From NCBI RefSeq assembly GCF_023634025.1, contig NZ_JALJCW010000002.1:124001-188000 (forward strand): 64,000 nt of DNA, read 5' to 3'. Positions 1 through 64,000 of this stretch are shown one piece after another. Below the pieces are notes generated by a model. That model had not been told where the DNA came from. It saw only the letters and a list, made by a program, of their open reading frames with translations, and did no database searches. Source of the stretch: Hanstruepera flava (GTDB lineage Bacteria; Bacteroidota; Bacteroidia; Flavobacteriales; Flavobacteriaceae). The number at the start of each line of letters is the position of its first letter. Position 1 is the first letter of the stretch. The position numbers were made by a program, and so were the translations under genes.

Positions 1-181
1 GGTCGCTTTTTTTATTGCTATCTTTTTTGGGCTTTGGGTCACGTTTATGTTCTTTTAAATACTGCATGAGCATCCATTCAATTTGGCCATTGGTACTTCT
101 AAACTCATCAGAAGCCCATTTTTCAATAGCTTTGAGCATGTCTTCATTTATTCGTAATGCAAATGCTTTCTTTTTTGACAT
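1..181 (-). CDS. Arc/CopG-like ribbon-helix-helix protein (C-terminus beyond window)
   Basis: The minus-strand frame starts with ATG at 179-181 and runs off the left edge after about 60 codons. The N-terminus reads MSKKKAFALRINEDMLKAI, a short beta strand followed by a helix, then a turn and a second helix (EFRSTNGQIEWMLMQYL), which is the fold of Arc/CopG-type ribbon-helix-helix DNA-binding proteins that bind operators as dimers. A lysine-rich tail begins at about residue 47. It is the last visible gene of the SPFH-DUF4177-DUF1648 operon, 7 bp after the DUF1648 stop. An autoregulatory role on the palindromes at 1738-1771 is a guess from context. Confidence 0.75.
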   Translation of the reverse strand, partial: MSKKKAFALRINEDMLKAIEKWASDEFRSTNGQIEWMLMQYLKEHKRDPKPKKDSNKKSD

Positions 182-188
182 TGTAATA

Positions 189-695
189 TTAAGACTTGTT
201 TAATTTTTTATAGTATAAGAGTATTACAATTGGCAATAATAAACTGAAACCAACTACAACTGGTACAAACCAATTACTTAAATGTATTTCGTTGTCCTTG
301 GCGCTTTGAACAATATAATAAATTATATAAGCAAACATAATAACTGTTAATGTATTAACGACTCTTACTACTCGGGTACTAAATCTGTAATTTTTGAGGG
401 CATTTTCTTCTGTAATATTTACTATGTAGTTGTGAACATGGGGATACTTATTTAACACAAATAGTCCAACATATAACGTCGTTGCCAATACTGGTATAAA
501 CCATAAATACAATTTGTTACTGTAACCGTCCGCCTCGCCTTTAGCATTAAAATGCGATGCGATGGTTTCTGGTAAATTATTGTATTCAATAAATACATAA
601 ATCCATATTAATAACAATAGTGTAATAGAAACCAATTCTAGGAATATATCGATACCTTCAAAAGGGACTTTTATTCTTGGTCTAGTATTACGCAT
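189..695 (-). CDS. DUF1648 (SdpI-like) membrane protein
   Basis: A 168-residue protein with four predicted membrane segments (about residues 18-37, 66-83, 111-130 and 143-161). Between the first two lies PETIASHFNAKGEADGY, the signature of DUF1648, the domain found at the N-terminus of SdpI-type immunity/signalling proteins of Firmicutes. The exact role in Bacteroidota is not known to me. The ATG is 2 bp after the stop of the DUF4177 gene and the stop is 7 bp before the ribbon-helix-helix gene, so it is co-transcribed with both. In the B. subtilis sdpRI system a DUF1648 protein is paired with an autorepressor; here the DNA-binding partner would be a ribbon-helix-helix protein instead. Confidence 0.8.
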   Translation of the reverse strand: MRNTRPRIKVPFEGIDIFLELVSITLLLLIWIYVFIEYNNLPETIASHFNAKGEADGYSNKLYLWFIPVLATTLYVGLFVLNKYPHVHNYIVNITEENALKNYRFSTRVVRVVNTLTVIMFAYIIYYIVQSAKDNEIHLSNWFVPVVVGFSLLLPIVILLYYKKLNKS

Positions 696-697
696 GG

Positions 698-856
698 TTA
701 TCTGTTTTTATTCCTTTCGAATACAACGCTACTCCAGCCTTGCCCAATATGATTAACAACCCAGCCTTCACGAGCGTGTTGATTCAAGATGTCTTCAAAA
801 TTTTGAACTCGATTTTTAAATCCGATTTTTGGTACAATTACTTTATATTCTTTCAT
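698..856 (-). CDS. Small DUF4177-like protein, 52 aa
   Basis: Reading the minus strand from ATG at 854-856 gives 52 codons ending in TAA at 698-700. The protein begins MKEYKVIVPKIGFKN, continues FEDILNQHAREGWVV and ends VVFERNKNR. This is the pattern of the small DUF4177 family: a beta strand with EYKV, a helix that ends in an (A/E)xGWxxV motif, and a closing strand with FxR. The gene fits tightly between the SPFH gene (6 bp after its stop) and the DUF1648 gene (2 bp before its start), which supports translation. No molecular function is established for the family. It is too short for most gene finders with a 60-codon cutoff. Confidence 0.75.
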   Translation of the reverse strand: MKEYKVIVPKIGFKNRVQNFEDILNQHAREGWVVNHIGQGWSSVVFERNKNR

Positions 857-862
857 TATCTA

Positions 863-1723
863 TTAATGATTTAAAGTTCCCGTATTTAAAACAGGTGAAG
901 CATCTTTATCGCCACAAAGGATAACCATCAGATTGCTCACCATGGCCGCTTTGCGTTCTTCATCTAAATCGACTATCTGTTTTTTTCCCAATTCCTCCAA
1001 AGCCATTTCCACCATACTAACGGCACCTTCAACAATTTTGTGTCTTGCAGCAACAATGGCAGTTGCTTGTTGGCGTTTTAACATGGCATTGGCTATTTCT
1101 TGAGCATAAGCCAAATAACCAATTCTAGCTTCGAGCACTTCTATGCCAGCAATAGATAAACGTTCATCTATTTCTTTTTCTAAAGCATTGCTAACCTCGT
1201 TTACACTAGAGCGGAGTGTAATATCCTCATCAACACCTTCATCTGCAAAATTATCGTAAGGATACATACTGGCTAATTTTCTCACGGCTGCATCGGTTTG
1301 CACGCGAACAAAGTTTTCGTAATTATCTACATCAAAAGCTGCTTTGTAGGTGTTTTGTACACGCCAAACCAATATGGTACTTATCATTACAGGGTTCCCA
1401 AGTTTATCGTTTACCTTTAAGCGTTCGCTGTCAAAATTACTGGCACGTAATGATATTTTCTTTTTGGTGTAAAACGGATTTACCCAATAAAAACCGTTTT
1501 TCTTTACGGTACCAACATACTTACCAAATAAAAGCAGTACACGTGATCCGTTGGGTTGCACCATTATAAAACCAGGAGCAATTAATAAGGCAATAATTAA
1601 AATGGGTAAGAATTCGGGCTTATTAGCTGTAATGGCAAATGCAATGGTGCCAAAAAATATAAATAAAAACACAAAAAGCATAAGGTAGCCATTTGCTGGA
1701 ACTATTATTTTTTCTTCTTTCAT
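863..1723 (-). CDS. SPFH (stomatin/prohibitin) domain membrane protein
   Basis: A 286-residue protein with two N-terminal hydrophobic segments (about residues 13-31 and 38-55) followed by an SPFH domain: VQPNGSRVLLLFGKYVGT leads into the beta sheet, then VQTDAAVRKLAS and a long helical region with RLSIAGIEVLEARIGYLAY and KRQQATAIVAARHKIVEGA, a typical stomatin/flotillin coiled region. Such proteins form membrane-bound oligomeric cages that organise lipid domains and proteases. It is the first gene of a four-gene operon (SPFH, DUF4177, DUF1648, ribbon-helix-helix). The ATG at 1721-1723 follows a TAnnTTTG promoter that lies inside a palindrome cluster, so the operon is probably repressible. Confidence 0.88.
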   Translation of the reverse strand: MKEEKIIVPANGYLMLFVFLFIFFGTIAFAITANKPEFLPILIIALLIAPGFIMVQPNGSRVLLLFGKYVGTVKKNGFYWVNPFYTKKKISLRASNFDSERLKVNDKLGNPVMISTILVWRVQNTYKAAFDVDNYENFVRVQTDAAVRKLASMYPYDNFADEGVDEDITLRSSVNEVSNALEKEIDERLSIAGIEVLEARIGYLAYAQEIANAMLKRQQATAIVAARHKIVEGAVSMVEMALEELGKKQIVDLDEERKAAMVSNLMVILCGDKDASPVLNTGTLNH

Positions 1724-1737
1724 GATTAAAAATTTAT

Positions 1738-1771
1738 TATGATATTAAAATGATATCACAAATATATCATA
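1738..1771. promoter_or_regulatory. Candidate operator: nested ATATCATA/TGATATCA palindromes
   Basis: TATGATAT at 1738-1745 and its exact reverse complement ATATCATA at 1764-1771 flank the self-complementary octamer TGATATCA at 1751-1758. The three sites are evenly spaced by about 13 bp between centres and cover the -7 element and the probable start site of the SPFH operon, the expected place for a repressor. Ribbon-helix-helix proteins bind such short, regularly spaced sites, and the operon encodes one. Confidence 0.5.
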
Positions 1772-1790
1772 AAAATAATTATCCTGCAAA
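1759..1790 (-). promoter_or_regulatory. Promoter of the SPFH operon
   Basis: On the minus strand TTTG (1787-1790) is followed after 20 bp by TATATTTG (1759-1766), a full match to the Bacteroidota -33/-7 consensus (TTTG and TAnnTTTG). The start site would be near 1754, about 30 nt before the ATG. Confidence 0.55.
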
Positions 1791-1907
1791 TTGAGTTTGG
1801 CACGCTAATTGAATAACATAAATTGTTATTGTAACTTAACTTTAATTAATGTGTGGTTACTTTAATTAAAAACAATAACATTTCATATTTTTGGTTGGTT
1901 AGTAAGT

Positions 1908-1940
1908 AAAAGCATCCCTCTCGGGATGCTTTTCTTTTTT
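1908..1940 (+). terminator. Hairpin terminator pointing to the plus strand
   Basis: AAAAGCATCCC (1908-1918) and GGGATGCTTTT (1923-1933) form a perfect 11-bp stem with loop TCTC, followed on the plus strand by CTTTTTT. On the minus strand the following sequence is not T-rich beyond the stem. No plus-strand gene precedes it, but a promoter-like TATTTTTG lies at 1886-1893. It may also insulate the minus-strand hydrolase gene that ends at 1968. Confidence 0.6.
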
Positions 1941-1967
1941 GGGTATATGATATGTTATGTGGTTTCC

Positions 1968-2894
1968 TTATGTCTTTATAAAACCAGAAATTGAAGAAAT
2001 TAATTGGGGCGCAATTTCGCGATAAGATTCATTGTAGGATTTTGAGTTCTCTAAATCATCACCTTCTATTATAAACAAAACATGGTTCATGTTTTCAATA
2101 ATTTCCAGTTGCGCATTGTTATTAGCCTCTTTAAGCATGTTAGCTTCTTCAACAGATACTTGGAGATCCTTTGTGCCGTTAACCAATAGTATAGGGATAT
2201 CAATGGCTTTGATGAGCTCTTGCGGATTATAACTCATCCAGTTTGTAATAAACGGCTGTGTATCTATATTGAAAATTGATGCCAGTGCAGGATGATATTC
2301 GGTAGTTGTTTCCCCTTTTTTAAGAATGTCGAAAGTTTTTTGTGCGTCTTCAGATAGTCCTGGTGCCGTTTTTTGTATCTGATCCATGATAACTATATCT
2401 ATTGGCTGTCCAGCACCAGCCAAAGAAACATAGCCTTTAACGGCATTTGAAATGGCTAACATACCTACCAAACTGCCTTGGCTATGGCCTATTATATATA
2501 TATTGGGGAAAGTGCCTTGTTTTTCAAAATAATCAACTACAGATTTGGCGTCGGTAACAAAATCATCAAACATAATGTTTTTGTCTACATTGCCTTTTCG
2601 TATTTGTTTAACTATACGCTTGTCATAACGAAAAGTTGCTATGTTTTCTTTGGCTAAACCTTGAGCTAGTTTTTTAAGACTATTGCTTTTAAGAAAATTT
2701 TGATTACCATCTCTGTCAGTTGGCCCAGAACCAGCTATAATGATGGCTAAATAATCTGATTGGCCAGAATCAGGCAATAATAACGAACCTTCAATATGTT
2801 GGTTTATAACTACGTTTGTTTCTTGCGGATTTGATTCTTGTGAGAAGCATATAAAATGAAAAGCCAGGCAAAAAGTTAGTATTGAAGATTTCAT
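1968..2894 (-). CDS. Exported alpha/beta hydrolase (esterase-like)
   Basis: The reading frame is open to 2924, but the ATG at 2892-2894 gives a clean signal peptide (MKSSILTFCLAFHFICFSQ), so I choose it (308 aa). The fold is alpha/beta hydrolase: IIIAGSGPTDRDGN supplies the oxyanion region, GHSQGS carries the nucleophile Ser at about residue 138, and the acid and base are probably Asp in NGTKDLQV (about 243) and His in NMNHVLF (about 271). This resembles the serine aminopeptidase S33/EstD group of exported esterases. Substrate unknown. It is monocistronic, between a hairpin at 1908-1933 and a long upstream gap with direct repeats. Confidence 0.82.
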   Translation of the reverse strand: MKSSILTFCLAFHFICFSQESNPQETNVVINQHIEGSLLLPDSGQSDYLAIIIAGSGPTDRDGNQNFLKSNSLKKLAQGLAKENIATFRYDKRIVKQIRKGNVDKNIMFDDFVTDAKSVVDYFEKQGTFPNIYIIGHSQGSLVGMLAISNAVKGYVSLAGAGQPIDIVIMDQIQKTAPGLSEDAQKTFDILKKGETTTEYHPALASIFNIDTQPFITNWMSYNPQELIKAIDIPILLVNGTKDLQVSVEEANMLKEANNNAQLEIIENMNHVLFIIEGDDLENSKSYNESYREIAPQLISSISGFIKT

Positions 2895-3258
2895 AATTAA
2901 AAATAGGTTTAAACGTAAGAGCATTTTATCAACGTAAAAATAGGGTTTTATAATATAATTTTATAACAAGTTTTATAAGTTCTGTTTCAATTTAAATAGT
3001 GCGTTTCATCGATAAAAAACATTATTTAATCTTTAAATGTTAAAAAAACATGCATTTCATCGAAAATATATGTATTTAAACGTGTGTTTTGTGTATTAAT
3101 TTTACATTTGAAGTGTACTAGAAAGTTACTTTTTAGTTCAATGGATTAATTAATTAATATTTGCATTATGTCGTTGATACTAGAGACCCTAAATCTAACA
3201 GCATAATAAAAAATGCAAATTAAATTAAACCGAGGTTGAGGGACCTCGGTTTTTTTGT
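2895..3258. other. Gene-free stretch with direct repeats and a possible small RNA
   Basis: No protein-coding frame convinces here. It contains two direct copies of TGC(G/A)TTTCATCGA at 3000-3012 and 3051-3063, a TACATTTG promoter-like element at 3103-3110 on the plus strand, an interrupted stem ATTTGCA/TGCAAAT (3159-3165 with 3214-3220) plus TTATG/CATAA (3166-3170 with 3202-3206), and then a plus-strand terminator at 3228-3256. Together these could be a 140-nt non-coding RNA. The first part also holds the promoter of the divergent hydrolase gene. Confidence 0.4.
3228..3256 (+). terminator. Rho-independent terminator, plus-strand orientation
   Basis: AACCGAGGT (3228-3236) pairs with ACCTCGGTT (3243-3251) around loop TGAGGG, followed by an uninterrupted T run to 3256. 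The T run is on the plus strand, while the adjacent alkB-like gene is on the minus strand, so the terminated transcript is probably an unannotated one. Confidence 0.65.
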
Positions 3259-3858
3259 TTATATAATATGTCGGAAAGTTAAATTAATACGTTCACCAAT
3301 TGGTTTTTTGGTCTTTGGTATTTGATGCAGCCAATATTCTTGCATTTCTCCCGACATTATTAATAGGCTGCCGTGCTCCAGTTTTAATTTGTGTCTTTCA
3401 TGTTTTAGTGTGCGGTGTTTAAAATGAAATAGGCGTTCAGCACCTAAACTAATAGATGCTATAACCGGCTTTTTGCCAAGTTCCTTTTCGTTGTCTGCAT
3501 GCCAACCGTTACTATCACTACCATCTCGATATAAGTTTAACAGTACAGAATTAAATTGATAACCAAAGGTTAGTTCTAACTGTCTCTTAAGCTTTAAAAG
3601 TTTTGGTGTAAACAATCTTGGTTCCATAGTAATGTTGGAGTAGGTGTAAGTCCTTTTGGTATCACTATAAAAAGCCGTCAAGCGAGGTTGCTTATAGGTT
3701 TTTCCAAATAGAGTAATATCGTCGTGTTGCCAATCTACATCTTTCCTTAAATATCCAAAAAGTTCATGGGCTTCATTTATGTTTAAGAAGTTGGGGATAT
3801 AAGTAATGCAGGCTTGCGGTAGTTTTAAAATGGTTTTTTCTGTTGAAAGTAAATCCAT
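3259..3858 (-). CDS. AlkB-like 2-oxoglutarate/Fe(II) dioxygenase
   Basis: A 199-residue AlkB-family protein. The double-stranded beta helix carries the iron ligands H120 and D122 in SNGWHADNE and H178 in YWLHQIPK, with 2-oxoglutarate contacts from R190 and R196 in GERINLTFRHI. NLYRDGSD (108-115) and PRLTAFY near residue 58 are typical of the ALKBH2/3-like bacterial branch, which directly removes alkyl groups from 1-methyladenine and 3-methylcytosine in DNA or RNA. All catalytic residues are present. Length fits stand-alone flavobacterial AlkB proteins. The ATG is 32 bp from the divergent dipeptidase gene. Confidence 0.9.
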   Translation of the reverse strand: MDLLSTEKTILKLPQACITYIPNFLNINEAHELFGYLRKDVDWQHDDITLFGKTYKQPRLTAFYSDTKRTYTYSNITMEPRLFTPKLLKLKRQLELTFGYQFNSVLLNLYRDGSDSNGWHADNEKELGKKPVIASISLGAERLFHFKHRTLKHERHKLKLEHGSLLIMSGEMQEYWLHQIPKTKKPIGERINLTFRHII

Positions 3859-3890
3859 AGTATTATTTTTTCTAAATTAGCTGATACCCT

Positions 3891-4565
3891 ATGAAAAACA
3901 AAGTATTTTTACTCGTATTTGCTTTAGCGGCTTTAGCCTTTACTAAACAAAGCCATTTACCCAAAGGTTTTGTTTATGCTAAAACTGTTGTTCCTGATTT
4001 GGATGTTGAATTACGATACTATTCTACAAATAATTTTGTTGGTGATACCATAACGGGTTACAAAGCCAATACTCTAATAGTCACAAGGCCTACTGCGGAA
4101 GCGCTTAAAAAAGTACAAGCTGAATTGCAGGAACGGAATCTGTGTTTAAGAATTTATGATGGCTATAGGCCTCAACGAGCCGTCAATCATTTTATACGAT
4201 GGGCTAAAAATTTAAATGATACTATTAATAAGCGCCGGTTTTATCCAGATGTAAACAAGCGCCATTTATTTCGTGATGGTTATATAGCTTCACGATCAGG
4301 GCATAGCCGAGGAAGTACTTTAGATTTAACAATTATAGACGGAAATACCCTTAAGCCATTGGATATGGGAAGCCCTTTTGATTTTTTTGGCGAGCAATCT
4401 TGGATTGAACACCCAAGCTTAACCAAAGAACAAAAACAGAATAGGCAGTTGTTGCAAACTGTTATGTTAAAACATGGTTTTAGGAATTATCCTAAAGAAT
4501 GGTGGCATTTTACTTTACGAGGAGAACCATTTCCAGATACTTATTTTGATTTTGTGATAAAATAG
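3891..4565 (+). CDS. VanX/DdpX-type D-Ala-D-Ala dipeptidase (M15D), exported
   Basis: A 224-residue M15 family metallopeptidase with an N-terminal signal segment (MKNKVFLLVFALAALAF). The zinc site is complete: H138 and D145 in SGHSRGSTLDLT and H206 in EWWHFT, with E203 as the general base. YDGYRP (89-94) matches the substrate-binding motif of VanX-like D-alanyl-D-alanine dipeptidases. In Gram-negatives such enzymes usually recycle D-Ala-D-Ala from peptidoglycan and do not imply vancomycin resistance; no vanH/vanA genes are nearby. It acts in the periplasm. Confidence 0.88.
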   Translation: MKNKVFLLVFALAALAFTKQSHLPKGFVYAKTVVPDLDVELRYYSTNNFVGDTITGYKANTLIVTRPTAEALKKVQAELQERNLCLRIYDGYRPQRAVNHFIRWAKNLNDTINKRRFYPDVNKRHLFRDGYIASRSGHSRGSTLDLTIIDGNTLKPLDMGSPFDFFGEQSWIEHPSLTKEQKQNRQLLQTVMLKHGFRNYPKEWWHFTLRGEPFPDTYFDFVIK

Positions 4566-4584
4566 GGAAAAAAGGTTTTTTTCC
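4566..4584. terminator. Weak bidirectional A/T hairpin between convergent genes
   Basis: GGAAAAAA (4566-4573) pairs with TTTTTTCC (4577-4584) directly after the dipeptidase stop codon. The T run serves the plus strand and the complementary A run gives a T run on the minus strand, so it can serve both convergent genes. Confidence 0.4.
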
Positions 4585-4600
4585 TATCGAAACATTCCTG

Positions 4601-4954
4601 TTACAGATAATAATAAGCCCAATACATTAAAAAGAATTGTAATGGAATTCGTAAAACCAATATCCATTTAGGGATACCTGCTGCGGCTTTCTTGCTAGAT
4701 AGCATATACACATGCACCAATAGAAAAATAATTAACATAAGGATGATACCATAAATAGCTAGATTCTTGGTGGTGCTAACGCATAAGCCAATACTTAAGA
4801 CAATTTCAGCTAGACCACTTAAATACACAAGTAACTTATGATTTGGTAAGTAGCGCGGCATAATGCGTAAATACATTTTAGGCTTTATAAAATGCATGAG
4901 ACCAGCAAACATGTACATGGCTGCCATAGCGTATAAGTGCCAAGGATTACTCAT
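4601..4954 (-). CDS. DoxX-family membrane protein
   Basis: The frame is open to 4981, but that would overlap the upstream gene by 35 bp; the ATG at 4952-4954 (MSNPWHLYAMAAMYMFAGL) overlaps it by only 8 bp and is preferred (117 aa). Four hydrophobic segments cover most of the protein, with FAGLMHFIKPKMYLRIMPRYLP near the N-terminus, the signature of DoxX-like/DUF4267-type quinone-related membrane proteins. The function is not established. It is translationally coupled to the CarboxypepD_reg protein and DUF885 lipoprotein upstream. Confidence 0.78.
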   Translation of the reverse strand: MSNPWHLYAMAAMYMFAGLMHFIKPKMYLRIMPRYLPNHKLLVYLSGLAEIVLSIGLCVSTTKNLAIYGIILMLIIFLLVHVYMLSSKKAAAGIPKWILVLRIPLQFFLMYWAYYYL

Positions 4955-5924
4955 CATTATAAACCTTGTAGCTAATGCCAATTCCGTAATTGTTTAAACC
5001 TGCACTAAACAACCCCGATTCTATATTGCCTTTTCTAAACTGCACCCAATTATTTCCATTGATAAACACACGTTTTATATAGGTGCGATGTTCTGGAATT
5101 TCACTTGTAAACGGTAACAAGGGTCTAAAGTTTGTTGGTATTTTTACGATACCGTTTTTGCTTTTTATTTCTTTATATTTTTTATTAGGAAGTAATTTTC
5201 CTTGGGCATCCGTATAACCTAAAACCTGAAGGGATACAAAAAAACCATTTTCAGGAAAGGTGATATTGTATTCTGAAACATCTAAATTATGAACATCGCC
5301 ATTTTTTTCGGTGGCCCTAAAAACAATATTCTCATAAGTTAATACCTGTCCAGGTAAGCCATTATTGTTTTCATAGAATTTCACTTTAAATAAAGTAGAA
5401 AATGGCTTTTTTTCAGCGTTTTTTCTTTTGCGTTTCTCCCAATCTTTTGACTCTAAAGTTATAGGGAAATGAACCGTGCTCAATTTTTTTAGATCGGCAT
5501 CAGGGTTTCTGAAAAACACTGCAATTTCAGATTCAATTGTAGGCAGCCAACAATGGTAATAATCATCATCTAAATACGGTTTTAATGTTTCTTCGGAAAA
5601 CTTACGATTGTCTGCAACCAAAACCACTTCATTCAGTTGACTAACCTCTTCATCCATTAAAATGGTGTCGCTCAATTCTGATGTAGGAACGATTACATTT
5701 TTATATCCTAAAGAGGTGACAAATAACGTATCGACATCTGGATATAATTTTTCAGTAAAAATAAAAACGCCTTCATCGTCAGCAAAAACACCTTGGCCAT
5801 TTCCAAAGGATATGGTGGCATACGGAATTCCGTCTTGGGTTTTACTGCTTTTAATTGTGACTTGCCCAGAACAAATTAACGATGTAAAAAGTAAAGAGGA
5901 GATAAGGAGTTTCTTAAACGGCAT
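4947..5924 (-). CDS. Exported protein with CarboxypepD_reg-like N-terminal domain
   Basis: A 325-residue protein with a signal peptide (MPFKKLLISSLLFTSLICSGQ), then a beta-sandwich CarboxypepD_reg-like domain (about residues 22-95: IPYATISFGNGQGVFADDEGVFIF, with LFVTSLGYKNVIV). The rest (about 130-325) is beta-rich, including FRNPDADLKKLSTVHFP and KVKFYENNNGLPGQ, a pattern seen in many uncharacterised flavobacterial envelope proteins. No catalytic motif is visible. Its start codon is 1 bp from the stop of the DUF885 gene and its 3' end overlaps the DoxX gene, so the three form one operon. Confidence 0.7.
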   Translation of the reverse strand: MPFKKLLISSLLFTSLICSGQVTIKSSKTQDGIPYATISFGNGQGVFADDEGVFIFTEKLYPDVDTLFVTSLGYKNVIVPTSELSDTILMDEEVSQLNEVVLVADNRKFSEETLKPYLDDDYYHCWLPTIESEIAVFFRNPDADLKKLSTVHFPITLESKDWEKRKRKNAEKKPFSTLFKVKFYENNNGLPGQVLTYENIVFRATEKNGDVHNLDVSEYNITFPENGFFVSLQVLGYTDAQGKLLPNKKYKEIKSKNGIVKIPTNFRPLLPFTSEIPEHRTYIKRVFINGNNWVQFRKGNIESGLFSAGLNNYGIGISYKVYNDE

Positions 5925-5925
5925 A

Positions 5926-7719
5926 TTATTTGTTTTCTGCTATCCATACGTTAATATTATCTTCAAGTAGTGCTAATGGGACACATCCAACAGATAATAC
6001 TTGATTGTGGAATTCTTTAATATCAAAATTAGTGCCTAACTCGGTTTCTGCTTTGGCACGCAATGCTCTAATTTTTAATTGTCCTATTTTATAAGATAAA
6101 GCTTGTCCTGGCATGGCCATATAACGTTCAATTTCACTAATAATGCTAGCTTCGCTTTCAGCTTCATGGTCTAGAGAGTATTGTATGGCTTGTTCTCTGG
6201 TCCAGCCCTTGGTATGCATACCAGTATCAACAACTAAACGAATAGCACGATGCATTTCCATACCTAGCATGCCAAAATACTGATATGGATCCATATACAG
6301 ACCTAATTCTTTTCCTAATGATTCAGAGTATAAAGCCCAACCCTCACCATAGGCACTATACCAAAGCGTTTTTCTAAATTGTGGTAAATCTTGGTCTTCT
6401 TGTTGTAATGAAATTTGATAGTGATGACCAGGAATGGCTTCGTGTAAAAATAAAGCTTCGTCACTAAACGTATTATAATTTTCTACATCTGGAATAGGCA
6501 CATAAAAAATACCAGGACGTGTACCATCAAGAGAACCTTGATTATATTCGGCACTTGCCGATACTTCTCTGAAGGCTTCTGTGCGTCTAACCTCAAAAGG
6601 TGTTTTAGGTTTTAAATCGAAAAGTTTTTCAATTTGGGGCTTCATGGTTTCATGAATTGCATTGAAATTATCAATTACCTCCTGTGGATCGTTAAATGGC
6701 ATTAACTCATTATTGTTGCGTACAAAATCGAAAAAGGCTTTTAAATCACCTTCAAAACCAACTTGGGTTTTTACTTTTTCCATCTCGGCAGAAATACGTT
6801 CTACCTCGCTTAATCCAAGATTATGGATTTCATCAGCTGTCATATTTGTAGTAGTAAAGCGCTTTATCATATAGTTATAAAAAGCTTCACCTTGAGGTGT
6901 ACTACTAATTCCCGAGCTTTCCCGTCCTAAATTGAGATAGTCAGTTTTCATAAATTGGTATATGTCCTTATAGGCCGGAATGAGATTTTCAGTAATTTTT
7001 TTGGTGTAAGCTTGTGTTATTTCGGTTTTGTCTTCATCGCTAAACGATTCAGGCATATTTAATATAGGCTTGTAGAATAAATGTTGTTCCAAATCTTCTA
7101 TAGTGCCAGATTCCAATTGTGGTAATACTTTTACGATTAACGATTGCGGTAAAACATAACCTTTTTCTGAACCTTCGGCCATTTTTTCTTTGGCTGATTG
7201 TAACCAAGCAATGTAGCCATCCAAACGTTTTAACCAATTGTTATAATCTTCTACCGTTTTAAAGGGTTGAGCACCCGCTCCACTGGCTAACTGTCCCACA
7301 GATAGATGTGGAGACCACATCTGGTCTATAGGCATGTACTCACGATGCAAGTAGTTAAAACCTTCTAAAGCTATATCACACTCCCATTTTAATACGGCTT
7401 TAGACATTTGTTCGGTTTTTGACAACGTACTGTCAGGAAACTCTTCTAATAAACTCGCATATTTTGTATAGTAGGCTTTGGTTTTAGATTTATAGTCTTC
7501 AGATAAAGAGTTAGGGTACTGATCATTGTAACGATTGTCGCCAGAAAAAGTAGCGCTTACAGGATTGAGTTTCAATCCATCTTCGTAATACGTGTCAAGC
7601 ATAATTTTAAATGCTTCGTTTGGTTCTATGGATTTAGCAGTTGTTTTCAAGTCTTTAGAATCTTGTTTGCAAGACGTTATTGTAAATGCCATGCATAAGA
7701 TTAATATGAGAGTCCTCAT
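5926..7719 (-). CDS. DUF885 lipoprotein, probable zinc metallopeptidase
   Basis: I start at the ATG at 7717-7719, which gives a lipoprotein signal (MRTLILILCMAFTITSC, lipid Cys at 17) and 597 residues; the frame is open 17 codons further. The long alpha-helical DUF885 domain contains HEAIPGHHYQ (about residues 426-435), a gluzincin-like HExxPGH variant of the HExxH zinc motif shared with M32-like peptidases, and later EGWALYSE, which supplies the third ligand. GTRPGIFYVP precedes it, as usual for the family. It is likely an outer-membrane-anchored carboxypeptidase-like enzyme; substrate unknown. First gene of the DUF885-CarboxypepD-DoxX operon. Confidence 0.85.
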   Translation of the reverse strand: MRTLILILCMAFTITSCKQDSKDLKTTAKSIEPNEAFKIMLDTYYEDGLKLNPVSATFSGDNRYNDQYPNSLSEDYKSKTKAYYTKYASLLEEFPDSTLSKTEQMSKAVLKWECDIALEGFNYLHREYMPIDQMWSPHLSVGQLASGAGAQPFKTVEDYNNWLKRLDGYIAWLQSAKEKMAEGSEKGYVLPQSLIVKVLPQLESGTIEDLEQHLFYKPILNMPESFSDEDKTEITQAYTKKITENLIPAYKDIYQFMKTDYLNLGRESSGISSTPQGEAFYNYMIKRFTTTNMTADEIHNLGLSEVERISAEMEKVKTQVGFEGDLKAFFDFVRNNNELMPFNDPQEVIDNFNAIHETMKPQIEKLFDLKPKTPFEVRRTEAFREVSASAEYNQGSLDGTRPGIFYVPIPDVENYNTFSDEALFLHEAIPGHHYQISLQQEDQDLPQFRKTLWYSAYGEGWALYSESLGKELGLYMDPYQYFGMLGMEMHRAIRLVVDTGMHTKGWTREQAIQYSLDHEAESEASIISEIERYMAMPGQALSYKIGQLKIRALRAKAETELGTNFDIKEFHNQVLSVGCVPLALLEDNINVWIAENK

Positions 7720-7785
7720 TTTAGTTGGTTTTTTAGTTAGGACGTTAAAGATAATCAATAAAGACTTCAATTAACAAACAAAAAA

Positions 7786-7810
7786 AGCCGTAATTATAAT
7801 AACTACGGCT
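7786..7810 (-). terminator. Terminator of the DUF6249 gene
   Basis: AGCCGTA (7786-7792) pairs with TACGGCT (7804-7810). On the minus strand the stem is followed by seven or more T residues (A run 7781-7786), as expected for the gene ending at 7838. Confidence 0.7.
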
Positions 7811-7837
7811 AAAAGAAGTGTTGTAAATTGTAGTTGG

Positions 7838-8182
7838 TTATTCTTTATCTAAATTTTTAGTTAAGTTAAAGCCTATGAATAAACCTACACCTGCTGTAAA
7901 GAAAACAGTGGCGGGATATACATCTTCTCCTAAAGTGGTATAGTTATATAATATGGATGCTATAAATACACCTAATCCAATACCCATTAGCAAAAGGGCT
8001 AAATTTAAAATTAGGACTTTCCAAATAGGAGCGGTTTGTTGTTTACCTTTCATGAAAATAGTGGCATCTACACCTTTTTCAATTAAAGCAAGGCGCTCTT
8101 TATTTCGTGTTGAAAAATACAAGTAGAATACACCAAATATTGCACCGAAAATGATTGGTATGATTATTAGTTCTGATCCCAT
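7838..8182 (-). CDS. DUF6249-like small membrane protein
   Basis: A 114-residue protein with three hydrophobic segments: residues 4-24, about 54-78 and 89-106. Between the first two is NKERLALIEKGVDATIF, the cytoplasmic ERLALIEKG motif that marks the DUF6249 family of Bacteroidota membrane proteins. In flavobacteria this gene usually lies divergently from an ECF sigma factor, as here (the sigma gene starts at 8304 on the other strand). A link to that regulatory system is plausible from context only. Confidence 0.78.
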   Translation of the reverse strand: MGSELIIIPIIFGAIFGVFYLYFSTRNKERLALIEKGVDATIFMKGKQQTAPIWKVLILNLALLLMGIGLGVFIASILYNYTTLGEDVYPATVFFTAGVGLFIGFNLTKNLDKE

Positions 8183-8303
8183 AATTGTTTGTTTTTAATT
8201 GATTACTTTTAATGTGTTCATAGCTTATGACGACACTTTTACAATTATGGTTACAACTTTATCACAATTTTTTTCATTTTTCTCTGTAACCCAAGAGCAA
8301 ACC

Positions 8304-8912
8304 ATGTCGTCTAAAAATCAGATGACCACCAACAACGATAACATAGTCATAGAAAATGTGATAGCTGGAGACACAAATGCCTTTGCTATATTGGTGGAAC
8401 GTTATAAGGACTTGGTGTTTACTTTAGCATTACAAATGCTAAAAAATAGAGAAGAGGCAGAGGAGGTTTCGCAAGATGCCTTTATAAAAGTATATAAATC
8501 GTTATCGAAATTTAAAGGTGATTCTAAATTTTCAACTTGGGTTTACCGAGTAACTTATAACACCTGTTTAGATCGATTAAAGAAAAACAAACGACAACAA
8601 AATACAGTTGCCATAGATGAATTTACAGAGCATCATATAAAAACGTTGGATAATGCTTTAGAATCCATGGAACGTGAAGAGAAACAAACAGCTATTAAAA
8701 GGTGTTTGGAGTTATTACCTAGTGAGGACAGTTTTTTAATGACATTATATTATTTTGATGAGCAATCTTTAGATGAGATATCTAAAATAACTGGTTTGAC
8801 AGCTAATAATGTTAAAGTTAAACTCTTTAGAAGCAGAAAAAAACTAGGTTCAATTTTTATGCAACAATTAGAACCCGAAATTATTGAAGTTTATGGAAAA
8901 GCATTTAAATAA
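8304..8912 (+). CDS. RNA polymerase ECF-type sigma-70 factor
   Basis: The frame opens upstream at a TTG (8199), but the ATG at 8304 (MSSKNQMTTNNDNI) gives a normal N-terminus and 202 residues. Region 2 is seen in NAFAILVERYKDLVFTLALQML and DAFIKVYKSLSKFKGDSKFSTWVYRVTYNTCLD; region 4 in LLPSEDSFLMTLYYFDEQSLDEISKITGLTANNVKVKLFRSRKKL with its helix-turn-helix. It directs core polymerase to alternative promoters. The next gene, a single-pass membrane protein, overlaps its end by 20 bp and may be its anti-sigma factor. Confidence 0.9.
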   Translation: MSSKNQMTTNNDNIVIENVIAGDTNAFAILVERYKDLVFTLALQMLKNREEAEEVSQDAFIKVYKSLSKFKGDSKFSTWVYRVTYNTCLDRLKKNKRQQNTVAIDEFTEHHIKTLDNALESMEREEKQTAIKRCLELLPSEDSFLMTLYYFDEQSLDEISKITGLTANNVKVKLFRSRKKLGSIFMQQLEPEIIEVYGKAFK

Positions 8913-9306
8913 AAAGTTAGAAGAAATTACAGACAGATTGATGCGTGGAGTAGAAGTTGAAAATCCGTCTTCAGATTTCACAGCAACAATAATGCAAGAA
9001 ATACTTGAGTTGGAAGCAAGTAAAACTACACGTTACAGGCCACTTATTTCTAAACCGGTTTGGGCAGTTTTATCACTAATTTTGGTTTTAACAACAGTAT
9101 ATTTAGCTTTAAACAGTACTGATTCTAACACAAGCTGGTTAAACAGTATAGATTTTTATACGTTGACCAATAATAAAGTAACCAACGCGTTTTCATCTAT
9201 ATCCTTATCTAAAACGCTAGTTTATGCTATAGGGTTATTTGGTATTATGTTATGTGTGCAAATTCCGTTTTTAAAGCATCATTTTGATAAACGCTTTCAG
9301 GTTTAG
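8893..9306 (+). CDS. Membrane protein, probable partner/anti-sigma of the ECF factor
   Basis: The ATG at 8893 lies inside the sigma gene, overlapping it by 20 bp. The 137-residue product has a charged N-terminus (MEKHLNKKLEEITDRLMRGVEVENPSSDFTATIMQEI), a membrane segment at about residues 57-74, a short loop and a second segment at about 107-126. There is no zinc-binding HxxxCxxC motif, so it is not a classical ZAS anti-sigma factor. The position and topology argue for a regulator of the sigma factor. It ends 1 bp before the convergent helicase gene. Confidence 0.6.
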   Translation: MEKHLNKKLEEITDRLMRGVEVENPSSDFTATIMQEILELEASKTTRYRPLISKPVWAVLSLILVLTTVYLALNSTDSNTSWLNSIDFYTLTNNKVTNAFSSISLSKTLVYAIGLFGIMLCVQIPFLKHHFDKRFQV

Positions 9307-9307
9307 T

Positions 9308-10549
9308 TTAGTACCAACGTCTTTTTTTCTTTTTTGAAGCTTTGCTTTTACGGCCTTTTTTATGTTTGCTTTTTGAGTCTTTGGATTTGTGAACAATAGC
9401 TTTTGCTTTTGGATCTAAAGGGTAAGGGTGATTTTCCTCAATAGGAATTTCTTTTTGAATGAATTGTTGAATGGTTTTAACATAATTTTTTTCGTCAGCG
9501 GAGCATAGCGAATATGCTATTCCGTTTTGTCCTGCACGGCCAGTTCTTCCAATTCTATGGACATAAGTTTCAGGAATGTTGGGTAAATCAAAGTTGATAA
9601 CGACATCCAATTCGCTTATATCAATACCTCTAGCAGCTACATCTGTGGCTATTAAAATATCTACAACACCATTTTTAAACTTTTTTAGTGCTTCTTGTCT
9701 ATCGGTTTGCGATTTATCGCCATGTATAGTGTCTACTTTGTAACCGTTTTTAATAAGTGCGGTTTCTAATTTGTTAACTCCAAATTTTGTGCGTCTAAAA
9801 ATAAGGATATTGCCTCTTATGGTATTTCGGAGTAAATGTAAACACAATTCCATTTTATTGCGCTTTGGCACATAATATAAGTGCTGGTCTACTGTTTTTG
9901 CAGCTGTTGAACTTGCTGAAATTTCAACACGTTCAGGCGATTTTAAGATGGAATTAGCCAATTGTTCAACTTTAAAAGGCATGGTAGCAGAAAACAATAC
10001 TATTTGTTTATTTTTTGGGCAAAGGGTTTCAATTGTTCTAACGTCATCAATAAAACCCATATCCAGCATAAGATCAGCTTCATCTAACACAAGTATTTCT
10101 ACCTGATCTAAATCTACAAAACCTTGCTTTTGTAAATCAATTAACCTACCCGGAGTTGCCACGAGTATATCAACACCTTTTGTTAAAACATCAATTTGAG
10201 GTTTGTCTGAAATGCCACCAAAAATAACTGTTGTCCTTAAATTGGTATGTCTGCCATAGGCTTTAAAATTATTGCCAATTTGTAGCGCTAATTCACGTGT
10301 AGGACTCACAATTAAAGCTTTAATTATCTTACCACCTTTAGGAGCATCTTGCTTTTTGAATAATAGCTGTAGTATAGGTAAGGCAAAAGCAGCCGTTTTA
10401 CCAGTACCCGTTTGGGCAGTAACTATAATATCTTTTTTGTCTAATACTTTTGGAATGGCTTTCAGCTGAACTTCAGTAGGCTGCGAATACCCCTGTTCTT
10501 CAATTGATTTTAAAAGGGGATTAATGAGTTGTAAGTCTTTAAATGACAT
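9308..10549 (-). CDS. DEAD-box ATP-dependent RNA helicase
   Basis: 413 residues with the complete set of DEAD-box motifs: Q motif (GYSQPTEVQLKAIP, about 19-32), Walker A AQTGTGKT (about 45-52), PTREL, VATPGRL, DEAD (about 155-158), SAT (about 188-190), and in the second RecA domain HGDKSQ, ATDVAARGIDI and HRIGRTGRAG. The C-terminus after about residue 380 is a highly basic tail (KHKKGRKSKASKKKKRRWY) for RNA binding, as in RhlE-type helicases of Bacteroidota. Such proteins act in ribosome assembly, mRNA decay and cold adaptation. A TATCTTTG element lies 16 nt upstream of the ATG. Confidence 0.93.
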   Translation of the reverse strand: MSFKDLQLINPLLKSIEEQGYSQPTEVQLKAIPKVLDKKDIIVTAQTGTGKTAAFALPILQLLFKKQDAPKGGKIIKALIVSPTRELALQIGNNFKAYGRHTNLRTTVIFGGISDKPQIDVLTKGVDILVATPGRLIDLQKQGFVDLDQVEILVLDEADLMLDMGFIDDVRTIETLCPKNKQIVLFSATMPFKVEQLANSILKSPERVEISASSTAAKTVDQHLYYVPKRNKMELCLHLLRNTIRGNILIFRRTKFGVNKLETALIKNGYKVDTIHGDKSQTDRQEALKKFKNGVVDILIATDVAARGIDISELDVVINFDLPNIPETYVHRIGRTGRAGQNGIAYSLCSADEKNYVKTIQQFIQKEIPIEENHPYPLDPKAKAIVHKSKDSKSKHKKGRKSKASKKKKRRWY

Positions 10550-10624
10550 GAATTAGTATTTGTAACAAAGATATATCAATTTTAAACTTTGTTAGTCTTC
10601 ATCATTAAGAATGAAAAGAAATAA

Positions 10625-10652
10625 AAAAGGCATCTCAATCAAGATGCCTTTT
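10625..10652 (-). terminator. Terminator of the outer-membrane barrel gene
   Basis: AGGCATCT (10628-10635) pairs with AGATGCCT (10642-10649), loop CAATCA, flanked by A and T runs; on the minus strand it is followed by TTTTTTATT. Confidence 0.7.
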
Positions 10653-10658
10653 AAAATT

Positions 10659-11291
10659 TTAAAAGTCCAGTATAAATATTAGACCTATAGTATTTAAATT
10701 TTTTAGACGTTGTTCGTCATTAAGAACTTGTCCGTTATTAGTTTCAAATTTTGAAAAATCAGATTGACCGCTATAATTTAAACCGGCACTAAAACAGTCT
10801 CCAAATTTATACAAAAAGCCAAGGCCTAATTGAAAGCCAAAATTCCAGCCTTCGTAAACATCTTCTACTCTAAAGCTGTTATAGGTATATTCATCTTTAT
10901 AAATGGTTTGGGCATAAGGGCCTAAATGGGCAATAAATTTAAAATTATCAGCCACAAAACAATCAAACGTTACCAAAAGAGGGATTTTAATAAGTACACG
11001 TTCGTGGTAAAAGTTTCCGGCATAATTAAAAGCATTACCAGTTAAGCTAGTGTATGCTCCTCCAGTGGCTAGACCTACTTTTTCGCTTAATTTGTAATTA
11101 AACACAAGTTCTGCAGAATTAGCATTGACATTGTAGTTAGGTTGGGAATCACTATCCATAATACCATAACCAATGCCACCAAAGGCCATAACGCTAAATT
11201 TCGATTCTTTTTTTTCGGTCTCATCTTGAGCTTGCGCAAAAGTGAAAGCTAAAAACGTAGTTAACAATAAGATTACATTCAATTTTTTCAT
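10659..11291 (-). CDS. Outer-membrane beta-barrel protein
   Basis: 210 residues with a signal peptide (MKKLNVILLLTTFLAFTFAQA, cleaved near residue 21). The mature part alternates hydrophobic and polar residues as in beta strands (FSVMAFGGIGYGIMD, AELVFNYKLSEKVGLATGGAYT, VLIKIPLLVTFD, FKFIAHLGPYAQTIY, GFQLGLGFLYKFGDCFSAGLNYSGQSDF) and ends with a hydrophobic strand terminating in phenylalanine (IGLIFILDF), which is the BAM recognition pattern. This matches the eight-stranded porin-like family PF13568/PF13505. Function unknown. Monocistronic with its own terminator. Confidence 0.8.
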   Translation of the reverse strand: MKKLNVILLLTTFLAFTFAQAQDETEKKESKFSVMAFGGIGYGIMDSDSQPNYNVNANSAELVFNYKLSEKVGLATGGAYTSLTGNAFNYAGNFYHERVLIKIPLLVTFDCFVADNFKFIAHLGPYAQTIYKDEYTYNSFRVEDVYEGWNFGFQLGLGFLYKFGDCFSAGLNYSGQSDFSKFETNNGQVLNDEQRLKNLNTIGLIFILDF

Positions 11292-11446
11292 AAGGCATTC
11301 TTTTTAAATAAATAGTTAATATTTCTTTTTAAAGTAGTTGGTTGCCAAAAATGTAATTGTTAGTGATGCTAAGATACGTAATAAAAATAACACCTTATTT
11401 GTTGAGACTATTAATACTCTATTAGAGAATTAGTAAAATTTATAAT

Positions 11447-11478
11447 AAAAAACCACTTCGGTTAGGCAGTGGTTTTTT
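11447..11478 (-). terminator. Terminator of the CarboxypepD-transglutaminase operon
   Basis: AAAAAACCACT (11447-11457) pairs with AGTGGTTTTTT (11468-11478) around a 10-nt loop. T runs are inside the stem on both strands, so it can act in both directions; the only gene leading into it is the minus-strand gene ending at 11538. Confidence 0.65.
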
Positions 11479-11537
11479 CGATTCTGAAACCTATAAGAAT
11501 AACCAAACTATTTAATAATAACTCAATCGTACGTTAT

Positions 11538-12530
11538 TTATGAAACTTGTATTACGTAGGTGGCTACTATATCATTATTGATTTTTAAGTGTACATCATA
11601 AAGTCCTTTTCTTTTAAAAGTATAATCAAATGAAATTGTACCATTTTCATTTTTTAAGTTGGAAACTTCAAATGTAATCTCTTCTATTCCATTATACTTT
11701 ATTAATGAAATTGTATGATTTGTAATTTGCTTGAGTGATTTGAAGCTGAAATCTATTTTGTGATTCCGTTTTATTGAAATGTGCATTTCATTCGGATTTA
11801 TGGGAATTATTTTGTGTTTAAAAGATTCGCTATAAATTAGAGGCGAGTTTGTGAATTGTGTTGGCGTTAATGAATCGATTAACAACCATTTTTCTTGTAA
11901 TGGATAATGACTCTTTGAAAAAAGGATTGGATCTGTTAAAAAATAGCCATCGTTAAAATCACTCATAAAAGTATTTCCAATTGTATAGCCACTAGACCAT
12001 GTCGCGTCACATAAATACCATTTGTCATTTAATTTTACAGCATTCCATGAATGATTGGCTATTTCAAGTTTGTTTACATTGGAAGTTATGGATCTGCCAT
12101 ATCCATTAATTATTTCACATTCTATATTAGCAAAAAGGCATAATTCTTTAATTAAATAGGCATACCCCGTGCACATTGTTTTCTTGTCTTTGAGTAACGT
12201 GCCAAACACAGTTTTTAAGTATTGATTATTCCACTTTATGAACTTTAGGCTATCATTTTGATATTTCCTCTTTTTTTTGAAAATTGTATTTTCTTGGTTT
12301 ATATCTGCTTTAATGTTTTTACAAACCCAAGTATAAATAGCTCTAAATTTTTCTACATCAGTTTGTAATTTATGAGTTAGGTTATAAGATAGATTGGGTA
12401 AGTGGTCTAAACTTGCTCCTTTATTAATTTTTGCCATATGATCAGCTAATGTAAAATCAACAGATTCAAAGTCAGAGACTTGAGCAAACGTGAAATTGAC
12501 AAAAAATAGGGCTAGAATAATGAATTTCAT
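11538..12530 (-). CDS. Exported transglutaminase-like (papain-fold) protein
   Basis: 330 residues with a short signal peptide (MKFIILALFFVNFTFAQ). A transglutaminase-like core is clear: AIYTWVCKNIKADI (about 65-77), then the catalytic triad C120 in KKTMCTGYA, H160 in ANHSWNAVKL and D175 in WYLCDATWSSG. The C-terminal third (about 230-330) looks like a beta-sandwich (KGLYDVHLKINNDIVATYVIQV). These kyphoskoliosis-peptidase-like proteins are thought to be cysteine proteases or cross-linking enzymes in the envelope. It follows the Cys-rich CarboxypepD gene after 9 bp and shares its LytTR-like promoter region. Confidence 0.85.
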   Translation of the reverse strand: MKFIILALFFVNFTFAQVSDFESVDFTLADHMAKINKGASLDHLPNLSYNLTHKLQTDVEKFRAIYTWVCKNIKADINQENTIFKKKRKYQNDSLKFIKWNNQYLKTVFGTLLKDKKTMCTGYAYLIKELCLFANIECEIINGYGRSITSNVNKLEIANHSWNAVKLNDKWYLCDATWSSGYTIGNTFMSDFNDGYFLTDPILFSKSHYPLQEKWLLIDSLTPTQFTNSPLIYSESFKHKIIPINPNEMHISIKRNHKIDFSFKSLKQITNHTISLIKYNGIEEITFEVSNLKNENGTISFDYTFKRKGLYDVHLKINNDIVATYVIQVS

Positions 12531-12539
12531 TAGAAAAAT

Positions 12540-13217
12540 TTATTTCGATTTATAAATTCCTTTTGTAGCAACTTTTCCCATGACTACAAATTCTAAAGCA
12601 TCCATATTGACTTCCATTTGAATTTTAGTTTTTGAATTCTGACTGTTAATTATAATTTCACGTGTTTCATAACCTAAAAAACTAAAGCTCAAAACGTCAC
12701 CTTTATTTAGCTTTTCAGGGAATTTAAACTCACCATCAAAATTAGTTTGAGTACCATTTGTAGTGCCTTTCTGAATAATATTTACACCTGGAAGTGGTAA
12801 ACCATTTTCGTCCAAAACAGTTCCTTTAACTTCAATTTCATTCTCTTGAGATACGTCATTGATATTTGAAGGGTCTTGGTTAGAAGCATCATTTTGTTTT
12901 TGAAGTTCTTGTGAATAGCTATTACTGAATGAAAACAATGTTAAACAAGCCAATCCAATACTACTTATAAAGCTTAACGTTCTATTTTTTTTAGGTGTTT
13001 TGTTATAAGTTGTTAATTGATTGCTGTTAAATCTTCCACAAGTATTGTTTTTATTTTTATTCTTGAAAAAAGTAATAATCTCTTTGGAGTTCATTGAAGT
13101 AAAGTCTACAACTTCTTTATTACAAGAGTCACAAAAACCACCCATTTCTGTCGGTCTAAAAGTGTTGAAGTTTTCTAAACACGGTTTTTTAATGTCTAAA
13201 CTGAATTGATTTTTCAT
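12540..13217 (-). CDS. Cys-cluster / single-TM / CarboxypepD_reg-like protein
   Basis: 225 residues in three parts. The N-terminal 60 residues hold four cysteines (C13, C29, C32, C60) with the motif EMGGFCDSCNKEVVDFT, which looks like a small zinc- or metal-binding knuckle and faces the cytoplasm. A membrane segment follows at about 81-98. The outer part from 129 is a CarboxypepD_reg-like beta-sandwich (VKGTVLDENGLPLPGVNIIQKG, FDGEFKFP, LSFSFLGYETREI). This is a recurrent flavobacterial architecture of unknown function that could carry a signal across the inner membrane. It heads an operon with the transglutaminase-like gene. Confidence 0.78.
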   Translation of the reverse strand: MKNQFSLDIKKPCLENFNTFRPTEMGGFCDSCNKEVVDFTSMNSKEIITFFKNKNKNNTCGRFNSNQLTTYNKTPKKNRTLSFISSIGLACLTLFSFSNSYSQELQKQNDASNQDPSNINDVSQENEIEVKGTVLDENGLPLPGVNIIQKGTTNGTQTNFDGEFKFPEKLNKGDVLSFSFLGYETREIIINSQNSKTKIQMEVNMDALEFVVMGKVATKGIYKSK

Positions 13218-13239
13218 AATGGTTATATTATTTATATAG

Positions 13240-13328
13240 CAAACCTATCAATTAGATGGTTTAAAGAAAATCAAGTATTAGACTAGGGTGCTTTTCAATG
13301 AGTAAATAATGCAGTCTGGTTAGGGAAT
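13240..13328 (-). promoter_or_regulatory. Promoter with LytTR-type direct repeat
   Basis: On the minus strand TAGGTTTG (13240-13247) is a perfect -7 element, with the ATG 22 nt downstream and no good -33 box. Exactly 51 bp upstream lies a direct repeat in 9-N12-9 format, TGAGTAAAT (13299-13307) and TTAGGGAAT (13320-13328, written on the plus strand), 6 of 9 positions identical. The same arrangement at the same distance is found at 41859-41947. A weak -33 box plus an upstream repeat suggests activator dependence. Confidence 0.5.
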
Positions 13329-13331
13329 AAA

Positions 13332-13359
13332 AAAACCACCTCTATTAAGAAGTGGTTTT
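13332..13359 (-). terminator. Terminator of htpG
   Basis: AAAACCAC (13332-13339) pairs with GTGGTTTT (13352-13359), extended by TC/GA across one mismatch. The minus strand continues with a further T run, as expected for htpG, which ends at 13399. Confidence 0.65.
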
Positions 13360-13398
13360 CTAATTGTTAGATACTGAAACATATTCAGCATGACAAAA

Positions 13399-15309
13399 TT
13401 ATTTTATCATATCATAACTTCTCTTGATAAAGTTTGTTAGTTCTTCACCTTTCAGAAGCCCTTGACTTAATCTTGCCAAGTCTAAACTTTGGTTAATTAA
13501 ACGCTCTTGCTTTTTGCGTGTTTTGGTATTTAAAATTTCGCCTACTAGTTCAGAGTTGGTATTCACAACCAAGTTATACATTTCTGGCATATTACCCATA
13601 CCAAACATACCGCCTCCACCAGTTTGCTGCATTTCTTTCATACGACGCATAAATTCTGGTTGCGTAATCATAAATGGTGCTGCATCGCTATCCATAGTTT
13701 CTAATTGAACCATGAATTTTTCTGATGGAATGACCTCTTTTAATAATTCATCAAGATTTTTCTTTTCATCTTCAGAAAGCTTTGAGATTTTAGTATCATC
13801 TTTCTTGATTAAGTTATCAATATGATCTGCATCAACACGTGTGAATGAAATATTCTCTTTACTTCCTTCTAGCTTCTGCATAAGGTGCGAAACAATAGGA
13901 GAATCTAATAACAATACTTCATAGCCTTTAGCTTTAGCAGCCTCAATGTAGCTGTGTTGTGCATCTTTATCTGATGCATAAAGAATTACTAATTTATCAT
14001 CTTTATCGGTTTGTTTTGCTTTAATGGCATTGAACAACTCATCATAAGTAAAATACTTGCCATCAACCGTTGGGTATAAAGCAAAAGCATCAGCTTTTTC
14101 AAAGAATTTTTCTTCAGAAAGCATACCGTATTCAATCACAATTTTAATGTCATCCCATTTCTTCTCGAAATCTTCACGATTGTTATTGAACAGTGATTTT
14201 AACTTGTCGGCTACCTTACGGGTAATGTAAGATGAAATCTTCTTAACGGCTCCATCAGCTTGCAGGTAACTGCGCGAAACGTTTAATGGAATATCTGGTG
14301 AATCAATCACACCACGTAGCATAGTCAAAAATTCTGGGACAATTCCTTCAACATTATCTGTTACAAAAACCTGATTTTGATACAATTGGATTTTATCGCG
14401 TTGAATATTTAAATCGTTCGTCATTTTTGGGAAGTATAAAATCCCAGTCAAATTGAACGGATAATCTACATTTAAGTGAATGTGGAATAAAGGCTCCTCA
14501 AACTGCATCGGGTAGAGCTCGCGGTAGAAATTATTATAATCTTCATCTTTTAAATCCGTTGGTTGTTTGGTCCAAGCCGGATTTGGATTATTGATGATAT
14601 TGTCAACCGTGATTTTTTTATGTGGCTCGGTAGTCTCTTTACCGTCTTTATCTGTTGTTTTTTTAGGCGTGAAATCTGGATCATTTATCTCCTTGGTTCC
14701 AAATTTAATTGGAACAGGCATAAACTTGTTATACTTCACCAATAACTCACGGATACGGGATTCTTCTAAAAACTCTTTATCATCTTCTGTAATATGAAGA
14801 ATAATTTCAGTACCACGCTCTGTTTTTTCAACCGGTTCTAAAGTAAATTCAGGAGATCCATCGCAAGTCCAATGCGCAGCTGGCTCGTCTTTGTAAGATT
14901 TCGTGATGATTTCTACTTTATTCGCTACCATGAAAGCCGAATAGAAACCTAAACCAAAATGACCAATAATTCCAGAATCTTTGGCAGCATCCTTGTACTT
15001 GTCCAAGAATTCTTCAGCGCCAGAAAAAGCCACTTGGTTGATGTATTTTTCAACCTCTTCAGCAGTCATACCAATTCCTTGGTCTATAATGTGAAGCTTT
15101 TTACCTTCTTTATCAATTTTAATTTCTATCTGCGGATTGCCATAGTCCACTTTGGCTTCGCCAATACTGGTTAAGTGCTTCAGTTTTAAGGTAGCATCTG
15201 TAGCATTACTAATTAACTCACGTAGAAATATTTCGTGGTCACTGTATAAGAATTTTTTAATGAGCGGGAAGATGTTTTCTACCGAAACATTAATATTTCC
15301 TTTTGTCAT
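13399..15309 (-). CDS. htpG: Chaperone HtpG (Hsp90)
   Basis: 636 residues, normal length for bacterial Hsp90. The GHKL ATPase domain shows FLYSDHEIFLRELISNATDA (about 17-36) with the catalytic Glu and Mg-binding Asn, DQGIGMT, and IGHFGLGFYSAFMVA (about 118-132). The middle domain carries the catalytic-loop arginine region SRSYLQAD, and the C-terminal dimerisation domain ends in LLKGEELTNFIKRSYDMI. It is a cytosolic ATP-dependent chaperone for client maturation under stress. The leader contains a large palindromic repeat and the upstream sequence looks sigma-54-like with TGTCA repeats, which differs from the usual TAnnTTTG promoters of the window. Confidence 0.97.
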   Translation of the reverse strand: MTKGNINVSVENIFPLIKKFLYSDHEIFLRELISNATDATLKLKHLTSIGEAKVDYGNPQIEIKIDKEGKKLHIIDQGIGMTAEEVEKYINQVAFSGAEEFLDKYKDAAKDSGIIGHFGLGFYSAFMVANKVEIITKSYKDEPAAHWTCDGSPEFTLEPVEKTERGTEIILHITEDDKEFLEESRIRELLVKYNKFMPVPIKFGTKEINDPDFTPKKTTDKDGKETTEPHKKITVDNIINNPNPAWTKQPTDLKDEDYNNFYRELYPMQFEEPLFHIHLNVDYPFNLTGILYFPKMTNDLNIQRDKIQLYQNQVFVTDNVEGIVPEFLTMLRGVIDSPDIPLNVSRSYLQADGAVKKISSYITRKVADKLKSLFNNNREDFEKKWDDIKIVIEYGMLSEEKFFEKADAFALYPTVDGKYFTYDELFNAIKAKQTDKDDKLVILYASDKDAQHSYIEAAKAKGYEVLLLDSPIVSHLMQKLEGSKENISFTRVDADHIDNLIKKDDTKISKLSEDEKKNLDELLKEVIPSEKFMVQLETMDSDAAPFMITQPEFMRRMKEMQQTGGGGMFGMGNMPEMYNLVVNTNSELVGEILNTKTRKKQERLINQSLDLARLSQGLLKGEELTNFIKRSYDMIK

Positions 15310-15333
15310 GATTTGTTATTTTATTTTGTCACC

Positions 15334-15376
15334 TCGAGCGCAGTCGAGAGGTCTTTTAGTTCTCGACTACGCTCGA
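15334..15376. repeat. REP-like inverted repeat in the htpG leader
   Basis: TCGAGCGCAGTCGAGA (15334-15349) and TCTCGACTACGCTCGA (15361-15376) are inverted copies with one mismatch, separated by 11 bp. The GC-rich arms stand out strongly from the AT-rich surroundings. This has the look of the dispersed palindromic repeats of flavobacterial genomes. It lies 25-67 bp upstream of the htpG ATG, between promoter and gene, so it would be transcribed as a strong hairpin. Confidence 0.75.
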
Positions 15377-15416
15377 ACAGACAGATTAATTAAATATTTG
15401 TTCTGCAAACAGAATA

Positions 15417-15457
15417 GACAAAAAAAGTACCAAGACAAAAAATGTGACAAACTGACA
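15417..15457 (-). promoter_or_regulatory. Sigma-54-like promoter of htpG with TGTCA repeats
   Basis: On the minus strand TTGGTAC (15427-15433) followed by seven T and GTC gives GG-N10-GT, the -24/-12 spacing of sigma-54 promoters with GT in place of GC. Immediately upstream are two direct TGTCA copies (15453-15457 and 15445-15449). The start would be near 15407, giving a leader of about 98 nt that includes the palindromic repeat. No TAnnTTTG element is seen in this interval. Confidence 0.4.
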
Positions 15458-15469
15458 TTTCAAGCAAAA

Positions 15470-15497
15470 AAAGCACCCTTCGATTGAAGGGTGCTTT
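15470..15497 (-). terminator. Terminator of the S9 peptidase gene
   Basis: AAAGCACCCTTC (15470-15481) pairs perfectly with GAAGGGTGCTTT (15486-15497), loop GATT; on the minus strand seven T residues follow. It separates the S9 peptidase gene from htpG. Confidence 0.8.
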
Positions 15498-15517
15498 GAT
15501 AAATTTAAATCGAGAAC

Positions 15518-17962
15518 TTAATTCTTTATAGATTCTTCAGGCGTTTTAACCTCTGCTTTGTTTTTCACATGTTGTTCTAACCATTGATCTTGCTCCCATA
15601 GCATGTGCATGATTGATTCTTTGGCGGCATAACCATGACTCTCTTTTGGCAGCATAACTAATCGCACTGGAGCGCCTAATCCTTTTAAAGCATTGAAGTA
15701 GCGTTCACTTTGTAGAGGATAGGTTCCCGAATTATTATCAGCTTCACCATGGATTAGCAGCAAAGGTGTTTTCATAGTATCTGCATGCATAAATGGCGAC
15801 ATGTTGTAATAAATCTCTGGTGCTTCCCAATAGTTACGTTCTTCGCTTTGAAAACCAAAAGGCGTCAATGTTCTATTGTAGGCACCACTTCTGGCAATAC
15901 CAGCAGCAAATAAATTGGAATGTGATAATAGATTTGCCGTCATAAACGCACCGTAACTATGTCCGCCAACAGCAACGCGATCTCGGTCTATATAACCCAT
16001 ATTATCAACAGCGTCAATAGCTGCTTTGCCATTGGCAACCAATTGTTTAATAAAACTGTCGTTTGGTTCTTCGTCACCCTCACCTACAATCGGAAAAGAC
16101 GCGTCATCCAAAACCACATAGCCACGAGTTACCCAATAAATTGGAGAACCGTAATAAGGGTACGTAAATTCATTGGAGCTTGATGTATTTTGACCTGCAC
16201 TGTTTTTGTCTTTATACTCTCGAGGATAAGCCCACATAATCATCGGGTACTTTTTGCCTGCTTCGTAATTGGTTGGTAAATACAGAGTGGCGCTTAAGTC
16301 TAAACCATCATCACGTTTGTAGTTTATTACTTGCTTTTCAACATCTTGAATGCTTTTAAACGGATTTTCAAATTGCGTTAAAGGGATTAACCCGATACGT
16401 TTTTTTATGTTTCTAATGTAATAGTTAGGATATTCGTTTTTCGATTCTATACGAACAACAAATTCACCTTTTTTGGCATCTAAAGCGCTTGATATGTCTT
16501 CAACTTTATCAGTAAGTTGCGATTGATATAAGCGATTGGTTTTTTTGGTTTCTAAATCCAATTCATCTACAAATGGAAATTTACCCTCTTTGCTGTAACC
16601 ATCACCAATTAAATAGACTTTATTGTCATCCAATTCTAAAACATACTCGTTAAATGCGTTTTTAGAAGTAACAAAACTACCTGGATCGCTGTAACGATCT
16701 TGATAATTTCTATCGAAAAGAATCTTTGCTTCCTGATTCGGGTTTGAAGGATTAAACACGTAAGTTCTTGTGTTTCTGGTGTTCCACCAATAATCGTAAG
16801 CTAAAGCTGTGTTGTCATTTCCCCAAATAATTCCGCTAAACCTATCCTTGGTTTTTAAAATGGATTTCGCTAGTCCATCAAATGGCGCATCTTGCTGGAA
16901 CACTTCATCGCGATAAGGAACTTCGTTGGCAGGGTCGCCACCATCTAGTACTTCAGCCCAAACTAATGTAGCTGGTTTGTCATCACGCCAGGTAAAATTA
17001 CGTTTACCTTTGCGCTCTGCCATAAAGCCTTTTGGTAAATCTTCAATTAAAGGAACTTCTAGAACAGTCTTAACCTTATCACCATTACTTTTATAAATGG
17101 TTGAAGCAGATGGAAATCTATAATAGGGAACTAAATATGAAAATGGTTTTTTAATAGTTGTTATCATAACATATTCACCATTAGGCGAAAATGATAAACC
17201 ACGATACATATCGCTTTCTTTCCACACCGATTTTGAACCATCTAAATTAACTTTGTAAATAACGGATTGCGCCAATTGCTCAAAATTGTGCTCGTCATTC
17301 TTGTTTTTCAGTAAATCTTGATAGGTTCTATTTTGGGCTTTTACACCGGCTTCGCTTACGGAAACTGTTGGTCCCGTTGGAACAGCTTCTTTAGTATTGA
17401 TAAGAGGCTTTCTAGTATCAGGTAGCATTTTAACCAGCATGGCTTTACTGTCTTTAAACCAAGTTACAGGGTTTCCCATATTGGCATTTAAGTTGGCATC
17501 GGTTATTTTTTTAGCGGAAGCATTTAGAATATCCAATAACCAAAGTTCAGCACCATTAGACACCGTATTGGTAAATGTCATAAACTTTTGATCTGGCGAC
17601 CATGAAAAATTAGCAAAACGGCCATTATCTGGCATGCCTGAAATATTCTTTGGATCACCACTTTTACCATTTCTAACTTTTACGTCGGTGTAGTAACGCG
17701 TTCTACTGCCTATATTGGTAACAGGGTTTATTCGTAAACCGCCTAAACGTAATTCGGTTTCAGAAAGTTCTTCAATAGTTTTGTAGTTACTGCGGTATAG
17801 AAACACAATGTTCTCCCCTTTACTATCCATACGAATACTAGGAGCCAAAGGTGCTTCAGCTAATTCTAAAATATTTTGATGAGGTTTTTGATAGGTCAGG
17901 TTTTCTTGCGAAAAACCAAAGGATAAACAAAGAAATAAACAGAGTGTAAAAATGTATTTCAT
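15518..17962 (-). CDS. Exported S9 family (prolyl oligopeptidase-like) serine peptidase
   Basis: 814 residues with a signal peptide (MKYIFTLCLFLCLSFGFSQ). The N-terminal two thirds form a beta-propeller (FANFSWSPDQKFMTFTN, GLSFSPNGEYVMITT). The catalytic alpha/beta hydrolase domain has GGHSYGAFMTANLL with the nucleophile Ser near residue 665, Asp in HGEADNNSGTYP and His in ESHGYAAKE. This fits the glutamyl endopeptidase/acylaminoacyl peptidase branch of S9 common in Bacteroidota. It probably degrades peptides in the periplasm. A 16-bp perfect palindrome lies in the divergent region to fabH. Confidence 0.9.
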   Translation of the reverse strand: MKYIFTLCLFLCLSFGFSQENLTYQKPHQNILELAEAPLAPSIRMDSKGENIVFLYRSNYKTIEELSETELRLGGLRINPVTNIGSRTRYYTDVKVRNGKSGDPKNISGMPDNGRFANFSWSPDQKFMTFTNTVSNGAELWLLDILNASAKKITDANLNANMGNPVTWFKDSKAMLVKMLPDTRKPLINTKEAVPTGPTVSVSEAGVKAQNRTYQDLLKNKNDEHNFEQLAQSVIYKVNLDGSKSVWKESDMYRGLSFSPNGEYVMITTIKKPFSYLVPYYRFPSASTIYKSNGDKVKTVLEVPLIEDLPKGFMAERKGKRNFTWRDDKPATLVWAEVLDGGDPANEVPYRDEVFQQDAPFDGLAKSILKTKDRFSGIIWGNDNTALAYDYWWNTRNTRTYVFNPSNPNQEAKILFDRNYQDRYSDPGSFVTSKNAFNEYVLELDDNKVYLIGDGYSKEGKFPFVDELDLETKKTNRLYQSQLTDKVEDISSALDAKKGEFVVRIESKNEYPNYYIRNIKKRIGLIPLTQFENPFKSIQDVEKQVINYKRDDGLDLSATLYLPTNYEAGKKYPMIMWAYPREYKDKNSAGQNTSSSNEFTYPYYGSPIYWVTRGYVVLDDASFPIVGEGDEEPNDSFIKQLVANGKAAIDAVDNMGYIDRDRVAVGGHSYGAFMTANLLSHSNLFAAGIARSGAYNRTLTPFGFQSEERNYWEAPEIYYNMSPFMHADTMKTPLLLIHGEADNNSGTYPLQSERYFNALKGLGAPVRLVMLPKESHGYAAKESIMHMLWEQDQWLEQHVKNKAEVKTPEESIKN

Positions 17963-18040
17963 GACATTGAATTTTAATTAGAGCCCTAAAGATACTTAAA
18001 ATGCTCCTGCTAAAAAGTTAAGAAAACTTAAATCTTATTT

Positions 18041-18056
18041 GTTATGCATGCATAAC
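18041..18056. promoter_or_regulatory. Perfect 16-bp palindrome between divergent genes
   Basis: GTTATGCATGCATAAC reads the same on both strands. It lies in the 166-bp region between the divergently transcribed S9 peptidase (start 17962) and fabH-type gene (start 18129), about 75 bp from each. A dimeric regulator site is likely; the regulator is unknown. Confidence 0.45.
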
Positions 18057-18128
18057 GATTGCAATTGACATTTGAAATCAATTAGACCGTAAATAGTTAA
18101 ATTGCGGGACTTACTTTAAACATTGCCT

Positions 18129-19139
18129 ATGTATAATTCAAAGATAATTGGGTTGGGATATTATGTTCCTGACAATGTGGTTACGAATGATGATTTGTCT
18201 AAAATAATGGATACCAGTGACGAGTGGATTCAGGAACGTACAGGTATTCAAGAGCGTCGTTGGGTGAAACCAAATTCTGGAGAAACAACGGCTAGTATGG
18301 GAGTAGAAGCAGCCAAAATAGCTATAGATCGTGCCGGAATTGATAAAGATGATATAGATTTTATTGTTTTCGCTACTTTAAGCCCTGATATGTACTTTCC
18401 AGGACCAGGTGTTCAGGTTCAACATGCTTTGGATATAAAAACCGTTGGTGCATTGGATGTTAGAAACCAATGCTCGGGTTTTGTCTACGGTCTGTCGGTT
18501 GCTGACAATTTTATTAAAACAGGCATGTATAAAAATGTATTGGTAATAGGTAGTGAGTTACATTCTCATGGCTTAGATAAAACAACTAGAGGGCGAGGTG
18601 TGTCGGTGATTTTTGGAGATGGAGCAGGAGCTGCGGTTTTAACTCGTGAAGAAGATACATCTAAAGGCATTTTATCTACACATCTACACTCACAGGGTGA
18701 GCATGCTGAAGAATTGGTGTTGGTAGCACCTGGAATGGGCAAACGTTGGGTAAATGATATCATTGCAGATAATGACCCTAATGATGAAAGTTATTTTCCT
18801 TATATGAATGGACAATTTGTATTTAAAAATGCCGTGGTTCGATTTAGCGAGGTGATTATGGAAGGGCTTATGACAAATAAACTTCAAGTTGAGGACATTG
18901 ATATGTTGATACCGCATCAAGCTAACTTGAGAATTGCGCAATTTATACAGAAGAAATTTAAACTTTCAGATGACCAAGTATTCAATAATATACAGAAGTA
19001 TGGCAATACCACAGCAGCTTCCATTCCAATTGCTTTAACCGAAGCTTGGGAACAAGGTAAAATCAAAGAAGATGATACAGTTGTGCTGGCTGCTTTTGGA
19101 AGTGGCTTTACTTGGGGCAGTGTGATTATTAAATGGTAA
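18129..19139 (+). CDS. 3-oxoacyl-ACP synthase III (KAS III) family protein
   Basis: The frame opens at a TTG 6 bp earlier, but the ATG at 18129 gives the standard N-terminus MYNSKIIGLGYYVPDNVV (336 aa). The thiolase-fold triad is complete: C115 in DVRNQCSGFVYGL, H263 in IPHQANLRI and N293 in KYGNTTAASIP; GDGAGAAVL and the terminal GSGFTWGSVIIKW are also typical. KAS III condenses acetyl-CoA or branched acyl-CoA with malonyl-ACP to start fatty-acid synthesis. The divergent, isolated location away from plsX/fabD suggests a second KAS III copy or a specialised one, so I do not assign fabH firmly. Confidence 0.88.
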   Translation: MYNSKIIGLGYYVPDNVVTNDDLSKIMDTSDEWIQERTGIQERRWVKPNSGETTASMGVEAAKIAIDRAGIDKDDIDFIVFATLSPDMYFPGPGVQVQHALDIKTVGALDVRNQCSGFVYGLSVADNFIKTGMYKNVLVIGSELHSHGLDKTTRGRGVSVIFGDGAGAAVLTREEDTSKGILSTHLHSQGEHAEELVLVAPGMGKRWVNDIIADNDPNDESYFPYMNGQFVFKNAVVRFSEVIMEGLMTNKLQVEDIDMLIPHQANLRIAQFIQKKFKLSDDQVFNNIQKYGNTTAASIPIALTEAWEQGKIKEDDTVVLAAFGSGFTWGSVIIKW

Positions 19140-19171
19140 TAAATTCTTGAAATGCATGAATAAATATAAAA

Positions 19172-19203
19172 AAAACCCGAGGCAAGTCTGCTCCGGGTTT
19201 TTT
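19172..19203. terminator. Bidirectional terminator after the fabH-type gene
   Basis: AAAAACCCG (19172-19180) pairs with CGGGTTTTT (19195-19203), with an inner GCA/TGC stem around loop AGTC. On the plus strand it ends fabH; on the minus strand it is followed by eight T, a stronger signal than on the plus strand. Confidence 0.7.
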
Positions 19204-19351
19204 CGCTATTAACCAATTTTAACTAACACTAACCGCGAGAAGTTCACAGTTATATTACTTAAAAACTTATCACTTATTTATATAGACGTAAAAAGTTTAT
19301 TTTTATTTCATATAGAACTGTATTTAACGATGATTTAACACTTGGTAAGTA

Positions 19352-19381
19352 AAAACCCAAGGCAGTGACACCCTGGGTTTT
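19352..19381 (-). terminator. Terminator of the TonB-receptor-like gene
   Basis: AAAACCCAAGG (19352-19362) pairs with CCCTGGGTTTT (19371-19381) with one mismatch, loop CAGTGACA. It lies 65 bp beyond the minus-strand stop at 19446 and is followed by a T run on that strand. Confidence 0.6.
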
Positions 19382-19445
19382 CTAATTTAATAACCAAAAC
19401 ATTAACACTAACCATCAACTATTATGTTAGGCTATTAAATATATT

Positions 19446-21941
19446 TTACATAAATCCGCCACTACCTGACTTTTCGTTGTTGTCGCGGTTTTTGCGTTGA
19501 AGCGCTCTATATTTATTTCCTCCAAAACGATAAGAAATGTTTATATTCCATGTATTGCTTTCCCAATTAAATCCGCCAACAGATGGTACTGGATTTTCAC
19601 CTTCAAATTCAAAAGCCATGGTATTAAAAATATCGTTGTAGTTAAAACTTACTGTAGCTCTATTGTCTTCCAAGAAGCTATATCTTATTCCTGTATTTAC
19701 GAAGTACATAGGCTTTCTGGTAAATTGAATACCTTCCTCTTCACCTCTATACATGGCAAAAAGTGATAGGTCCAAATTTTTAACCACTTTAAAGTTGTTG
19801 AATATTCTAAAATTCCAAATAATATTATCTGCTGTAACTTGATCAACTATAATATCGTCTTCGGTAGGGTCTACACCAGGAGGTGCAATTACACGCTCGG
19901 TAAACCCTTTTTGCTGTCTGTAATACAAATCGAAACTGGTGTTAAAATTCCACCATTTCGTTGGTCTGTAATTACTAGATAGTTCTACACCATAGGCTGA
20001 TGTGTTATCGAAATTTTCAAAAGTTAAAATGTATTTATTGAAATCTAATCGGTCAACAAAAACGGCTCTATTAATCTCATCCTCAATTAATCTGTAAAAA
20101 ACTCCAGCAGTAATTGATCCTTTTTCAAGGTTACGAATGTAATTAGCTTCAATAGAGTTAGTGAACTGTGGCTCCAATTCAGGATTTCCAACATTGGATA
20201 ACAAAGGTGTGCTCCACTCTCGTATAGGGTTAACTTGCCCAACACCTGGTCTGTCTACACGTCTGCTGTAACTTAATTGATAGGTGTTCTTATCACTAGG
20301 AGTGTAGGTTAAAAAGGCAGATGGGTAAAATTGTATATAATCGTTTTCAAATGGATTAACCTCTGTTTCATTTTCTAAAAAATTAGTAGCAATAGCATCT
20401 ACAGTTACTGTTTCTGCTCTTACACCTAATTGATAACTCCATTTTTCCTTTGATTTTCCATAAGTAACATAAGCCGAGTAAATATCTCTTTTATAATCGA
20501 AATATGTTGAAGGTGTTGGTCTAAACTCATCGCCATTGTTAGCAATATCGTCTTGATCAGGGTTTGGAGAAAGCCCTGTTGATTTATAATCAACTGTAGT
20601 ATCATAAAGTCGGGCTTCAAGTCCTGCTTCCAGTTTAGTTTCGTCGTTTAGAGGGTTTACATAATCAATATTTACGATGGTTTGGGCACGATCTGTGTTT
20701 ACATAATCTTCATAGTTTGGCGGGAAGGCGATGTTGATAAAATCGAAGTTAGCATCTTCTTCTTGATTAAAATCGCTGTAATCAATTTCAATATCCAGCT
20801 TTTCACCTTCTTTTTTAAAGTCATGTTTGTAGGCTAAATTATATTGTGAAGAAATGTTGTCAATAGTGTTGTTGAACAATTGGCGTTCGGTTGGACCATT
20901 GTCATAAACCACATCTGTCGTGCCATCATTTTTTCCATCAAAAACATTTTGATTGGTAAAAAAGGAAATGGTGTTGTTGTCATTTAAATAATAGTCAAGC
21001 CCTACTTTAAACAAATGCGATTTACCGTTTCTATCTGTATTGAATATCTGATTGGAGGTATTGTCAGGTCTATAAATGTTTCCATAGCTATTATTAGACC
21101 CAACGTTATTGCCGTAATTCCCAAATAGATTTACTTTGCCATTACGATAGTTCATGTCAATAGAGCTATTAAAACGCGCGTTGATTTCTTTGGTAAGACC
21201 AAAATTTACATTTCCGTTAAACCCAATGTTGGTGTTTTTGTAAAGGATTATATTAATAATACCACTCATGCCTTCAGGGTTATATTTTGCTGAAGGATTT
21301 GTTATGAGCTCTATTTGCTTGATTGATGTAGAAGGTATTTGACGAAGTAATTGCGCTATAGGAACATTAGATAATGTGCCATCTATCATTACACGTACAT
21401 TTTCATTACCACGCAAGCTAATGTTTCCCGTTTGTTGGTCTACACTAACCGAAGGAATATTGTTCATAATATCAGAAGCTGTTGCTCCAGCAGTTGTTAA
21501 GTCTTTACCAACATTAACTACTTTTCTGTCTACTTTTTGTTGAATTGTTGATACTTCTGCTACAATGGTAACTTCATCTAAACCTGTTGCTTCTTCTTCA
21601 AGAGTCAAGGTGCCTAAATCAATATCTTTAATATCTTGGTTAATGGATATCGATCGGTCTATTGTTTTATATCCTATAAACTGTATGGTTACAACATACT
21701 TTCCGCCAGGTATTTTTTGAATATAAAATTTTCCATCGTTATCTGTAATTGTTCCATTAATCGTTTCACCAGCTTCACTTTTTAAAATAACGGTAACATA
21801 AGGTAAGGGTTGGTTTAAAGTAGCGTCTATTATTGTACCTGTAATGCTTCCTTTAACAAGAATGGGAACGTTACTTACAGAAGTTTGTGCTTGCGCAAAT
21901 AGAGTTAATAATAACAAGCATACTGTTAATAGCTTTTTCAT
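19446..21941 (-). CDS. TonB-receptor-like outer-membrane barrel (CarboxypepD, plug, OMP_b-brl_3)
   Basis: 831 residues with a signal peptide (MKKLLTVCLLLLTLFAQAQ), a CarboxypepD_reg-like domain (about 30-115: ITGTIIDATLNQPLPYVTVIL, GKYVVTIQFIGYKTI), a plug-like domain (about 130-230: ASDIMNNIPSVSVDQQTGNISLRGNENVRVMIDG, IELITNPSAKYNPEGMSGIINIIL) and a long barrel ending FNINISYRFG with a short basic tail. This is the PF14905 family, relatives of TonB-dependent receptors without an associated SusD partner here. Ligand unknown. It probably acts in outer-membrane import or signalling. Confidence 0.88.
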   Translation of the reverse strand: MKKLLTVCLLLLTLFAQAQTSVSNVPILVKGSITGTIIDATLNQPLPYVTVILKSEAGETINGTITDNDGKFYIQKIPGGKYVVTIQFIGYKTIDRSISINQDIKDIDLGTLTLEEEATGLDEVTIVAEVSTIQQKVDRKVVNVGKDLTTAGATASDIMNNIPSVSVDQQTGNISLRGNENVRVMIDGTLSNVPIAQLLRQIPSTSIKQIELITNPSAKYNPEGMSGIINIILYKNTNIGFNGNVNFGLTKEINARFNSSIDMNYRNGKVNLFGNYGNNVGSNNSYGNIYRPDNTSNQIFNTDRNGKSHLFKVGLDYYLNDNNTISFFTNQNVFDGKNDGTTDVVYDNGPTERQLFNNTIDNISSQYNLAYKHDFKKEGEKLDIEIDYSDFNQEEDANFDFINIAFPPNYEDYVNTDRAQTIVNIDYVNPLNDETKLEAGLEARLYDTTVDYKSTGLSPNPDQDDIANNGDEFRPTPSTYFDYKRDIYSAYVTYGKSKEKWSYQLGVRAETVTVDAIATNFLENETEVNPFENDYIQFYPSAFLTYTPSDKNTYQLSYSRRVDRPGVGQVNPIREWSTPLLSNVGNPELEPQFTNSIEANYIRNLEKGSITAGVFYRLIEDEINRAVFVDRLDFNKYILTFENFDNTSAYGVELSSNYRPTKWWNFNTSFDLYYRQQKGFTERVIAPPGVDPTEDDIIVDQVTADNIIWNFRIFNNFKVVKNLDLSLFAMYRGEEEGIQFTRKPMYFVNTGIRYSFLEDNRATVSFNYNDIFNTMAFEFEGENPVPSVGGFNWESNTWNINISYRFGGNKYRALQRKNRDNNEKSGSGGFM

Positions 21942-22049
21942 CTGATTGGTTGTCTTTTGATTGATGTTTTATTTTTGTTATTATTATTACAGACGTCTAT
22001 TTTTGCTGCTTGTTACTCTTTTTAACATTACTTAACAACACTTTAACAC

Positions 22050-22412
22050 ATGAGTAGAAAAACACTAGTATTTGGTGCATCTTTAAAACCTAACAGATAT
22101 TCTCATTATGCCATTCAGCGCTTGGTAGCAAATAAGCACGAGGTTGTTGCTTTTGGAATGAAATCTGGAGATGTTTCTGGAGTAACAATAGACACGGAAT
22201 TAATGGGTTATAATAATATAGATACTGTTACATTGTATTTAAATCCTAAACGGCAAGAAGCTTACTACAATTATATAATAGGCTTGAACCCAAAGCGTGT
22301 CATTTTCAATCCAGGAACGGAAAACCCTGCATTTTATAAATTATTGCGAGAGAATAACATTGATTTTGAAGAAGCTTGTACGTTAGTGTTGTTGTCTACG
22401 AATCAGTATTAA
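22050..22412 (+). CDS. CoA-binding domain protein (YccU-like)
   Basis: 120 residues forming one Rossmann-type CoA_binding_2 domain: KTLVFGASLKPNRYSHYAIQRL (about 4-25) carries the nucleotide loop, then HEVVAFGMKSGDVSG, TVTLYLNPKRQEAYYNYII and NPKRVIFNPGTENPAF. This family binds CoA and resembles the CoA-binding part of succinyl-CoA synthetase; the physiological role is unknown. The 3' end overlaps the convergent symporter gene by 30 bp. Confidence 0.85.
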   Translation: MSRKTLVFGASLKPNRYSHYAIQRLVANKHEVVAFGMKSGDVSGVTIDTELMGYNNIDTVTLYLNPKRQEAYYNYIIGLNPKRVIFNPGTENPAFYKLLRENNIDFEEACTLVLLSTNQY

Positions 22413-23825
22413 ACCTAAATAGGTCAAAAACCCATTTAGTATAAGAATAAAGAAACCAAATTCAAATCCAAACCATTTTGAACTGTTCACACTAATAATA
22501 TAGGAAAGGATTGGTGAGAGAATCGCAATTACCGGAACCCATTTGTCTTTTACTTGCCATTTACTAAACAAACCATAAGCATATAGGCCTAATAGTGGGC
22601 CATAGGTATAACCTGCAAACACAAAAAGTTTGGCAATAACACTGGCATCTTTAATAATGTATTTAAAGGCAATGATTACCAGAATTAAAATTAGGGAAAT
22701 AAATACATGAATACGTTTTCTAATACGAACCTGTTTTTCGGCATTGTGTTTTTTTTCAATATCTAAAATATCAATACTGAATGATGTGGTTAAAGAGGTT
22801 AATGCCGAATCGGCACTACTGTATGCTGCTGCAATTAATCCGAGTAAGAAAAATACAAAAACACCAATACCTAAATGGTTTTTTGCTAGAATGGGGAACA
22901 AATCATCTTTATGGGCATCAATACCATTTTGTTGCGCATAAACCGTTAGAAGTAAACCTAAACTTAAGAATACAAAATTCACAATAGTCAATACAATAGT
23001 AAACCAAAACATGTTTTTTTGTGCATCTTTCAGTGTTCTGCAGGTCAAGTTTTTTTGCATCATATCTTGGTCTAAACCTGTCATGACTATGGCTATAAAA
23101 GCACCGGAAATAAATTGCTTCCAGAAATAATTACTAGATTTAAAATCATCAAAAAAGAAGGTCTTACTTAAATCACTATCTAAAACAAAACTGAAAATAT
23201 TACTACCACTTAAACCTAATTCATCGCCTACAAAATAAATGGTAACACCAACGACAATAAGCATAAAAAGGGTCTGTAAGGTGTCTGTCCAAACAATAGT
23301 TTTGATACCTGATTTAAAAGTGTACAGCCAAATTAGCAAAACTGTAATGGTAACCGTTTGCCAAAATTCTATGCCTAATTCATCAAACAAAATGATTTGT
23401 AGAACATTGGCAACTAAATACAATCTGAAACTTGCTCCTATTACTCGCGATATAAGAAAGAAGGAAGCACCTGTTTTATAAGAGTAGTTTCCGAAACGTG
23501 TTTCCAAATAGGTGTAAATGGAAGTTAAATTTAACCTATAATATAACGGGAGTAGAACCAACCCAATAACCAGATAGCCCACAATATAACCTAATACAAC
23601 CTGCATATAGCTAAACTGCGAAGCTTCAATCCAACCGGGAACAGAAATAAAGGTCACGCCTGATAAAGAGGCGCCAATCATTCCAAATGCTACTACATAC
23701 CAAGGCGATTGTCTGTTACCTTTAAAAAAAGCATCATTGCCAGATTTTTTTCCAGTAAAAAACGATATCAGTATCAGCAAGCCAAAGTAGGCGACAATGA
23801 GTAAAATAATCTGCGTTGGATTCAT
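22383..23825 (-). CDS. Sodium:solute symporter (SSS family)
   Basis: I start at the ATG at 23823-23825 (MNPTQIILLIVAYFGLLILISF, 480 aa); the longer frame begins with a non-ATG codon. About 13 membrane helices are visible, with SSS-family motifs FFKGNRQSPWYVVAFGMIGASLSGVTFISVPG (first helices, ASLSG), SRVIGASFRLYLVANVLQ, TGLDQDMMQKNLTCR and AAAYSSADSALTSLTTSFSIDI, which supplies the serines of the Na2 site. It imports an unknown solute with Na+. It is divergent from recR and convergent with the CoA-binding gene. Confidence 0.9.
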   Translation of the reverse strand: MNPTQIILLIVAYFGLLILISFFTGKKSGNDAFFKGNRQSPWYVVAFGMIGASLSGVTFISVPGWIEASQFSYMQVVLGYIVGYLVIGLVLLPLYYRLNLTSIYTYLETRFGNYSYKTGASFFLISRVIGASFRLYLVANVLQIILFDELGIEFWQTVTITVLLIWLYTFKSGIKTIVWTDTLQTLFMLIVVGVTIYFVGDELGLSGSNIFSFVLDSDLSKTFFFDDFKSSNYFWKQFISGAFIAIVMTGLDQDMMQKNLTCRTLKDAQKNMFWFTIVLTIVNFVFLSLGLLLTVYAQQNGIDAHKDDLFPILAKNHLGIGVFVFFLLGLIAAAYSSADSALTSLTTSFSIDILDIEKKHNAEKQVRIRKRIHVFISLILILVIIAFKYIIKDASVIAKLFVFAGYTYGPLLGLYAYGLFSKWQVKDKWVPVIAILSPILSYIISVNSSKWFGFEFGFFILILNGFLTYLGLILIRRQQH

Positions 23826-23903
23826 AAAAAAATATTGTAGAGCCAAAATACAAATTACCATTGTATATACAATTCTTAAATGTAAAATCGTAAATTCGCA
23901 GCA

Positions 23904-24521
23904 ATGGAATTTTCATCAAAATTATTGGAACGTGCCGTAAACGAAATGTCGCAATTACCAGGAATTGGTAAACGCACAGCTTTACGTTTGGTGTTGCATT
24001 TGCTGAGGCAGCCCGAGAATCAGACCAATCAATTGGCAGATGCATTGAAAACCATGCGATCAGAAATTAATTTCTGTAAAAGCTGTCACAACATTAGCGA
24101 TACTGCGGTTTGCGAAATTTGTTCAAACCCAAATAGAACGGATGAAATCATTTGCGTAGTTGAAGATATTCGTGATGTAATGGCTATTGAAAATACCAGT
24201 TCATTTCGTGGACTCTATCATGTCTTGGGTGGAAAAATTTCACCAATGGATGGTATTGGGCCCAACGATTTGAATATTGAAACGTTGGTTGAAAAGGTAA
24301 AGTCAGGTAAAGTTAAAGAACTCATTTTTGCTTTAGGTTCTACCATGGAAGGCGATACCACAAACTTCTATATTTATAGGCAGATTCAGGATTACAATGT
24401 CGTAACATCAACAATAGCACGAGGTATTTCAGTAGGAAACGAACTGGAGTATACCGATGAGGTGACTTTGGGAAGAAGCATCATTAACCGCATTCCTTTT
24501 GAAGCTTCCTTAAAATCTTAA
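23904..24521 (+). CDS. recR: Recombination mediator RecR
   Basis: 205 residues, normal for RecR. The helix-hairpin-helix ([17 protein letters not shown], 18-34), the zinc finger C58, C61, C70, C73 ([17 protein letters not shown]) and the Toprim domain ([19 protein letters not shown], then [14 protein letters not shown]) are in order. It loads RecA on gapped DNA with RecFO. The ATG follows TAAATTCG after only 5 nt, so the mRNA may be leaderless. The next gene starts 9 bp after its stop. Confidence 0.96.
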
Positions 24522-24530
24522 ATATATCAT

Positions 24531-25637
24531 TTGAAACTATCTGTCGTCATACTAAACTATAACGTGCGTTACTTTTTGGAGTTATGTTTAAAAAGTGTAG
24601 AAGCTGCCATAGTTGATTTAGATGCCGAAATTATAGTTGTAGATAATAACTCGTCTGATGACAGTTGCCAAATGGTAAAAACTACATTCCCTGAAGTTGT
24701 TTTAATTGAAAACAAAAACAACGATGGGTTTTCAAAAGGAAACAATTTGGGTGTCGCTCAAGCTAAAGGCGAATATATCTGTATTTTAAATCCAGATACC
24801 GTTGTGGCCGAAAACACCTTTTCCACATTATTACAGTTTATCAAACAGCAGGATAATCCAGGAATTGTAGGTTGTCGCTTGATTGATGGAACAGGGCATT
24901 TTTTACCAGAAAGTAAGCGTAATATCCCAAAACCTAAAGTGGCACTAAAAAAGCTGTTGGGTAATCCGTATGACTATTATGCCAATCAAGTTGATGAGTT
25001 TGGTATTGGTGAAGTTCCGGTTTTTGTTGGTGCTTTTATGTTTATGGAAAAAGCGGTTTATGAAGCTGTAGGTGGATTCGATGAAGATTACTTTATGTAT
25101 GGGGAAGATGTAGACATTTCCTATAAAGTTTTAAAAGCTGGCTATAAAAACTACTATAATGGTACGACCAGTATTATACATTATAAAGGAGAGAGTACTT
25201 TAAAGGACGTAAAATATGCCAAACGTTTTTATGGTGCTATGCAAATTTTTTACAAAAAGCATTTTAAAAGTAATTGGCTGTTCAACACTATAGTTTGGTT
25301 TGGAATAAAAGCAGCTTACGTGCTACGTTCAGAACCTAAACAACAAGAAAAACGGGTTGACACCTTTTTAGTGTTGTCCAAACGGATTTGCGATTTTTTA
25401 ATACCATTTTTAGATAAACCCGTTGAAGTGGTTTCTGAATTACCAGATTTAAAACCGTATACCGAAATTATTTTTGATGCCCATACGTTCAGTTACAAAT
25501 CCATTATAGAACTGATTGATAATTATAAGACGCAACGTACCATTTCCTTCAAAATACTGCCAAATAATGCGCATTTCATGATTGGTAGTAATAGCTCCAA
25601 GTGTAGAGGTGAAATCATGTTGTTTGAAAAGAATTAA
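24531..25637 (+). CDS. Glycosyltransferase family 2
   Basis: 368 residues. KLSVVILNYNVRYFLELCLKSV is the GT-A entry strand, IIVVDNNSSDDS and ILNPDTVVA give the nucleotide-sugar site, and GAFMFMEKAVYEAVGGFDEDYFMYGEDVDISYKVLKAGY is the acceptor region of rhamnosyl-like GT2 enzymes (ED in GEDVD is the probable base). The N-terminus requires a TTG start at 24531: the frame has a stop 12 bp upstream (the recR stop) and no suitable ATG. It probably decorates a surface polysaccharide or lipid. It is coupled to recR. Confidence 0.85.
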   Translation: MKLSVVILNYNVRYFLELCLKSVEAAIVDLDAEIIVVDNNSSDDSCQMVKTTFPEVVLIENKNNDGFSKGNNLGVAQAKGEYICILNPDTVVAENTFSTLLQFIKQQDNPGIVGCRLIDGTGHFLPESKRNIPKPKVALKKLLGNPYDYYANQVDEFGIGEVPVFVGAFMFMEKAVYEAVGGFDEDYFMYGEDVDISYKVLKAGYKNYYNGTTSIIHYKGESTLKDVKYAKRFYGAMQIFYKKHFKSNWLFNTIVWFGIKAAYVLRSEPKQQEKRVDTFLVLSKRICDFLIPFLDKPVEVVSELPDLKPYTEIIFDAHTFSYKSIIELIDNYKTQRTISFKILPNNAHFMIGSNSSKCRGEIMLFEKN

Positions 25638-25717
25638 TTAACAAAACTGCAATCAATTCGATGATTTTTCATTAATTTTGCAGTCGTAATTTAAAAAAAC
25701 AGCGTTCCATTACAGAT

Positions 25718-27034
25718 ATGGCAAAATTTGAATTAAAACTCCCAAAAATGGGAGAGAGTGTAGCAGAAGCAACCATTACTTCTTGGTTAAAAGAAGTAGG
25801 CGAAACTATTGAAGCAGACGAAGCGGTTTTAGAAATAGCAACCGATAAGGTGGATAGCGAAGTGCCGAGTGAGGTTGAAGGTGTTTTAGTTGAAAAACTT
25901 TTTGATGTTGACGATGTGGTACAGGTAGGGCAAACAATTGCCGTTATCGAAACCGAAGGTGAAGCTAGTGTTTCTACATCACAACCAGAATCTGCTAAAA
26001 CAGAATCTGTACCAGAAACGCCAGCTGTAGCTGAAGTTGAGAAAACAGTAGTGGCAGCTCAAGAAACAGCAGCTCCTATTGTATCTTCTGGTGACCGTTT
26101 TTATTCACCTTTAGTTAGAAATATCGCAAAAAAAGAAGGTATTTCTCAAAGTGAATTAGATGCCATGCCAGGAACCGGTAAAGATGGACGCGTTACCAAA
26201 AATGATATTCTTGCTTATTTAGATAACAGAGGAGGTCAACCTGTTGCGACTCCGAGTACAGTTGAGAAGTCTCAACCAGCTCAACAAACCGAAAAGCCAA
26301 AAGCAGCACCAGTTGTAGCTTCTGGTGATGACGAAATTATTGAAATGACCAGAATGGGCAAATTGATTGCGCATCATATGGTGGAATCGGTTCAAACTTC
26401 GGCACATGTACAGAGTTTTATAGAAGCCGATGTTACCAAAATCTGGAACTGGCGTAATAAGGTTAAAAAAGAATTTGCGCAACGCGAAGGAGAAAACCTA
26501 ACCTTTACACCAATATTCATGGAAGCTGTAGCCAAAGCACTACGCGATTATCCTATGATGAATATTTCGGTTCAAGGAGATAGCATCATTAAGAAAAAAC
26601 ATATTAACCTAGGTATGGCAGCAGCCTTGCCAGATGGTAATTTAATTGTACCTGTTATAAAAGATGCAGACCAGTTAAACTTGGTAGGTATGACAAAAAA
26701 GGTAAACGATTTAGCTAATAGAGCCAGACAAAACCAATTAAAACCAGACGATATTCAAGGCGGAACATATACAGTTACCAATGTAGGAACCTTTGGCAGT
26801 ATTATGGGAACACCAATTATTAATCAACCGCAAGTAGGTATTTTAGCACTTGGTGCTATTAGAAAAGTACCTGCTGTTGTAGAAACACCTGAAGGCGATT
26901 TTATTGGTATTCGTTACCGTATGTTTATGTCACATTCGTATGACCACAGAGTAGTGAATGGTGCATTAGGTGGTCAGTTTGTAAAAGCAGTTAAAGATTA
27001 TTTAGAAGCTTGGGATCCGAATAGAGAGATTTAA
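25718..27034 (+). CDS. 2-oxoacid dehydrogenase E2 (dihydrolipoyl acyltransferase)
   Basis: 438 residues with lipoyl domain (ATDKVDSEVPS, lipoyl Lys44), a Pro/Ala/Glu-rich linker, an E1/E3-binding domain (SPLVRNIAKKEGISQ to GRVTKNDILAYL, about 129-166) and a catalytic acyltransferase core (about 210-438). The active-site motif reads HRVVNG (H410-G415) in place of the usual HRxxDG, so the conserved Asp is Asn414. It transfers an acyl group from lipoamide to CoA; whether it serves the pyruvate, branched-chain or 2-oxoglutarate complex cannot be told, as E1 and E3 genes are not adjacent. A TAATTTTG element lies at 25673-25680. Confidence 0.9.
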   Translation: MAKFELKLPKMGESVAEATITSWLKEVGETIEADEAVLEIATDKVDSEVPSEVEGVLVEKLFDVDDVVQVGQTIAVIETEGEASVSTSQPESAKTESVPETPAVAEVEKTVVAAQETAAPIVSSGDRFYSPLVRNIAKKEGISQSELDAMPGTGKDGRVTKNDILAYLDNRGGQPVATPSTVEKSQPAQQTEKPKAAPVVASGDDEIIEMTRMGKLIAHHMVESVQTSAHVQSFIEADVTKIWNWRNKVKKEFAQREGENLTFTPIFMEAVAKALRDYPMMNISVQGDSIIKKKHINLGMAAALPDGNLIVPVIKDADQLNLVGMTKKVNDLANRARQNQLKPDDIQGGTYTVTNVGTFGSIMGTPIINQPQVGILALGAIRKVPAVVETPEGDFIGIRYRMFMSHSYDHRVVNGALGGQFVKAVKDYLEAWDPNREI

Positions 27035-27067
27035 TGAGTTCCTTAGTTGGTAGGAATCTAATATAGG

Positions 27068-27097
27068 AAAAAGCACAATCTACAGATTGTGCTTTTT
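27068..27097. terminator. Bidirectional terminator between convergent genes
   Basis: AAAAAGCACAATC (27068-27080) pairs perfectly with GATTGTGCTTTTT (27085-27097), loop TACA, followed by CTTTTTTTT on the plus strand. It ends the E2 gene and probably also the S41-like gene on the minus strand. Confidence 0.8.
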
Positions 27098-27123
27098 CTT
27101 TTTTTTAAATCTTTATTGATAAT

Positions 27124-28116
27124 TTATTCCTGATTAATAATATTTAAAACATATTCCATTGCCCTTTTTGGATGTACTTCAATGTCAGGTTTAACGCCAA
27201 TCTTATCGATTTTTTTTCCATCAGAAGTATAATAATCTGCTATTGGTACAAATACAGAATAATCATCGTTAACTGGAAATGTGTGCCCACTCAACATAGC
27301 GCCATTAGAGGTTTCGCCAACTAATGTTGCAATATTTGTCTTTTGCACAAGGTCAATTAATGGCTCGCAGGCACTTGCAGTATTATAATCTATTAAAATA
27401 TATACTTTGCCTTGATAGATTGGTCTATTATGTCCTGGTATTATCGTTCTAAATGCAGCTTCATTCACGAACATTTTGCGAATTCCAGTATAAGTAAAAT
27501 CTTGAAGTAAAGGCATTTTAGAAACTTGACTTTGAGTTGGTAAAGAATTTGATTTTTCAAACCATTTGCGTGTTAAGTAGTAACCTGCATCAATTGTATT
27601 TTGTGTCAAGAATTGACCTAATATCACAGGAGCATCTAGTGATCCACCTGTATTACCTCTTAAGTCTATTATTAAATTCTCAAATTTATCTGTTCCAATT
27701 TCTTGAACGGCTTGCATCATAGGTTCGCCACTAACAATAAATGAGCTTATTTTTAAATATGCAGTTTTATTATCTAAAGCTTTCCAAGTAATTGGCAAAT
27801 TTTGTTCTGATTTAGTTGCCTTACTTGTTGATTTGTTTTTTTTAATTAATTGAAAATGTGAAAATGGTAAGTTTTTTCTACCTAAATCAAAGGCAATATA
27901 AAAGTCTTCTTCATTTAGGTTTAGTATTTCGTTTGAATACATGTGATTTTTGAATGTAATGAAGTCTTCATGCTTTAACCATTCTGGATTCGCTATTTGA
28001 GATTCTAGAGTTTTGAATACTTGATTTAATAGTTCAATTCGTTCATTCTCTAATTGGTTATTTAGCGGATTAATTAAAACTAACGATGTAAATAATGTAA
28101 TAATAATTGTTTTCAT
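27124..28116 (-). CDS. S41-like peptidase, exported
   Basis: 330 residues with a signal segment (MKTIIITLFTSLVLI). The S41 core is seen in ENLIIDLRGNTGGSLDAPVILGQFL (about 146-170) and YILIDYNTASACEPLIDLVQKTNIATLVGETSNGAM. Ser249 in TASAC is at the nucleophile position. The lysine of CtpA-type enzymes is absent: the GETxxGK position is GETSNGA. H87 in PFSHFQL matches the DGHxxL-type His of tricorn/C-terminal-processing S41B enzymes, so a Ser/His arrangement is likely. Substrate unknown. It follows the LytTR gene by 121 bp. Confidence 0.75.
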   Translation of the reverse strand: MKTIIITLFTSLVLINPLNNQLENERIELLNQVFKTLESQIANPEWLKHEDFITFKNHMYSNEILNLNEEDFYIAFDLGRKNLPFSHFQLIKKNKSTSKATKSEQNLPITWKALDNKTAYLKISSFIVSGEPMMQAVQEIGTDKFENLIIDLRGNTGGSLDAPVILGQFLTQNTIDAGYYLTRKWFEKSNSLPTQSQVSKMPLLQDFTYTGIRKMFVNEAAFRTIIPGHNRPIYQGKVYILIDYNTASACEPLIDLVQKTNIATLVGETSNGAMLSGHTFPVNDDYSVFVPIADYYTSDGKKIDKIGVKPDIEVHPKRAMEYVLNIINQE

Positions 28117-28237
28117 TTTTATGTGTTTTATTGTTTTGTTGGTACAAATAAATGGTGCATAAGAATACCTGCAAAACTATAGTGATGATGCTGAAAATAA
28201 TTATTTGAAATTGAAGATTTAGGGCTAAAATTGAATT

Positions 28238-29050
28238 TTAGGGACGATTTTGAAGGTACTTTTTAACGCCTAAAAAGTGTTTTGACGAAATAGGAATATC
28301 GGCATCGATATAACTAAGCTTTATTGTTCCTTTTCTTGTATTTCCTGCAATACCTGTAATAAAAGATGGATTAATAATAAACGATCTATGTATTTGCTGT
28401 CCTCGAGGAATCTCTTTGATAAGGTTTGATAAGGTTGACCGAATGACTTGTTTTTCAAGCGTGTTTTGTGAAAGAAAATAAATATCAACATAGTTTGATT
28501 GGGCTTGAGCCATTATAAAGTCTTTTTCTAAAAACTTAATTTGCTCGTTGCTATTACTTCCTTTAATTACAATTTTATTATCACTTTCTGAAGAGGTGGA
28601 TTTTATTTCAATTTTACTAAATCTAAATCTCAAATATGCCCAAATTGGAATGAATATTGGAGCAAAGGGAACACTAAAAGATTTAGACCAATTTAAAATT
28701 TCATTTAAGTGAATTTTAAACCCATTTACTAATATAGTATTGTAAAAATATGATACAATTGTTATTAAAATAAAACCTAATAAAAGAATAAAAACTTCTT
28801 GTAAAACGTTCCATTTACGGTTTGCGTATCCATACCATAAATTCTCGAGTAAGTGTAAAAATAATATAGGTATAATTATGCAGAATGAATATCCAAATAG
28901 CTTAAGATTTTTATAAGGTATATCAGTAGTATAGGTATCAAATGGCTGTAAAAAAATTAGAATAAAGACCACCATCATGGATAGTATTATACTTATAAAA
29001 ATGGTATGAATCCAATTTGATGTATAGCCAATTGATCTTTTCAATTCCAT
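28238..29050 (-). CDS. Membrane-embedded LytTR-type transcription regulator
   Basis: 270 residues with four membrane helices (about 12-34, 48-66, 82-104, 124-143) and a C-terminal LytTR DNA-binding domain (about 168-268): FLEKDFIMAQAQSNYVDIYFL, QVIRSTLSNLIKEI, IHRSFIINPSFITGI and SYIDADIPISSKHFLGVKKYL. There is no receiver domain, so a signal is probably sensed in the membrane. LytTR proteins bind 9-bp direct repeats spaced by 12 bp, the kind of repeat seen at 13299-13328 and 41918-41947 in this window. The S41-like gene downstream may be a target. Confidence 0.88.
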   Translation of the reverse strand: MELKRSIGYTSNWIHTIFISIILSMMVVFILIFLQPFDTYTTDIPYKNLKLFGYSFCIIIPILFLHLLENLWYGYANRKWNVLQEVFILLLGFILITIVSYFYNTILVNGFKIHLNEILNWSKSFSVPFAPIFIPIWAYLRFRFSKIEIKSTSSESDNKIVIKGSNSNEQIKFLEKDFIMAQAQSNYVDIYFLSQNTLEKQVIRSTLSNLIKEIPRGQQIHRSFIINPSFITGIAGNTRKGTIKLSYIDADIPISSKHFLGVKKYLQNRP

Positions 29051-29108
29051 ATAATTCTTTCAAGTGATAAATTTAATAAATAATGGTAATTTCAATTGAA
29101 TTAAAAAA

Positions 29109-30191
29109 TTAATGTTTAGCAACAAACCCATCCCATCTGCGCATATAATCAATAAAAGTATTACTCAAACCTTCAGATTTTAAATAGCTTTCTGAAACAG
29201 GATTTTCAATAGGTTTAAAGTTTGGGTTTTCAATCACACGTTTTGGGAAATCATGATGTAAAATACCAGAACGACCTGTGGTTACAAAATCTACTCCAGA
29301 ATCTAATACGTTTTGCACATCATCACCAGTTCTAATATTTCCAGCAACTGTTAGCTTCACGTTTTTAAAATTCAAATCGGTAATATGTTGTAACAATGAT
29401 TTATCAGAATCTGGATACTCTTCAGGTTTTTTAAAACAATCCCAAAGCGAAAGATCTAAAAAGTCAATATTATAATCATCAATTAATTGTTGACTGATAA
29501 CTTTTATTTCAGACAATTTCATGCCAAAACGTTCTGGTGATAATCGTACGCCTAGTAAAAATTCTTTTCCACAGGCTGCTCGAATACCTTCAACAATTTC
29601 AAAAAGTAAACGAGATCGATTTTCTAATGAACCACCATATCGATCTTTACGTTTATTTATAGTATCACTTAAAAACTGCGTTAAAATATAACCATGAGCA
29701 CCATGAACTTCAACACCATTATAGCCACATTTTTGCGCACGAATGGCAGCTTGAATAAAATCGTCTTTAAGTTGATGTACTTCATCTAAAGTCAAAGCTC
29801 TAGCGTTATGTTTTTCACTATCCGAAGGGCAAACTGCTTGTTGTTTTATGACTTCAAAAGGTGAGCGCATACCAGCATGATGCAGTTGAATAACAGCCAA
29901 ACTCCCATAACTCTTAATTTTAGAGGCTAGCTTGGTATGACCTTCAATTAAATCATCTGAAAAAATGCCCAATTGTCCAGAGAATCCTTTTCCAATTTCT
30001 TGAACGTGAGAGGCACAGGTCATAACCAATCCAAAACCACCTTGGGCTCGCATAGCAAGCCAATGGTATTCGTCATCAGATAACTTACCGTTTTCATGAC
30101 TTTGTTGGTTGGTAAGTGGTGCCAACATAAAGCGGTTTTTCATTTGGAGTCCGCAGTTAAAATTTAAAACATCAGAATAGTGATTATTCAT
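29109..30191 (-). CDS. Old yellow enzyme family NADH:flavin oxidoreductase
   Basis: 360 residues, a full OYE TIM barrel. KNRFMLAPLTNQQSHENGKLSD is the N-terminal FMN strand, IQLHHAGMRSP holds the paired His residues that bind the carbonyl substrate, and VEVHGAHGYILTQFLSDTINKRKDRYGGSLENRSRLLFEIVEGIR with the RYGGS motif is diagnostic. VAGNIRTGDDV and FVTTGRSGILHHDFPKRV bind the FMN phosphate. It probably reduces activated alkenes or other electrophiles with NAD(P)H; the substrate cannot be told. Located between the LytTR regulator and the sulfatase on the same strand. Confidence 0.92.
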   Translation of the reverse strand: MNNHYSDVLNFNCGLQMKNRFMLAPLTNQQSHENGKLSDDEYHWLAMRAQGGFGLVMTCASHVQEIGKGFSGQLGIFSDDLIEGHTKLASKIKSYGSLAVIQLHHAGMRSPFEVIKQQAVCPSDSEKHNARALTLDEVHQLKDDFIQAAIRAQKCGYNGVEVHGAHGYILTQFLSDTINKRKDRYGGSLENRSRLLFEIVEGIRAACGKEFLLGVRLSPERFGMKLSEIKVISQQLIDDYNIDFLDLSLWDCFKKPEEYPDSDKSLLQHITDLNFKNVKLTVAGNIRTGDDVQNVLDSGVDFVTTGRSGILHHDFPKRVIENPNFKPIENPVSESYLKSEGLSNTFIDYMRRWDGFVAKH

Positions 30192-30228
30192 TTATCAAAA
30201 TATTAGAATTTTATTAATGGCTGTAATA

Positions 30229-30259
30229 AAAAAGTCCAGTTTTTAAAACTGGACTTTTT
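30229..30259. terminator. Terminator of the arylsulfatase gene
   Basis: AAAAAGTCCAGTTTT pairs with AAAACTGGACTTTTT (30229-30259) in an almost perfect palindrome, 17 bp beyond the sulfatase stop; A and T runs are symmetric, so both directions are possible. Confidence 0.7.
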
Positions 30260-30275
30260 AAGATTTTTAATTTTA

Positions 30276-32639
30276 TTAATCTGTTAGTGTGATGATAACA
30301 CGATCTAATTCTCCTGTAAATTTAAATGGGCTTCCTTCATAATTTGGATCCACTTGTGTGCCAGAATCCATACCAACATCAAAGGTTTCAGCTAAAGAGT
30401 AGGTACTAATATGCATAGCATCAAAGTACATTTCATCTTGTTTTTCACCATTTACATATATTATACCATCACCAGACCATGGTTTAAATGTTCCGTCTAA
30501 TTTCGATTTATCAAGTATAAATTCAAATTTCAAATCTGTTTTACCTTTCGGTAATGTATTACTTGTTAAATGGTAATGAACACCATCTAAAAAGTTATAG
30601 TCAAAATGAAGTTTGCTATCTTTTATGTACATAGTATATCCACCTGTCATTCCACCGCAAGAAACAATTACACCTTCCTCATTGCCTTGAAGATCAACAG
30701 TGGTTTCAATGGTATGAGATCGACCTTTTACAGGTGCTGATGCTTTTTCTGCAATACGAACTGCTCCAGGTGCATAATAAACGTAGTCTGTTTGATCTCC
30801 AAAAAGAACTTTGTTTACGTCATTTAAACGCTTTATCATATCATCGTATAAAGGATAGACATTATTTGCAAGTGCTTCTTCGTGAAAAATTTGCTTTAAT
30901 TCTTCAAGTTTTTCAGGATTTTCTTCAGCTAAATCGTTGCTTTCAGAAAAATCTTCTGCAACATGATATAGTTCCCAAACATCATCTTCAAATGGAATTA
31001 CAACATTTGTTTCCCATGGCATACGGTTACCATGTAATGTTACGGCTTTCCAACCGTCTGCCCATATGGCACGATTACCAAACATTTCATAGTATTGTTT
31101 CTTTTTGGCGTTTGGTGCATCTGGATTGTCAAATGAATATTGCATTGAAACACCCGTAAAAGGCTGTTGTTTTATACCATGATACTCATCAGGAACTTCT
31201 ATTCCAGTAACTTCTGCAATAGTAGGAGCTATATCACTTATATGATGATACTGTTGTCTAATCGTTCCCTTATCTTTAATGCCATTTGGCCAGTGAACCA
31301 CTAAATGATCGGCTTGACCACCACGGTGTTCAGACTGTTTAAAATATTTGAATGGTGTGTTCCCTGCCATTGCCCATCCAGCATGGTAATGCGGATAAGT
31401 GTCAGCACGTCCCCAACGTTCTAAATTTCTCATGTTGGCTTCAAAAGGTGTTTGCATACCATTTAAAACATAAGTTTCATTAAACGTTCCTGCTAAACCA
31501 CCTTCTCCAGAAGCACCATTATCAGAGGTTACAAAAATCAATGTATTATCTAACTCATCAATACGTTCTAATGTTTTAATAATTCTTCCAATTTGATGGT
31601 CAACAAACTCTAGCTGAGCAGCAAATACTTCCATTTGCCTTGCATAAAGTTTTTTCTCATCGTCATTTAATGAGTCCCAAGCTGGAATTTCATCAATCCT
31701 ATCAGTGAGTCTAGTATTTTGTGGAATAATTCCTAGACGTTTTTGATTTTCAATTATCTCTTCGCGAACTTTGTCCCAGCCTTGATCAAATTTACCTTTA
31801 TACTTATCTATATAATGGTCTGGAGCGTGGTGTGGAGAGTGCATAGAACCTGAAGCCCAAAGCATCATAAACGGTAATTCGCTATCTAAAGATTTGTGTC
31901 CAGTAATCCATTCTATAGCGCGATCAGCTAAATCCGCATCTAAATGTTTCGATTTTCTATAAGGTTCTGGTGTGTGATCGTTCCACATAACAGGCACAAA
32001 TTGATGAACATCGGCTGCCATGAAATTATAGCCATGATCAAATCCTTCATCACTTGGCCATCTATCAAATGGTCCTATTTGTGATACTTCATATAATGGT
32101 GTGTGATCCCACTTTCCAAGAGAATAATTAACGTAACCTTCTTCTTGTAAATAGTTAGCAATAGATTTTGCAGATGGAGGAACTATAGCATTATATCCTG
32201 GGAAACCCATTGCTGTTAAAGCGTGACTTCCTAGCCCAATTTTATGTGGATTACGTCCTGCCATTAAAGTCGCTCTAGAAGGCGAGCAAAGTGCTGTTGT
32301 ATGAAAATTATTGTAGCGTAGACCATTAGATGCAAGTTTATCTATGCTTGGCGTGTTAATTAAACCACCAAATGACCCTATTTGAGCAAATCCTGTGTCA
32401 TCTAATAGAAAAATAATAACATTTGGAGATCCTTCTTTCGGTCTTTTCTTCTTAGGCCACCATTGCTCTGAATCTTCATAAGATTCTGCTATTTTTCCTT
32501 TAAATTCTTGACCATACTTTTCAAATCCTTCAGGTAGATTTTCTTCAGGATTGCTTAATTTTTCAGATGTATTATTTTGACAACCAAAATAGGTGAGTAT
32601 TGTCAAAACAAACAAAATTTTTAAAATTGGATGTTTCAT
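30276..32639 (-). CDS. Arylsulfatase lipoprotein (formylglycine type)
   Basis: 787 residues. The N-terminus MKHPILKILFVLTILTYFGC is a lipoprotein signal (lipid Cys20). The sulfatase domain has DD at 80-81 for calcium, and C118 in CSPSRATLMAGR, the CxPxR motif in which Cys is converted to formylglycine by anSME/FGE; also GKWDHT, DNGASGEGG and a C-terminal concanavalin-like part (about 620-787). It removes sulfate esters from an external substrate. Length and the C-terminal extension resemble the arylsulfatase A/S1_4-like group of marine bacteria. No sulfatase-maturing enzyme, SusCD pair or glycoside hydrolase is nearby. Confidence 0.93.
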   Translation of the reverse strand: MKHPILKILFVLTILTYFGCQNNTSEKLSNPEENLPEGFEKYGQEFKGKIAESYEDSEQWWPKKKRPKEGSPNVIIFLLDDTGFAQIGSFGGLINTPSIDKLASNGLRYNNFHTTALCSPSRATLMAGRNPHKIGLGSHALTAMGFPGYNAIVPPSAKSIANYLQEEGYVNYSLGKWDHTPLYEVSQIGPFDRWPSDEGFDHGYNFMAADVHQFVPVMWNDHTPEPYRKSKHLDADLADRAIEWITGHKSLDSELPFMMLWASGSMHSPHHAPDHYIDKYKGKFDQGWDKVREEIIENQKRLGIIPQNTRLTDRIDEIPAWDSLNDDEKKLYARQMEVFAAQLEFVDHQIGRIIKTLERIDELDNTLIFVTSDNGASGEGGLAGTFNETYVLNGMQTPFEANMRNLERWGRADTYPHYHAGWAMAGNTPFKYFKQSEHRGGQADHLVVHWPNGIKDKGTIRQQYHHISDIAPTIAEVTGIEVPDEYHGIKQQPFTGVSMQYSFDNPDAPNAKKKQYYEMFGNRAIWADGWKAVTLHGNRMPWETNVVIPFEDDVWELYHVAEDFSESNDLAEENPEKLEELKQIFHEEALANNVYPLYDDMIKRLNDVNKVLFGDQTDYVYYAPGAVRIAEKASAPVKGRSHTIETTVDLQGNEEGVIVSCGGMTGGYTMYIKDSKLHFDYNFLDGVHYHLTSNTLPKGKTDLKFEFILDKSKLDGTFKPWSGDGIIYVNGEKQDEMYFDAMHISTYSLAETFDVGMDSGTQVDPNYEGSPFKFTGELDRVIITLTD

Positions 32640-32774
32640 AATAGTGTTTTCGTTTTTTGTAAAGGTCGTGATTTTTTTAGATGATTGAAAGTTTTGGTTT
32701 TAAATGCTTTAATAGTTTTGATATTGACCTACATTTTCTTTCATTAAACAGTATCTTTGCCAAAAACATTTTTA

Positions 32775-33551
32775 ATGAATCTTAACTTATCAAAACCCAT
32801 CTGTTTTTTCGATTTAGAAACCACAGGTGTAAACATCACTTCAGACCGTATCGTAGAGATAGCCATACTAAAAGTGTATCCAGATGGTAAAGAAGAATCC
32901 AAACGTTGGTTGGTAAATCCGGAGCGGTCAATACCTAAAGAAGTAACCGCTATTCATGGTATTTCAGATGCCGATGTGGCTAATCAACCTACATTTAAAG
33001 AACTGGCCAAAGAGATTCATAATATGATTAAGGATTCCGATTTAGGAGGTTTTAATTCTAATAGATTTGATATTCCTTTATTAGCTGAAGAAATGTTGCG
33101 AGCCGATGTGGATTTTGATATGAAAAACCGTTTGTCAATAGATGTACAAACCATTTTTCATAAAATGGAACAGCGCACCTTGAGTGCTGCCTATAAATTT
33201 TATTGCGATAAAACCTTGGAAGATGCCCACACGGCAGAAGCAGATACGAATGCAACCTACGAAGTGCTAAAGGCGCAAGTCGCCAAATATGAAGAATTGG
33301 AAAACAACTCCAAGTTTTTAGCAGAGTTTAGTTCTCGTAAGAAGTTTGCAGATTTTGCAGGTTTTATAACCTATAATAAAAAAGGAGAAGAGTGCTTTTC
33401 ATTTGGAAAACATAAAGGTAAACGCGTAGAAGATATTTTAGAAGAAGAACCAGGTTATTTTGGTTGGTTGTTAAACGCTGATTTTCCGTTGTATACCAAA
33501 AAAGTTTTAACAGCCATTAAATTACGAGCGTTGAATAATAAGTTGAATTAA
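32775..33551 (+). CDS. DnaQ-like 3'-5' exonuclease
   Basis: I start at the ATG at 32775 (MNLNLSKPICFFDLETTG, 258 aa), 15 nt after a TATCTTTG element at 32752-32759. The DEDDh motifs are present: FFDLETTG (Exo I), VTAIHGISDADV and GGFNSNRFDIPLL (Exo II), and LEDAHTAEADTNATYEVL (Exo III, with H and D). The C-terminal part (about 195-258) contains FSFGKHKGKRVEDIL and PGYFGWLL, a DUF3820-like module. It probably trims DNA ends or acts as an epsilon-like proofreading exonuclease. First gene of a run through FAH, Hpt and cinA. Confidence 0.88.
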   Translation: MNLNLSKPICFFDLETTGVNITSDRIVEIAILKVYPDGKEESKRWLVNPERSIPKEVTAIHGISDADVANQPTFKELAKEIHNMIKDSDLGGFNSNRFDIPLLAEEMLRADVDFDMKNRLSIDVQTIFHKMEQRTLSAAYKFYCDKTLEDAHTAEADTNATYEVLKAQVAKYEELENNSKFLAEFSSRKKFADFAGFITYNKKGEECFSFGKHKGKRVEDILEEEPGYFGWLLNADFPLYTKKVLTAIKLRALNNKLN

Positions 33552-33552
33552 T

Positions 33553-34164
33553 ATGAAACTAATCTGCATCGGTCGTAATTATACCAAGCACATCGAGGAA
33601 CTGGAAAACGAAAAACCAACAGACCCTGTAGTGTTTTTAAAACCTGACACGGCTATTCTGTTAAAAAAGCAACCGTTTTTTATTCCCGATTTTTCAGATG
33701 AGGTGCATCACGAAGTAGAGGTGTTGGTCAAAATAAACAGAGTTGGTAAGTACATTGATAAAAAGTTTGCACACAAATACTATAATGAAATTGGTTTGGG
33801 TATCGATTTTACAGCACGTGATCTGCAAGCTAAACTAAAAGAAAAAGGACTGCCTTGGGAAAAGGCAAAAGCTTTTGATGGTGCGGCTGTAATTGGGAAG
33901 TGGTTACCTAAAGAACAGTTTTCAGATTTAAACAACATGAATTTTTCACTGCAAAAAAATGATGAGGTCGTCCAACAAGGAAACACCAGTCATATGCTTT
34001 GGAAAATAGACGAATTAATAGAATATGTCTCTAAATATTTTACTTTAAAGATTGGAGATATTATATTTACCGGAACACCTGCTGGAGTTGGCAAGGTAGT
34101 TGCAAACGATAAAATAAAAGGATTTTTGGAAGACAAAGAACTGTTTTCAATAACAATAAAATAA
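33553..34164 (+). CDS. Fumarylacetoacetate hydrolase (FAH) family protein
   Basis: 203 residues forming one FAH domain: KLICIGRNYTKHIEELENEKPTDPVVFLKPDTAIL (N-terminal), HHEVEVLVKINRVGKYI with the metal-binding Glu residues, GIDFTARDLQAKLKEKGLPWEKAKAFDGAAVIG and a terminal FTGTPAGVGKV. The family hydrolyses or decarboxylates acyl pyruvates and related 1,3-diketones using Mg2+. The physiological substrate is not known; oxaloacetate decarboxylase or acylpyruvase activity is common. It starts 1 bp after the exonuclease stop and its own stop touches the Hpt start. Confidence 0.88.
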   Translation: MKLICIGRNYTKHIEELENEKPTDPVVFLKPDTAILLKKQPFFIPDFSDEVHHEVEVLVKINRVGKYIDKKFAHKYYNEIGLGIDFTARDLQAKLKEKGLPWEKAKAFDGAAVIGKWLPKEQFSDLNNMNFSLQKNDEVVQQGNTSHMLWKIDELIEYVSKYFTLKIGDIIFTGTPAGVGKVVANDKIKGFLEDKELFSITIK

Positions 34165-34506
34165 ATGGAACAACATTACAAATTATATCGCGTACGCGAA
34201 ATGGCAGACAATGATGAAGATTTTATAGCTGCTTTAGCCGCTGCTTTTTTAGAAGAAGTGCCAGAAGACTTGGAACGATTAAAAACGGCAGTTGCCAACA
34301 CCGATTATTATTCGGCTTATCAAGCCGCTCATAAAATGAAACCTACAGTCGATTTATTTGAGTTGGGTGTGCTTCAAGATCTAATTGAAGTTCAAGATTG
34401 GGGGAAATTCGAAAAAACAGACATGGACCCAACCGAAAAATTGAATAATGTTGTAATGGCTGTTGAAAAAGCCACTGAAGAACTAAAAGCAGACTTCGGA
34501 TTGTAA
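34165..34506 (+). CDS. Hpt (histidine phosphotransfer) domain protein
   Basis: 113 residues, a four-helix bundle. [16 protein letters not shown] (28-43) precedes the phosphorylatable His56 in [16 protein letters not shown], which matches the Hpt pattern AHxLK(G/P). It probably passes phosphate between hybrid sensor kinases and response regulators. No kinase is encoded nearby. ATG follows the FAH stop directly, and the stop overlaps the cinA start by 1 bp, so the genes are translationally coupled. Confidence 0.8.
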
Positions 34507-35753
34507 TGCAGGCAGAAATCATAACCATTGGAGATGAAATTCTAATTGGTCAGATTGTCGATACCAATTCAGCATATATTAGCAAACAACTAAATAAAAT
34601 TGGGGTTTCCGTCTATCAAATTACTTCGGTTCAAGATGATAATGAACACATACTTAAATCTCTGTATGAAGCCGAAGAGAATGCCAATATCATTATCATT
34701 ACAGGTGGACTTGGTCCAACCAAAGATGATATTACCAAAAGAACATTAGCTGAATATTTTGATGATACTTTGGTACAAAGTGATGCGGTTTTAAAAAACA
34801 TTGAGCATCTCTGGGAAACTTATATCAAAAAACCATTGGCGCAAGTCAATATCGATCAAGCTTTAGTACCCTCTAAATCAGAGGTGCTAATGAATAAGTT
34901 TGGCAGTGCGCCAGGTATGTGGTTAGAGAAAAATGATAAGGTTTTTATATCCTTGCCTGGTGTACCTTATGAAATGAAAGCCTTAATGGAACAAGAGGTT
35001 GTTCCAAGATTACGAAAAGCTTATAAGTTTCCTTTTATCAAGCATACAACCTTATTAACCTATGGTTTGGGCGAAAGCTCATTGGCCGAGCGTATTGAAG
35101 ACTGGGAAGATAATTTGCCCAATTTCATGAAGTTAGCGTATTTGCCTGGTTTAGGGCGTGTACGTTTGCGCCTATCGGCAAAAGCTATGGATAAAGATTT
35201 GGTTAAAACCGAAATGCAAAAACAGGTTGAAACCTTACTGCCACAAATTCAGGATATTTTCGCTGGATTTGAAACCGATGATTCTTTGGAAGCTATAGTA
35301 GGTAAGCAATTAACTCATTTAGGAAAAACCCTGGCTACGGCGGAAAGTTGCACGGGAGGAAAAATAGCTGAAAGTTTTACGGCTATTCCAGGTGCTTCAA
35401 ATTATTTTAAAGGTAGTGTGGTAAGCTATGCCACAGAAGCCAAGGTAGATGTTTTGCATGTTTCAGAAGCATTAATTAAAAAACACTCGGTGGTGTCTCA
35501 AGAAGTTGCCGAAGCCATGGCAATGGGCGCTTTAAAATTGTTTAAAACCGATTACGCTATCGCTACAACAGGAAATGCAGGTCCAGATAAAGGTGATTCT
35601 GATGCAGAAGTTGGTACTGTCTTTATAGCAATAGCTAATAAAGATGCAGTTTACTCCGAAGAATTCAACTTTGGAAACCACAGAAAAAAAGTGATTAGAA
35701 AAGCCGTAAACAAAGCTTTTGAAATGCTACAAAAAGAAATTTTAAAAAAGTAG
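34506..35753 (+). CDS. cinA: CinA family protein (nicotinamide-nucleotide amidohydrolase)
   Basis: 415 residues with an N-terminal MoaB/MogA-like COG1058 domain ([46 protein letters not shown]) and a C-terminal PncC amidohydrolase domain ([63 protein letters not shown]). The protein hydrolyses ADP-ribose-type and/or deamidates NMN in pyridine-nucleotide recycling. Both domains are complete. It shares the TAATG junction with the Hpt gene and is followed by the ribosomal protein promoter at 35767. Confidence 0.95.
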
Positions 35754-35766
35754 TTATTTTAGTTTG

Positions 35767-35794
35767 TTGATATTCCAAAGTTTTACTAAATTTG
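35767..35794 (+). promoter_or_regulatory. Promoter of the rpmB operon
   Basis: TTG (35767-35769), 17 bp, then TAAATTTG (35787-35794) is a complete -33/-7 pair. The start would be near 35799, giving a leader of about 54 nt for rpmB. Confidence 0.6.
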
Positions 35795-35852
35795 CACCCT
35801 GTTTTGAAAGAATAGTCAATTCAGAACACAATAACATTTAAAGGTTAGAACA

Positions 35853-36089
35853 ATGTCAAGAGTTTGTGAACTTACAGGAAAGAAGGCCATGGTTGGAAAC
35901 AACGTGTCTCACGCGATGAATAAAACAAAGCGTAAATTCAATGCGAATTTAGTTAAGAAGCGTTTTTACATCCCTGAAGAAGATAAGTGGGTTACTTTAA
36001 AAGTAGCTGCGTCAACATTAAAGACTATTAACAAAATAGGAATCTCTGCTGCTTTAAAACAAGCGAAGGTTAAAGGTTTCATTAAGTAA
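35853..36089 (+). CDS. rpmB: 50S ribosomal protein bL28
   Basis: 78 residues, MSRVCELTGKKAMVGNNVSHAMNKTKRKF at the start and TLKVAASTLKTINKIG later, the normal bL28 sequence. It lacks the zinc-ribbon cysteines except one, as usual in Bacteroidota. First gene of rpmB-rpmG-DUF4295 after its own promoter. Confidence 0.97.
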   Translation: MSRVCELTGKKAMVGNNVSHAMNKTKRKFNANLVKKRFYIPEEDKWVTLKVAASTLKTINKIGISAALKQAKVKGFIK

Positions 36090-36112
36090 TAGCTACATAA
36101 AAAGTTAGTAAA

Positions 36113-36295
36113 ATGGCAAAGAAAGGTAACAGAATACAAGTAATATTAGAGTGTACAGAGCACAAAGAATCTGGACAACCAGGAACGTCTAGATATATTA
36201 CAACTAAAAATAAAAAGAACACACCAGATAGAATGGAGATTAAAAAATTTAATCCTATTCTTAAGAGAATGACAGTTCATAAAGAGATTAAGTAA
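36113..36295 (+). CDS. rpmG: 50S ribosomal protein bL33
   Basis: 60 residues, [21 protein letters not shown] and [24 protein letters not shown], typical of bL33. Of the zinc-ribbon cysteines only one remains, so it is the C-minus form. It lies 23 bp after rpmB. Confidence 0.96.
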
Positions 36296-36341
36296 TTCAG
36301 AGATTTTCACCTTGTGAGAATGTCCTAAAACATATTTAGAC

Positions 36342-36494
36342 ATGGCAAAGAAATCAGTAGCATCGTTACAAACAGGATCTAAAAGATTAACAAAAGCTAT
36401 CAAAATGGTAAAATCTCCAAAAACGGGATCTTACATGTTTGTAGAATCTGTTATGGCTCCAGAGTTAGTAAACGATTGGTTAAACAAACAATAA
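36342..36494 (+). CDS. DUF4295 protein, Bacteroidota-specific ribosomal protein (bL38)
   Basis: 50 codons from ATG 36342: starts MAKKSVASLQTGSKRLTKAI, continues VKSPKTGSYMFVESVMAP and ends WLNKQ. DUF4295 is confined to Bacteroidota and always follows rpmG; from memory it was assigned as a ribosomal protein called bL38 in the flavobacterial ribosome structure. Basic, small, in an operon with bL28 and bL33. Confidence 0.88.
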   Translation: MAKKSVASLQTGSKRLTKAIKMVKSPKTGSYMFVESVMAPELVNDWLNKQ

Positions 36495-36516
36495 GAATTT
36501 ATTCTTAAAGATATAT

Positions 36517-36548
36517 AAGCTGCTTTCGGTTTTCGAAAGCAGCTTTTT
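36517..36548 (+). terminator. Terminator of the rpmB operon
   Basis: AAGCTGCTTTCG (36517-36528) pairs perfectly with CGAAAGCAGCTT (36534-36545), loop GTTTT, followed by further T. Confidence 0.8.
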
Positions 36549-36637
36549 GTTTTATATTTACGCCCGAATGACAAAAGTGCAGATGTATTACTTGGGCAAG
36601 GCTTTTGTTAGGTAATACAGAGTTATAAATAGTTACT

Positions 36638-37591
36638 ATGAGTTTTTTTAAAAAAATATTTTCTTCTGAAAAAAAAGAAACACTAGACAAGGGTTTAGAA
36701 AAATCCAATGCTTCCTTTTTCAATAAATTAAGTAAGGCTGTTGCAGGAAAATCAAAAGTAGATGATGATGTTTTAGATAACCTTGAAGAGGTTTTGGTTA
36801 CTAGTGATGTAGGTGTTAACACTACTTTAAAGGTTATTGAACGTATTGAAGAACGTGTTGCCAAGGATAAGTATTTAGGAACCGATGAATTGAACAAAAT
36901 TCTTCGTGAAGAAATTGCTGGATTGTTGAGCGAAACCAATTCGGGTGAAGAAACCGATTATACAATTCCTGTAGATAAAAAACCATATGTGCTTATGGTG
37001 GTTGGCGTCAATGGTGTTGGAAAAACAACAACCATTGGTAAGTTAGCGTATCAATTCAAGAAAAAAGGACTCAAAGTGGTCTTGGGTGCTGCCGATACCT
37101 TTAGAGCTGCAGCTATCGATCAATTGCAGGTCTGGGCGGACCGTGTAGATGTTCCTATGGTAAGACAAGACATGGGGAGTGATCCTGCTTCGGTGGCTTT
37201 CGATGCCTTGCAATCTGGCGTTAAACAAGATGCCGATGTTATTATTATTGATACAGCTGGTCGTTTACACAATAAAGTGAACTTAATGAACGAGCTTACC
37301 AAAGTTAAGCGCGTTATGCAAAAAGTAGTTGGCGATGCTCCTCATGATGTATTATTGGTTTTAGATGGTTCTACAGGTCAAAACGCATTTGAACAAGCCA
37401 AACAATTTACAGCTGCAACCGAAGTCACGTCGCTGGCGGTTACCAAATTAGATGGTACAGCAAAAGGAGGTGTAGTTATTGGTATTTCAGATCAATTTCA
37501 AATTCCTGTAAAATATATAGGTGTCGGGGAAGGTATTGAAGATTTACAAGTCTTTAATAAATACGAGTTTGTAGACTCCTTCTTCAAATAA
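36638..37591 (+). CDS. ftsY: Signal recognition particle receptor FtsY
   Basis: 317 residues with N and G domains. The GTPase motifs are GVNGVGKTTTIGKLA (G1, about 129-143), DTFRAAAIDQL (G2), DTAGRLHNK (G3), TKLDGTAKGG (G4) and the closing GVGEGIEDL. The acidic A domain is very short, so it is the small form typical of Bacteroidota. It docks SRP-ribosome complexes at the membrane. It lies between the rpmB operon and rimO. Confidence 0.97.
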   Translation: MSFFKKIFSSEKKETLDKGLEKSNASFFNKLSKAVAGKSKVDDDVLDNLEEVLVTSDVGVNTTLKVIERIEERVAKDKYLGTDELNKILREEIAGLLSETNSGEETDYTIPVDKKPYVLMVVGVNGVGKTTTIGKLAYQFKKKGLKVVLGAADTFRAAAIDQLQVWADRVDVPMVRQDMGSDPASVAFDALQSGVKQDADVIIIDTAGRLHNKVNLMNELTKVKRVMQKVVGDAPHDVLLVLDGSTGQNAFEQAKQFTAATEVTSLAVTKLDGTAKGGVVIGISDQFQIPVKYIGVGEGIEDLQVFNKYEFVDSFFK

Positions 37592-37651
37592 TAATTAACG
37601 TACTGCTATCTTTAACTTGTTGAAGGATCTTTATTTAATTAGATAAGTTTC

Positions 37652-38956
37652 ATGCGAACAAAGTCACGTAAAAAAAATAAAATCAATGTGGTTACACTAG
37701 GCTGTAGTAAAAATGTTTACGACAGTGAGGTGCTAATGGGTCAGCTTAAAGCCAATGGTAAAGAAGTGGCTCACGAGGAAGAAGGGAATGTTGTAGTTAT
37801 CAATACCTGTGGATTTATCAATAATGCCAAGGAAGAGAGTGTGAATACCATTTTGGAATTCATGCAAAAAAAGGAAGCAGGTGAAGTGGATAAGGTATTT
37901 GTTACAGGTTGTTTGAGTGAACGCTACAAACCCGATTTACAAAAGGAAATTCCTGATGTAGATGCCTATTTTGGAACAACAGAATTACCACACTTATTAA
38001 AAGCTTTAGGTGCCGATTACAAGCATGAGTTGATAGGTGAGCGTTTAACAACCACGCCTAAAAATTATGCCTATTTAAAAATAGCAGAAGGTTGCGACAG
38101 ACCTTGTAGTTTTTGCGCCATTCCCCTTATGCGTGGTAAACACAAAAGTACATCAATTGAGGAATTGGTAACAGAAGCTGAAAAACTGGCGGCCAATGGT
38201 GTAAAGGAGCTCATTTTAATAGCCCAGGATTTAACCTATTACGGGCTCGATTTATACAAAAAGCGCAATCTGGCCGAACTGTTGGAAGCCTTGGTAAAAG
38301 TAGAGGGTATTGAGTGGATTCGTTTGCATTATGCCTTTCCAACAGGTTTCCCATTGGATGTTTTGGATGTCATGAAACGCGAGCCCAAAATCTGTAATTA
38401 TCTGGATATTCCGTTACAGCATATTTCCAATGATATTTTAAAGAGTATGCGTCGTGGAACAACCAAAGAAAAAACCACCAAGCTCATCAAACAGTTTCGT
38501 GAAGCAGTTCCAGAGATGACCATTCGTACCACATTAATTGTTGGGTATCCTGGCGAAACCGAAGAAAATTTTCAAGAGTTGAAACAATGGGTACAAGATA
38601 TGCGTTTTGAGCGTTTAGGTTGTTTTACATATTCCCACGAAGAAAATACACATGCCTATAATTTAGAGGACGATGTTCCTGAAGATGTGAAGCAAGAACG
38701 TGCCAATGAAATTATGGAAATACAATCGCAAATTTCTTGGGAGCTGAATCAAGCCAAAATAGGCCAGGAATTCAAGGTGGTTATTGATCGAAAAGAAGGT
38801 AGCTACTTTGTTGGGCGTACAGAATACGATTCTCCAGATGTGGATAATGAGGTGTTAATTGATGCTTCTAAAACCTACTTAAAAACGGGTGAATATACAC
38901 AAGTAAAAATAACCGATGCTGCTGACTTTGATCTCTATGCAGAAGTGGTGAGTTAG
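37652..38956 (+). CDS. rimO: Ribosomal protein uS12 methylthiotransferase RimO
   Basis: 434 residues. UPF0004 domain with VVTLGCSKNVYDSE and NTCGFINNAKEES carrying cysteines for the auxiliary cluster; radical-SAM CDRPCSFCAIPLMRG (CxxxCxxC); then IPLQHISNDILKSMRRG and a C-terminal TRAM domain (GQEFKVVIDRKEGSYFVGRTEYDSPDVDNEV). The signature DLTYYG and SxxCD arrangement separates RimO from MiaB. It methylthiolates an aspartate of uS12. Convergent with a lipoprotein gene 31 bp away. Confidence 0.96.
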   Translation: MRTKSRKKNKINVVTLGCSKNVYDSEVLMGQLKANGKEVAHEEEGNVVVINTCGFINNAKEESVNTILEFMQKKEAGEVDKVFVTGCLSERYKPDLQKEIPDVDAYFGTTELPHLLKALGADYKHELIGERLTTTPKNYAYLKIAEGCDRPCSFCAIPLMRGKHKSTSIEELVTEAEKLAANGVKELILIAQDLTYYGLDLYKKRNLAELLEALVKVEGIEWIRLHYAFPTGFPLDVLDVMKREPKICNYLDIPLQHISNDILKSMRRGTTKEKTTKLIKQFREAVPEMTIRTTLIVGYPGETEENFQELKQWVQDMRFERLGCFTYSHEENTHAYNLEDDVPEDVKQERANEIMEIQSQISWELNQAKIGQEFKVVIDRKEGSYFVGRTEYDSPDVDNEVLIDASKTYLKTGEYTQVKITDAADFDLYAEVVS

Positions 38957-38987
38957 GGAGTTTCGTTATTGGTTTTGTAAGAGTTTT

Positions 38988-39551
38988 TTATTTTATTCGT
39001 TCATATTCAAGTAAACTCGTATACTTAAATCCAGCAGGAAAAATAACAAGAATCGCCCCAAATTCGTGATTTATTCTTTCTATAATTATTGAATTATCGT
39101 TTAATATAATTCGCTTTTTGTCATTCGCAAATGTTCCAAAAATATAAGGTAAACCTGAAATGCTTAAACTTTGTTTTATATAGAAAATTCCCTTTTCAAT
39201 TCTACCTTTAATTATATCATTTTTTATTTTAATTCCATTTTGATAAAGGTTAAATTCTAATTCTTTTTCACTGACTAATTTTAATTCAGCAAAATAATCG
39301 TAGTCCGTATTTAAATCAAGCTTATATTTTTCTGAATTCCACCAGATTCCAAAAATATTTTCATAAATATTAGTGATATTTAAAGAATCAGAAACTCCGT
39401 ATATTTTATACTTTCCGTCTATCTCTCCAAATTCAGGAATAGTCTTTGGTTTTGAATACGTTTTAATGGTGTCTTTAGAATAACTGGCACAATTTAAAAT
39501 TGACAATGAAAATATTATTAAAATTGTAATGTTGATTGTTCTATACGCCAT
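38988..39551 (-). CDS. Lipoprotein of unknown family
   Basis: 187 residues. MAYRTINITILIIFSLSILNC is a lipoprotein signal with lipid Cys at 21. The rest is rich in beta-prone stretches (GKYKIYGVS, DYFAELKLVSEKELEFNLYQNGIKIKND, GIFYIKQSLSISGLPYIFGTFANDKKRIILNDNSIIIERI) that suggest a lipocalin-like beta barrel. I recognise no family. Very AT-rich codon use (AAA, ATT, AAT, TTA) compared with rimO. Monocistronic. Confidence 0.65.
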   Translation of the reverse strand: MAYRTINITILIIFSLSILNCASYSKDTIKTYSKPKTIPEFGEIDGKYKIYGVSDSLNITNIYENIFGIWWNSEKYKLDLNTDYDYFAELKLVSEKELEFNLYQNGIKIKNDIIKGRIEKGIFYIKQSLSISGLPYIFGTFANDKKRIILNDNSIIIERINHEFGAILVIFPAGFKYTSLLEYERIK

Positions 39552-39676
39552 TTTACAAATAAAGTATAATACAATTATATAAACTTTTTTAATGGCTTAT
39601 ATCAAGATTTAAATAAAGTTCTGTTAATTTTTAATTAAAGCAATATTTTTTTAATAACCTTAAAAGACTATCAATT

Positions 39677-40948
39677 TCACTGAACCTTGTCTAGCTTCTT
39701 TTTTATCTTCTTTATGGCAGATTCAATAGACTTTTCGGGCTCAATAATATTGTATTCGCCCCAAAATTCCGGGTCGTTAAACCCAGAGGCTTCATCAACC
39801 AAAATGCTAGTTGGTCTTAATATTAGGTTTCTGTTGTTTGGTTTTTCGTACTTCACCTTTGTAGGCTCCCAATCGGTTATGGCCATTTCACTGTTAAGCG
39901 TATAATAACTGCTAAACAGTCTGCCTTTCCAATTCACTTTAAAAGTGAGTAAAATGTTGCTATAGCTATAATACCATTTACCATTACTTGTTCTGTAATT
40001 AACGCGGTAATTGGCTTGCGTAGGGTAGACCGTTGCTCTACTGGGTTTTTTGCGTACAAACAGTTCGCTAGCAAGAACCTTATTGTCCACATTTAAACTA
40101 AATATGGCACTGGTTAAAGCAAAATTTTGTGAATCGATATATAGCTTTCCAAAATACAACGGGATTTTCAATTCAGGACGTTGCTTAAAATTCACAATAT
40201 AAATTAGCTGGTCGTTAATTTGGGTGGGTTTGTCAAAAGTAAAGATATAGTCTGATAAGTTGTCTTCTGAAAAAATATACTGCGGATATTTTATTATATC
40301 GGCAAACAAATTACTAAACGGGCCACCTTGTAGCTTTAAGGCTATGGTATCTAGCCTTGAATAGTTTGTGTTTTTGCGCACCTTTACAATTTTAACGGCA
40401 TCGCGTTTATTGCTTGTTGTAGGTTGTTTGTAAATTTCAACAACGGCTTCAGATAAGGAGGCATTTTGGCGCCTTTTTCTTATGGTTTCTCTGTAAAAAC
40501 CAGTCATAGATATACCTGTGCTAAACGAATTGTCGCCTTTGCGTTTCAACATAAGCCGCACTAACGTTTCGGCATCTTTTGGCGCGTTAATGGTGACTTC
40601 GTTTAAGGTGGTTACAGATGGATTTAAGCGAATGTTATCATTGCGTAACAACGCTGGTATGGGTATGGTCTGCTCCTCGTAACCAAGATATTGAACTACA
40701 ACCGATTTATGCTGTAAGGAATCCGGGATTTTTAATAAATAATCCCCTTCGGTATTCGTAATTGTGGCAATATTTGTGCCTTGCACAATAAGGTCGGCAA
40801 ACACCAAAGGGTCTTTAGTATTGCTGTCGGTAACAGAGCCATTAATTTCTAAAAAGGCATTGTTTTTCTCTTGCGCATACCCTAATGAACCTGAAAATAA
40901 AAACAGGTTTATTACAAATAAATAGCAATATGGATACCGTAATTTCAT
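39677..40948 (-). CDS. Exported CarboxypepD_reg-like protein, DUF5686-related
   Basis: 423 residues with a signal peptide (MKLRYPYCYLFVINLFLFSGSLGYAQ), a CarboxypepD_reg-like domain (about 34-115: INGSVTDSNTKDPLVFADLIVQG, YLLKIPDSLQHKSVVVQYLGYEEQTI) and a linker LNEVTINAPKDAETLVRLML, followed by a beta-rich domain with FYRETIRKRRQNASLSEAVVEIYKQ. The latter pattern resembles the start of DUF5686 (outer-membrane barrel) proteins, but the protein is short and has no clear C-terminal strand. The tail is lysine-rich. Function unknown. Confidence 0.72.
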   Translation of the reverse strand: MKLRYPYCYLFVINLFLFSGSLGYAQEKNNAFLEINGSVTDSNTKDPLVFADLIVQGTNIATITNTEGDYLLKIPDSLQHKSVVVQYLGYEEQTIPIPALLRNDNIRLNPSVTTLNEVTINAPKDAETLVRLMLKRKGDNSFSTGISMTGFYRETIRKRRQNASLSEAVVEIYKQPTTSNKRDAVKIVKVRKNTNYSRLDTIALKLQGGPFSNLFADIIKYPQYIFSEDNLSDYIFTFDKPTQINDQLIYIVNFKQRPELKIPLYFGKLYIDSQNFALTSAIFSLNVDNKVLASELFVRKKPSRATVYPTQANYRVNYRTSNGKWYYSYSNILLTFKVNWKGRLFSSYYTLNSEMAITDWEPTKVKYEKPNNRNLILRPTSILVDEASGFNDPEFWGEYNIIEPEKSIESAIKKIKKKLDKVQ

Positions 40949-41001
40949 GACGATAAAATGGTAATTTGAAATTACGAATTATCTTTTAAATAACCCTTAA
41001 G

Positions 41002-41799
41002 TTAATTCCAAACGTAGTTTTCAAGCCAATTGGATGCATTTTGTAAATACGAAACATATTCGCAAGGTTCCAGATGGGTTAGGTTAGGAGCAACTTCTAA
41101 AGTAACATCACTTCCTGCTGCGTTTGTGTCTGTTATCCAGTCTTCAATATCTGCAAGAGGGAACAACTCATCGTTTTCCCCATGAATGGCATACATGGGT
41201 ATGGGCATAACCCTTGCTGATCCGTTTTGGTTATACGAACCGTAAGTACTCGCCATGGGGATAGCAGCTGAAAAGTAACTAGAACGTGTTTCGCCTAAAT
41301 ACCAACTTCCGTTTCCACCATCACTGTACCCATTAACTACAATTTTAGTGGGGTCTACTGGTAAAAACTCTACAGCTAAATCGACTAACGATAATACTTG
41401 CTCTACGTTATAGGAATGAAACCAAGCCAATTGGTCGGCATTCGGACTAATAATTATAGCATCCAAGGATTCAAAACCAGGTTCGGCATAGCAATCGGTC
41501 TGCTTATGTGCATCGGGATTGTTTATCAATACACCACCATGTAGCGTAATAATTAAGGGTCGGTTATTGTTTGTAAAATCTACATCTGGCATAATTACCC
41601 TAAAGTTCCAGACAAAATTAAAATGGTTTAAAAGAGCAATGTCATTATTGCCAGTAGTGAAGTCAATCTCGCTAAAGTCTTGGCGTACATCGTCAAATGA
41701 ACGTTGTGGCACAAATGGCTCGTCACTGTCGTCTGAACTACAGCTAAAAGTTAGCACAAGTGCAAACAGACAAATAAATGGTAATTTTAAATGTTTCAT
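41002..41799 (-). CDS. Alpha/beta hydrolase lipoprotein (esterase/PHB depolymerase-like)
   Basis: I start at the ATG at 41797-41799 (265 aa), which gives the lipoprotein signal MKHLKLPFICLFALVLTFSC; the longer frame lacks one. RPLIITLHGGVLINNP is the oxyanion strand, NGYSDGGNGSWYLG holds the nucleophile Ser, AIHGENDELFPL the Asp and the His is probably in NLTHLEPC. The arrangement fits the exported feruloyl-esterase/PHB-depolymerase group (esterase PF00756/PF10503-like). It acts in the outer membrane or outside. Its upstream region carries the best copy of the LytTR-type repeat. Confidence 0.78.
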   Translation of the reverse strand: MKHLKLPFICLFALVLTFSCSSDDSDEPFVPQRSFDDVRQDFSEIDFTTGNNDIALLNHFNFVWNFRVIMPDVDFTNNNRPLIITLHGGVLINNPDAHKQTDCYAEPGFESLDAIIISPNADQLAWFHSYNVEQVLSLVDLAVEFLPVDPTKIVVNGYSDGGNGSWYLGETRSSYFSAAIPMASTYGSYNQNGSARVMPIPMYAIHGENDELFPLADIEDWITDTNAAGSDVTLEVAPNLTHLEPCEYVSYLQNASNWLENYVWN

Positions 41800-41858
41800 G
41801 GTTGTCAATTTTTTAATAAATGTAGTAAAAATGTGGTTATTAATCATGTAATCAGTTA

Positions 41859-41947
41859 TAAAGTTAGCTTTCTAAAAAATGAATTTGGTGTTAAATTGAG
41901 TGAATCCTACTCTTTAATTAGGGAATCGTGACATATGGTTAGGGAAT
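41859..41947 (-). promoter_or_regulatory. LytTR-type direct repeat and -7 element
   Basis: On the plus strand two perfect copies of TTAGGGAAT (41918-41926 and 41939-41947) are separated by 12 bp, period 21, two helical turns. TAACTTTA (41859-41866 on the minus strand) is a -7 element with one mismatch, 51 bp from the repeat. The same distance and 24 of 34 identical bases are found at 13297-13330. The target would be the esterase lipoprotein gene (ATG at 41799). The bshC gene on the other side is less likely, as it is 120 bp away. Confidence 0.55.
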
Positions 41948-42066
41948 AGTCTTTTTCCTGCAAATACCGGTTAAATTAAAACTTGGCTGTTAAAAAAAAG
42001 CTAAAAATCATATATTGAAATATAGTTTATAAAAGATGGTATCTTTACATAAATTTTGAATTGCGT

Positions 42067-43671
42067 ATGCCAACAAATAGTGTTCCCTTTCGAGAAACCC
42101 ATTATTTTTCAAACTTAATATGTGATTATTTAGATGAAAAACCTGAATGGCAACCGTTTTACAATCGTTTTCCCAAAATAGAAAACTTCAAGGCTCAAAT
42201 AGAAGAAAAACGAAAAACATGTTCTCCACAAACCAGAAAAAGCCTTGTAAAATCGCTTAATGAGCAATATAAAAATGTTGAGGCGTCGAAACTTACATTT
42301 CAAAATATAAATGCCTTACAAAACGAAACAACATTTACGGTTACTACAGGTCATCAATTAAATTTATTTACGGGACCACTTTACTTTTTCTACAAAATAG
42401 TATCTACCATAAATCTATGTAAAGAATTAAAGGCAGCATATCCAGAATTTAATTTTGTACCCATATACTGGATGGCCACAGAAGATCATGATTTTGAGGA
42501 AATAAATTTTTTCAACTTTAATAATGAAAAGATACAATGGATTAAGGACGCTTCGGGAGCAGTTGGTGAATTGCATTTAAGTGACATTGAGAATGTATTT
42601 CATGTTTTTGAAGAAAAGCTAGGGTTAGGTAAGCATGCCAATGAATTGAAACAACTTTTTAAAACGGCATATTTAAAACATCAAACCTTAACAGAAGCCA
42701 CTAGATATTTGGTTAATGAACTGTTTACCGAATATGGACTTGTAATTTTGGATGGAAATGATAACGGTTTAAAATCGTTATTTAAGCCATTTATAAAAGA
42801 TGAACTTCTCAACAAAACAGCCTATAGGCATGTGTCTGAAACCAACGAAAGAATTAAGGAGGTTAATGCAGATTATACCATTCAGGTTAATCCTAGGGAA
42901 ATTAATCTGTTTTATCTAAACCAAGGTGTTAGAGAACGTATTGTGGAAGATAAAGGGCAGTACTCGGTTTTGGAAACCCAATTAAAATGGGATGCGGAAA
43001 CCTTGCTAAAAGAGGTGGATAGTCATCCAGAACGTTTTAGTCCTAATGTTATTTTAAGGCCTTTATATCAAGAAGTGATTTTGCCCAACTTATGTTACAT
43101 TGGTGGAGGTGGCGAATTGGCATATTGGTTTCAATTACAATCCAATTTTGAAGCTCAAGGTGTTACGTTTCCAATGCTGTTACTTCGCAATTCGGTTTTA
43201 GTTACATCTCAAAAACAGCGTTCTAAACTCGAAAAGCTTGATTTAAAAATAACAGACCTATTCATGAATCAAGATGAGCTTGTTTCAAAAGTAGCAAAGC
43301 ACATATCGTCAATAGAAATAGATTTTTCAAGTCAAAAGGAACACCTTAAAAATCAATTTAAGGGTTTATATAAGTTGTCTGAACAAACCGACAAATCGTT
43401 TGTTGGAGCTGTAGCTGCGCAAGAACGCAAACAGATAAAAGGTTTAGAACATCTTGAAAAACGGTTGTTAAAGGCTCAAAAAAGAAAACATAGTGAACTT
43501 CTAAATCGCGTTTCCCAATTGCAAAACGAATTATTTCCAAATGGAAGTTTACAAGAACGTTATGCCAATTTTTCAGAGTTTTATTTAGTCTATGGAGACC
43601 AATTTATTCAACAGTTAGTCGTAAATTTGCAACCGCTAAAAGGGGAGTTTACAATACTAAATTTAGACTAA
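42067..43671 (+). CDS. bshC: Bacillithiol biosynthesis cysteine ligase BshC
   Basis: I start at the ATG at 42067; a TTG two codons earlier is in frame (534 aa). TTGHQLNLFTGPLYFFYKIVSTINLC (about 95-120) is the Rossmann nucleotide loop, PIYWMATEDHDFEEINFF the conserved acidic motif, RPLYQEVILPNLCYIGGGGELAYWFQL the centre, and a long C-terminal coiled coil follows. BshC adds cysteine to GlcN-malate to complete bacillithiol, the low-molecular-weight thiol. bshA and bshB are not in the window. The PLP decarboxylase gene starts 3 bp after its stop. Confidence 0.93.
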   Translation: MPTNSVPFRETHYFSNLICDYLDEKPEWQPFYNRFPKIENFKAQIEEKRKTCSPQTRKSLVKSLNEQYKNVEASKLTFQNINALQNETTFTVTTGHQLNLFTGPLYFFYKIVSTINLCKELKAAYPEFNFVPIYWMATEDHDFEEINFFNFNNEKIQWIKDASGAVGELHLSDIENVFHVFEEKLGLGKHANELKQLFKTAYLKHQTLTEATRYLVNELFTEYGLVILDGNDNGLKSLFKPFIKDELLNKTAYRHVSETNERIKEVNADYTIQVNPREINLFYLNQGVRERIVEDKGQYSVLETQLKWDAETLLKEVDSHPERFSPNVILRPLYQEVILPNLCYIGGGGELAYWFQLQSNFEAQGVTFPMLLLRNSVLVTSQKQRSKLEKLDLKITDLFMNQDELVSKVAKHISSIEIDFSSQKEHLKNQFKGLYKLSEQTDKSFVGAVAAQERKQIKGLEHLEKRLLKAQKRKHSELLNRVSQLQNELFPNGSLQERYANFSEFYLVYGDQFIQQLVVNLQPLKGEFTILNLD

Positions 43672-43674
43672 TTC

Positions 43675-45045
43675 ATGCATAAGATTGATATTGAACTTAT
43701 TGAAATGACGCTAGACGTCATGAAGTACGCCATTGGTAGAATTTCAGCAACCGAACACGAAATAGGAAAACCCAAAAAAGCGGAAGAGTTAAAAGCTTTA
43801 GTAGGTGAAACTGTAACGGAAAAAGGTATCGGTGGCGAATACGCATTTAATCTTTGGAAAGAACATTTGTCTAAAGCCAATGTTCCCGTGGATCACCCCA
43901 GAAATTTAGCGTTTGTTCCAGCCTCACCAACACGAGCTGCTGTAATGTTCGATTTGGTAACGTCGGCTTCAAGTATTCATGGTGCCTATTGGATGGAAGG
44001 TGCTGGAGGTATTTTTTGTGAAAATGAAGCTATGAAATGGATCGTCTCATTGACTGGTCTGCCTGAAGGTGCTTTTGGAGTATTTACAAGTGGAGGCACT
44101 GCTGCCAATTTATCGGCAATTGTTACGGCTAGAGAATATTGGAGACGCGATGATACCTATAGACGTGAGAAGGGCTTGATAATAACATCAATCGGTGCGC
44201 ATTCATCAATTAAGGCCATGGCCAAAGTGGCAGATGTCGATATATTATTGGTAGATACTGAAGAGAAACTTACAGGAAGCTCACTTCGTGAAACCATTGA
44301 TAATTTAACTTTTCATCAACGCAAGCGCTTATTCGCAGTTGTGGCAACTGGAGGAACAACCAATGCTGGAATTATAGATGATTTGGAAGGTATTGCCGAA
44401 GTTTGCGAAACCGAAAGATTATGGTTTCATGTCGATGCAGCTTATGGAGGTGGGGCTCTTGCGGCAGATTCTGTTAGACCTTTGTTTAAAGGGATTGAGC
44501 GGGCTGATAGTATCACTATAGACCCTCATAAATGGATGTTTTCACCTTATGATTGTGGAGCGGTTATTTATAAAAAACCAGAATTGGCCAAAGAAGCACA
44601 TTCACAACAAGGTTCGTATTTAGATATTTTTAAAGATGAAGGTGCCCATGGTTTTAATCCAACCGATTATCAAATACAATTAACACGTCGTGTGAGAGGC
44701 TTGCCACTATGGTTTTCATTAGCAACACATGGTACAGATAGATATAAGGAGTCTGTAGAAAGAGGAATTGAATTGGCACAAATAGCAGGAAAAATGATAG
44801 AAGCCGACCCTAACTTGGAGTTAGTAAGAGAGCCAAGTTTATCTTGTGTGCTTTATAGAAGAATAGGCTGGAAGCCGGAAGACTATACACATTGGACCTA
44901 CGAAAATCACAAAAAAGGATTTGCATTGGTTACACCAACAAAATGGAAAAATGGAGATACTTTTGAAACCGTTTCAAGGTTTTGCTTTATTAATCCAGAT
45001 ACCACTGAAAAGGATATTCAGTTGATTTTGGAATCCATGCAATAA
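43675..45045 (+). CDS. Group II PLP-dependent decarboxylase
   Basis: 456 residues with the aromatic-L-amino-acid/glutamate decarboxylase fold: GVFTSGGTAANLSAIVTAREYW (PLP phosphate), HVDAAYGGGAL (Asp binding the pyridine N) and the Schiff-base Lys in SITIDPHKWMFSPYDCGAV. Closest types are L-2,4-diaminobutyrate/aspartate/tyrosine decarboxylases of flavobacteria. The substrate cannot be assigned from sequence. It follows bshC by 3 bp, and this pair is followed by guaA. Confidence 0.88.
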   Translation: MHKIDIELIEMTLDVMKYAIGRISATEHEIGKPKKAEELKALVGETVTEKGIGGEYAFNLWKEHLSKANVPVDHPRNLAFVPASPTRAAVMFDLVTSASSIHGAYWMEGAGGIFCENEAMKWIVSLTGLPEGAFGVFTSGGTAANLSAIVTAREYWRRDDTYRREKGLIITSIGAHSSIKAMAKVADVDILLVDTEEKLTGSSLRETIDNLTFHQRKRLFAVVATGGTTNAGIIDDLEGIAEVCETERLWFHVDAAYGGGALAADSVRPLFKGIERADSITIDPHKWMFSPYDCGAVIYKKPELAKEAHSQQGSYLDIFKDEGAHGFNPTDYQIQLTRRVRGLPLWFSLATHGTDRYKESVERGIELAQIAGKMIEADPNLELVREPSLSCVLYRRIGWKPEDYTHWTYENHKKGFALVTPTKWKNGDTFETVSRFCFINPDTTEKDIQLILESMQ

Positions 45046-45093
45046 ATATATAAAAAAATAGTGATGGACGTATGTCAATCTAAATGCAATTAA

Positions 45094-45101
45094 TACTTTT
45101 G
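45094..45101 (+). promoter_or_regulatory. -7 element 3 nt before guaA
   Basis: TACTTTTG is a perfect TAnnTTTG match. The guaA ATG begins after only 3 nt, so transcription would begin at or next to the A of the start codon (leaderless). No clear -33 TTG is seen. Confidence 0.4.
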
Positions 45102-45104
45102 CAC

Positions 45105-46640
45105 ATGCAACACAACAACGTACTTATTTTAGACTTCGGATCGCAATATACACAGCTTATTGCGAGACGTGTAAGGGAACTCAATATTTACTGCGAGATT
45201 CACCCGTTTAACAAAATTCCAAACAACATTGAAAGCTATAAGGCTGTTATCTTATCAGGTAGCCCTAACTCTGTAAGAGGAGAAGATGTTTTGCATCCTG
45301 ATTTAAAACATATTCGTGGCGAGAAACCATTACTGGCGGTTTGCTATGGTGCGCAATATTTGGCTCATTTTTCTGGAGGCGAGGTAGCACCTTCAAATAC
45401 TAGAGAGTATGGTCGTGCCAACTTATCGTATATAAAAGAAAAAGAACCGTTTTTTTACAATATATATGAAGGTAGCCAAGTTTGGATGAGCCATAGCGAT
45501 ACCATTAAGAAACTCCCTGAAAATGGTGTGCTTTTGGCAAGTACTCACGACGTTGAAAATGCGGCCTATAAAATTGAAGGTGAGCAGACTTATGCTATTC
45601 AGTTTCATCCAGAAGTATACCATTCAAAAGATGGAAAACAATTATTAGAAAACTTTTTGGTAGATATAGCTGGAGTTAATCAAGATTGGACACCACAATC
45701 CTTTGTTGAAGAAACAGTTGAAGATTTAAAGCAAAAGCTTGGTAATGATAAAGTTGTTTTGGGTTTATCTGGAGGCGTAGATTCTTCCGTTGCTGCCATG
45801 CTATTGCACAAAGCTATTGGTAAAAACCTGTATTGCATATTTGTTAATAATGGTCTTCTTAGAAAGAATGAATTCCATGATGTGCTTGAGCAATACAAGG
45901 GCATGGGACTAAATGTAAAGGGTGTTGATGCTTCGGCACGCTTTTTGGATGCCCTAAAAGGATTAAGCGATCCAGAGCAAAAGCGTAAAGCTATTGGTCG
46001 TGTGTTTATTGAAGTTTTTGATGATGAAGCTCATGAAATTACCGATGTAAAATGGTTGGCTCAAGGAACTATTTATCCAGATGTTATTGAAAGTGTTTCT
46101 GCAACTGGAGGTCCAAGTGCAACCATAAAAAGTCATCATAATGTTGGTGGTTTACCAGATTTTATGAAGCTTAAAGTTGTTGAACCCCTAAAAGCATTGT
46201 TCAAAGATGAGGTTAGACGTGTTGGTGCTTCAATGCACATGGAAAAATCACTTTTAGGCAGACACCCATTTCCAGGTCCAGGTCTTGCCATTAGAATTTT
46301 GGGGGATATTACGGCTGAAAAAGTTCGTATATTACAAGAAGTTGATGCCATTTTTATAAATAATTTAAAGAAGTGGGATTTATACGATAGTGTTTGGCAA
46401 GCAGGAGCCATATTATTGCCGGTAAATAGCGTAGGTGTAATGGGAGATGAGCGTACCTATGAAAAATGTGTGGCATTAAGAGCTGTTGAAAGTACAGATG
46501 GTATGACAGCAGATTGGGTGAATTTACCTTATGAGTTCTTACAAAAAACATCAAACGAAATAATAAATAAGGTAAAAGGCGTTAATAGAGTAGTATACGA
46601 TATCAGCTCAAAGCCGCCTGCAACTATAGAGTGGGAATAG
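45105..46640 (+). CDS. guaA: GMP synthase (glutamine-hydrolysing)
   Basis: I start at the ATG at 45105 ([26 protein letters not shown], 511 aa); the frame is open seven codons further but that part would lie upstream of the probable transcription start. Glutamine amidotransferase domain: [23 protein letters not shown] (nucleophile Cys) and [12 protein letters not shown]-loop ATPase domain: [19 protein letters not shown]-terminal dimerisation domain: [16 protein letters not shown] and [18 protein letters not shown]. It converts XMP to GMP. Confidence 0.97.
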
Positions 46641-46684
46641 TCTTTAATTAAACTTTTACCGTATATAATTAAAATTAATATCAC

Positions 46685-48595
46685 ATGAAACAGTTTTTTT
46701 ATCTTATAACCTTACTATTTGTCTTTAGTTGTGCAAGTATAAATGCGCAAAACTACAAAACCCATAAAGTTAAAGATGGAGAAACTATAGAAAGTATAGC
46801 CAAGCAGTATTTGGTCACACCCTATGATATTTATGCTTTAAATCCTGATGCTAAAAAAGGAATAAAGAAAAATACAGTTTTAATTATTCCAGATTCTAAA
46901 GTAACAGATGCTCCACAAGCTGCCATTTCAAAAGAATTGATCGGATTCAAGGAGCATAAGGTTAAACGTAGGGAGACCCTTTATAGTCTTTCTAAAGAAT
47001 ATGATGTCACTGAAGATGAAATTAAAAAGCACAACACGTTTTTATATGCCAATAATTTAAGAAAGGGTGACAAATTAAAAATACCTGTCTATAAAAAAAC
47101 ATTGGTGGTTGTCGAGCCTGTTTCACCTACTAATACTTATACAGTATTGCCAAAAGAGGGGAAATGGCGCATAGCTTACAAATATGGCATTACGGTAAAT
47201 GAATTGGAAGCTTTAAATCCTAATATGCCAGAAGTATTAAGCCCTGGCGATAAAGTTTATGTTCCTAATGTTGATAAGGATGAAGTAAAAGAGGTAAGTG
47301 AGCAATATTCCTACTATGAGGTTTTGCCCAAAGAAGGGTTTTACAGATTAAAATTAAAATTAGGTTTAGAACAGGATGAACTGGAAGCTTTAAATCCAGA
47401 ATTAAAAAATGGTGGGCTAAAGGTAGGCATGGTTTTAAAAATACCTTTTACTGGTGAGGTCAATGGTGAGATAGCTGATATTGAAGATGTGGATTTGACT
47501 TCAAAACATATGAATGGTGAGACTAAACATATTGCTGTAATGTTACCATTTAAGCTAGATAAAGTTGTTCTAGATTCTATTACCGATACTAAGAGGCAAA
47601 TTAATCGAGATCCTTACTTAAAAACATCTTTAGATTTTTATTCGGGTGTTTTAGTGGCTTTCGATTCCCTGAAACGATTGGGAGTTTCATTAAAAGTAGA
47701 CGTTTACGATACAAGAAATATGTCAAGTGAAGTGTCAACTATCTTAAGAACTGAAGACCTCAATGCTGTTGATGCGGTTATTGGTCCTTTTATGCCAGAT
47801 AATGTTGAACGTGTTGCACAAGCTTTAAATGCGTACCAAGTTCCTGTTGTTTCACCCTTAACTAAAAATGTTAAATTATTAGATAACGTTTTTCAAACAA
47901 GGCCTTCAGAAGATTTGTTGTCGAATAAAATTATTGAGTATGTAAAAACTGATTCTACGTTAAGTCAAATAATCGTTATAGCTGATCATGAACATACAAA
48001 AGTTAGTGATAATTTAAAGCGCATATTCAATAGAGCATCACAAGTGTATTCTAGAAAAAATAAAGAAGGAGTTGATGCTTATTTTATTTTGGATAGTGAT
48101 ATTATTGATAAATTGAAACCAGGAAAGAACATAGTGTTTTTAGAGACAGACAATTCTGGCTTAATTTCAAACGTTACCAGCAAACTAAACGCTTTAAGAA
48201 CAGATGATATTGAGATTGTGTTGGCTACTACTAATATGAATAAAGCCTTTGAGGATGATGAGGTATCTAACTATCATTTATCAAACTTACAATTTCATTT
48301 TCCTACAATAGCGAAAACCTATAATGAAGAAGACAATAATAGTTTTGCTAAACATTACCAATCGCGTTTTGGTATAACACCAAATGCTATAGCTGTTAGA
48401 GGTTTTGATTTAACTATGGATGTTGTGTTACGATTGGCTACAAACTCTAATTTATACGAGTCAGTTGTTAATGACCCATTAACTGAATATGTGGAGAACA
48501 AGTTTTCTTATAAAAAGGAGATGTTAGGAGGCTATTATAATAACACGGTATATTTGGTAAAGTACGATGGGTTAAAAATCGTAGAGGTGAAATAA
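46685..48595 (+). CDS. LysM-repeat protein fused to a type I periplasmic-binding fold
   Basis: 636 residues. MKQFFYLITLLFVFSCASINAQ is an export signal, with LFVFSC a possible lipobox. Four LysM or LysM-like repeats follow at about 24-72, 90-137, 150-198 and 210-258 (HKVKDGETIESIAKQYLV; HKVKRRETLYSLSKEYDV; the last two are the divergent KEGxxR type). The rest (about 275-636) has the fold of amino-acid-binding ABC-type receptors: KHIAVMLPFKLD, FYSGVLVAFDSLKRLG, AVIGPFMPDNVERVAQAL. The combination is typical of Bacteroidota and resembles LpoA/YraM logic, binding peptidoglycan and something else. Function not known. Confidence 0.85.
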   Translation: MKQFFYLITLLFVFSCASINAQNYKTHKVKDGETIESIAKQYLVTPYDIYALNPDAKKGIKKNTVLIIPDSKVTDAPQAAISKELIGFKEHKVKRRETLYSLSKEYDVTEDEIKKHNTFLYANNLRKGDKLKIPVYKKTLVVVEPVSPTNTYTVLPKEGKWRIAYKYGITVNELEALNPNMPEVLSPGDKVYVPNVDKDEVKEVSEQYSYYEVLPKEGFYRLKLKLGLEQDELEALNPELKNGGLKVGMVLKIPFTGEVNGEIADIEDVDLTSKHMNGETKHIAVMLPFKLDKVVLDSITDTKRQINRDPYLKTSLDFYSGVLVAFDSLKRLGVSLKVDVYDTRNMSSEVSTILRTEDLNAVDAVIGPFMPDNVERVAQALNAYQVPVVSPLTKNVKLLDNVFQTRPSEDLLSNKIIEYVKTDSTLSQIIVIADHEHTKVSDNLKRIFNRASQVYSRKNKEGVDAYFILDSDIIDKLKPGKNIVFLETDNSGLISNVTSKLNALRTDDIEIVLATTNMNKAFEDDEVSNYHLSNLQFHFPTIAKTYNEEDNNSFAKHYQSRFGITPNAIAVRGFDLTMDVVLRLATNSNLYESVVNDPLTEYVENKFSYKKEMLGGYYNNTVYLVKYDGLKIVEVK

Positions 48596-48653
48596 GGGTT
48601 CTTACCTTTGATTATGCCTACAATATTTTAGAATATCGTGTCGTTAATAATTT

Positions 48654-49184
48654 ATGTTTCGCATTCTTGTTTTTTGTTTAATACCCTTGTTTCTTTTAAA
48701 AAGTGACCAAAGTATTCCTTGGCAAAAAAATTATAAATTAAGTTGGGAGAATTTTATAGGGCAACCTGACACTAATTCTGATGCTGCTGCGGTAACGTCT
48801 TCGGGTATTACATTCGGTTATCGGTTAAGTCGTGTTAATAATGTTGTGGAGAGTATTCGTGTTGAAGCCACAGCGCATTTTTACCCTGAAAAGTCTTGGT
48901 TTAAACCAAAAGAAGCTGATAATCATATTTTGGCTCATGAGCAGTTACATTTTGATATTACCGAATTATATACACGTAAATTACGAAAGGCTACTTCTCA
49001 AGTTACTATTTCTCAAAACGCAAATAATGAATTGGACGCCATTCACAACAAAATAGTCAAGGAACTACATGATTTTCAAAATCAATATGATAACGAAACC
49101 AATTATTCAAGAAATCATGAGGCTCAAGCCAAATGGCAAAAAAGTATTAAGGAGGCTTTAGAAGCTTTAAATGATTACCAATAG
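48654..49184 (+). CDS. DUF922-type exported metalloprotease
   Basis: 176 residues with a signal peptide (MFRILVFCLIPLFLLKSDQS). The DUF922 core SWENFIGQPDTNSDAAAVTSSGITFGY leads to DNHILAHEQLHFDITELYTRKLR, with HExxH (HEQLH, about 93-97). A predicted secreted Zn-dependent protease of unknown substrate. It lies in a run of plus-strand genes from LysM to pyrG. Confidence 0.8.
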   Translation: MFRILVFCLIPLFLLKSDQSIPWQKNYKLSWENFIGQPDTNSDAAAVTSSGITFGYRLSRVNNVVESIRVEATAHFYPEKSWFKPKEADNHILAHEQLHFDITELYTRKLRKATSQVTISQNANNELDAIHNKIVKELHDFQNQYDNETNYSRNHEAQAKWQKSIKEALEALNDYQ

Positions 49185-49198
49185 TTGAATTAAAAAAA

Positions 49199-49429
49199 GT
49201 GCAACCAGATAAAGAATTTCTTATAAAATTAGCACATACTAAAATGCCTTATGGGAAATATAAGGATAGGTATTTAATAGATTTACCAGAGTACTACATA
49301 GTGTGGTATCATAGTAAAGGGTTTCCTAAAGGTAGGTTGGGCGATTATCTTCAAACGGTTTACGAGCTAAAAGTTAATGGGTTAGAAGATTTGGTAAGGA
49401 ATATTAAAAATAACTTCCCAAGACCGTAA
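49199..49429 (+). CDS. DUF3820 family protein, GTG start
   Basis: 76 residues. Only a GTG at 49199 fits as a start; the in-frame upstream codons to the nearest stop include no ATG. KLAHTKMPYGKYKDRYLIDLPEYYIVWYHSKGFPKGRLG is the DUF3820 signature (GKYKG-type). The same module is fused to the exonuclease at 32775-33551. Role unknown; probably in nucleic-acid processing. Confidence 0.78.
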   Translation: MQPDKEFLIKLAHTKMPYGKYKDRYLIDLPEYYIVWYHSKGFPKGRLGDYLQTVYELKVNGLEDLVRNIKNNFPRP

Positions 49430-49492
49430 AGCTTAAAATAATTTGCTGTTTTTAATCTTAAAAACAATACCCAATTACCTAATTTAATTTTG

Positions 49493-49500
49493 TAAATTTG
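49493..49500 (+). promoter_or_regulatory. -7 element of pyrG
   Basis: TAAATTTG is a perfect -7 match 20 nt before the pyrG ATG. No good -33 element is visible. Confidence 0.45.
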
Positions 49501-49511
49501 CCTGCGTTTAA

Positions 49512-51157
<1,646 letters not shown>

Positions 51158-51158
<1 letters not shown>

Positions 51159-51187
51159 TTTTGGATAGTTTTTTGACAATCCAAAAT
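51158..51187 (+). other. Hairpin between pyrG and yidC, no T run
   Basis: ATTTTGGAT (51158-51166) pairs with ATCCAAAAT (51179-51187) around a 12-nt loop immediately after the pyrG stop. The absence of a T tract suggests an mRNA stabilising or processing hairpin or a weak attenuator. Confidence 0.35.
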
Positions 51188-51260
51188 GTAATAACAACTA
51201 AATAGTCAGAAGAAGAGTAAATAGTTTATAGAATTTTCTCAATTTGGCCGTAATATTAAT

Positions 51261-53159
51261 ATGGAAGAAAAGAAATTTGACCTTAATTCAATAATCGGAT
51301 TTATTCTGATTTTTGGAATTCTTGTGTACATGATGTACACTAATCAACCAACTCCTGAAGAATTAGCAGAACAGGAAAAAGCAAAACAAGAACAAGTTGA
51401 AGCTGAAAAAAAAGCGCAACAAGATAAAGCCGCTGCTATAACATCAGCCGAAGATTATTCGGTAGCTGCAGTTCAGGACTCTGCACAATTGGTAGCAATA
51501 AATAATAAATTGGGAGCTTTTGCGTATTCCGCTACATTACCTTCTGCAACAGCTAAAGAAACATTAGTTGAAAATGACGTGTTAGCGATTAAGTTTAGTA
51601 ATAAAGGAGGATATGTCTCAGAAATAAAATTAAAACAATTTGTAGATTTCGATTCTGTCCCTATTTACTTAATAAAAGATGGCAATGCCGACTTTAATAT
51701 TAATTTCAGTACGACTGATAGTCGTAATTTAAACACAAGGGATTTATATTTTCAGCCTAATATTTCTAAAAGTGGAGAGAATACAGTTGTTTCTATGAAA
51801 TTAAAGGTTTCAGAGCAAGCCTTTTTAGAATACCGTTATGAGCTGAAACCTAACGAGTATATGATGGATTTCACCATTCGCTCGCAAGGGTTAGCGTCGG
51901 TTTTTAATACCTCGAAACCAATAGATATGGACTGGGATTTAAAAGCCATTCGCCACGCGAAAAGTATTTCATATGAAAACAGATATACAGAAGTTGTATT
52001 TGAATATGAAGGTGGTAAAGATGATTATTTAGGTCAGCAAGAATTAACAGAAGATACCGCACAAGATGTAACTTATGTGGCTTACAAACAGCACTTTTTC
52101 ACGTCTATACTATTAGCCGATACACCATTTAAATCAGCAAGTTTAAAATCAGAAAATCTAGTTCAAGATGAAGAAATAGATACGGTTTATACAAAGGCTT
52201 TTGCAACCAAATTGCCTTTGGAATTACAAGGTGGTGAGTTAAATAAAAGTATGAATTGGTATTACGGACCAAGCGATTATAAAATTTTAAATAGCTATGA
52301 CCGTAATCTGGATGAGGTAGTTCCTTTAGGTTGGGGAATATTTGGTTGGATAAACCGCTATGTGTTTATCCCGTTGTTTGGATTTTTAAGTGGTTTCTTG
52401 CCCTATGGAATTGCCATTATTGTTATGACAATTTTGGTGCGAATTGTTATGTCACCTGTTACATATAAGTCTTATGTCTCACAGGCAAAGATGAAAGTTA
52501 TTAAACCAGAAATAACAGAAATTAATACAAAATATAAAGACAATGCCATGAAGAAACAACAAGAAACCATGGCCTTGTATAGCAAAGCAGGTGTGAGCCC
52601 TATGGCTGGTTGTTTACCCGCTTTAATGCAATTACCGGTCTTTTATGCCTTGTTCCAGTTTTTCCCTTCGGCATTCGATTTAAGACAAAAAAGCTTCCTT
52701 TGGGCCGAAGATTTATCATCTTATGATACTATAGCTAAGTTGCCATTTAATATTCCTTTTTATGGAGACCATGTAAGTTTGTTCCCTATATTGGCGTCAT
52801 TAGCGATTTTCTTCTATATGCGAATGACAACGGGCCAGCAAATGGCGTCGCAACCTACACAAGAAGGGATGCCTGATATGGGTAAAATGATGAAGTATAT
52901 GATTTATTTCTCACCAATCATGATGTTGTTCTTCTTTAATAACTACGCTTCAGGTTTAAGTTTGTATTACTTTGTTTCCAACTTAATCACAATAGGTATT
53001 ATGTTGGTTATTAAGAACTACATTATTGATGAAGATAAGATTCATGCTAAAATTCAAGAGAACAAGAAAAAGCCTAAAAAGCAAAATAAGTTTCAGCGAA
53101 AAATGGCAGAAATGATGGAGCAGGCCGAGCAGCAAAAAAAGAACCAAAACCGTAAATAA
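51261..53159 (+). CDS. yidC: Membrane protein insertase YidC
   Basis: 632 residues. N-terminal membrane anchor (LNSIIGFILIFGILVYMMY), a large periplasmic beta-sandwich (about 75-355) and the C-terminal insertase: GWINRYVFIPLFGFLSGFLPYGIAIIVMTILVRIVMSPVTYKSY (with the conserved Arg of the groove), GVSPMAGCLPALMQLPVFYALFQFFPSAF and MMKYMIYFSPIMMLFFFNNYASGLSLYYFVSNL. The tail is lysine/glutamine-rich, helping ribosome binding. It inserts inner-membrane proteins alone and with SecYEG. Confidence 0.97.
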   Translation: MEEKKFDLNSIIGFILIFGILVYMMYTNQPTPEELAEQEKAKQEQVEAEKKAQQDKAAAITSAEDYSVAAVQDSAQLVAINNKLGAFAYSATLPSATAKETLVENDVLAIKFSNKGGYVSEIKLKQFVDFDSVPIYLIKDGNADFNINFSTTDSRNLNTRDLYFQPNISKSGENTVVSMKLKVSEQAFLEYRYELKPNEYMMDFTIRSQGLASVFNTSKPIDMDWDLKAIRHAKSISYENRYTEVVFEYEGGKDDYLGQQELTEDTAQDVTYVAYKQHFFTSILLADTPFKSASLKSENLVQDEEIDTVYTKAFATKLPLELQGGELNKSMNWYYGPSDYKILNSYDRNLDEVVPLGWGIFGWINRYVFIPLFGFLSGFLPYGIAIIVMTILVRIVMSPVTYKSYVSQAKMKVIKPEITEINTKYKDNAMKKQQETMALYSKAGVSPMAGCLPALMQLPVFYALFQFFPSAFDLRQKSFLWAEDLSSYDTIAKLPFNIPFYGDHVSLFPILASLAIFFYMRMTTGQQMASQPTQEGMPDMGKMMKYMIYFSPIMMLFFFNNYASGLSLYYFVSNLITIGIMLVIKNYIIDEDKIHAKIQENKKKPKKQNKFQRKMAEMMEQAEQQKKNQNRK

Positions 53160-53161
53160 GT

Positions 53162-53191
53162 AAAAAGGCTGTCAATTTTGGCAGCTTTTTT
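53162..53191 (+). terminator. Terminator of yidC
   Basis: GCTG (53168-53171) pairs with CAGC (53182-53185), extended by A/T pairs outside and TC/GG inside, followed by TTTTTT. Partly bulged. Confidence 0.5.
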
Positions 53192-53249
53192 GTTATAAAA
53201 CATTTTCATGAAATTTACGTTTATTAAAATTGTAAAACTTAATTCAAAA

Positions 53250-53954
53250 ATGAAATCTATTGTTTCTATTTTAATTGTATTAATAGCTGGATTGGCATCT
53301 GCCCAAGAGTTTAATCAGTTTGACGCTAATGGTAAGCGACATGGTAATTGGAAAAAAAACTTCGATGGTACACAAGTGTTGCGTTACGAGGGAAAATTTA
53401 ATCACGGCCAAGAAGTAGGCCAGTTTAAGTTTTATAAGAATATAAACGGCAAGGCCGTACTAACAGCCACCCGAGATTTTAATACTGATGGAACAGCAAA
53501 GGTTATGTTTTATGCTTCTAACGGTAAAGTTGTAAGCGAAGGCCTAATGAAAGGCAGAACATATATTGGCCCATGGAAATACTACCATAATAATTCAGAC
53601 CAGCTAATGACTTTAGAACACTATAATAGTTCAGGAGAATTAGATGGCGACCGTATAATTTATTATCCCAATGGGCAAATAGCAGAAAAAACATTTTATA
53701 AAAGTGGGAAGCTTGATGGTAAAGCTAATTGGTATGCAGAAAATGGTGTGCTTATAAAGGAGTACTTATATGATAATGGCCAGTTAAATGGTAAAGCGTC
53801 ATTTTATGATAAGGCTGGCAAGCTAATGGTTGAGGGTGTGTATAGAAATGATAAGAAACACGGTATTTGGAAGTACTATGAAAATGGTGAGTTAAAGGAG
53901 GAAAAAGACTTTACGGTATACAGTAAAAATCCTTACAAGAAAAAGAAAAATTAA
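53250..53954 (+). CDS. Exported MORN/YwqK-repeat protein
   Basis: I start at the ATG at 53250, which gives the signal peptide MKSIVSILIVLIAGLASAQ (234 aa); the frame is open 14 codons earlier. At least seven repeats of the form G(K/E)xxGxWKYYxxNG follow (GKRHGNWKKNFDGT, RTYIGPWKYYHNN, DRIIYYPNGQIAEKTFYKSGKLDGKANWY, DKKHGIWKYYENGELKEE). Database names call these toxin-antitoxin YwqK family antitoxins, but nothing here supports an antitoxin role; this is a beta-repeat envelope protein of unknown function. Confidence 0.82.
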   Translation: MKSIVSILIVLIAGLASAQEFNQFDANGKRHGNWKKNFDGTQVLRYEGKFNHGQEVGQFKFYKNINGKAVLTATRDFNTDGTAKVMFYASNGKVVSEGLMKGRTYIGPWKYYHNNSDQLMTLEHYNSSGELDGDRIIYYPNGQIAEKTFYKSGKLDGKANWYAENGVLIKEYLYDNGQLNGKASFYDKAGKLMVEGVYRNDKKHGIWKYYENGELKEEKDFTVYSKNPYKKKKN

Positions 53955-53977
53955 TAAAGCACAGTTTATTTAAAATG

Positions 53978-54006
53978 AAAGCTCCTTAAGAAATTAAGGA
54001 GCTTTT
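53978..54006 (+). terminator. Terminator of the YwqK-repeat gene
   Basis: AAAGCTCCTTAA (53978-53989) pairs perfectly with TTAAGGAGCTTT (53994-54005) with a GAAA tetraloop, followed by T and C. Confidence 0.75.
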
Positions 54007-54149
54007 CTATGTTAGGTATAATCTAATTTGAATTTATAAGCTATTAATCATCAAAATGGGGAAGTACCTAAACATAAGTATGGGCAATATATGTAATAAT
54101 TTAAGACTCACAAAATATTCTCATAATAAAAAGTTTTTTAAAATGAGAA

Positions 54150-54177
54150 AAGACCATTCTTAATTAAGAATGGTCTT
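54150..54177. terminator. 28-bp perfect palindrome, probable terminator
   Basis: AAGACCATTCTTAA (54150-54163) is followed without loop by its reverse complement TTAAGAATGGTCTT (54164-54177). A and T runs flank it on both sides. On the minus strand it follows a TATATTTG element by about 52 nt, so it could end a very short transcript. It could equally be an operator. Confidence 0.55.
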
Positions 54178-54284
54178 CCTCTTTTTCATAGCCATTTTTA
54201 AACTAACTAACTTAATTTGACAACCAACCAAATATAAAATGACTATGTTTTTTTGCTGTTAAAATTAAAGGTGGTAAAACAACC

Positions 54285-54398
54285 TTATTTAAATTTTACA
54301 ACGTCATCGGCAGCATGAAACATCAACAGCAAATATGAATCGCTTACTTTTGGCGTCTCAATCGTTAAGGCTGCACACCACCTAAACTTTTTATTCAT
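54285..54398 (-). CDS. Candidate 37-aa small protein or structured RNA
   Basis: ATG at 54396-54398 and TAA at 54285-54287. The frame begins MNKKFRWCAALTI and contains ETPKVSDSYLLLMFHAADD. Codon use differs from the neighbours (CTG, GCC, GAC, ACG). The stretch is richer in GC than the DNA on either side. It is enclosed by AGGTGGT/ACCACCT inverted repeats, which would suit a non-coding RNA at least as well as a gene. I cannot decide between the two. Confidence 0.3.
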   Translation of the reverse strand: MNKKFRWCAALTIETPKVSDSYLLLMFHAADDVVKFK

Positions 54399-54431
54399 AA
54401 AGCTTATTTGTTAAAGCTTTTTACATCGATA

Positions 54432-54478
54432 AAAAAGGTCTCATAATATTAACTAAAGGAATTTTAAAAGACCTTTTT
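54432..54478 (-). terminator. Terminator of the fasciclin gene
   Basis: AAAAAGGTCT (54432-54441) pairs with AGACCTTTTT (54469-54478) around a 27-nt loop. On the minus strand it lies 49 bp after the stop and ends in a T run. Confidence 0.55.
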
Positions 54479-54526
54479 ATCCCATCAATCAAATAAAATA
54501 CTTTTTCTTGTGGATGGATTCACCAT

Positions 54527-55963
54527 TTAGTTTGGCAACATCACTTTATTTATAACATGTATAACACCATTTCCAGCTTGTACATCTACAGCTACAACGC
54601 CAATATCAGTGGCTCCTGATCCATCTGTAATATCAGCAATATTATCTCCTGTACCTGGAACATTCAATGTAAATACGCCTCCTTGTAACGAGGTTACAGG
54701 ATTTGCACCCATCATTAAGTCTCCCGAAGTTACATTAGCCTCGCTCGCCACGTGATATAGTAATACATTTGTTAAGACTACCTCACTTGGCACCCCACCT
54801 AAATCCTCGATTAGTGAATCAAACGCATCGTTTGTTGGAGCAAATACAGTGTAATCTGGATTGATACCGTCTGCATTACTTCCTGAAGTTCTGCTTAATA
54901 TTTCCACAAAATCAGTCCCAGGTGTCAAATCTGTTAAAGCAGAAACTAAAGTTGAAAAAAGTGGATCAGCCGTAGCAAAAGTAACCACTGTTGGAATGTC
55001 AATTACATTATTCACTGCATGTATAATACCATTGGTTCCAACAACATCAGCTTGAAAGACTTGAGAAACACCGTTAAATGCAACACCGTCCGTTGTATCA
55101 AAATATATACTTATATTGTTATCATTCGGACCTGTTGCCAGAGTATTGGTATATCCTGATCCAGCATCTATTAAGAAGTCTGCATTAATAGCAGCACTTA
55201 TAACATGATTTAACAAAATTTGTGATAATAAATCCGTCGGTACGCTTCCTATAGGTGTTCCATTTAAGAAAGTTTCAAAAGCGTCGTTATCTGGCGCTAA
55301 AACCGTGAACGGTCCATCGCCTTGTAATACTGAAACCAAATCACCATCTGCAGCGCCTAAAGCAGTCACAAGACTTGAAAAATTATCATTCATGATAGCA
55401 TGATCGACAATGTCAGGAAGACCAAGAACACCATTAATAATATGTATGGTACCATTTGATGCGTCAATATCGGCCGTCGTTACAGTTCCCGCGTTATTGA
55501 AACGAACACCACCTGTCGCATCAAAATAAATACTAATGTTTAGACCTGCATCACTCGTAGCGCTTCCGGCTGCGTATCCAGTTCCTTGGGCTTGAAGATC
55601 AGCGGCTTTGATATCTGCCATGATCACATGATTAAGCAAGACCTGAGAGAGTACATCTGTTGGTACGTCTTCTAAAGAAGCAAAACCATTAGCATTCAAA
55701 AATGCAGTAAACGCTGCATTTGTTGGTGCTAACACTGTAAATGGGCCATCACCTTCTAGTACGTCAACTAAATTCCCATCAGCACGCACTAGGGCTTGAA
55801 CTAGTGTTGACAATTCTGGAGTTTCCAGAGCAATTTCTACAATAGATTTAGCTTGAGGTGCTGGACTAGGTGTAGTATTGTCATCATCGCTACTACACGA
55901 AAGAGTAACCAATAACACCAAGGCTAAAGCTGTTGTTTTTTTTAAAGCTGTTAATGTTTTCAT
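54527..55963 (-). CDS. Fasciclin (FAS1) repeat lipoprotein, three domains
   Basis: 478 residues. MKTLTALKKTTALALVLLVTLSC is a lipoprotein signal (SC followed by SSDDD). Three FAS1 domains follow at about 41-182, 186-324 and 328-478, each with a PFTVLAPTNAAF/PFTVLAPDNDAF/YTVFAPTNDAF H1 motif, and the internal NHVI or YHV motif. These are extracellular adhesion modules; the family binds cell-surface partners. Spacing between repeats is even and there is no anchoring domain at the C-terminus, so it depends on the lipid. Promoter at 55999-56031. Confidence 0.92.
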   Translation of the reverse strand: MKTLTALKKTTALALVLLVTLSCSSDDDNTTPSPAPQAKSIVEIALETPELSTLVQALVRADGNLVDVLEGDGPFTVLAPTNAAFTAFLNANGFASLEDVPTDVLSQVLLNHVIMADIKAADLQAQGTGYAAGSATSDAGLNISIYFDATGGVRFNNAGTVTTADIDASNGTIHIINGVLGLPDIVDHAIMNDNFSSLVTALGAADGDLVSVLQGDGPFTVLAPDNDAFETFLNGTPIGSVPTDLLSQILLNHVISAAINADFLIDAGSGYTNTLATGPNDNNISIYFDTTDGVAFNGVSQVFQADVVGTNGIIHAVNNVIDIPTVVTFATADPLFSTLVSALTDLTPGTDFVEILSRTSGSNADGINPDYTVFAPTNDAFDSLIEDLGGVPSEVVLTNVLLYHVASEANVTSGDLMMGANPVTSLQGGVFTLNVPGTGDNIADITDGSGATDIGVVAVDVQAGNGVIHVINKVMLPN

Positions 55964-55998
55964 TGTTTTTGATTTAAGATTATTAAATTTTTGTTTAG

Positions 55999-56031
55999 CA
56001 AATATATAAAAAGATTAAACAAATAACCAAA
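55999..56031 (-). promoter_or_regulatory. Promoter of the fasciclin gene
   Basis: On the minus strand TTTG (56028-56031), 21 bp, then TATATTTG (55999-56006): a full consensus pair. The start would be near 55994, 30 nt before the ATG. Confidence 0.55.
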
Positions 56032-56147
56032 TAATGTTTAAAAAAATTAACAAAACTTTAAACAAATAGAAATGTTTTCACTCTCAATCATTTAATTATT
56101 TGATAGTTTAGAGGAAAAACAATGGTTTAAAAATAAGAGTATTTATG

Positions 56148-56155
56148 TATCTTTG
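56148..56155 (+). promoter_or_regulatory. -7 element of mnmA
   Basis: TATCTTTG, perfect -7 match, with only 9 nt to the mnmA ATG; the leader is 4-5 nt at most. Confidence 0.45.
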
Positions 56156-56164
56156 CAGCCCATT

Positions 56165-57361
56165 ATGAAGGAACAAAAGCGTGTTATAATAGGTTTATCG
56201 GGTGGAGTAGATTCCAGCGTTGCTGCATACCTTTTAAAAGAGCAAGGGTATGAGGTTATTGGCTTGTTCATGAAAAATTGGCATGACGATTCTGTGACTA
56301 TTTCAGATGAATGCCCTTGGTTGGATGATAGTAATGATGCCATGTTGGTAGCCGATAAATTGGGCATACCCTTTCAAACGGTCGATCTAAGTGAGCAATA
56401 TAAAGAGCGCATTGTAGATTATATGTTTAGGGAGTATGAAAATGGACGTACGCCAAATCCTGATGTGCTTTGTAATAGAGAAATTAAGTTTGATGTATTC
56501 ATGAAAATCGCTCTTGATTTAGGAGCCGATTTTGTGGCTACAGGTCATTATTGTAGAAAAGGAAGTATTGAAAAAGATGGTAAGGTAGTCTATCAATTAC
56601 TGTCTGGTGTTGATAACAATAAGGATCAATCGTATTTTTTATGTCAATTGTCTCAAGACCAATTGTCAAAATCACTATTTCCAATTGGAGAACTCACCAA
56701 ACCAGAAGTGCGTGAAATAGCAACCAAATTAGATTTGGTTACAGCCGATAAAAAAGATTCACAAGGACTATGCTTTATAGGTAAGGTAAGATTACCAGAT
56801 TTTCTACAGCAACAACTCAAACCAAAAGACGGTGTAATTGTTGAGGTGCCACAATCCAATTCAAATTATAAAAACCATATTAATAATTTCGATTCTAAAT
56901 GGGAAGAACTAGAGTACAAATCTAGAAAACTAAAATATGATGTTTCCGACGGCAAAATAGTTGGGAAACATCAAGGAGCCCATTTTTATACAAAAGGACA
57001 GCGCAAAGGCTTGGCAGTAGGCGGAACTCCAGAGCCATTATTTGTTATTGATACTGATGTTGAGAAAAATGTAATTTATACAGGTCAAGGTAAGGCGCAT
57101 CCAGGATTGTACAAGTCGGCATTGTTTATTAAAAATGAGGAACTACATTGGATTCGCGAAGATTTAGCATTGCAAATTGGTGAAACAATGTCCGTTGATG
57201 CCAGAATCCGGTATAGGCAACTATTACAAAAAGCTACATTGCATAAAGTAGAGTCAGGTTTGTACATAGAATTTGAAGAACCACAATCAGCTATAACCGA
57301 AGGGCAGTTTGCGGCTTGGTATCAAGATGACGAGCTTATTGGTTCGGGAGTTATATCATAG
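56165..57361 (+). CDS. mnmA: tRNA-specific 2-thiouridylase MnmA
   Basis: I start at the ATG at 56165 ([24 protein letters not shown], 398 aa); an in-frame TTG 12 nt earlier is part of the -7 element. The PP-loop SGGVDSS, the first catalytic Cys in [12 protein letters not shown] and the second in DSQGLCFIG are present, with [12 protein letters not shown] between. About 20 extra residues occur before the C-terminal beta barrel ([31 protein letters not shown]), seen in Bacteroidota. It thiolates U34 of tRNA. Confidence 0.97.
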
Positions 57362-57390
57362 TTTTACGATACTTAATATTACTGTAAATT

Positions 57391-57420
57391 CTAATTTCAT
57401 TTTCTTACTTTTGAAATTAG
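57391..57420 (+). promoter_or_regulatory. Inverted repeat around the -7 element of the nitronate monooxygenase gene
   Basis: CTAATTTCA (57391-57399) and TGAAATTAG (57412-57420) are perfect inverted 9-mers separated by 12 bp. The -7 match TACTTTTG (57406-57413) lies inside. It could be a repressor site or the terminator of mnmA. Confidence 0.4.
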
Positions 57421-57465
57421 TATTTCGATCTGATTCGTGACCTTTCATTATTAAATTTCATTTAA

Positions 57466-58407
57466 ATGCAAAATAGAATAACCCAACTTTTCAATATTAA
57501 TTACCCAATTATACAAGCTGGCATGATTTGGAATAGTGGCTGGCGATTAGCTTCGGCTGCCAGTAATGCTGGTGCTTTGGGCTTAATAGGAGCAGGAAGC
57601 ATGTATCCAGATGTATTGCGTGAACATATTCAAAAGTGTAAACAAGCAACCGACAAACCATTTGGAGTAAATGTTCCCATGTTGTATCCTAATATTAATG
57701 AAATAATGGATATTATTGTGGAAGAGGGTGTCAAGATAGTCTTTACTTCGGCAGGAAACCCAAAAACTTGGACCGGTTGGTTGCAAGAAAAAGGTATTAT
57801 TGTTGTACATGTAGTTAGTAGTGTGAAGTTTGCTTTAAAAGCACAAGAGGCAGGTGTAAATGCTGTTGTAGCAGAAGGTTTTGAAGCTGGAGGACATAAC
57901 GGTCGTGATGAAACAACTACATTAACCCTAATACCTATGGTAAAGGAACAGCTACAAATTCCCCTTATTGCAGCTGGAGGTATTGCAACAGGGCAGGCTA
58001 TGTTGGCTGCTATGGTTTTGGGTGCAGATGGTGTACAGGTTGGCAGTAGGTTTGTGGCCAGTGAGGAAAGTTCGGCACATATGGCTTTTAAACAAGTTGT
58101 TGTTAATGCCAAAGAAGGGGATACCCAATTAACTTTAAAGGAATTGGCACCTGTTAGATTAATTAAGAATAAATTCTTTAATGATGTTCAAGAGCTATAT
58201 AAGACAGCTCCAACAGTAGAGCAATTAAAAGATTTATTGGGTAGAGCTCGTGCAAAGCGAGGCATGTTTGAAGGCGATTTAGAGGATGGCGAATTAGAAA
58301 TAGGACAAATTGCAGGACTCATTCATGATATAAAGCCTACAGCTCAAATTGTTAAGGATATGATGCAGGAGTTTGAAGAAGCTAAACGCTCCGCGCTAAA
58401 CTTATAA
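57466..58407 (+). CDS. Nitronate monooxygenase / 2-nitropropane dioxygenase family
   Basis: 313 residues, TIM barrel of FMN-dependent NMO family: INYPIIQAGMIWNSGWRLASAASNAGALGLIGAGSM, PFGVNVPMLYPN, VVAEGFEAGGHNGRDETTTLTLIPMV (with the AGGH motif) and IPLIAAGGIATGQAMLAAMVLGADGVQVGSRF. The C-terminal part has the family's helical segment. It could be a nitronate monooxygenase or an enoyl-ACP reductase FabK-like enzyme; the AGGHxG sequence is shared by both. FabK is a real alternative as KAS III is the only other lipid gene here. Confidence 0.85.
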   Translation: MQNRITQLFNINYPIIQAGMIWNSGWRLASAASNAGALGLIGAGSMYPDVLREHIQKCKQATDKPFGVNVPMLYPNINEIMDIIVEEGVKIVFTSAGNPKTWTGWLQEKGIIVVHVVSSVKFALKAQEAGVNAVVAEGFEAGGHNGRDETTTLTLIPMVKEQLQIPLIAAGGIATGQAMLAAMVLGADGVQVGSRFVASEESSAHMAFKQVVVNAKEGDTQLTLKELAPVRLIKNKFFNDVQELYKTAPTVEQLKDLLGRARAKRGMFEGDLEDGELEIGQIAGLIHDIKPTAQIVKDMMQEFEEAKRSALNL

Positions 58408-58448
58408 TTTATTATAAAGCCTTTAATAATTAGAATAAAACTAACGCT

Positions 58449-61400
58449 ATGAAACTAAAAAAACTACTTTTTCTATTTTGCTTATTTTCTACAATTGGTC
58501 ATGCTCAAATTCAGTTTCAAACGAGTATAATCGGAGATAATTCAAATTATGGCACTAGCGCATCTGGTGCCTATGCAGCCGATTTAGATGGAGATAACGA
58601 TTTAGATCTTCTAGCGTATTATTACGAAGGGAATTTTGTTTGGTTTGAAAACAAGCCTAATGATGGTGGTTTAGTAGAACCAAAAATTATTCATAATAGT
58701 ATAAATGGTTCAAATGCCAATGTTTTTGCAATTGATATTGATAATGATGGCGATTTAGACCCAGTGGGATCTTCTGGATATGATATTTTTTGGTATGAAA
58801 ATGATGGTCTCGGAAATTTTACCATGCAGCATATTATTACTACCGATGTGGAATCTGTGAACTCCATTGATTATTATGATATTGATGGCGATGGTGATTT
58901 GGATATTTTGTCAACTTCAATTTATGACGATAAAATAGCATGGTATGAAAACGAAAATGGTTTAGGCAGTTTTGGTGCTCAACAAATTATTTCTGATTCC
59001 AATTCTGTTTTTATAGGAATTGTTTTTGCTGAAGATATGGATGGCGATGGCGATGGTGATGTAGTAGTGAATAACAATGGTATTAAATGGTACGAAAATA
59101 GCGATGGAAACGGCACGTTTACCACGGAACATAATATAGCATCTACAACAACAGCTAAATTTCTTCCAGTAGATTTAGATCAAGATGGCGATATGGATAT
59201 TGTCGTACCTGATGGTTATGACGATGATGTTATTTGGTTTGAAAACATTAATGGACTTGGAACATTTAGTACGGATCTATTTATCGGTTCTGTATTAGGT
59301 GATGTAGATTTAGTAGCCGTAGATGATTTAGATGGCGATGGCGACCTAGATGTATTGGCAGATGGAACAGGTTTGTTTTTATTTGAAAATGAAGGCAATG
59401 AAGACTTTGGTTTTAGGGAAAATATTTATAGTACCACATCCAACGCTGGTGTGTCGCAATTTATTCTTACCACAGATTTTGATGATGATGGAGATGTAGA
59501 TGTGTTTTCAGATGGTTTTATTAATTACACTTCTGGAATTATGTTAAATGAATATGATCAAACTTTAAGTGAATTTAAACATGAACATATTTTAGCAGAG
59601 TATACCAGTAATCCAATAGAAACATTATCGGCAGATGTGGATAACGATAACGATTTGGATATTGTAGTATTGTCAACTGGAGATAATAAAATTTCATGGT
59701 TCGAAGATGTAGATGGCACTCAAAATTTTGTTGAGCATCATATCATTTCAACCCAAATTTATAGAGGGAAGTCGTTAAGAGCCGAAGATATCGATGCGGA
59801 TGGTGATGTTGACATATTTGTGGTTTTAGAGATTGAGGATAAAATAGTGTTGTTTAAAAATCAAGGTAATGGCAATTTTGATAATGAAATAACAATTACA
59901 ACAGATACCAATAACCCAAAAATGATTCAGTTAGTTGATTTGGATAATGATGGCGATTTAGATTTATTATCTGCATCTTCAGTTGATGATAAATTGGCTT
60001 GGTATGAGAATACTGATGGCATAGGAAGTTTTGGTGCCCAACAAGTAATTTCAACAGAATTCAACAGTGCACATGCTATTTATGCTGCCGATTTTGATAA
60101 CGATGGCGATTTAGATTTATTGGCATCAGGAGGTGATGGTCAAATAGGATGGGTTGAACATACAGATGGTCAAGGCAGCTTCGGACCAAAACAAACCTTT
60201 GTTTATGGAGCGTATAATGCAATATCTATGGATGTTGGTGATATTGATGGCGATGGGTTTTTAGATTTTGTAGTTGGAAGTGGTAATAGTTCAGATTTGC
60301 AATGGTATCGCAACGAAGAAGGAAATAGCCATCCCAACGGTCAATTTGGATACGGCAATGATATTAGAACCTCAAGTTCGGCTGTTGTTAGCCTTAATGA
60401 TGTTGATAACGATGGCGCTTTAGATGTTATAATAACAGTAGGAGATGATATTTTATGGTATACCAATCAAGATGGATTAGGCGATTTTGTTAGTGGAGGT
60501 CATGTTGCAGATATTCGTTATGACAAATATTTCTTTGCAACCGATATGGATTTTGATGGCGATGTTGATGTTGTTTCCACTAAAAAAGGTAACGACCAAA
60601 TTGCCTTCTCAAAAAACTTGGGTGTTTTAGGAAATGAAATTAATGGCACCATTCAAGTTGATATAAATGGTAATGGTTGCGATGAACAAGATGCCTTTTA
60701 CCCTAATATTATGGTAGTGGCCAGTAATGGTTCTACAAGTTTCGGAACCTTTACTATGCCAAATGGCTCGTATCAAATACCTGTAAATACAGGAAACTTT
60801 GAAACGAGTATTGCTGGTGGTTTACCATCTTATCTAACATCTAATCCGGCTTCATATTATTTTAATTATAGCAATTTAGGTAACATAGAAACTGCCGATT
60901 TTTGTTTGGAACCAAACCAAGCAATACCCGATGTAAACATTAGTATTTACCCATTATTGCAAGCAAGACCAGGTTTTGAAGTGAGTTACAGAATAGTGTA
61001 TAAAAATGTGGGAACCGAAACTTTAAGTGGCACCATAGATTTTCAATATGATAACGATATGCTTAACGTATTGAGCGCAAGTGAAACAATTTCTAATCAA
61101 ACTGCTAATGCCTTAACATTTAATTATTCAGATTTAATGTCTTACGAGACGCGCTATATAGATGTGGATTTCAATGTTTTGCCTCCACCAACAGTTAATA
61201 TTGATGATGTTATTTTTTTAGAGGCAATAATTAATCCAGTTTCAGGAGATTTTACAGAAGAAGATAATGTGTTTAGTTACAATCAATTGGTTATTGGTTC
61301 GTATGATCCAAACGATATTACCTGTCTTGAAGGAGATGAGGTTTTAATTGATGATTCAGATAAATACTTACATTATCTCATTCGTTTTCAGAATACAGGA

Positions 61401-61964
61401 ACAGCATCAGCAATTAATATTAGAGTGGAGAATGTACTGGATGATAAATTAGATTGGAACACACTACAAATTGAGACTATAAGTCATATGAATCGCGTGG
61501 AAATTAAAGATGGTAATGAATTGTCGTTTATTTTTAGCGGTATTAATTTACCAGATAGCACATCAGATGAACCCAATTCTCACGGTTTTATCGCTTATAA
61601 AATAAAACCAAAAAGTGATGTAATTGAAGGTGATATTGTACATAATACAGCTGATATTTACTTCGATTTTAATGAGGCAATAGTTACGAATACTGCTACT
61701 ACAGAATTTGTTGGTGCGCTTTCAATTGAAGAGTTTACTTCATCTAGATTTACTGTTTATCCTAATCCAACAACTGATGAAATAAATATTCAATCTAAAT
61801 TACCAGTTATAAAAATTGAGATTTATAATAATTTAGGTCAACAAATATTAGGGCAAGAATATGTAGAAAAAGTTGATTTGTCTCAAGTTCGAAAAGGAAT
61901 TTACTTTATGACAATTCATGATAGTAATGGTAATCAAGAAACCCTAAAGATAATTAAGAAGTAA
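58449..61964 (+). CDS. Large FG-GAP/VCBS repeat protein with type IX secretion signal
   Basis: 1171 residues. Signal peptide MKLKKLLFLFCLFSTIGHAQ. From about 25 to 735 there are some 13-14 FG-GAP/VCBS-like repeats with Ca-binding acidic loops of the form D(L/I)DGDGDLDxL and a W(Y/F)EN motif, enough for two seven-bladed propellers. Next come a short SdrD-B-like domain (GTIQVDINGNGCDEQD), a DUF11/DUF7619-like beta domain (about 840-1080: SYRIVYKNVGTETLSGTIDF, DPNDITCLEG, YLIRFQNTGTASA) and the T9SS type A sorting domain (YPNPTTDEINIQ to KGIYFMTIHD, about 1098-1171). It is secreted to the surface and probably adhesive. Confidence 0.93.
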   Translation: MKLKKLLFLFCLFSTIGHAQIQFQTSIIGDNSNYGTSASGAYAADLDGDNDLDLLAYYYEGNFVWFENKPNDGGLVEPKIIHNSINGSNANVFAIDIDNDGDLDPVGSSGYDIFWYENDGLGNFTMQHIITTDVESVNSIDYYDIDGDGDLDILSTSIYDDKIAWYENENGLGSFGAQQIISDSNSVFIGIVFAEDMDGDGDGDVVVNNNGIKWYENSDGNGTFTTEHNIASTTTAKFLPVDLDQDGDMDIVVPDGYDDDVIWFENINGLGTFSTDLFIGSVLGDVDLVAVDDLDGDGDLDVLADGTGLFLFENEGNEDFGFRENIYSTTSNAGVSQFILTTDFDDDGDVDVFSDGFINYTSGIMLNEYDQTLSEFKHEHILAEYTSNPIETLSADVDNDNDLDIVVLSTGDNKISWFEDVDGTQNFVEHHIISTQIYRGKSLRAEDIDADGDVDIFVVLEIEDKIVLFKNQGNGNFDNEITITTDTNNPKMIQLVDLDNDGDLDLLSASSVDDKLAWYENTDGIGSFGAQQVISTEFNSAHAIYAADFDNDGDLDLLASGGDGQIGWVEHTDGQGSFGPKQTFVYGAYNAISMDVGDIDGDGFLDFVVGSGNSSDLQWYRNEEGNSHPNGQFGYGNDIRTSSSAVVSLNDVDNDGALDVIITVGDDILWYTNQDGLGDFVSGGHVADIRYDKYFFATDMDFDGDVDVVSTKKGNDQIAFSKNLGVLGNEINGTIQVDINGNGCDEQDAFYPNIMVVASNGSTSFGTFTMPNGSYQIPVNTGNFETSIAGGLPSYLTSNPASYYFNYSNLGNIETADFCLEPNQAIPDVNISIYPLLQARPGFEVSYRIVYKNVGTETLSGTIDFQYDNDMLNVLSASETISNQTANALTFNYSDLMSYETRYIDVDFNVLPPPTVNIDDVIFLEAIINPVSGDFTEEDNVFSYNQLVIGSYDPNDITCLEGDEVLIDDSDKYLHYLIRFQNTGTASAINIRVENVLDDKLDWNTLQIETISHMNRVEIKDGNELSFIFSGINLPDSTSDEPNSHGFIAYKIKPKSDVIEGDIVHNTADIYFDFNEAIVTNTATTEFVGALSIEEFTSSRFTVYPNPTTDEINIQSKLPVIKIEIYNNLGQQILGQEYVEKVDLSQVRKGIYFMTIHDSNGNQETLKIIKK

Positions 61965-61965
61965 A

Positions 61966-62892
61966 CTAGTATTTTAAAGCATTATTAATATTGACCTGAT
62001 ATAATATACTCGAACCATTATCAAGTCTATTAAATTCATTAATTAGATTTTTTAAATCTAAAGCTTGTTCGTGTTGAATTTGAGTATTGTCGCGTTTACT
62101 AGTAAAATAGAGGATATTCTCTTTAACAAAAGGACAATAATCCATTTTATGAGAATTAACAGTGCTTCCTAAATTTTCAGCTTGAGTCCATCCTATATTC
62201 GTTTTTTTACTGATGTAAATATCACCACTACCATATCCACCAGTTCTGTTATAACCGCCAAATAAAATATAAGATTCATCTGGGGCAATAAAAGCGTTGT
62301 ATTCATAGCTTTCAGAATTTATGGAATCTGGTAAAGCCTTTGGTTCTTGATACTTACCGTTTTTTAAAACACTAACATAGATATCATCCTTTCGGTTTTT
62401 TGAAGTATCATCTCGTGTAAAATAAAAATTACCATTATCAGCAATTGAAGGATAAAATTCACCATGCTCCGTATTAATGGGCGCACCTAAATTTTTGGGT
62501 TCTGACCAAGGGTTCTTTAAACTAGATCGTTCAACATACCAAATGTCAAAATCTTTTGGCTCCAATGAATCATCTAAAGGTCTTGTTGACACAAAATATA
62601 GCTTTAAGCCGTCAGGAGAAAAACAAGGTTCTAAATCAAAGTGTTTTCCAGAAAAGGATGCAACTTGAGGTTTGCTCCAAGTCGTATTATTTTTTTTAAC
62701 ACTTATAACGGCTGATAAATTGCCCATAACACTCTGCGCAGTAAATAGAACTTCATTGCCATCTGGCGAAATGGTAATATCACGAACATTCGGAAATTGT
62801 TTGGTGATTTCAGGTATAAATGGTTTAGGTATATTTTGACTAAAACAGAAGTTTATGCTCAATAAAAAAATTAGTACGTAGAGTTTTTTCAT
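61966..62892 (-). CDS. Exported TolB-like/PD40 beta-propeller protein
   Basis: 308 residues with a signal peptide (MKKLYVLIFLLSINFCFS). Propeller blades with PD40 signatures: ITISPDGNEVLFTAQ, CFSPDGLKLYFVSTR, SIADNGNFYFTRDD, FIAPDESYILFGGYN and PFVKENILYFTSKRD. About five to six blades; the C-terminus (residues 275-308) is non-repetitive. It probably binds a partner in the periplasm; no enzymatic motif. Stop codon 1 bp from the convergent T9SS protein. Confidence 0.85.
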   Translation of the reverse strand: MKKLYVLIFLLSINFCFSQNIPKPFIPEITKQFPNVRDITISPDGNEVLFTAQSVMGNLSAVISVKKNNTTWSKPQVASFSGKHFDLEPCFSPDGLKLYFVSTRPLDDSLEPKDFDIWYVERSSLKNPWSEPKNLGAPINTEHGEFYPSIADNGNFYFTRDDTSKNRKDDIYVSVLKNGKYQEPKALPDSINSESYEYNAFIAPDESYILFGGYNRTGGYGSGDIYISKKTNIGWTQAENLGSTVNSHKMDYCPFVKENILYFTSKRDNTQIQHEQALDLKNLINEFNRLDNGSSILYQVNINNALKY

Positions 62893-62997
62893 GTTTTATA
62901 TATTATGATAATACAAGATAGGAATTGAATGTTTAGTTACTTCATAAGGAATTGTTAATCTGTAACTATTTATCAATGAAGTACAATTCTAAAGTAC

Positions 62998-63005
62998 TAC
63001 TTTTG
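62998..63005 (+). promoter_or_regulatory. -7 element 4 nt before the MATE gene
   Basis: TACTTTTG is a perfect -7 match and the ATG at 63010 follows after 4 nt, so the transcript is probably leaderless. Confidence 0.4.
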
Positions 63006-63009
63006 CCAA

Positions 63010-64000
63010 ATGGTATTAAGCGCATACACCAAAGAATTTAAGTACAATTGGCAATTAGCATCACCTGTTATGTTAGGGATGCTAGGTCATACTTTTGTGA
63101 GTTTTGTTGATAATATCATGGTTGGGCAGTTGGGAACGGCTGAACTTGCTGCAGTATCGTTGGGTAACAGTTTTATGTTTATTGCCATGTCTTTAGGTAT
63201 TGGTTTTTCAACAGCCATTACACCTTTGGTAGCTGAAGCAGATGCTGAAAATAATTTTGTATCTGGAAAATCGGCTTTTAAACATGGCTTATTTCTTTGT
63301 ATGGTTTTAGGTATCCTGTTGTTTCTAATGGTGTTTTTTGCAAAACCCCTTATGTATCTCATGAAGCAACCAGCCGAAGTTGTGGAGTTAGCCATTCCGT
63401 ATTTAGATTTGGTAGCATTTTCATTAATTCCTTTAGTGTCTTTTCAAGCTTTTAAACAGTTTAGTGACGGCTTGTCAATGACGCGCTATCCCATGTATGC
63501 TACATTGGTAGCGAATATTGTAAATGTGGCTCTAAACTACGTGTTGATTTTTGGGAAATTAGGGTTTCCGCAATTGGGTATAGTTGGCGCAGCTTATGGT
63601 ACATTAATATCCCGTTTTGTAATGGTTGGTTTTTTGTGGTGGCTCTTAAAGGGACATGAAAAATCTAAAGCCTATGTTACCCAAATCAAACTGTTTGTAT
63701 TGAATTCTAGTATGATTAAAAAAATCATGAGCTTGGGTTCACCAAGTGCTATGCAAATGTTTTTTGAAGTAGCTATTTTTACGGCAGCAATTTGGTTAAG
63801 TGGATTGTTGGGCAAGAATGCCCAAGCAGCTAATCAAATTGCATTAAATCTGTCATCAATGACCTTTATGGTTGCTATGGGTTTAAGTGTAGCGTCTATG
63901 ATACGGGTTGGGAATCAAAAAGGATTGCAGAATTATTTGGAGTTAAGGCGTATTGCATTTTCATTATTTTTAATGGGTACTTTATTTGCCATATGTTTCG
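63010..64000 (+). CDS. MATE family efflux transporter (C-terminus beyond window)
   Basis: ATG at 63010, then 330 codons open to the window end (about 120 more are expected). NWQLASPVMLGMLGHTFVSFVDNIMVGQLGTAELAAVSLGNS is the first MATE helix pair, and a duplicated half starts near residue 235 (MSLGSPSAMQMFFEVAIFTAAIWLSGLLGKNAQAANQIALNL), as the family repeat requires. NorM-like Na+- or H+-coupled export of cationic compounds. Eight membrane helices are visible in this part. Confidence 0.92.
   Translation, partial: MVLSAYTKEFKYNWQLASPVMLGMLGHTFVSFVDNIMVGQLGTAELAAVSLGNSFMFIAMSLGIGFSTAITPLVAEADAENNFVSGKSAFKHGLFLCMVLGILLFLMVFFAKPLMYLMKQPAEVVELAIPYLDLVAFSLIPLVSFQAFKQFSDGLSMTRYPMYATLVANIVNVALNYVLIFGKLGFPQLGIVGAAYGTLISRFVMVGFLWWLLKGHEKSKAYVTQIKLFVLNSSMIKKIMSLGSPSAMQMFFEVAIFTAAIWLSGLLGKNAQAANQIALNLSSMTFMVAMGLSVASMIRVGNQKGLQNYLELRRIAFSLFLMGTLFAICF

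Follow-up and report, generated by a model that had tools for sequence, protein, structure and literature searches.

Two-component systems of the BtsSR (YehUT) and LytSR kind combine a LytS-type His_kinase protein with a REC-LytTR partner, and the kinase-regulator pair considered here is composed in the same way; its sensor is unlike theirs, however, in that a CarbopepD-like domain and TPR repeats precede the kinase. The box sequence of another LytTR regulator, AgrA, differs from the TTYACTCAT box described below. The LytTR regulators of S. mutans employ 9-bp direct repeats with a 12-bp spacer, located 4-11 bp upstream of the -35 element, and the LytTR Regulatory Systems (LRS; HdrR/BrsR type) to which they belong couple a LytTR regulator to a membrane inhibitor and control the operon that encodes them (PMC6193735, in the portion available), whereas here a kinase-response-regulator pair would serve many separate promoters. 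The promoter-proximal repeats of AgrA in Staphylococcus aureus are centred near -60 (PMC4227749, likewise in part). For the sigma-A promoter of Flavobacterium psychrophilum a -7 element TAnnTTTG at -12 to -5 has been described in a paper whose main text, as far as it was available, uses the terms LytTR and direct repeat 0 times each (PMC9723704). A Riemerella two-component system was considered as a relative and rejected because the accessible part of its description assigns it to the OmpR/BaeS type and not to LytTR (PMC5399024). Among the literature matches listed, none defines an operator or regulon for a Flavobacteriaceae LytTR protein, and no title among the matches listed for TTTACTCATT and TTCACTCATT concerns these bacteria; the Hanstruepera flava genome itself encodes 13 LytTR proteins.

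The window, that is the whole stretch of 64,000 nucleotides analysed here, contains two places at which the initial annotation had described 9-N12-9 repeats. These repeats are borne out (TTAGGGAAT-N12-TTAGGGAAT at 41918-41947 and TGAGTAAAT-N12-TTAGGGAAT at 13299-13328), and a recount gives the same 24 identical positions out of 34 between both loci and the same 51-bp gap to a -7 element at each (13240-13247; 41859-41866). Each locus has a further copy in the same 21-bp phase that had been missed: 41897-41905 reads TGAGTGAAT, and the copy at 13277-13285 is degenerate. With this extra copy, both the 13.3 and the 41.9 kb locus have a box 2 that precedes the -7 element by 30 bp. Within the window the literal pair with up to three mismatches yields 3 matches against 0.12 expected from shuffles, the third (41897-41926) adding one more 41.9 kb copy, and the 3.09-Mb genome (23 contigs) contains a single perfect TTAGGGAAT pair. 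At up to three mismatches, however, the literal TTAGGGAAT pair occurs at 8 places in this genome versus 8 for a reversed control, and at up to one mismatch at 10 places in 9 of 299 family genomes versus 10 in 8 genomes. The literal pair was therefore rejected as a genome or family motif; taken to the letter, the finding looks like chance.

The consensus had been misread, TTAGGGAAT being the reverse complement of a variant box, and a signal emerges only if the opposite strand is read and the box is allowed to vary to TTYACTCA. Exact TTYACTCA-N13-TTYACTCA is present at 116 places in 76 of the 299 Flavobacteriaceae genomes, the reversed control at 10 places in 9 genomes. The enrichment and conservation in relatives on which the proposal had been staked thus hold for the corrected motif and fail for the literal one. 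Within the genome under study the same pair with up to three mismatches is found 151 times versus 163 in the control; of these, only nine, with one mismatch or none, seemed promising, among them C1:1470513, which is not a hit of the promoter model R1 introduced below. On this comparison of sequences, the window repeats are variants of a Flavobacteriaceae-wide candidate operator, TTYACTCAT-N12-TTYACTCAT on the gene strand, whose boxes are fixed at 30 and 51 bp before the -7 element and in the window additionally at 72 bp.

Sixty neighbourhoods around family sites were fetched, most of them 14 kb long, and a column profile was built from 59 sites, two of which come from the genome under study. 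In this profile box 1 is followed by a Y-C-AAA block and box 2 by TT; a TTTT block (T4), which may be the -33 element, lies at -35 to -32, 6 bp behind box 2; the -7 element, TAgTTTg, begins 59 bp downstream of where box 1 starts; and a conserved A (0.81) stands twelve bases after the start of the -7. At least three of the -7 letters T, A, T, T are present at this one offset in 49 of 57 sites from other genomes, compared to 22 at the best alternative offset. The -7 geometry of the F. psychrophilum sigma-A promoter fits the profile and, since the sigma-A box is placed at -12 to -5 in the available text of PMC9723704, transcription likely starts at the conserved A. In both window sites box 2 and the -7 occupy the profile offsets; the T4 block is present at 13.3 kb only. 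A conserved TT near -19 (profile offsets 52-53), between the T4 block and the -7, lies outside the explanation offered here, and at one locus (L280) the operator falls inside an ORF of at least 150 aa.

The family sites consist of two 9-bp direct repeats with a 12-bp spacer at a fixed place just upstream of the -35/-33 region, which supports the LytTR-type format (21-bp period) and the constant -7 distance that had been claimed. The same repeat length, spacer and position just upstream of the promoter characterise the LRS operators, and the box TTCACTCAT equals the LRS box ACCACTTAT in 6 of 9 letters by a hand count made against the part of PMC6193735 that was available. AgrA is likewise a LytTR response regulator, and the repeats here are centred about -57, close to its own; it differs from the present system in promoter type (here -7 TAnnTTTG), in the kinase sensor and in the envelope-type targets. 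The format shared with S. mutans and AgrA together with the six equal box letters suggests that the operator belongs to the known LytTR kind.

Promoters of this type were sought with a model, R1, trained on 46 sites, all from other genomes and none from the genome under study; of 57 sites, 8 had been dropped for failing the -7 test and three more by judgement (L151, a tandem repeat; L174 and L189, with an extra downstream box). R1 returned 45 hits in this genome, the 11 best of which correspond to nine promoters:

C5:55954, R1 promoter
C5:53394, R1 promoter
C1:1581748, R1 promoter
C2:397525, R1 promoter
C1:1087588, R1 promoter
C3:248266/248309, R1 promoter
C1:324723, R1 promoter
C5:57812/57873, R1 promoter
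C2:137233, R1 promoter, the 13.3 kb site

The 13.3 kb site ranks 10 of 45 (E 0.038) and is matched over its full length; the nine hits ranked above it all lie at places found earlier by the TTYACTCA-pair scan of this genome. In the unfiltered ranking of the window the 13.3 kb site comes first, the 41.9 kb site second and a place inside bshC third (E 0.04). Three operator promoters lie within 4.5 kb at C5:53394-57903 (L194); a gene for a CarbopepD protein follows at least one of the three, and this cluster is possibly the core of the regulon. Family-wide R1 counts were obtained under the stricter filters that apply to scans of more than 40 genomes, at which weak matches are lost.

The 13.3 kb locus consists of the following features:

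13319-13327, minus strand: box 0, TTCCCTAAC, 72 bp before the -7 element (from the sequence and a -7-anchored alignment with three other genera)
13298-13306, minus strand: box 1, TTTACTCAT, followed by TGAAAAG, near the family profile; 51 bp before the -7 element
13277-13285, minus strand: box 2, TAGTCTAAT, degenerate, with TTTT in phase behind it; 30 bp before the -7 element
13240-13247, minus strand: -7 element TAGGTTTG (from the sequence; at the fixed offset of the family sites)
13233-13306, minus strand: R1 match, model positions 2-75 of 76; 16.6 bits, E 0.00053 in the window and 16.1 bits, E 0.038 in the genome
12540-13217, minus strand: target gene P0002, with an N-terminal Cys cluster, a probable membrane segment (by eye) and a CarbopepD_reg domain
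11538-12530, minus strand: transglutaminase-like protein, 9 bp downstream of the P0002 gene

We infer a transcription start at 13235, and the transglutaminase-like gene probably shares an operon with P0002. No P0002 orthologue was found in the four same-genus genomes searched, the G300 protein being a 39% paralogue, but the gene is present in other genera (L062, L063, L064) behind an htpG-like gene and with the boxes in equal phase. R1 finds the promoter at the same place in the orthologues of G029 (E 7.8e-6), G028 (E 3.5e-4) and G015 (E 0.0096; regulator not detected, assembly 84% complete); box phase and -7 distance are kept across four genera. Exact TTYACTCA pairs also stand upstream of the P0002 paralogues in G005 and G019, the G019 site (L068) being itself the training-set site L181, and G300 has one exact and one degenerate box; the upstream regions of the homologues L065, L069 and L070 contain no convincing site under R1. 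We consider the 13.3 kb site a well supported candidate member of the regulon. A terminator-like hairpin behind htpG (13330-13360) adjoins box 0, and the same order of hairpin and box 0 is seen by eye in L062, L063 and L064.

At 41.9 kb the corresponding features are:

41938-41946, minus strand: box 0, TTCCCTAAC, 72 bp before the -7 element
41917-41925, minus strand: box 1, TTCCCTAAT, 51 bp before the -7 element
41896-41904, minus strand: box 2, TTCACTCAA, better kept within the genus than boxes 0 and 1; 30 bp before the -7 element
41859-41866, minus strand: -7 element TAACTTTA
41002-41799, minus strand: target gene, a lipoprotein-like protein matching dienelactone hydrolase

Relatives of this esterase begin at MK with a lipoprotein-like signal, which suggests that its start is probably MKHLK at 41799 and that the listed ATG at 41847 is too early, giving a leader of ~55 nt. 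Four same-genus genomes carry the esterase lipoprotein at 76-98% identity, and in the aligned upstream regions of all five genomes TTYACTCA stands exactly 30 bp before the -7; the boxes 21 and 42 bp farther upstream (1 and 0) are kept only loosely in the relatives. The T4 block that follows box 2 at other sites is missing. Under R1 the window alignment at 41865-41918 (E 0.013) covers model positions 9-52 with a 10-base insertion and misses the -7, falling short of a full-length match, and the site is not among the 45 hits in its own genome. The relatives score E 0.0055 (L034), 0.025 (L032), 0.17 (L033) and 0.35 (L035), the last two being indistinguishable from chance because unrelated places reach E 0.04-0.1 in the same scan; nothing was found by R1 upstream of the esterase homologues L036-L038. 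Given the partial alignment and the absence from the genome list, we hold the 41.9 kb site to be a degenerate and weaker putative member, seen only within the genus and supported there by footprinting.

The behaviour of the literal motif and the weak R1 match at 41.9 kb would both be expected if the repeats were a functionless chance similarity. We regard this as very unlikely, because a model trained elsewhere ranks precisely these two sites at the top of 64 kb, and because the 13.3 kb locus keeps its box phase and -7 distance in four genera and the 41.9 kb locus does so in five genomes of a single genus.

The operator leads to a regulator. A profile of the 13 LytTR domains of the genome under study detects a LytTR gene in nine of the 60 neighbourhoods, and all nine share one arrangement in which a REC-LytTR regulator, P0006, is encoded behind a kinase and divergently from the operator, with a small gene between kinase and regulator in L179 and L189. 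The copy in the present genome is:

C3:245283-246014: P0006, REC-LytTR response regulator

Both domains of P0006 score over the curated Pfam cut-offs (LytTR 71.6 bits, Response_reg 69.2 bits). Against solved structures P0006 matched response-regulator entries over the receiver part among the best 60 of 80, a result that is uninformative about the LytTR domain. The kinase P0005, directly upstream, contains a His_kinase domain (PF06580, 80.4 bits), TPR repeats and a CarbopepD-like domain that scores below Pfam's own cut-off. The composition is thus that of a REC-LytTR/LytS-type pair; an LRS is defined by a transmembrane inhibitor encoded with the regulator and by action on its own operon, whereas here P0006 is partnered by a kinase and the operator faces a divergent gene. 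The F. johnsoniae loci FJOH_RS09515 and FJOH_RS09520, which encode a LytTR protein and a histidine kinase under neighbouring locus tags, could be homologous to this pair; one or the other is mutated in each of five table columns in the available part of PMC10197871.

Regulator and operator occur together across the family. P0006 has matches in 158 of 299 genomes at 1e-50 and in 151 at 1.1e-88 or better; seven genomes with a best match of 1e-53 to 1e-65 were classed as carrying paralogues in the resulting 151/148 split. R1 hits are present in 144 of 151 genomes with the regulator versus 18 of 148 without it, or in 145/158 versus 17/141 if the seven weaker matches are counted as positive. Among genomes without an exact pair, which could not have contributed to the R1 training set, the figures are 74/80 with and 14/143 without the regulator (Fisher 5e-37, p values of this kind being inflated by the shared ancestry of the genomes). 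The exact pair itself is found in 5 of 141 genomes without any regulator match, about the level of the reversed control (9/299). Seven genomes with a regulator orthologue have no R1 hit and 18 with a hit have no close orthologue. Hits without a detected regulator were seen in G014, G034, G035, G048, G121, G140, G144, G153, G162, G163, G200, G238, G255, G256, G261, G292 and G293; some of these assemblies are incomplete, and G014, G034 and G200 are at least 99% complete.

Regulator and operator are also neighbours. Within 10 kb of the regulator gene there are 27 of the 116 exact sites, from 25 genomes, against ~0.6 expected; every one of them is 2.0-3.2 kb away, in a count that omits one regulator genome (G010, coordinate missing). 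In the 80 best named regulator loci R1 finds the operator in 74, at 114-256 bp before the kinase match and on the strand of the divergent gene; since some of these loci are training sites by their coordinates (L261, L262, L245), the 74 are not all independent of R1. The kinase is present in 79 of the 80, L309 being cut by a contig end, and the loci come from Hanstruepera marina (98% identical), then Aquaticitalea, Flavivirga, Winogradskyella, Algibacter and others. The operator is constant and the first divergent gene varies, with a vWA signature in 24 of 70 ORFs (L240-L319). Other first divergent genes in these loci encode proteins of ~340 aa and of ~240 aa, the latter SIMPL-like by appearance.

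Two other candidates for the regulator have to be weighed. The initial annotation had pointed to a LytTR protein encoded in the window:

28238-29050, minus strand: membrane LytTR protein (LytTR domain E 7.5e-7), tested as general regulator

The domain score and the location in the same window as both sites speak for this protein. It is present in just 13 of 299 genomes and absent from the same-genus G230, and it shows no association with the exact pair (6 of the 76 genomes that have one, Fisher p 0.10) or with R1 hits (9 of 162, p 0.39). It was therefore rejected as the general regulator, a role that we find hardly tenable for it, although similar boxes may be recognised by several LytTR proteins and the 28238-29050 protein may have a local role. 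A 21-bp period is not enough to identify a LytTR protein, and AraC-family proteins likewise bind direct repeats about two helical turns apart, so that the operator could be real and yet belong to a different regulator, for instance of the AraC family. That is highly improbable in the light of the single kinase-regulator arrangement in which all detected LytTR genes occur (9 of 60 loci, scanned for this regulator family), the synteny in 74 of 80 loci and the co-occurrence in 144 of 151 genomes. It is P0006, paired with P0005 and encoded outside the window, that likely binds the operator, as far as this can be inferred from genome comparison.

What the operator stands in front of was examined in 55 sites, 3 of which gave no target ORF; 35 of the 52 target proteins, thinned of near-duplicates, were scanned against Pfam. 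Among the best 25 of 38 families these contain 18 CarbopepD_reg_2, 7 VWA, 7 TonB plug, 5 YfbK_C, 2 alpha-2-macroglobulin, 2 TonB_C, 2 SIMPL and 2 DUF6146. A crude signal-peptide test is passed by 37 of the 52 targets, and 7 of the 52 have an N-terminal Cys cluster as in P0002, which places the 13.3 kb gene in a recurrent target class. No esterase of the 41.9 kb type was noticed among the 52 by inspection, made without a profile search. Together with the family scan, the target domains support the small regulon of mostly envelope-type targets that had been predicted. The Cys cluster, KPC...G.FC..C, is joined to CarbopepD_reg in the window protein 12540-13217 and recurs repeatedly behind the operator.

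We thus propose, with a probability of roughly 0.78, that both window sites are operators of one regulon in which the P0005 kinase and the P0006 regulator activate sigma-A promoters. P0005 would consist of a CarbopepD-like N-terminal domain and TPR repeats, presumably exported, one membrane span and a LytS-type kinase, and would phosphorylate the REC-LytTR response regulator P0006. The latter would bind two or three 9-bp boxes (TTYACTCAT) repeated directly every 21 bp, with centres at about -88, -67 and -46 relative to the predicted start site, and activate sigma-A promoters that have a -7 TAnnTTTG and, at most sites, the T4 block at -35 to -32. The regulon in this genome would comprise the nine R1 promoters including that at 13.3 kb; the 41.9 kb site would be a weaker member at the level of the genus, and the signal would be the state of the envelope. 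It is the position of the boxes relative to the promoter that suggests activation. Box 2 (-50 to -42) comes within ~7 bp of the -33 region and could hinder the polymerase, and P0006 might therefore bind and repress, or act by release; this we think unlikely, as activating LytTR proteins occupy such positions in S. mutans (PMC6193735) and in the case of AgrA (PMC4227749), judging from the available parts of both sources.

A wider and decidedly tentative interpretation, which we would sooner doubt than adopt, is that P0005/P0006 forms a general envelope-stress system of the Flavobacteriaceae, in the role that Cpx or sigma-E fills in enteric bacteria. The kinase would sense exported CarbopepD-domain proteins, or their failed assembly, via its own CarbopepD-like domain, and the regulator would make more of the same class, namely CarbopepD, vWA/YfbK, alpha-2-macroglobulin, TonB-type and Cys-cluster proteins.

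The kinase-regulator pair, an operator of fixed geometry and a list of targets all follow from sequence alone. A widespread sensor system thereby gains a likely binding site and target genes, which would open a first approach to envelope adjustment in marine flavobacteria.
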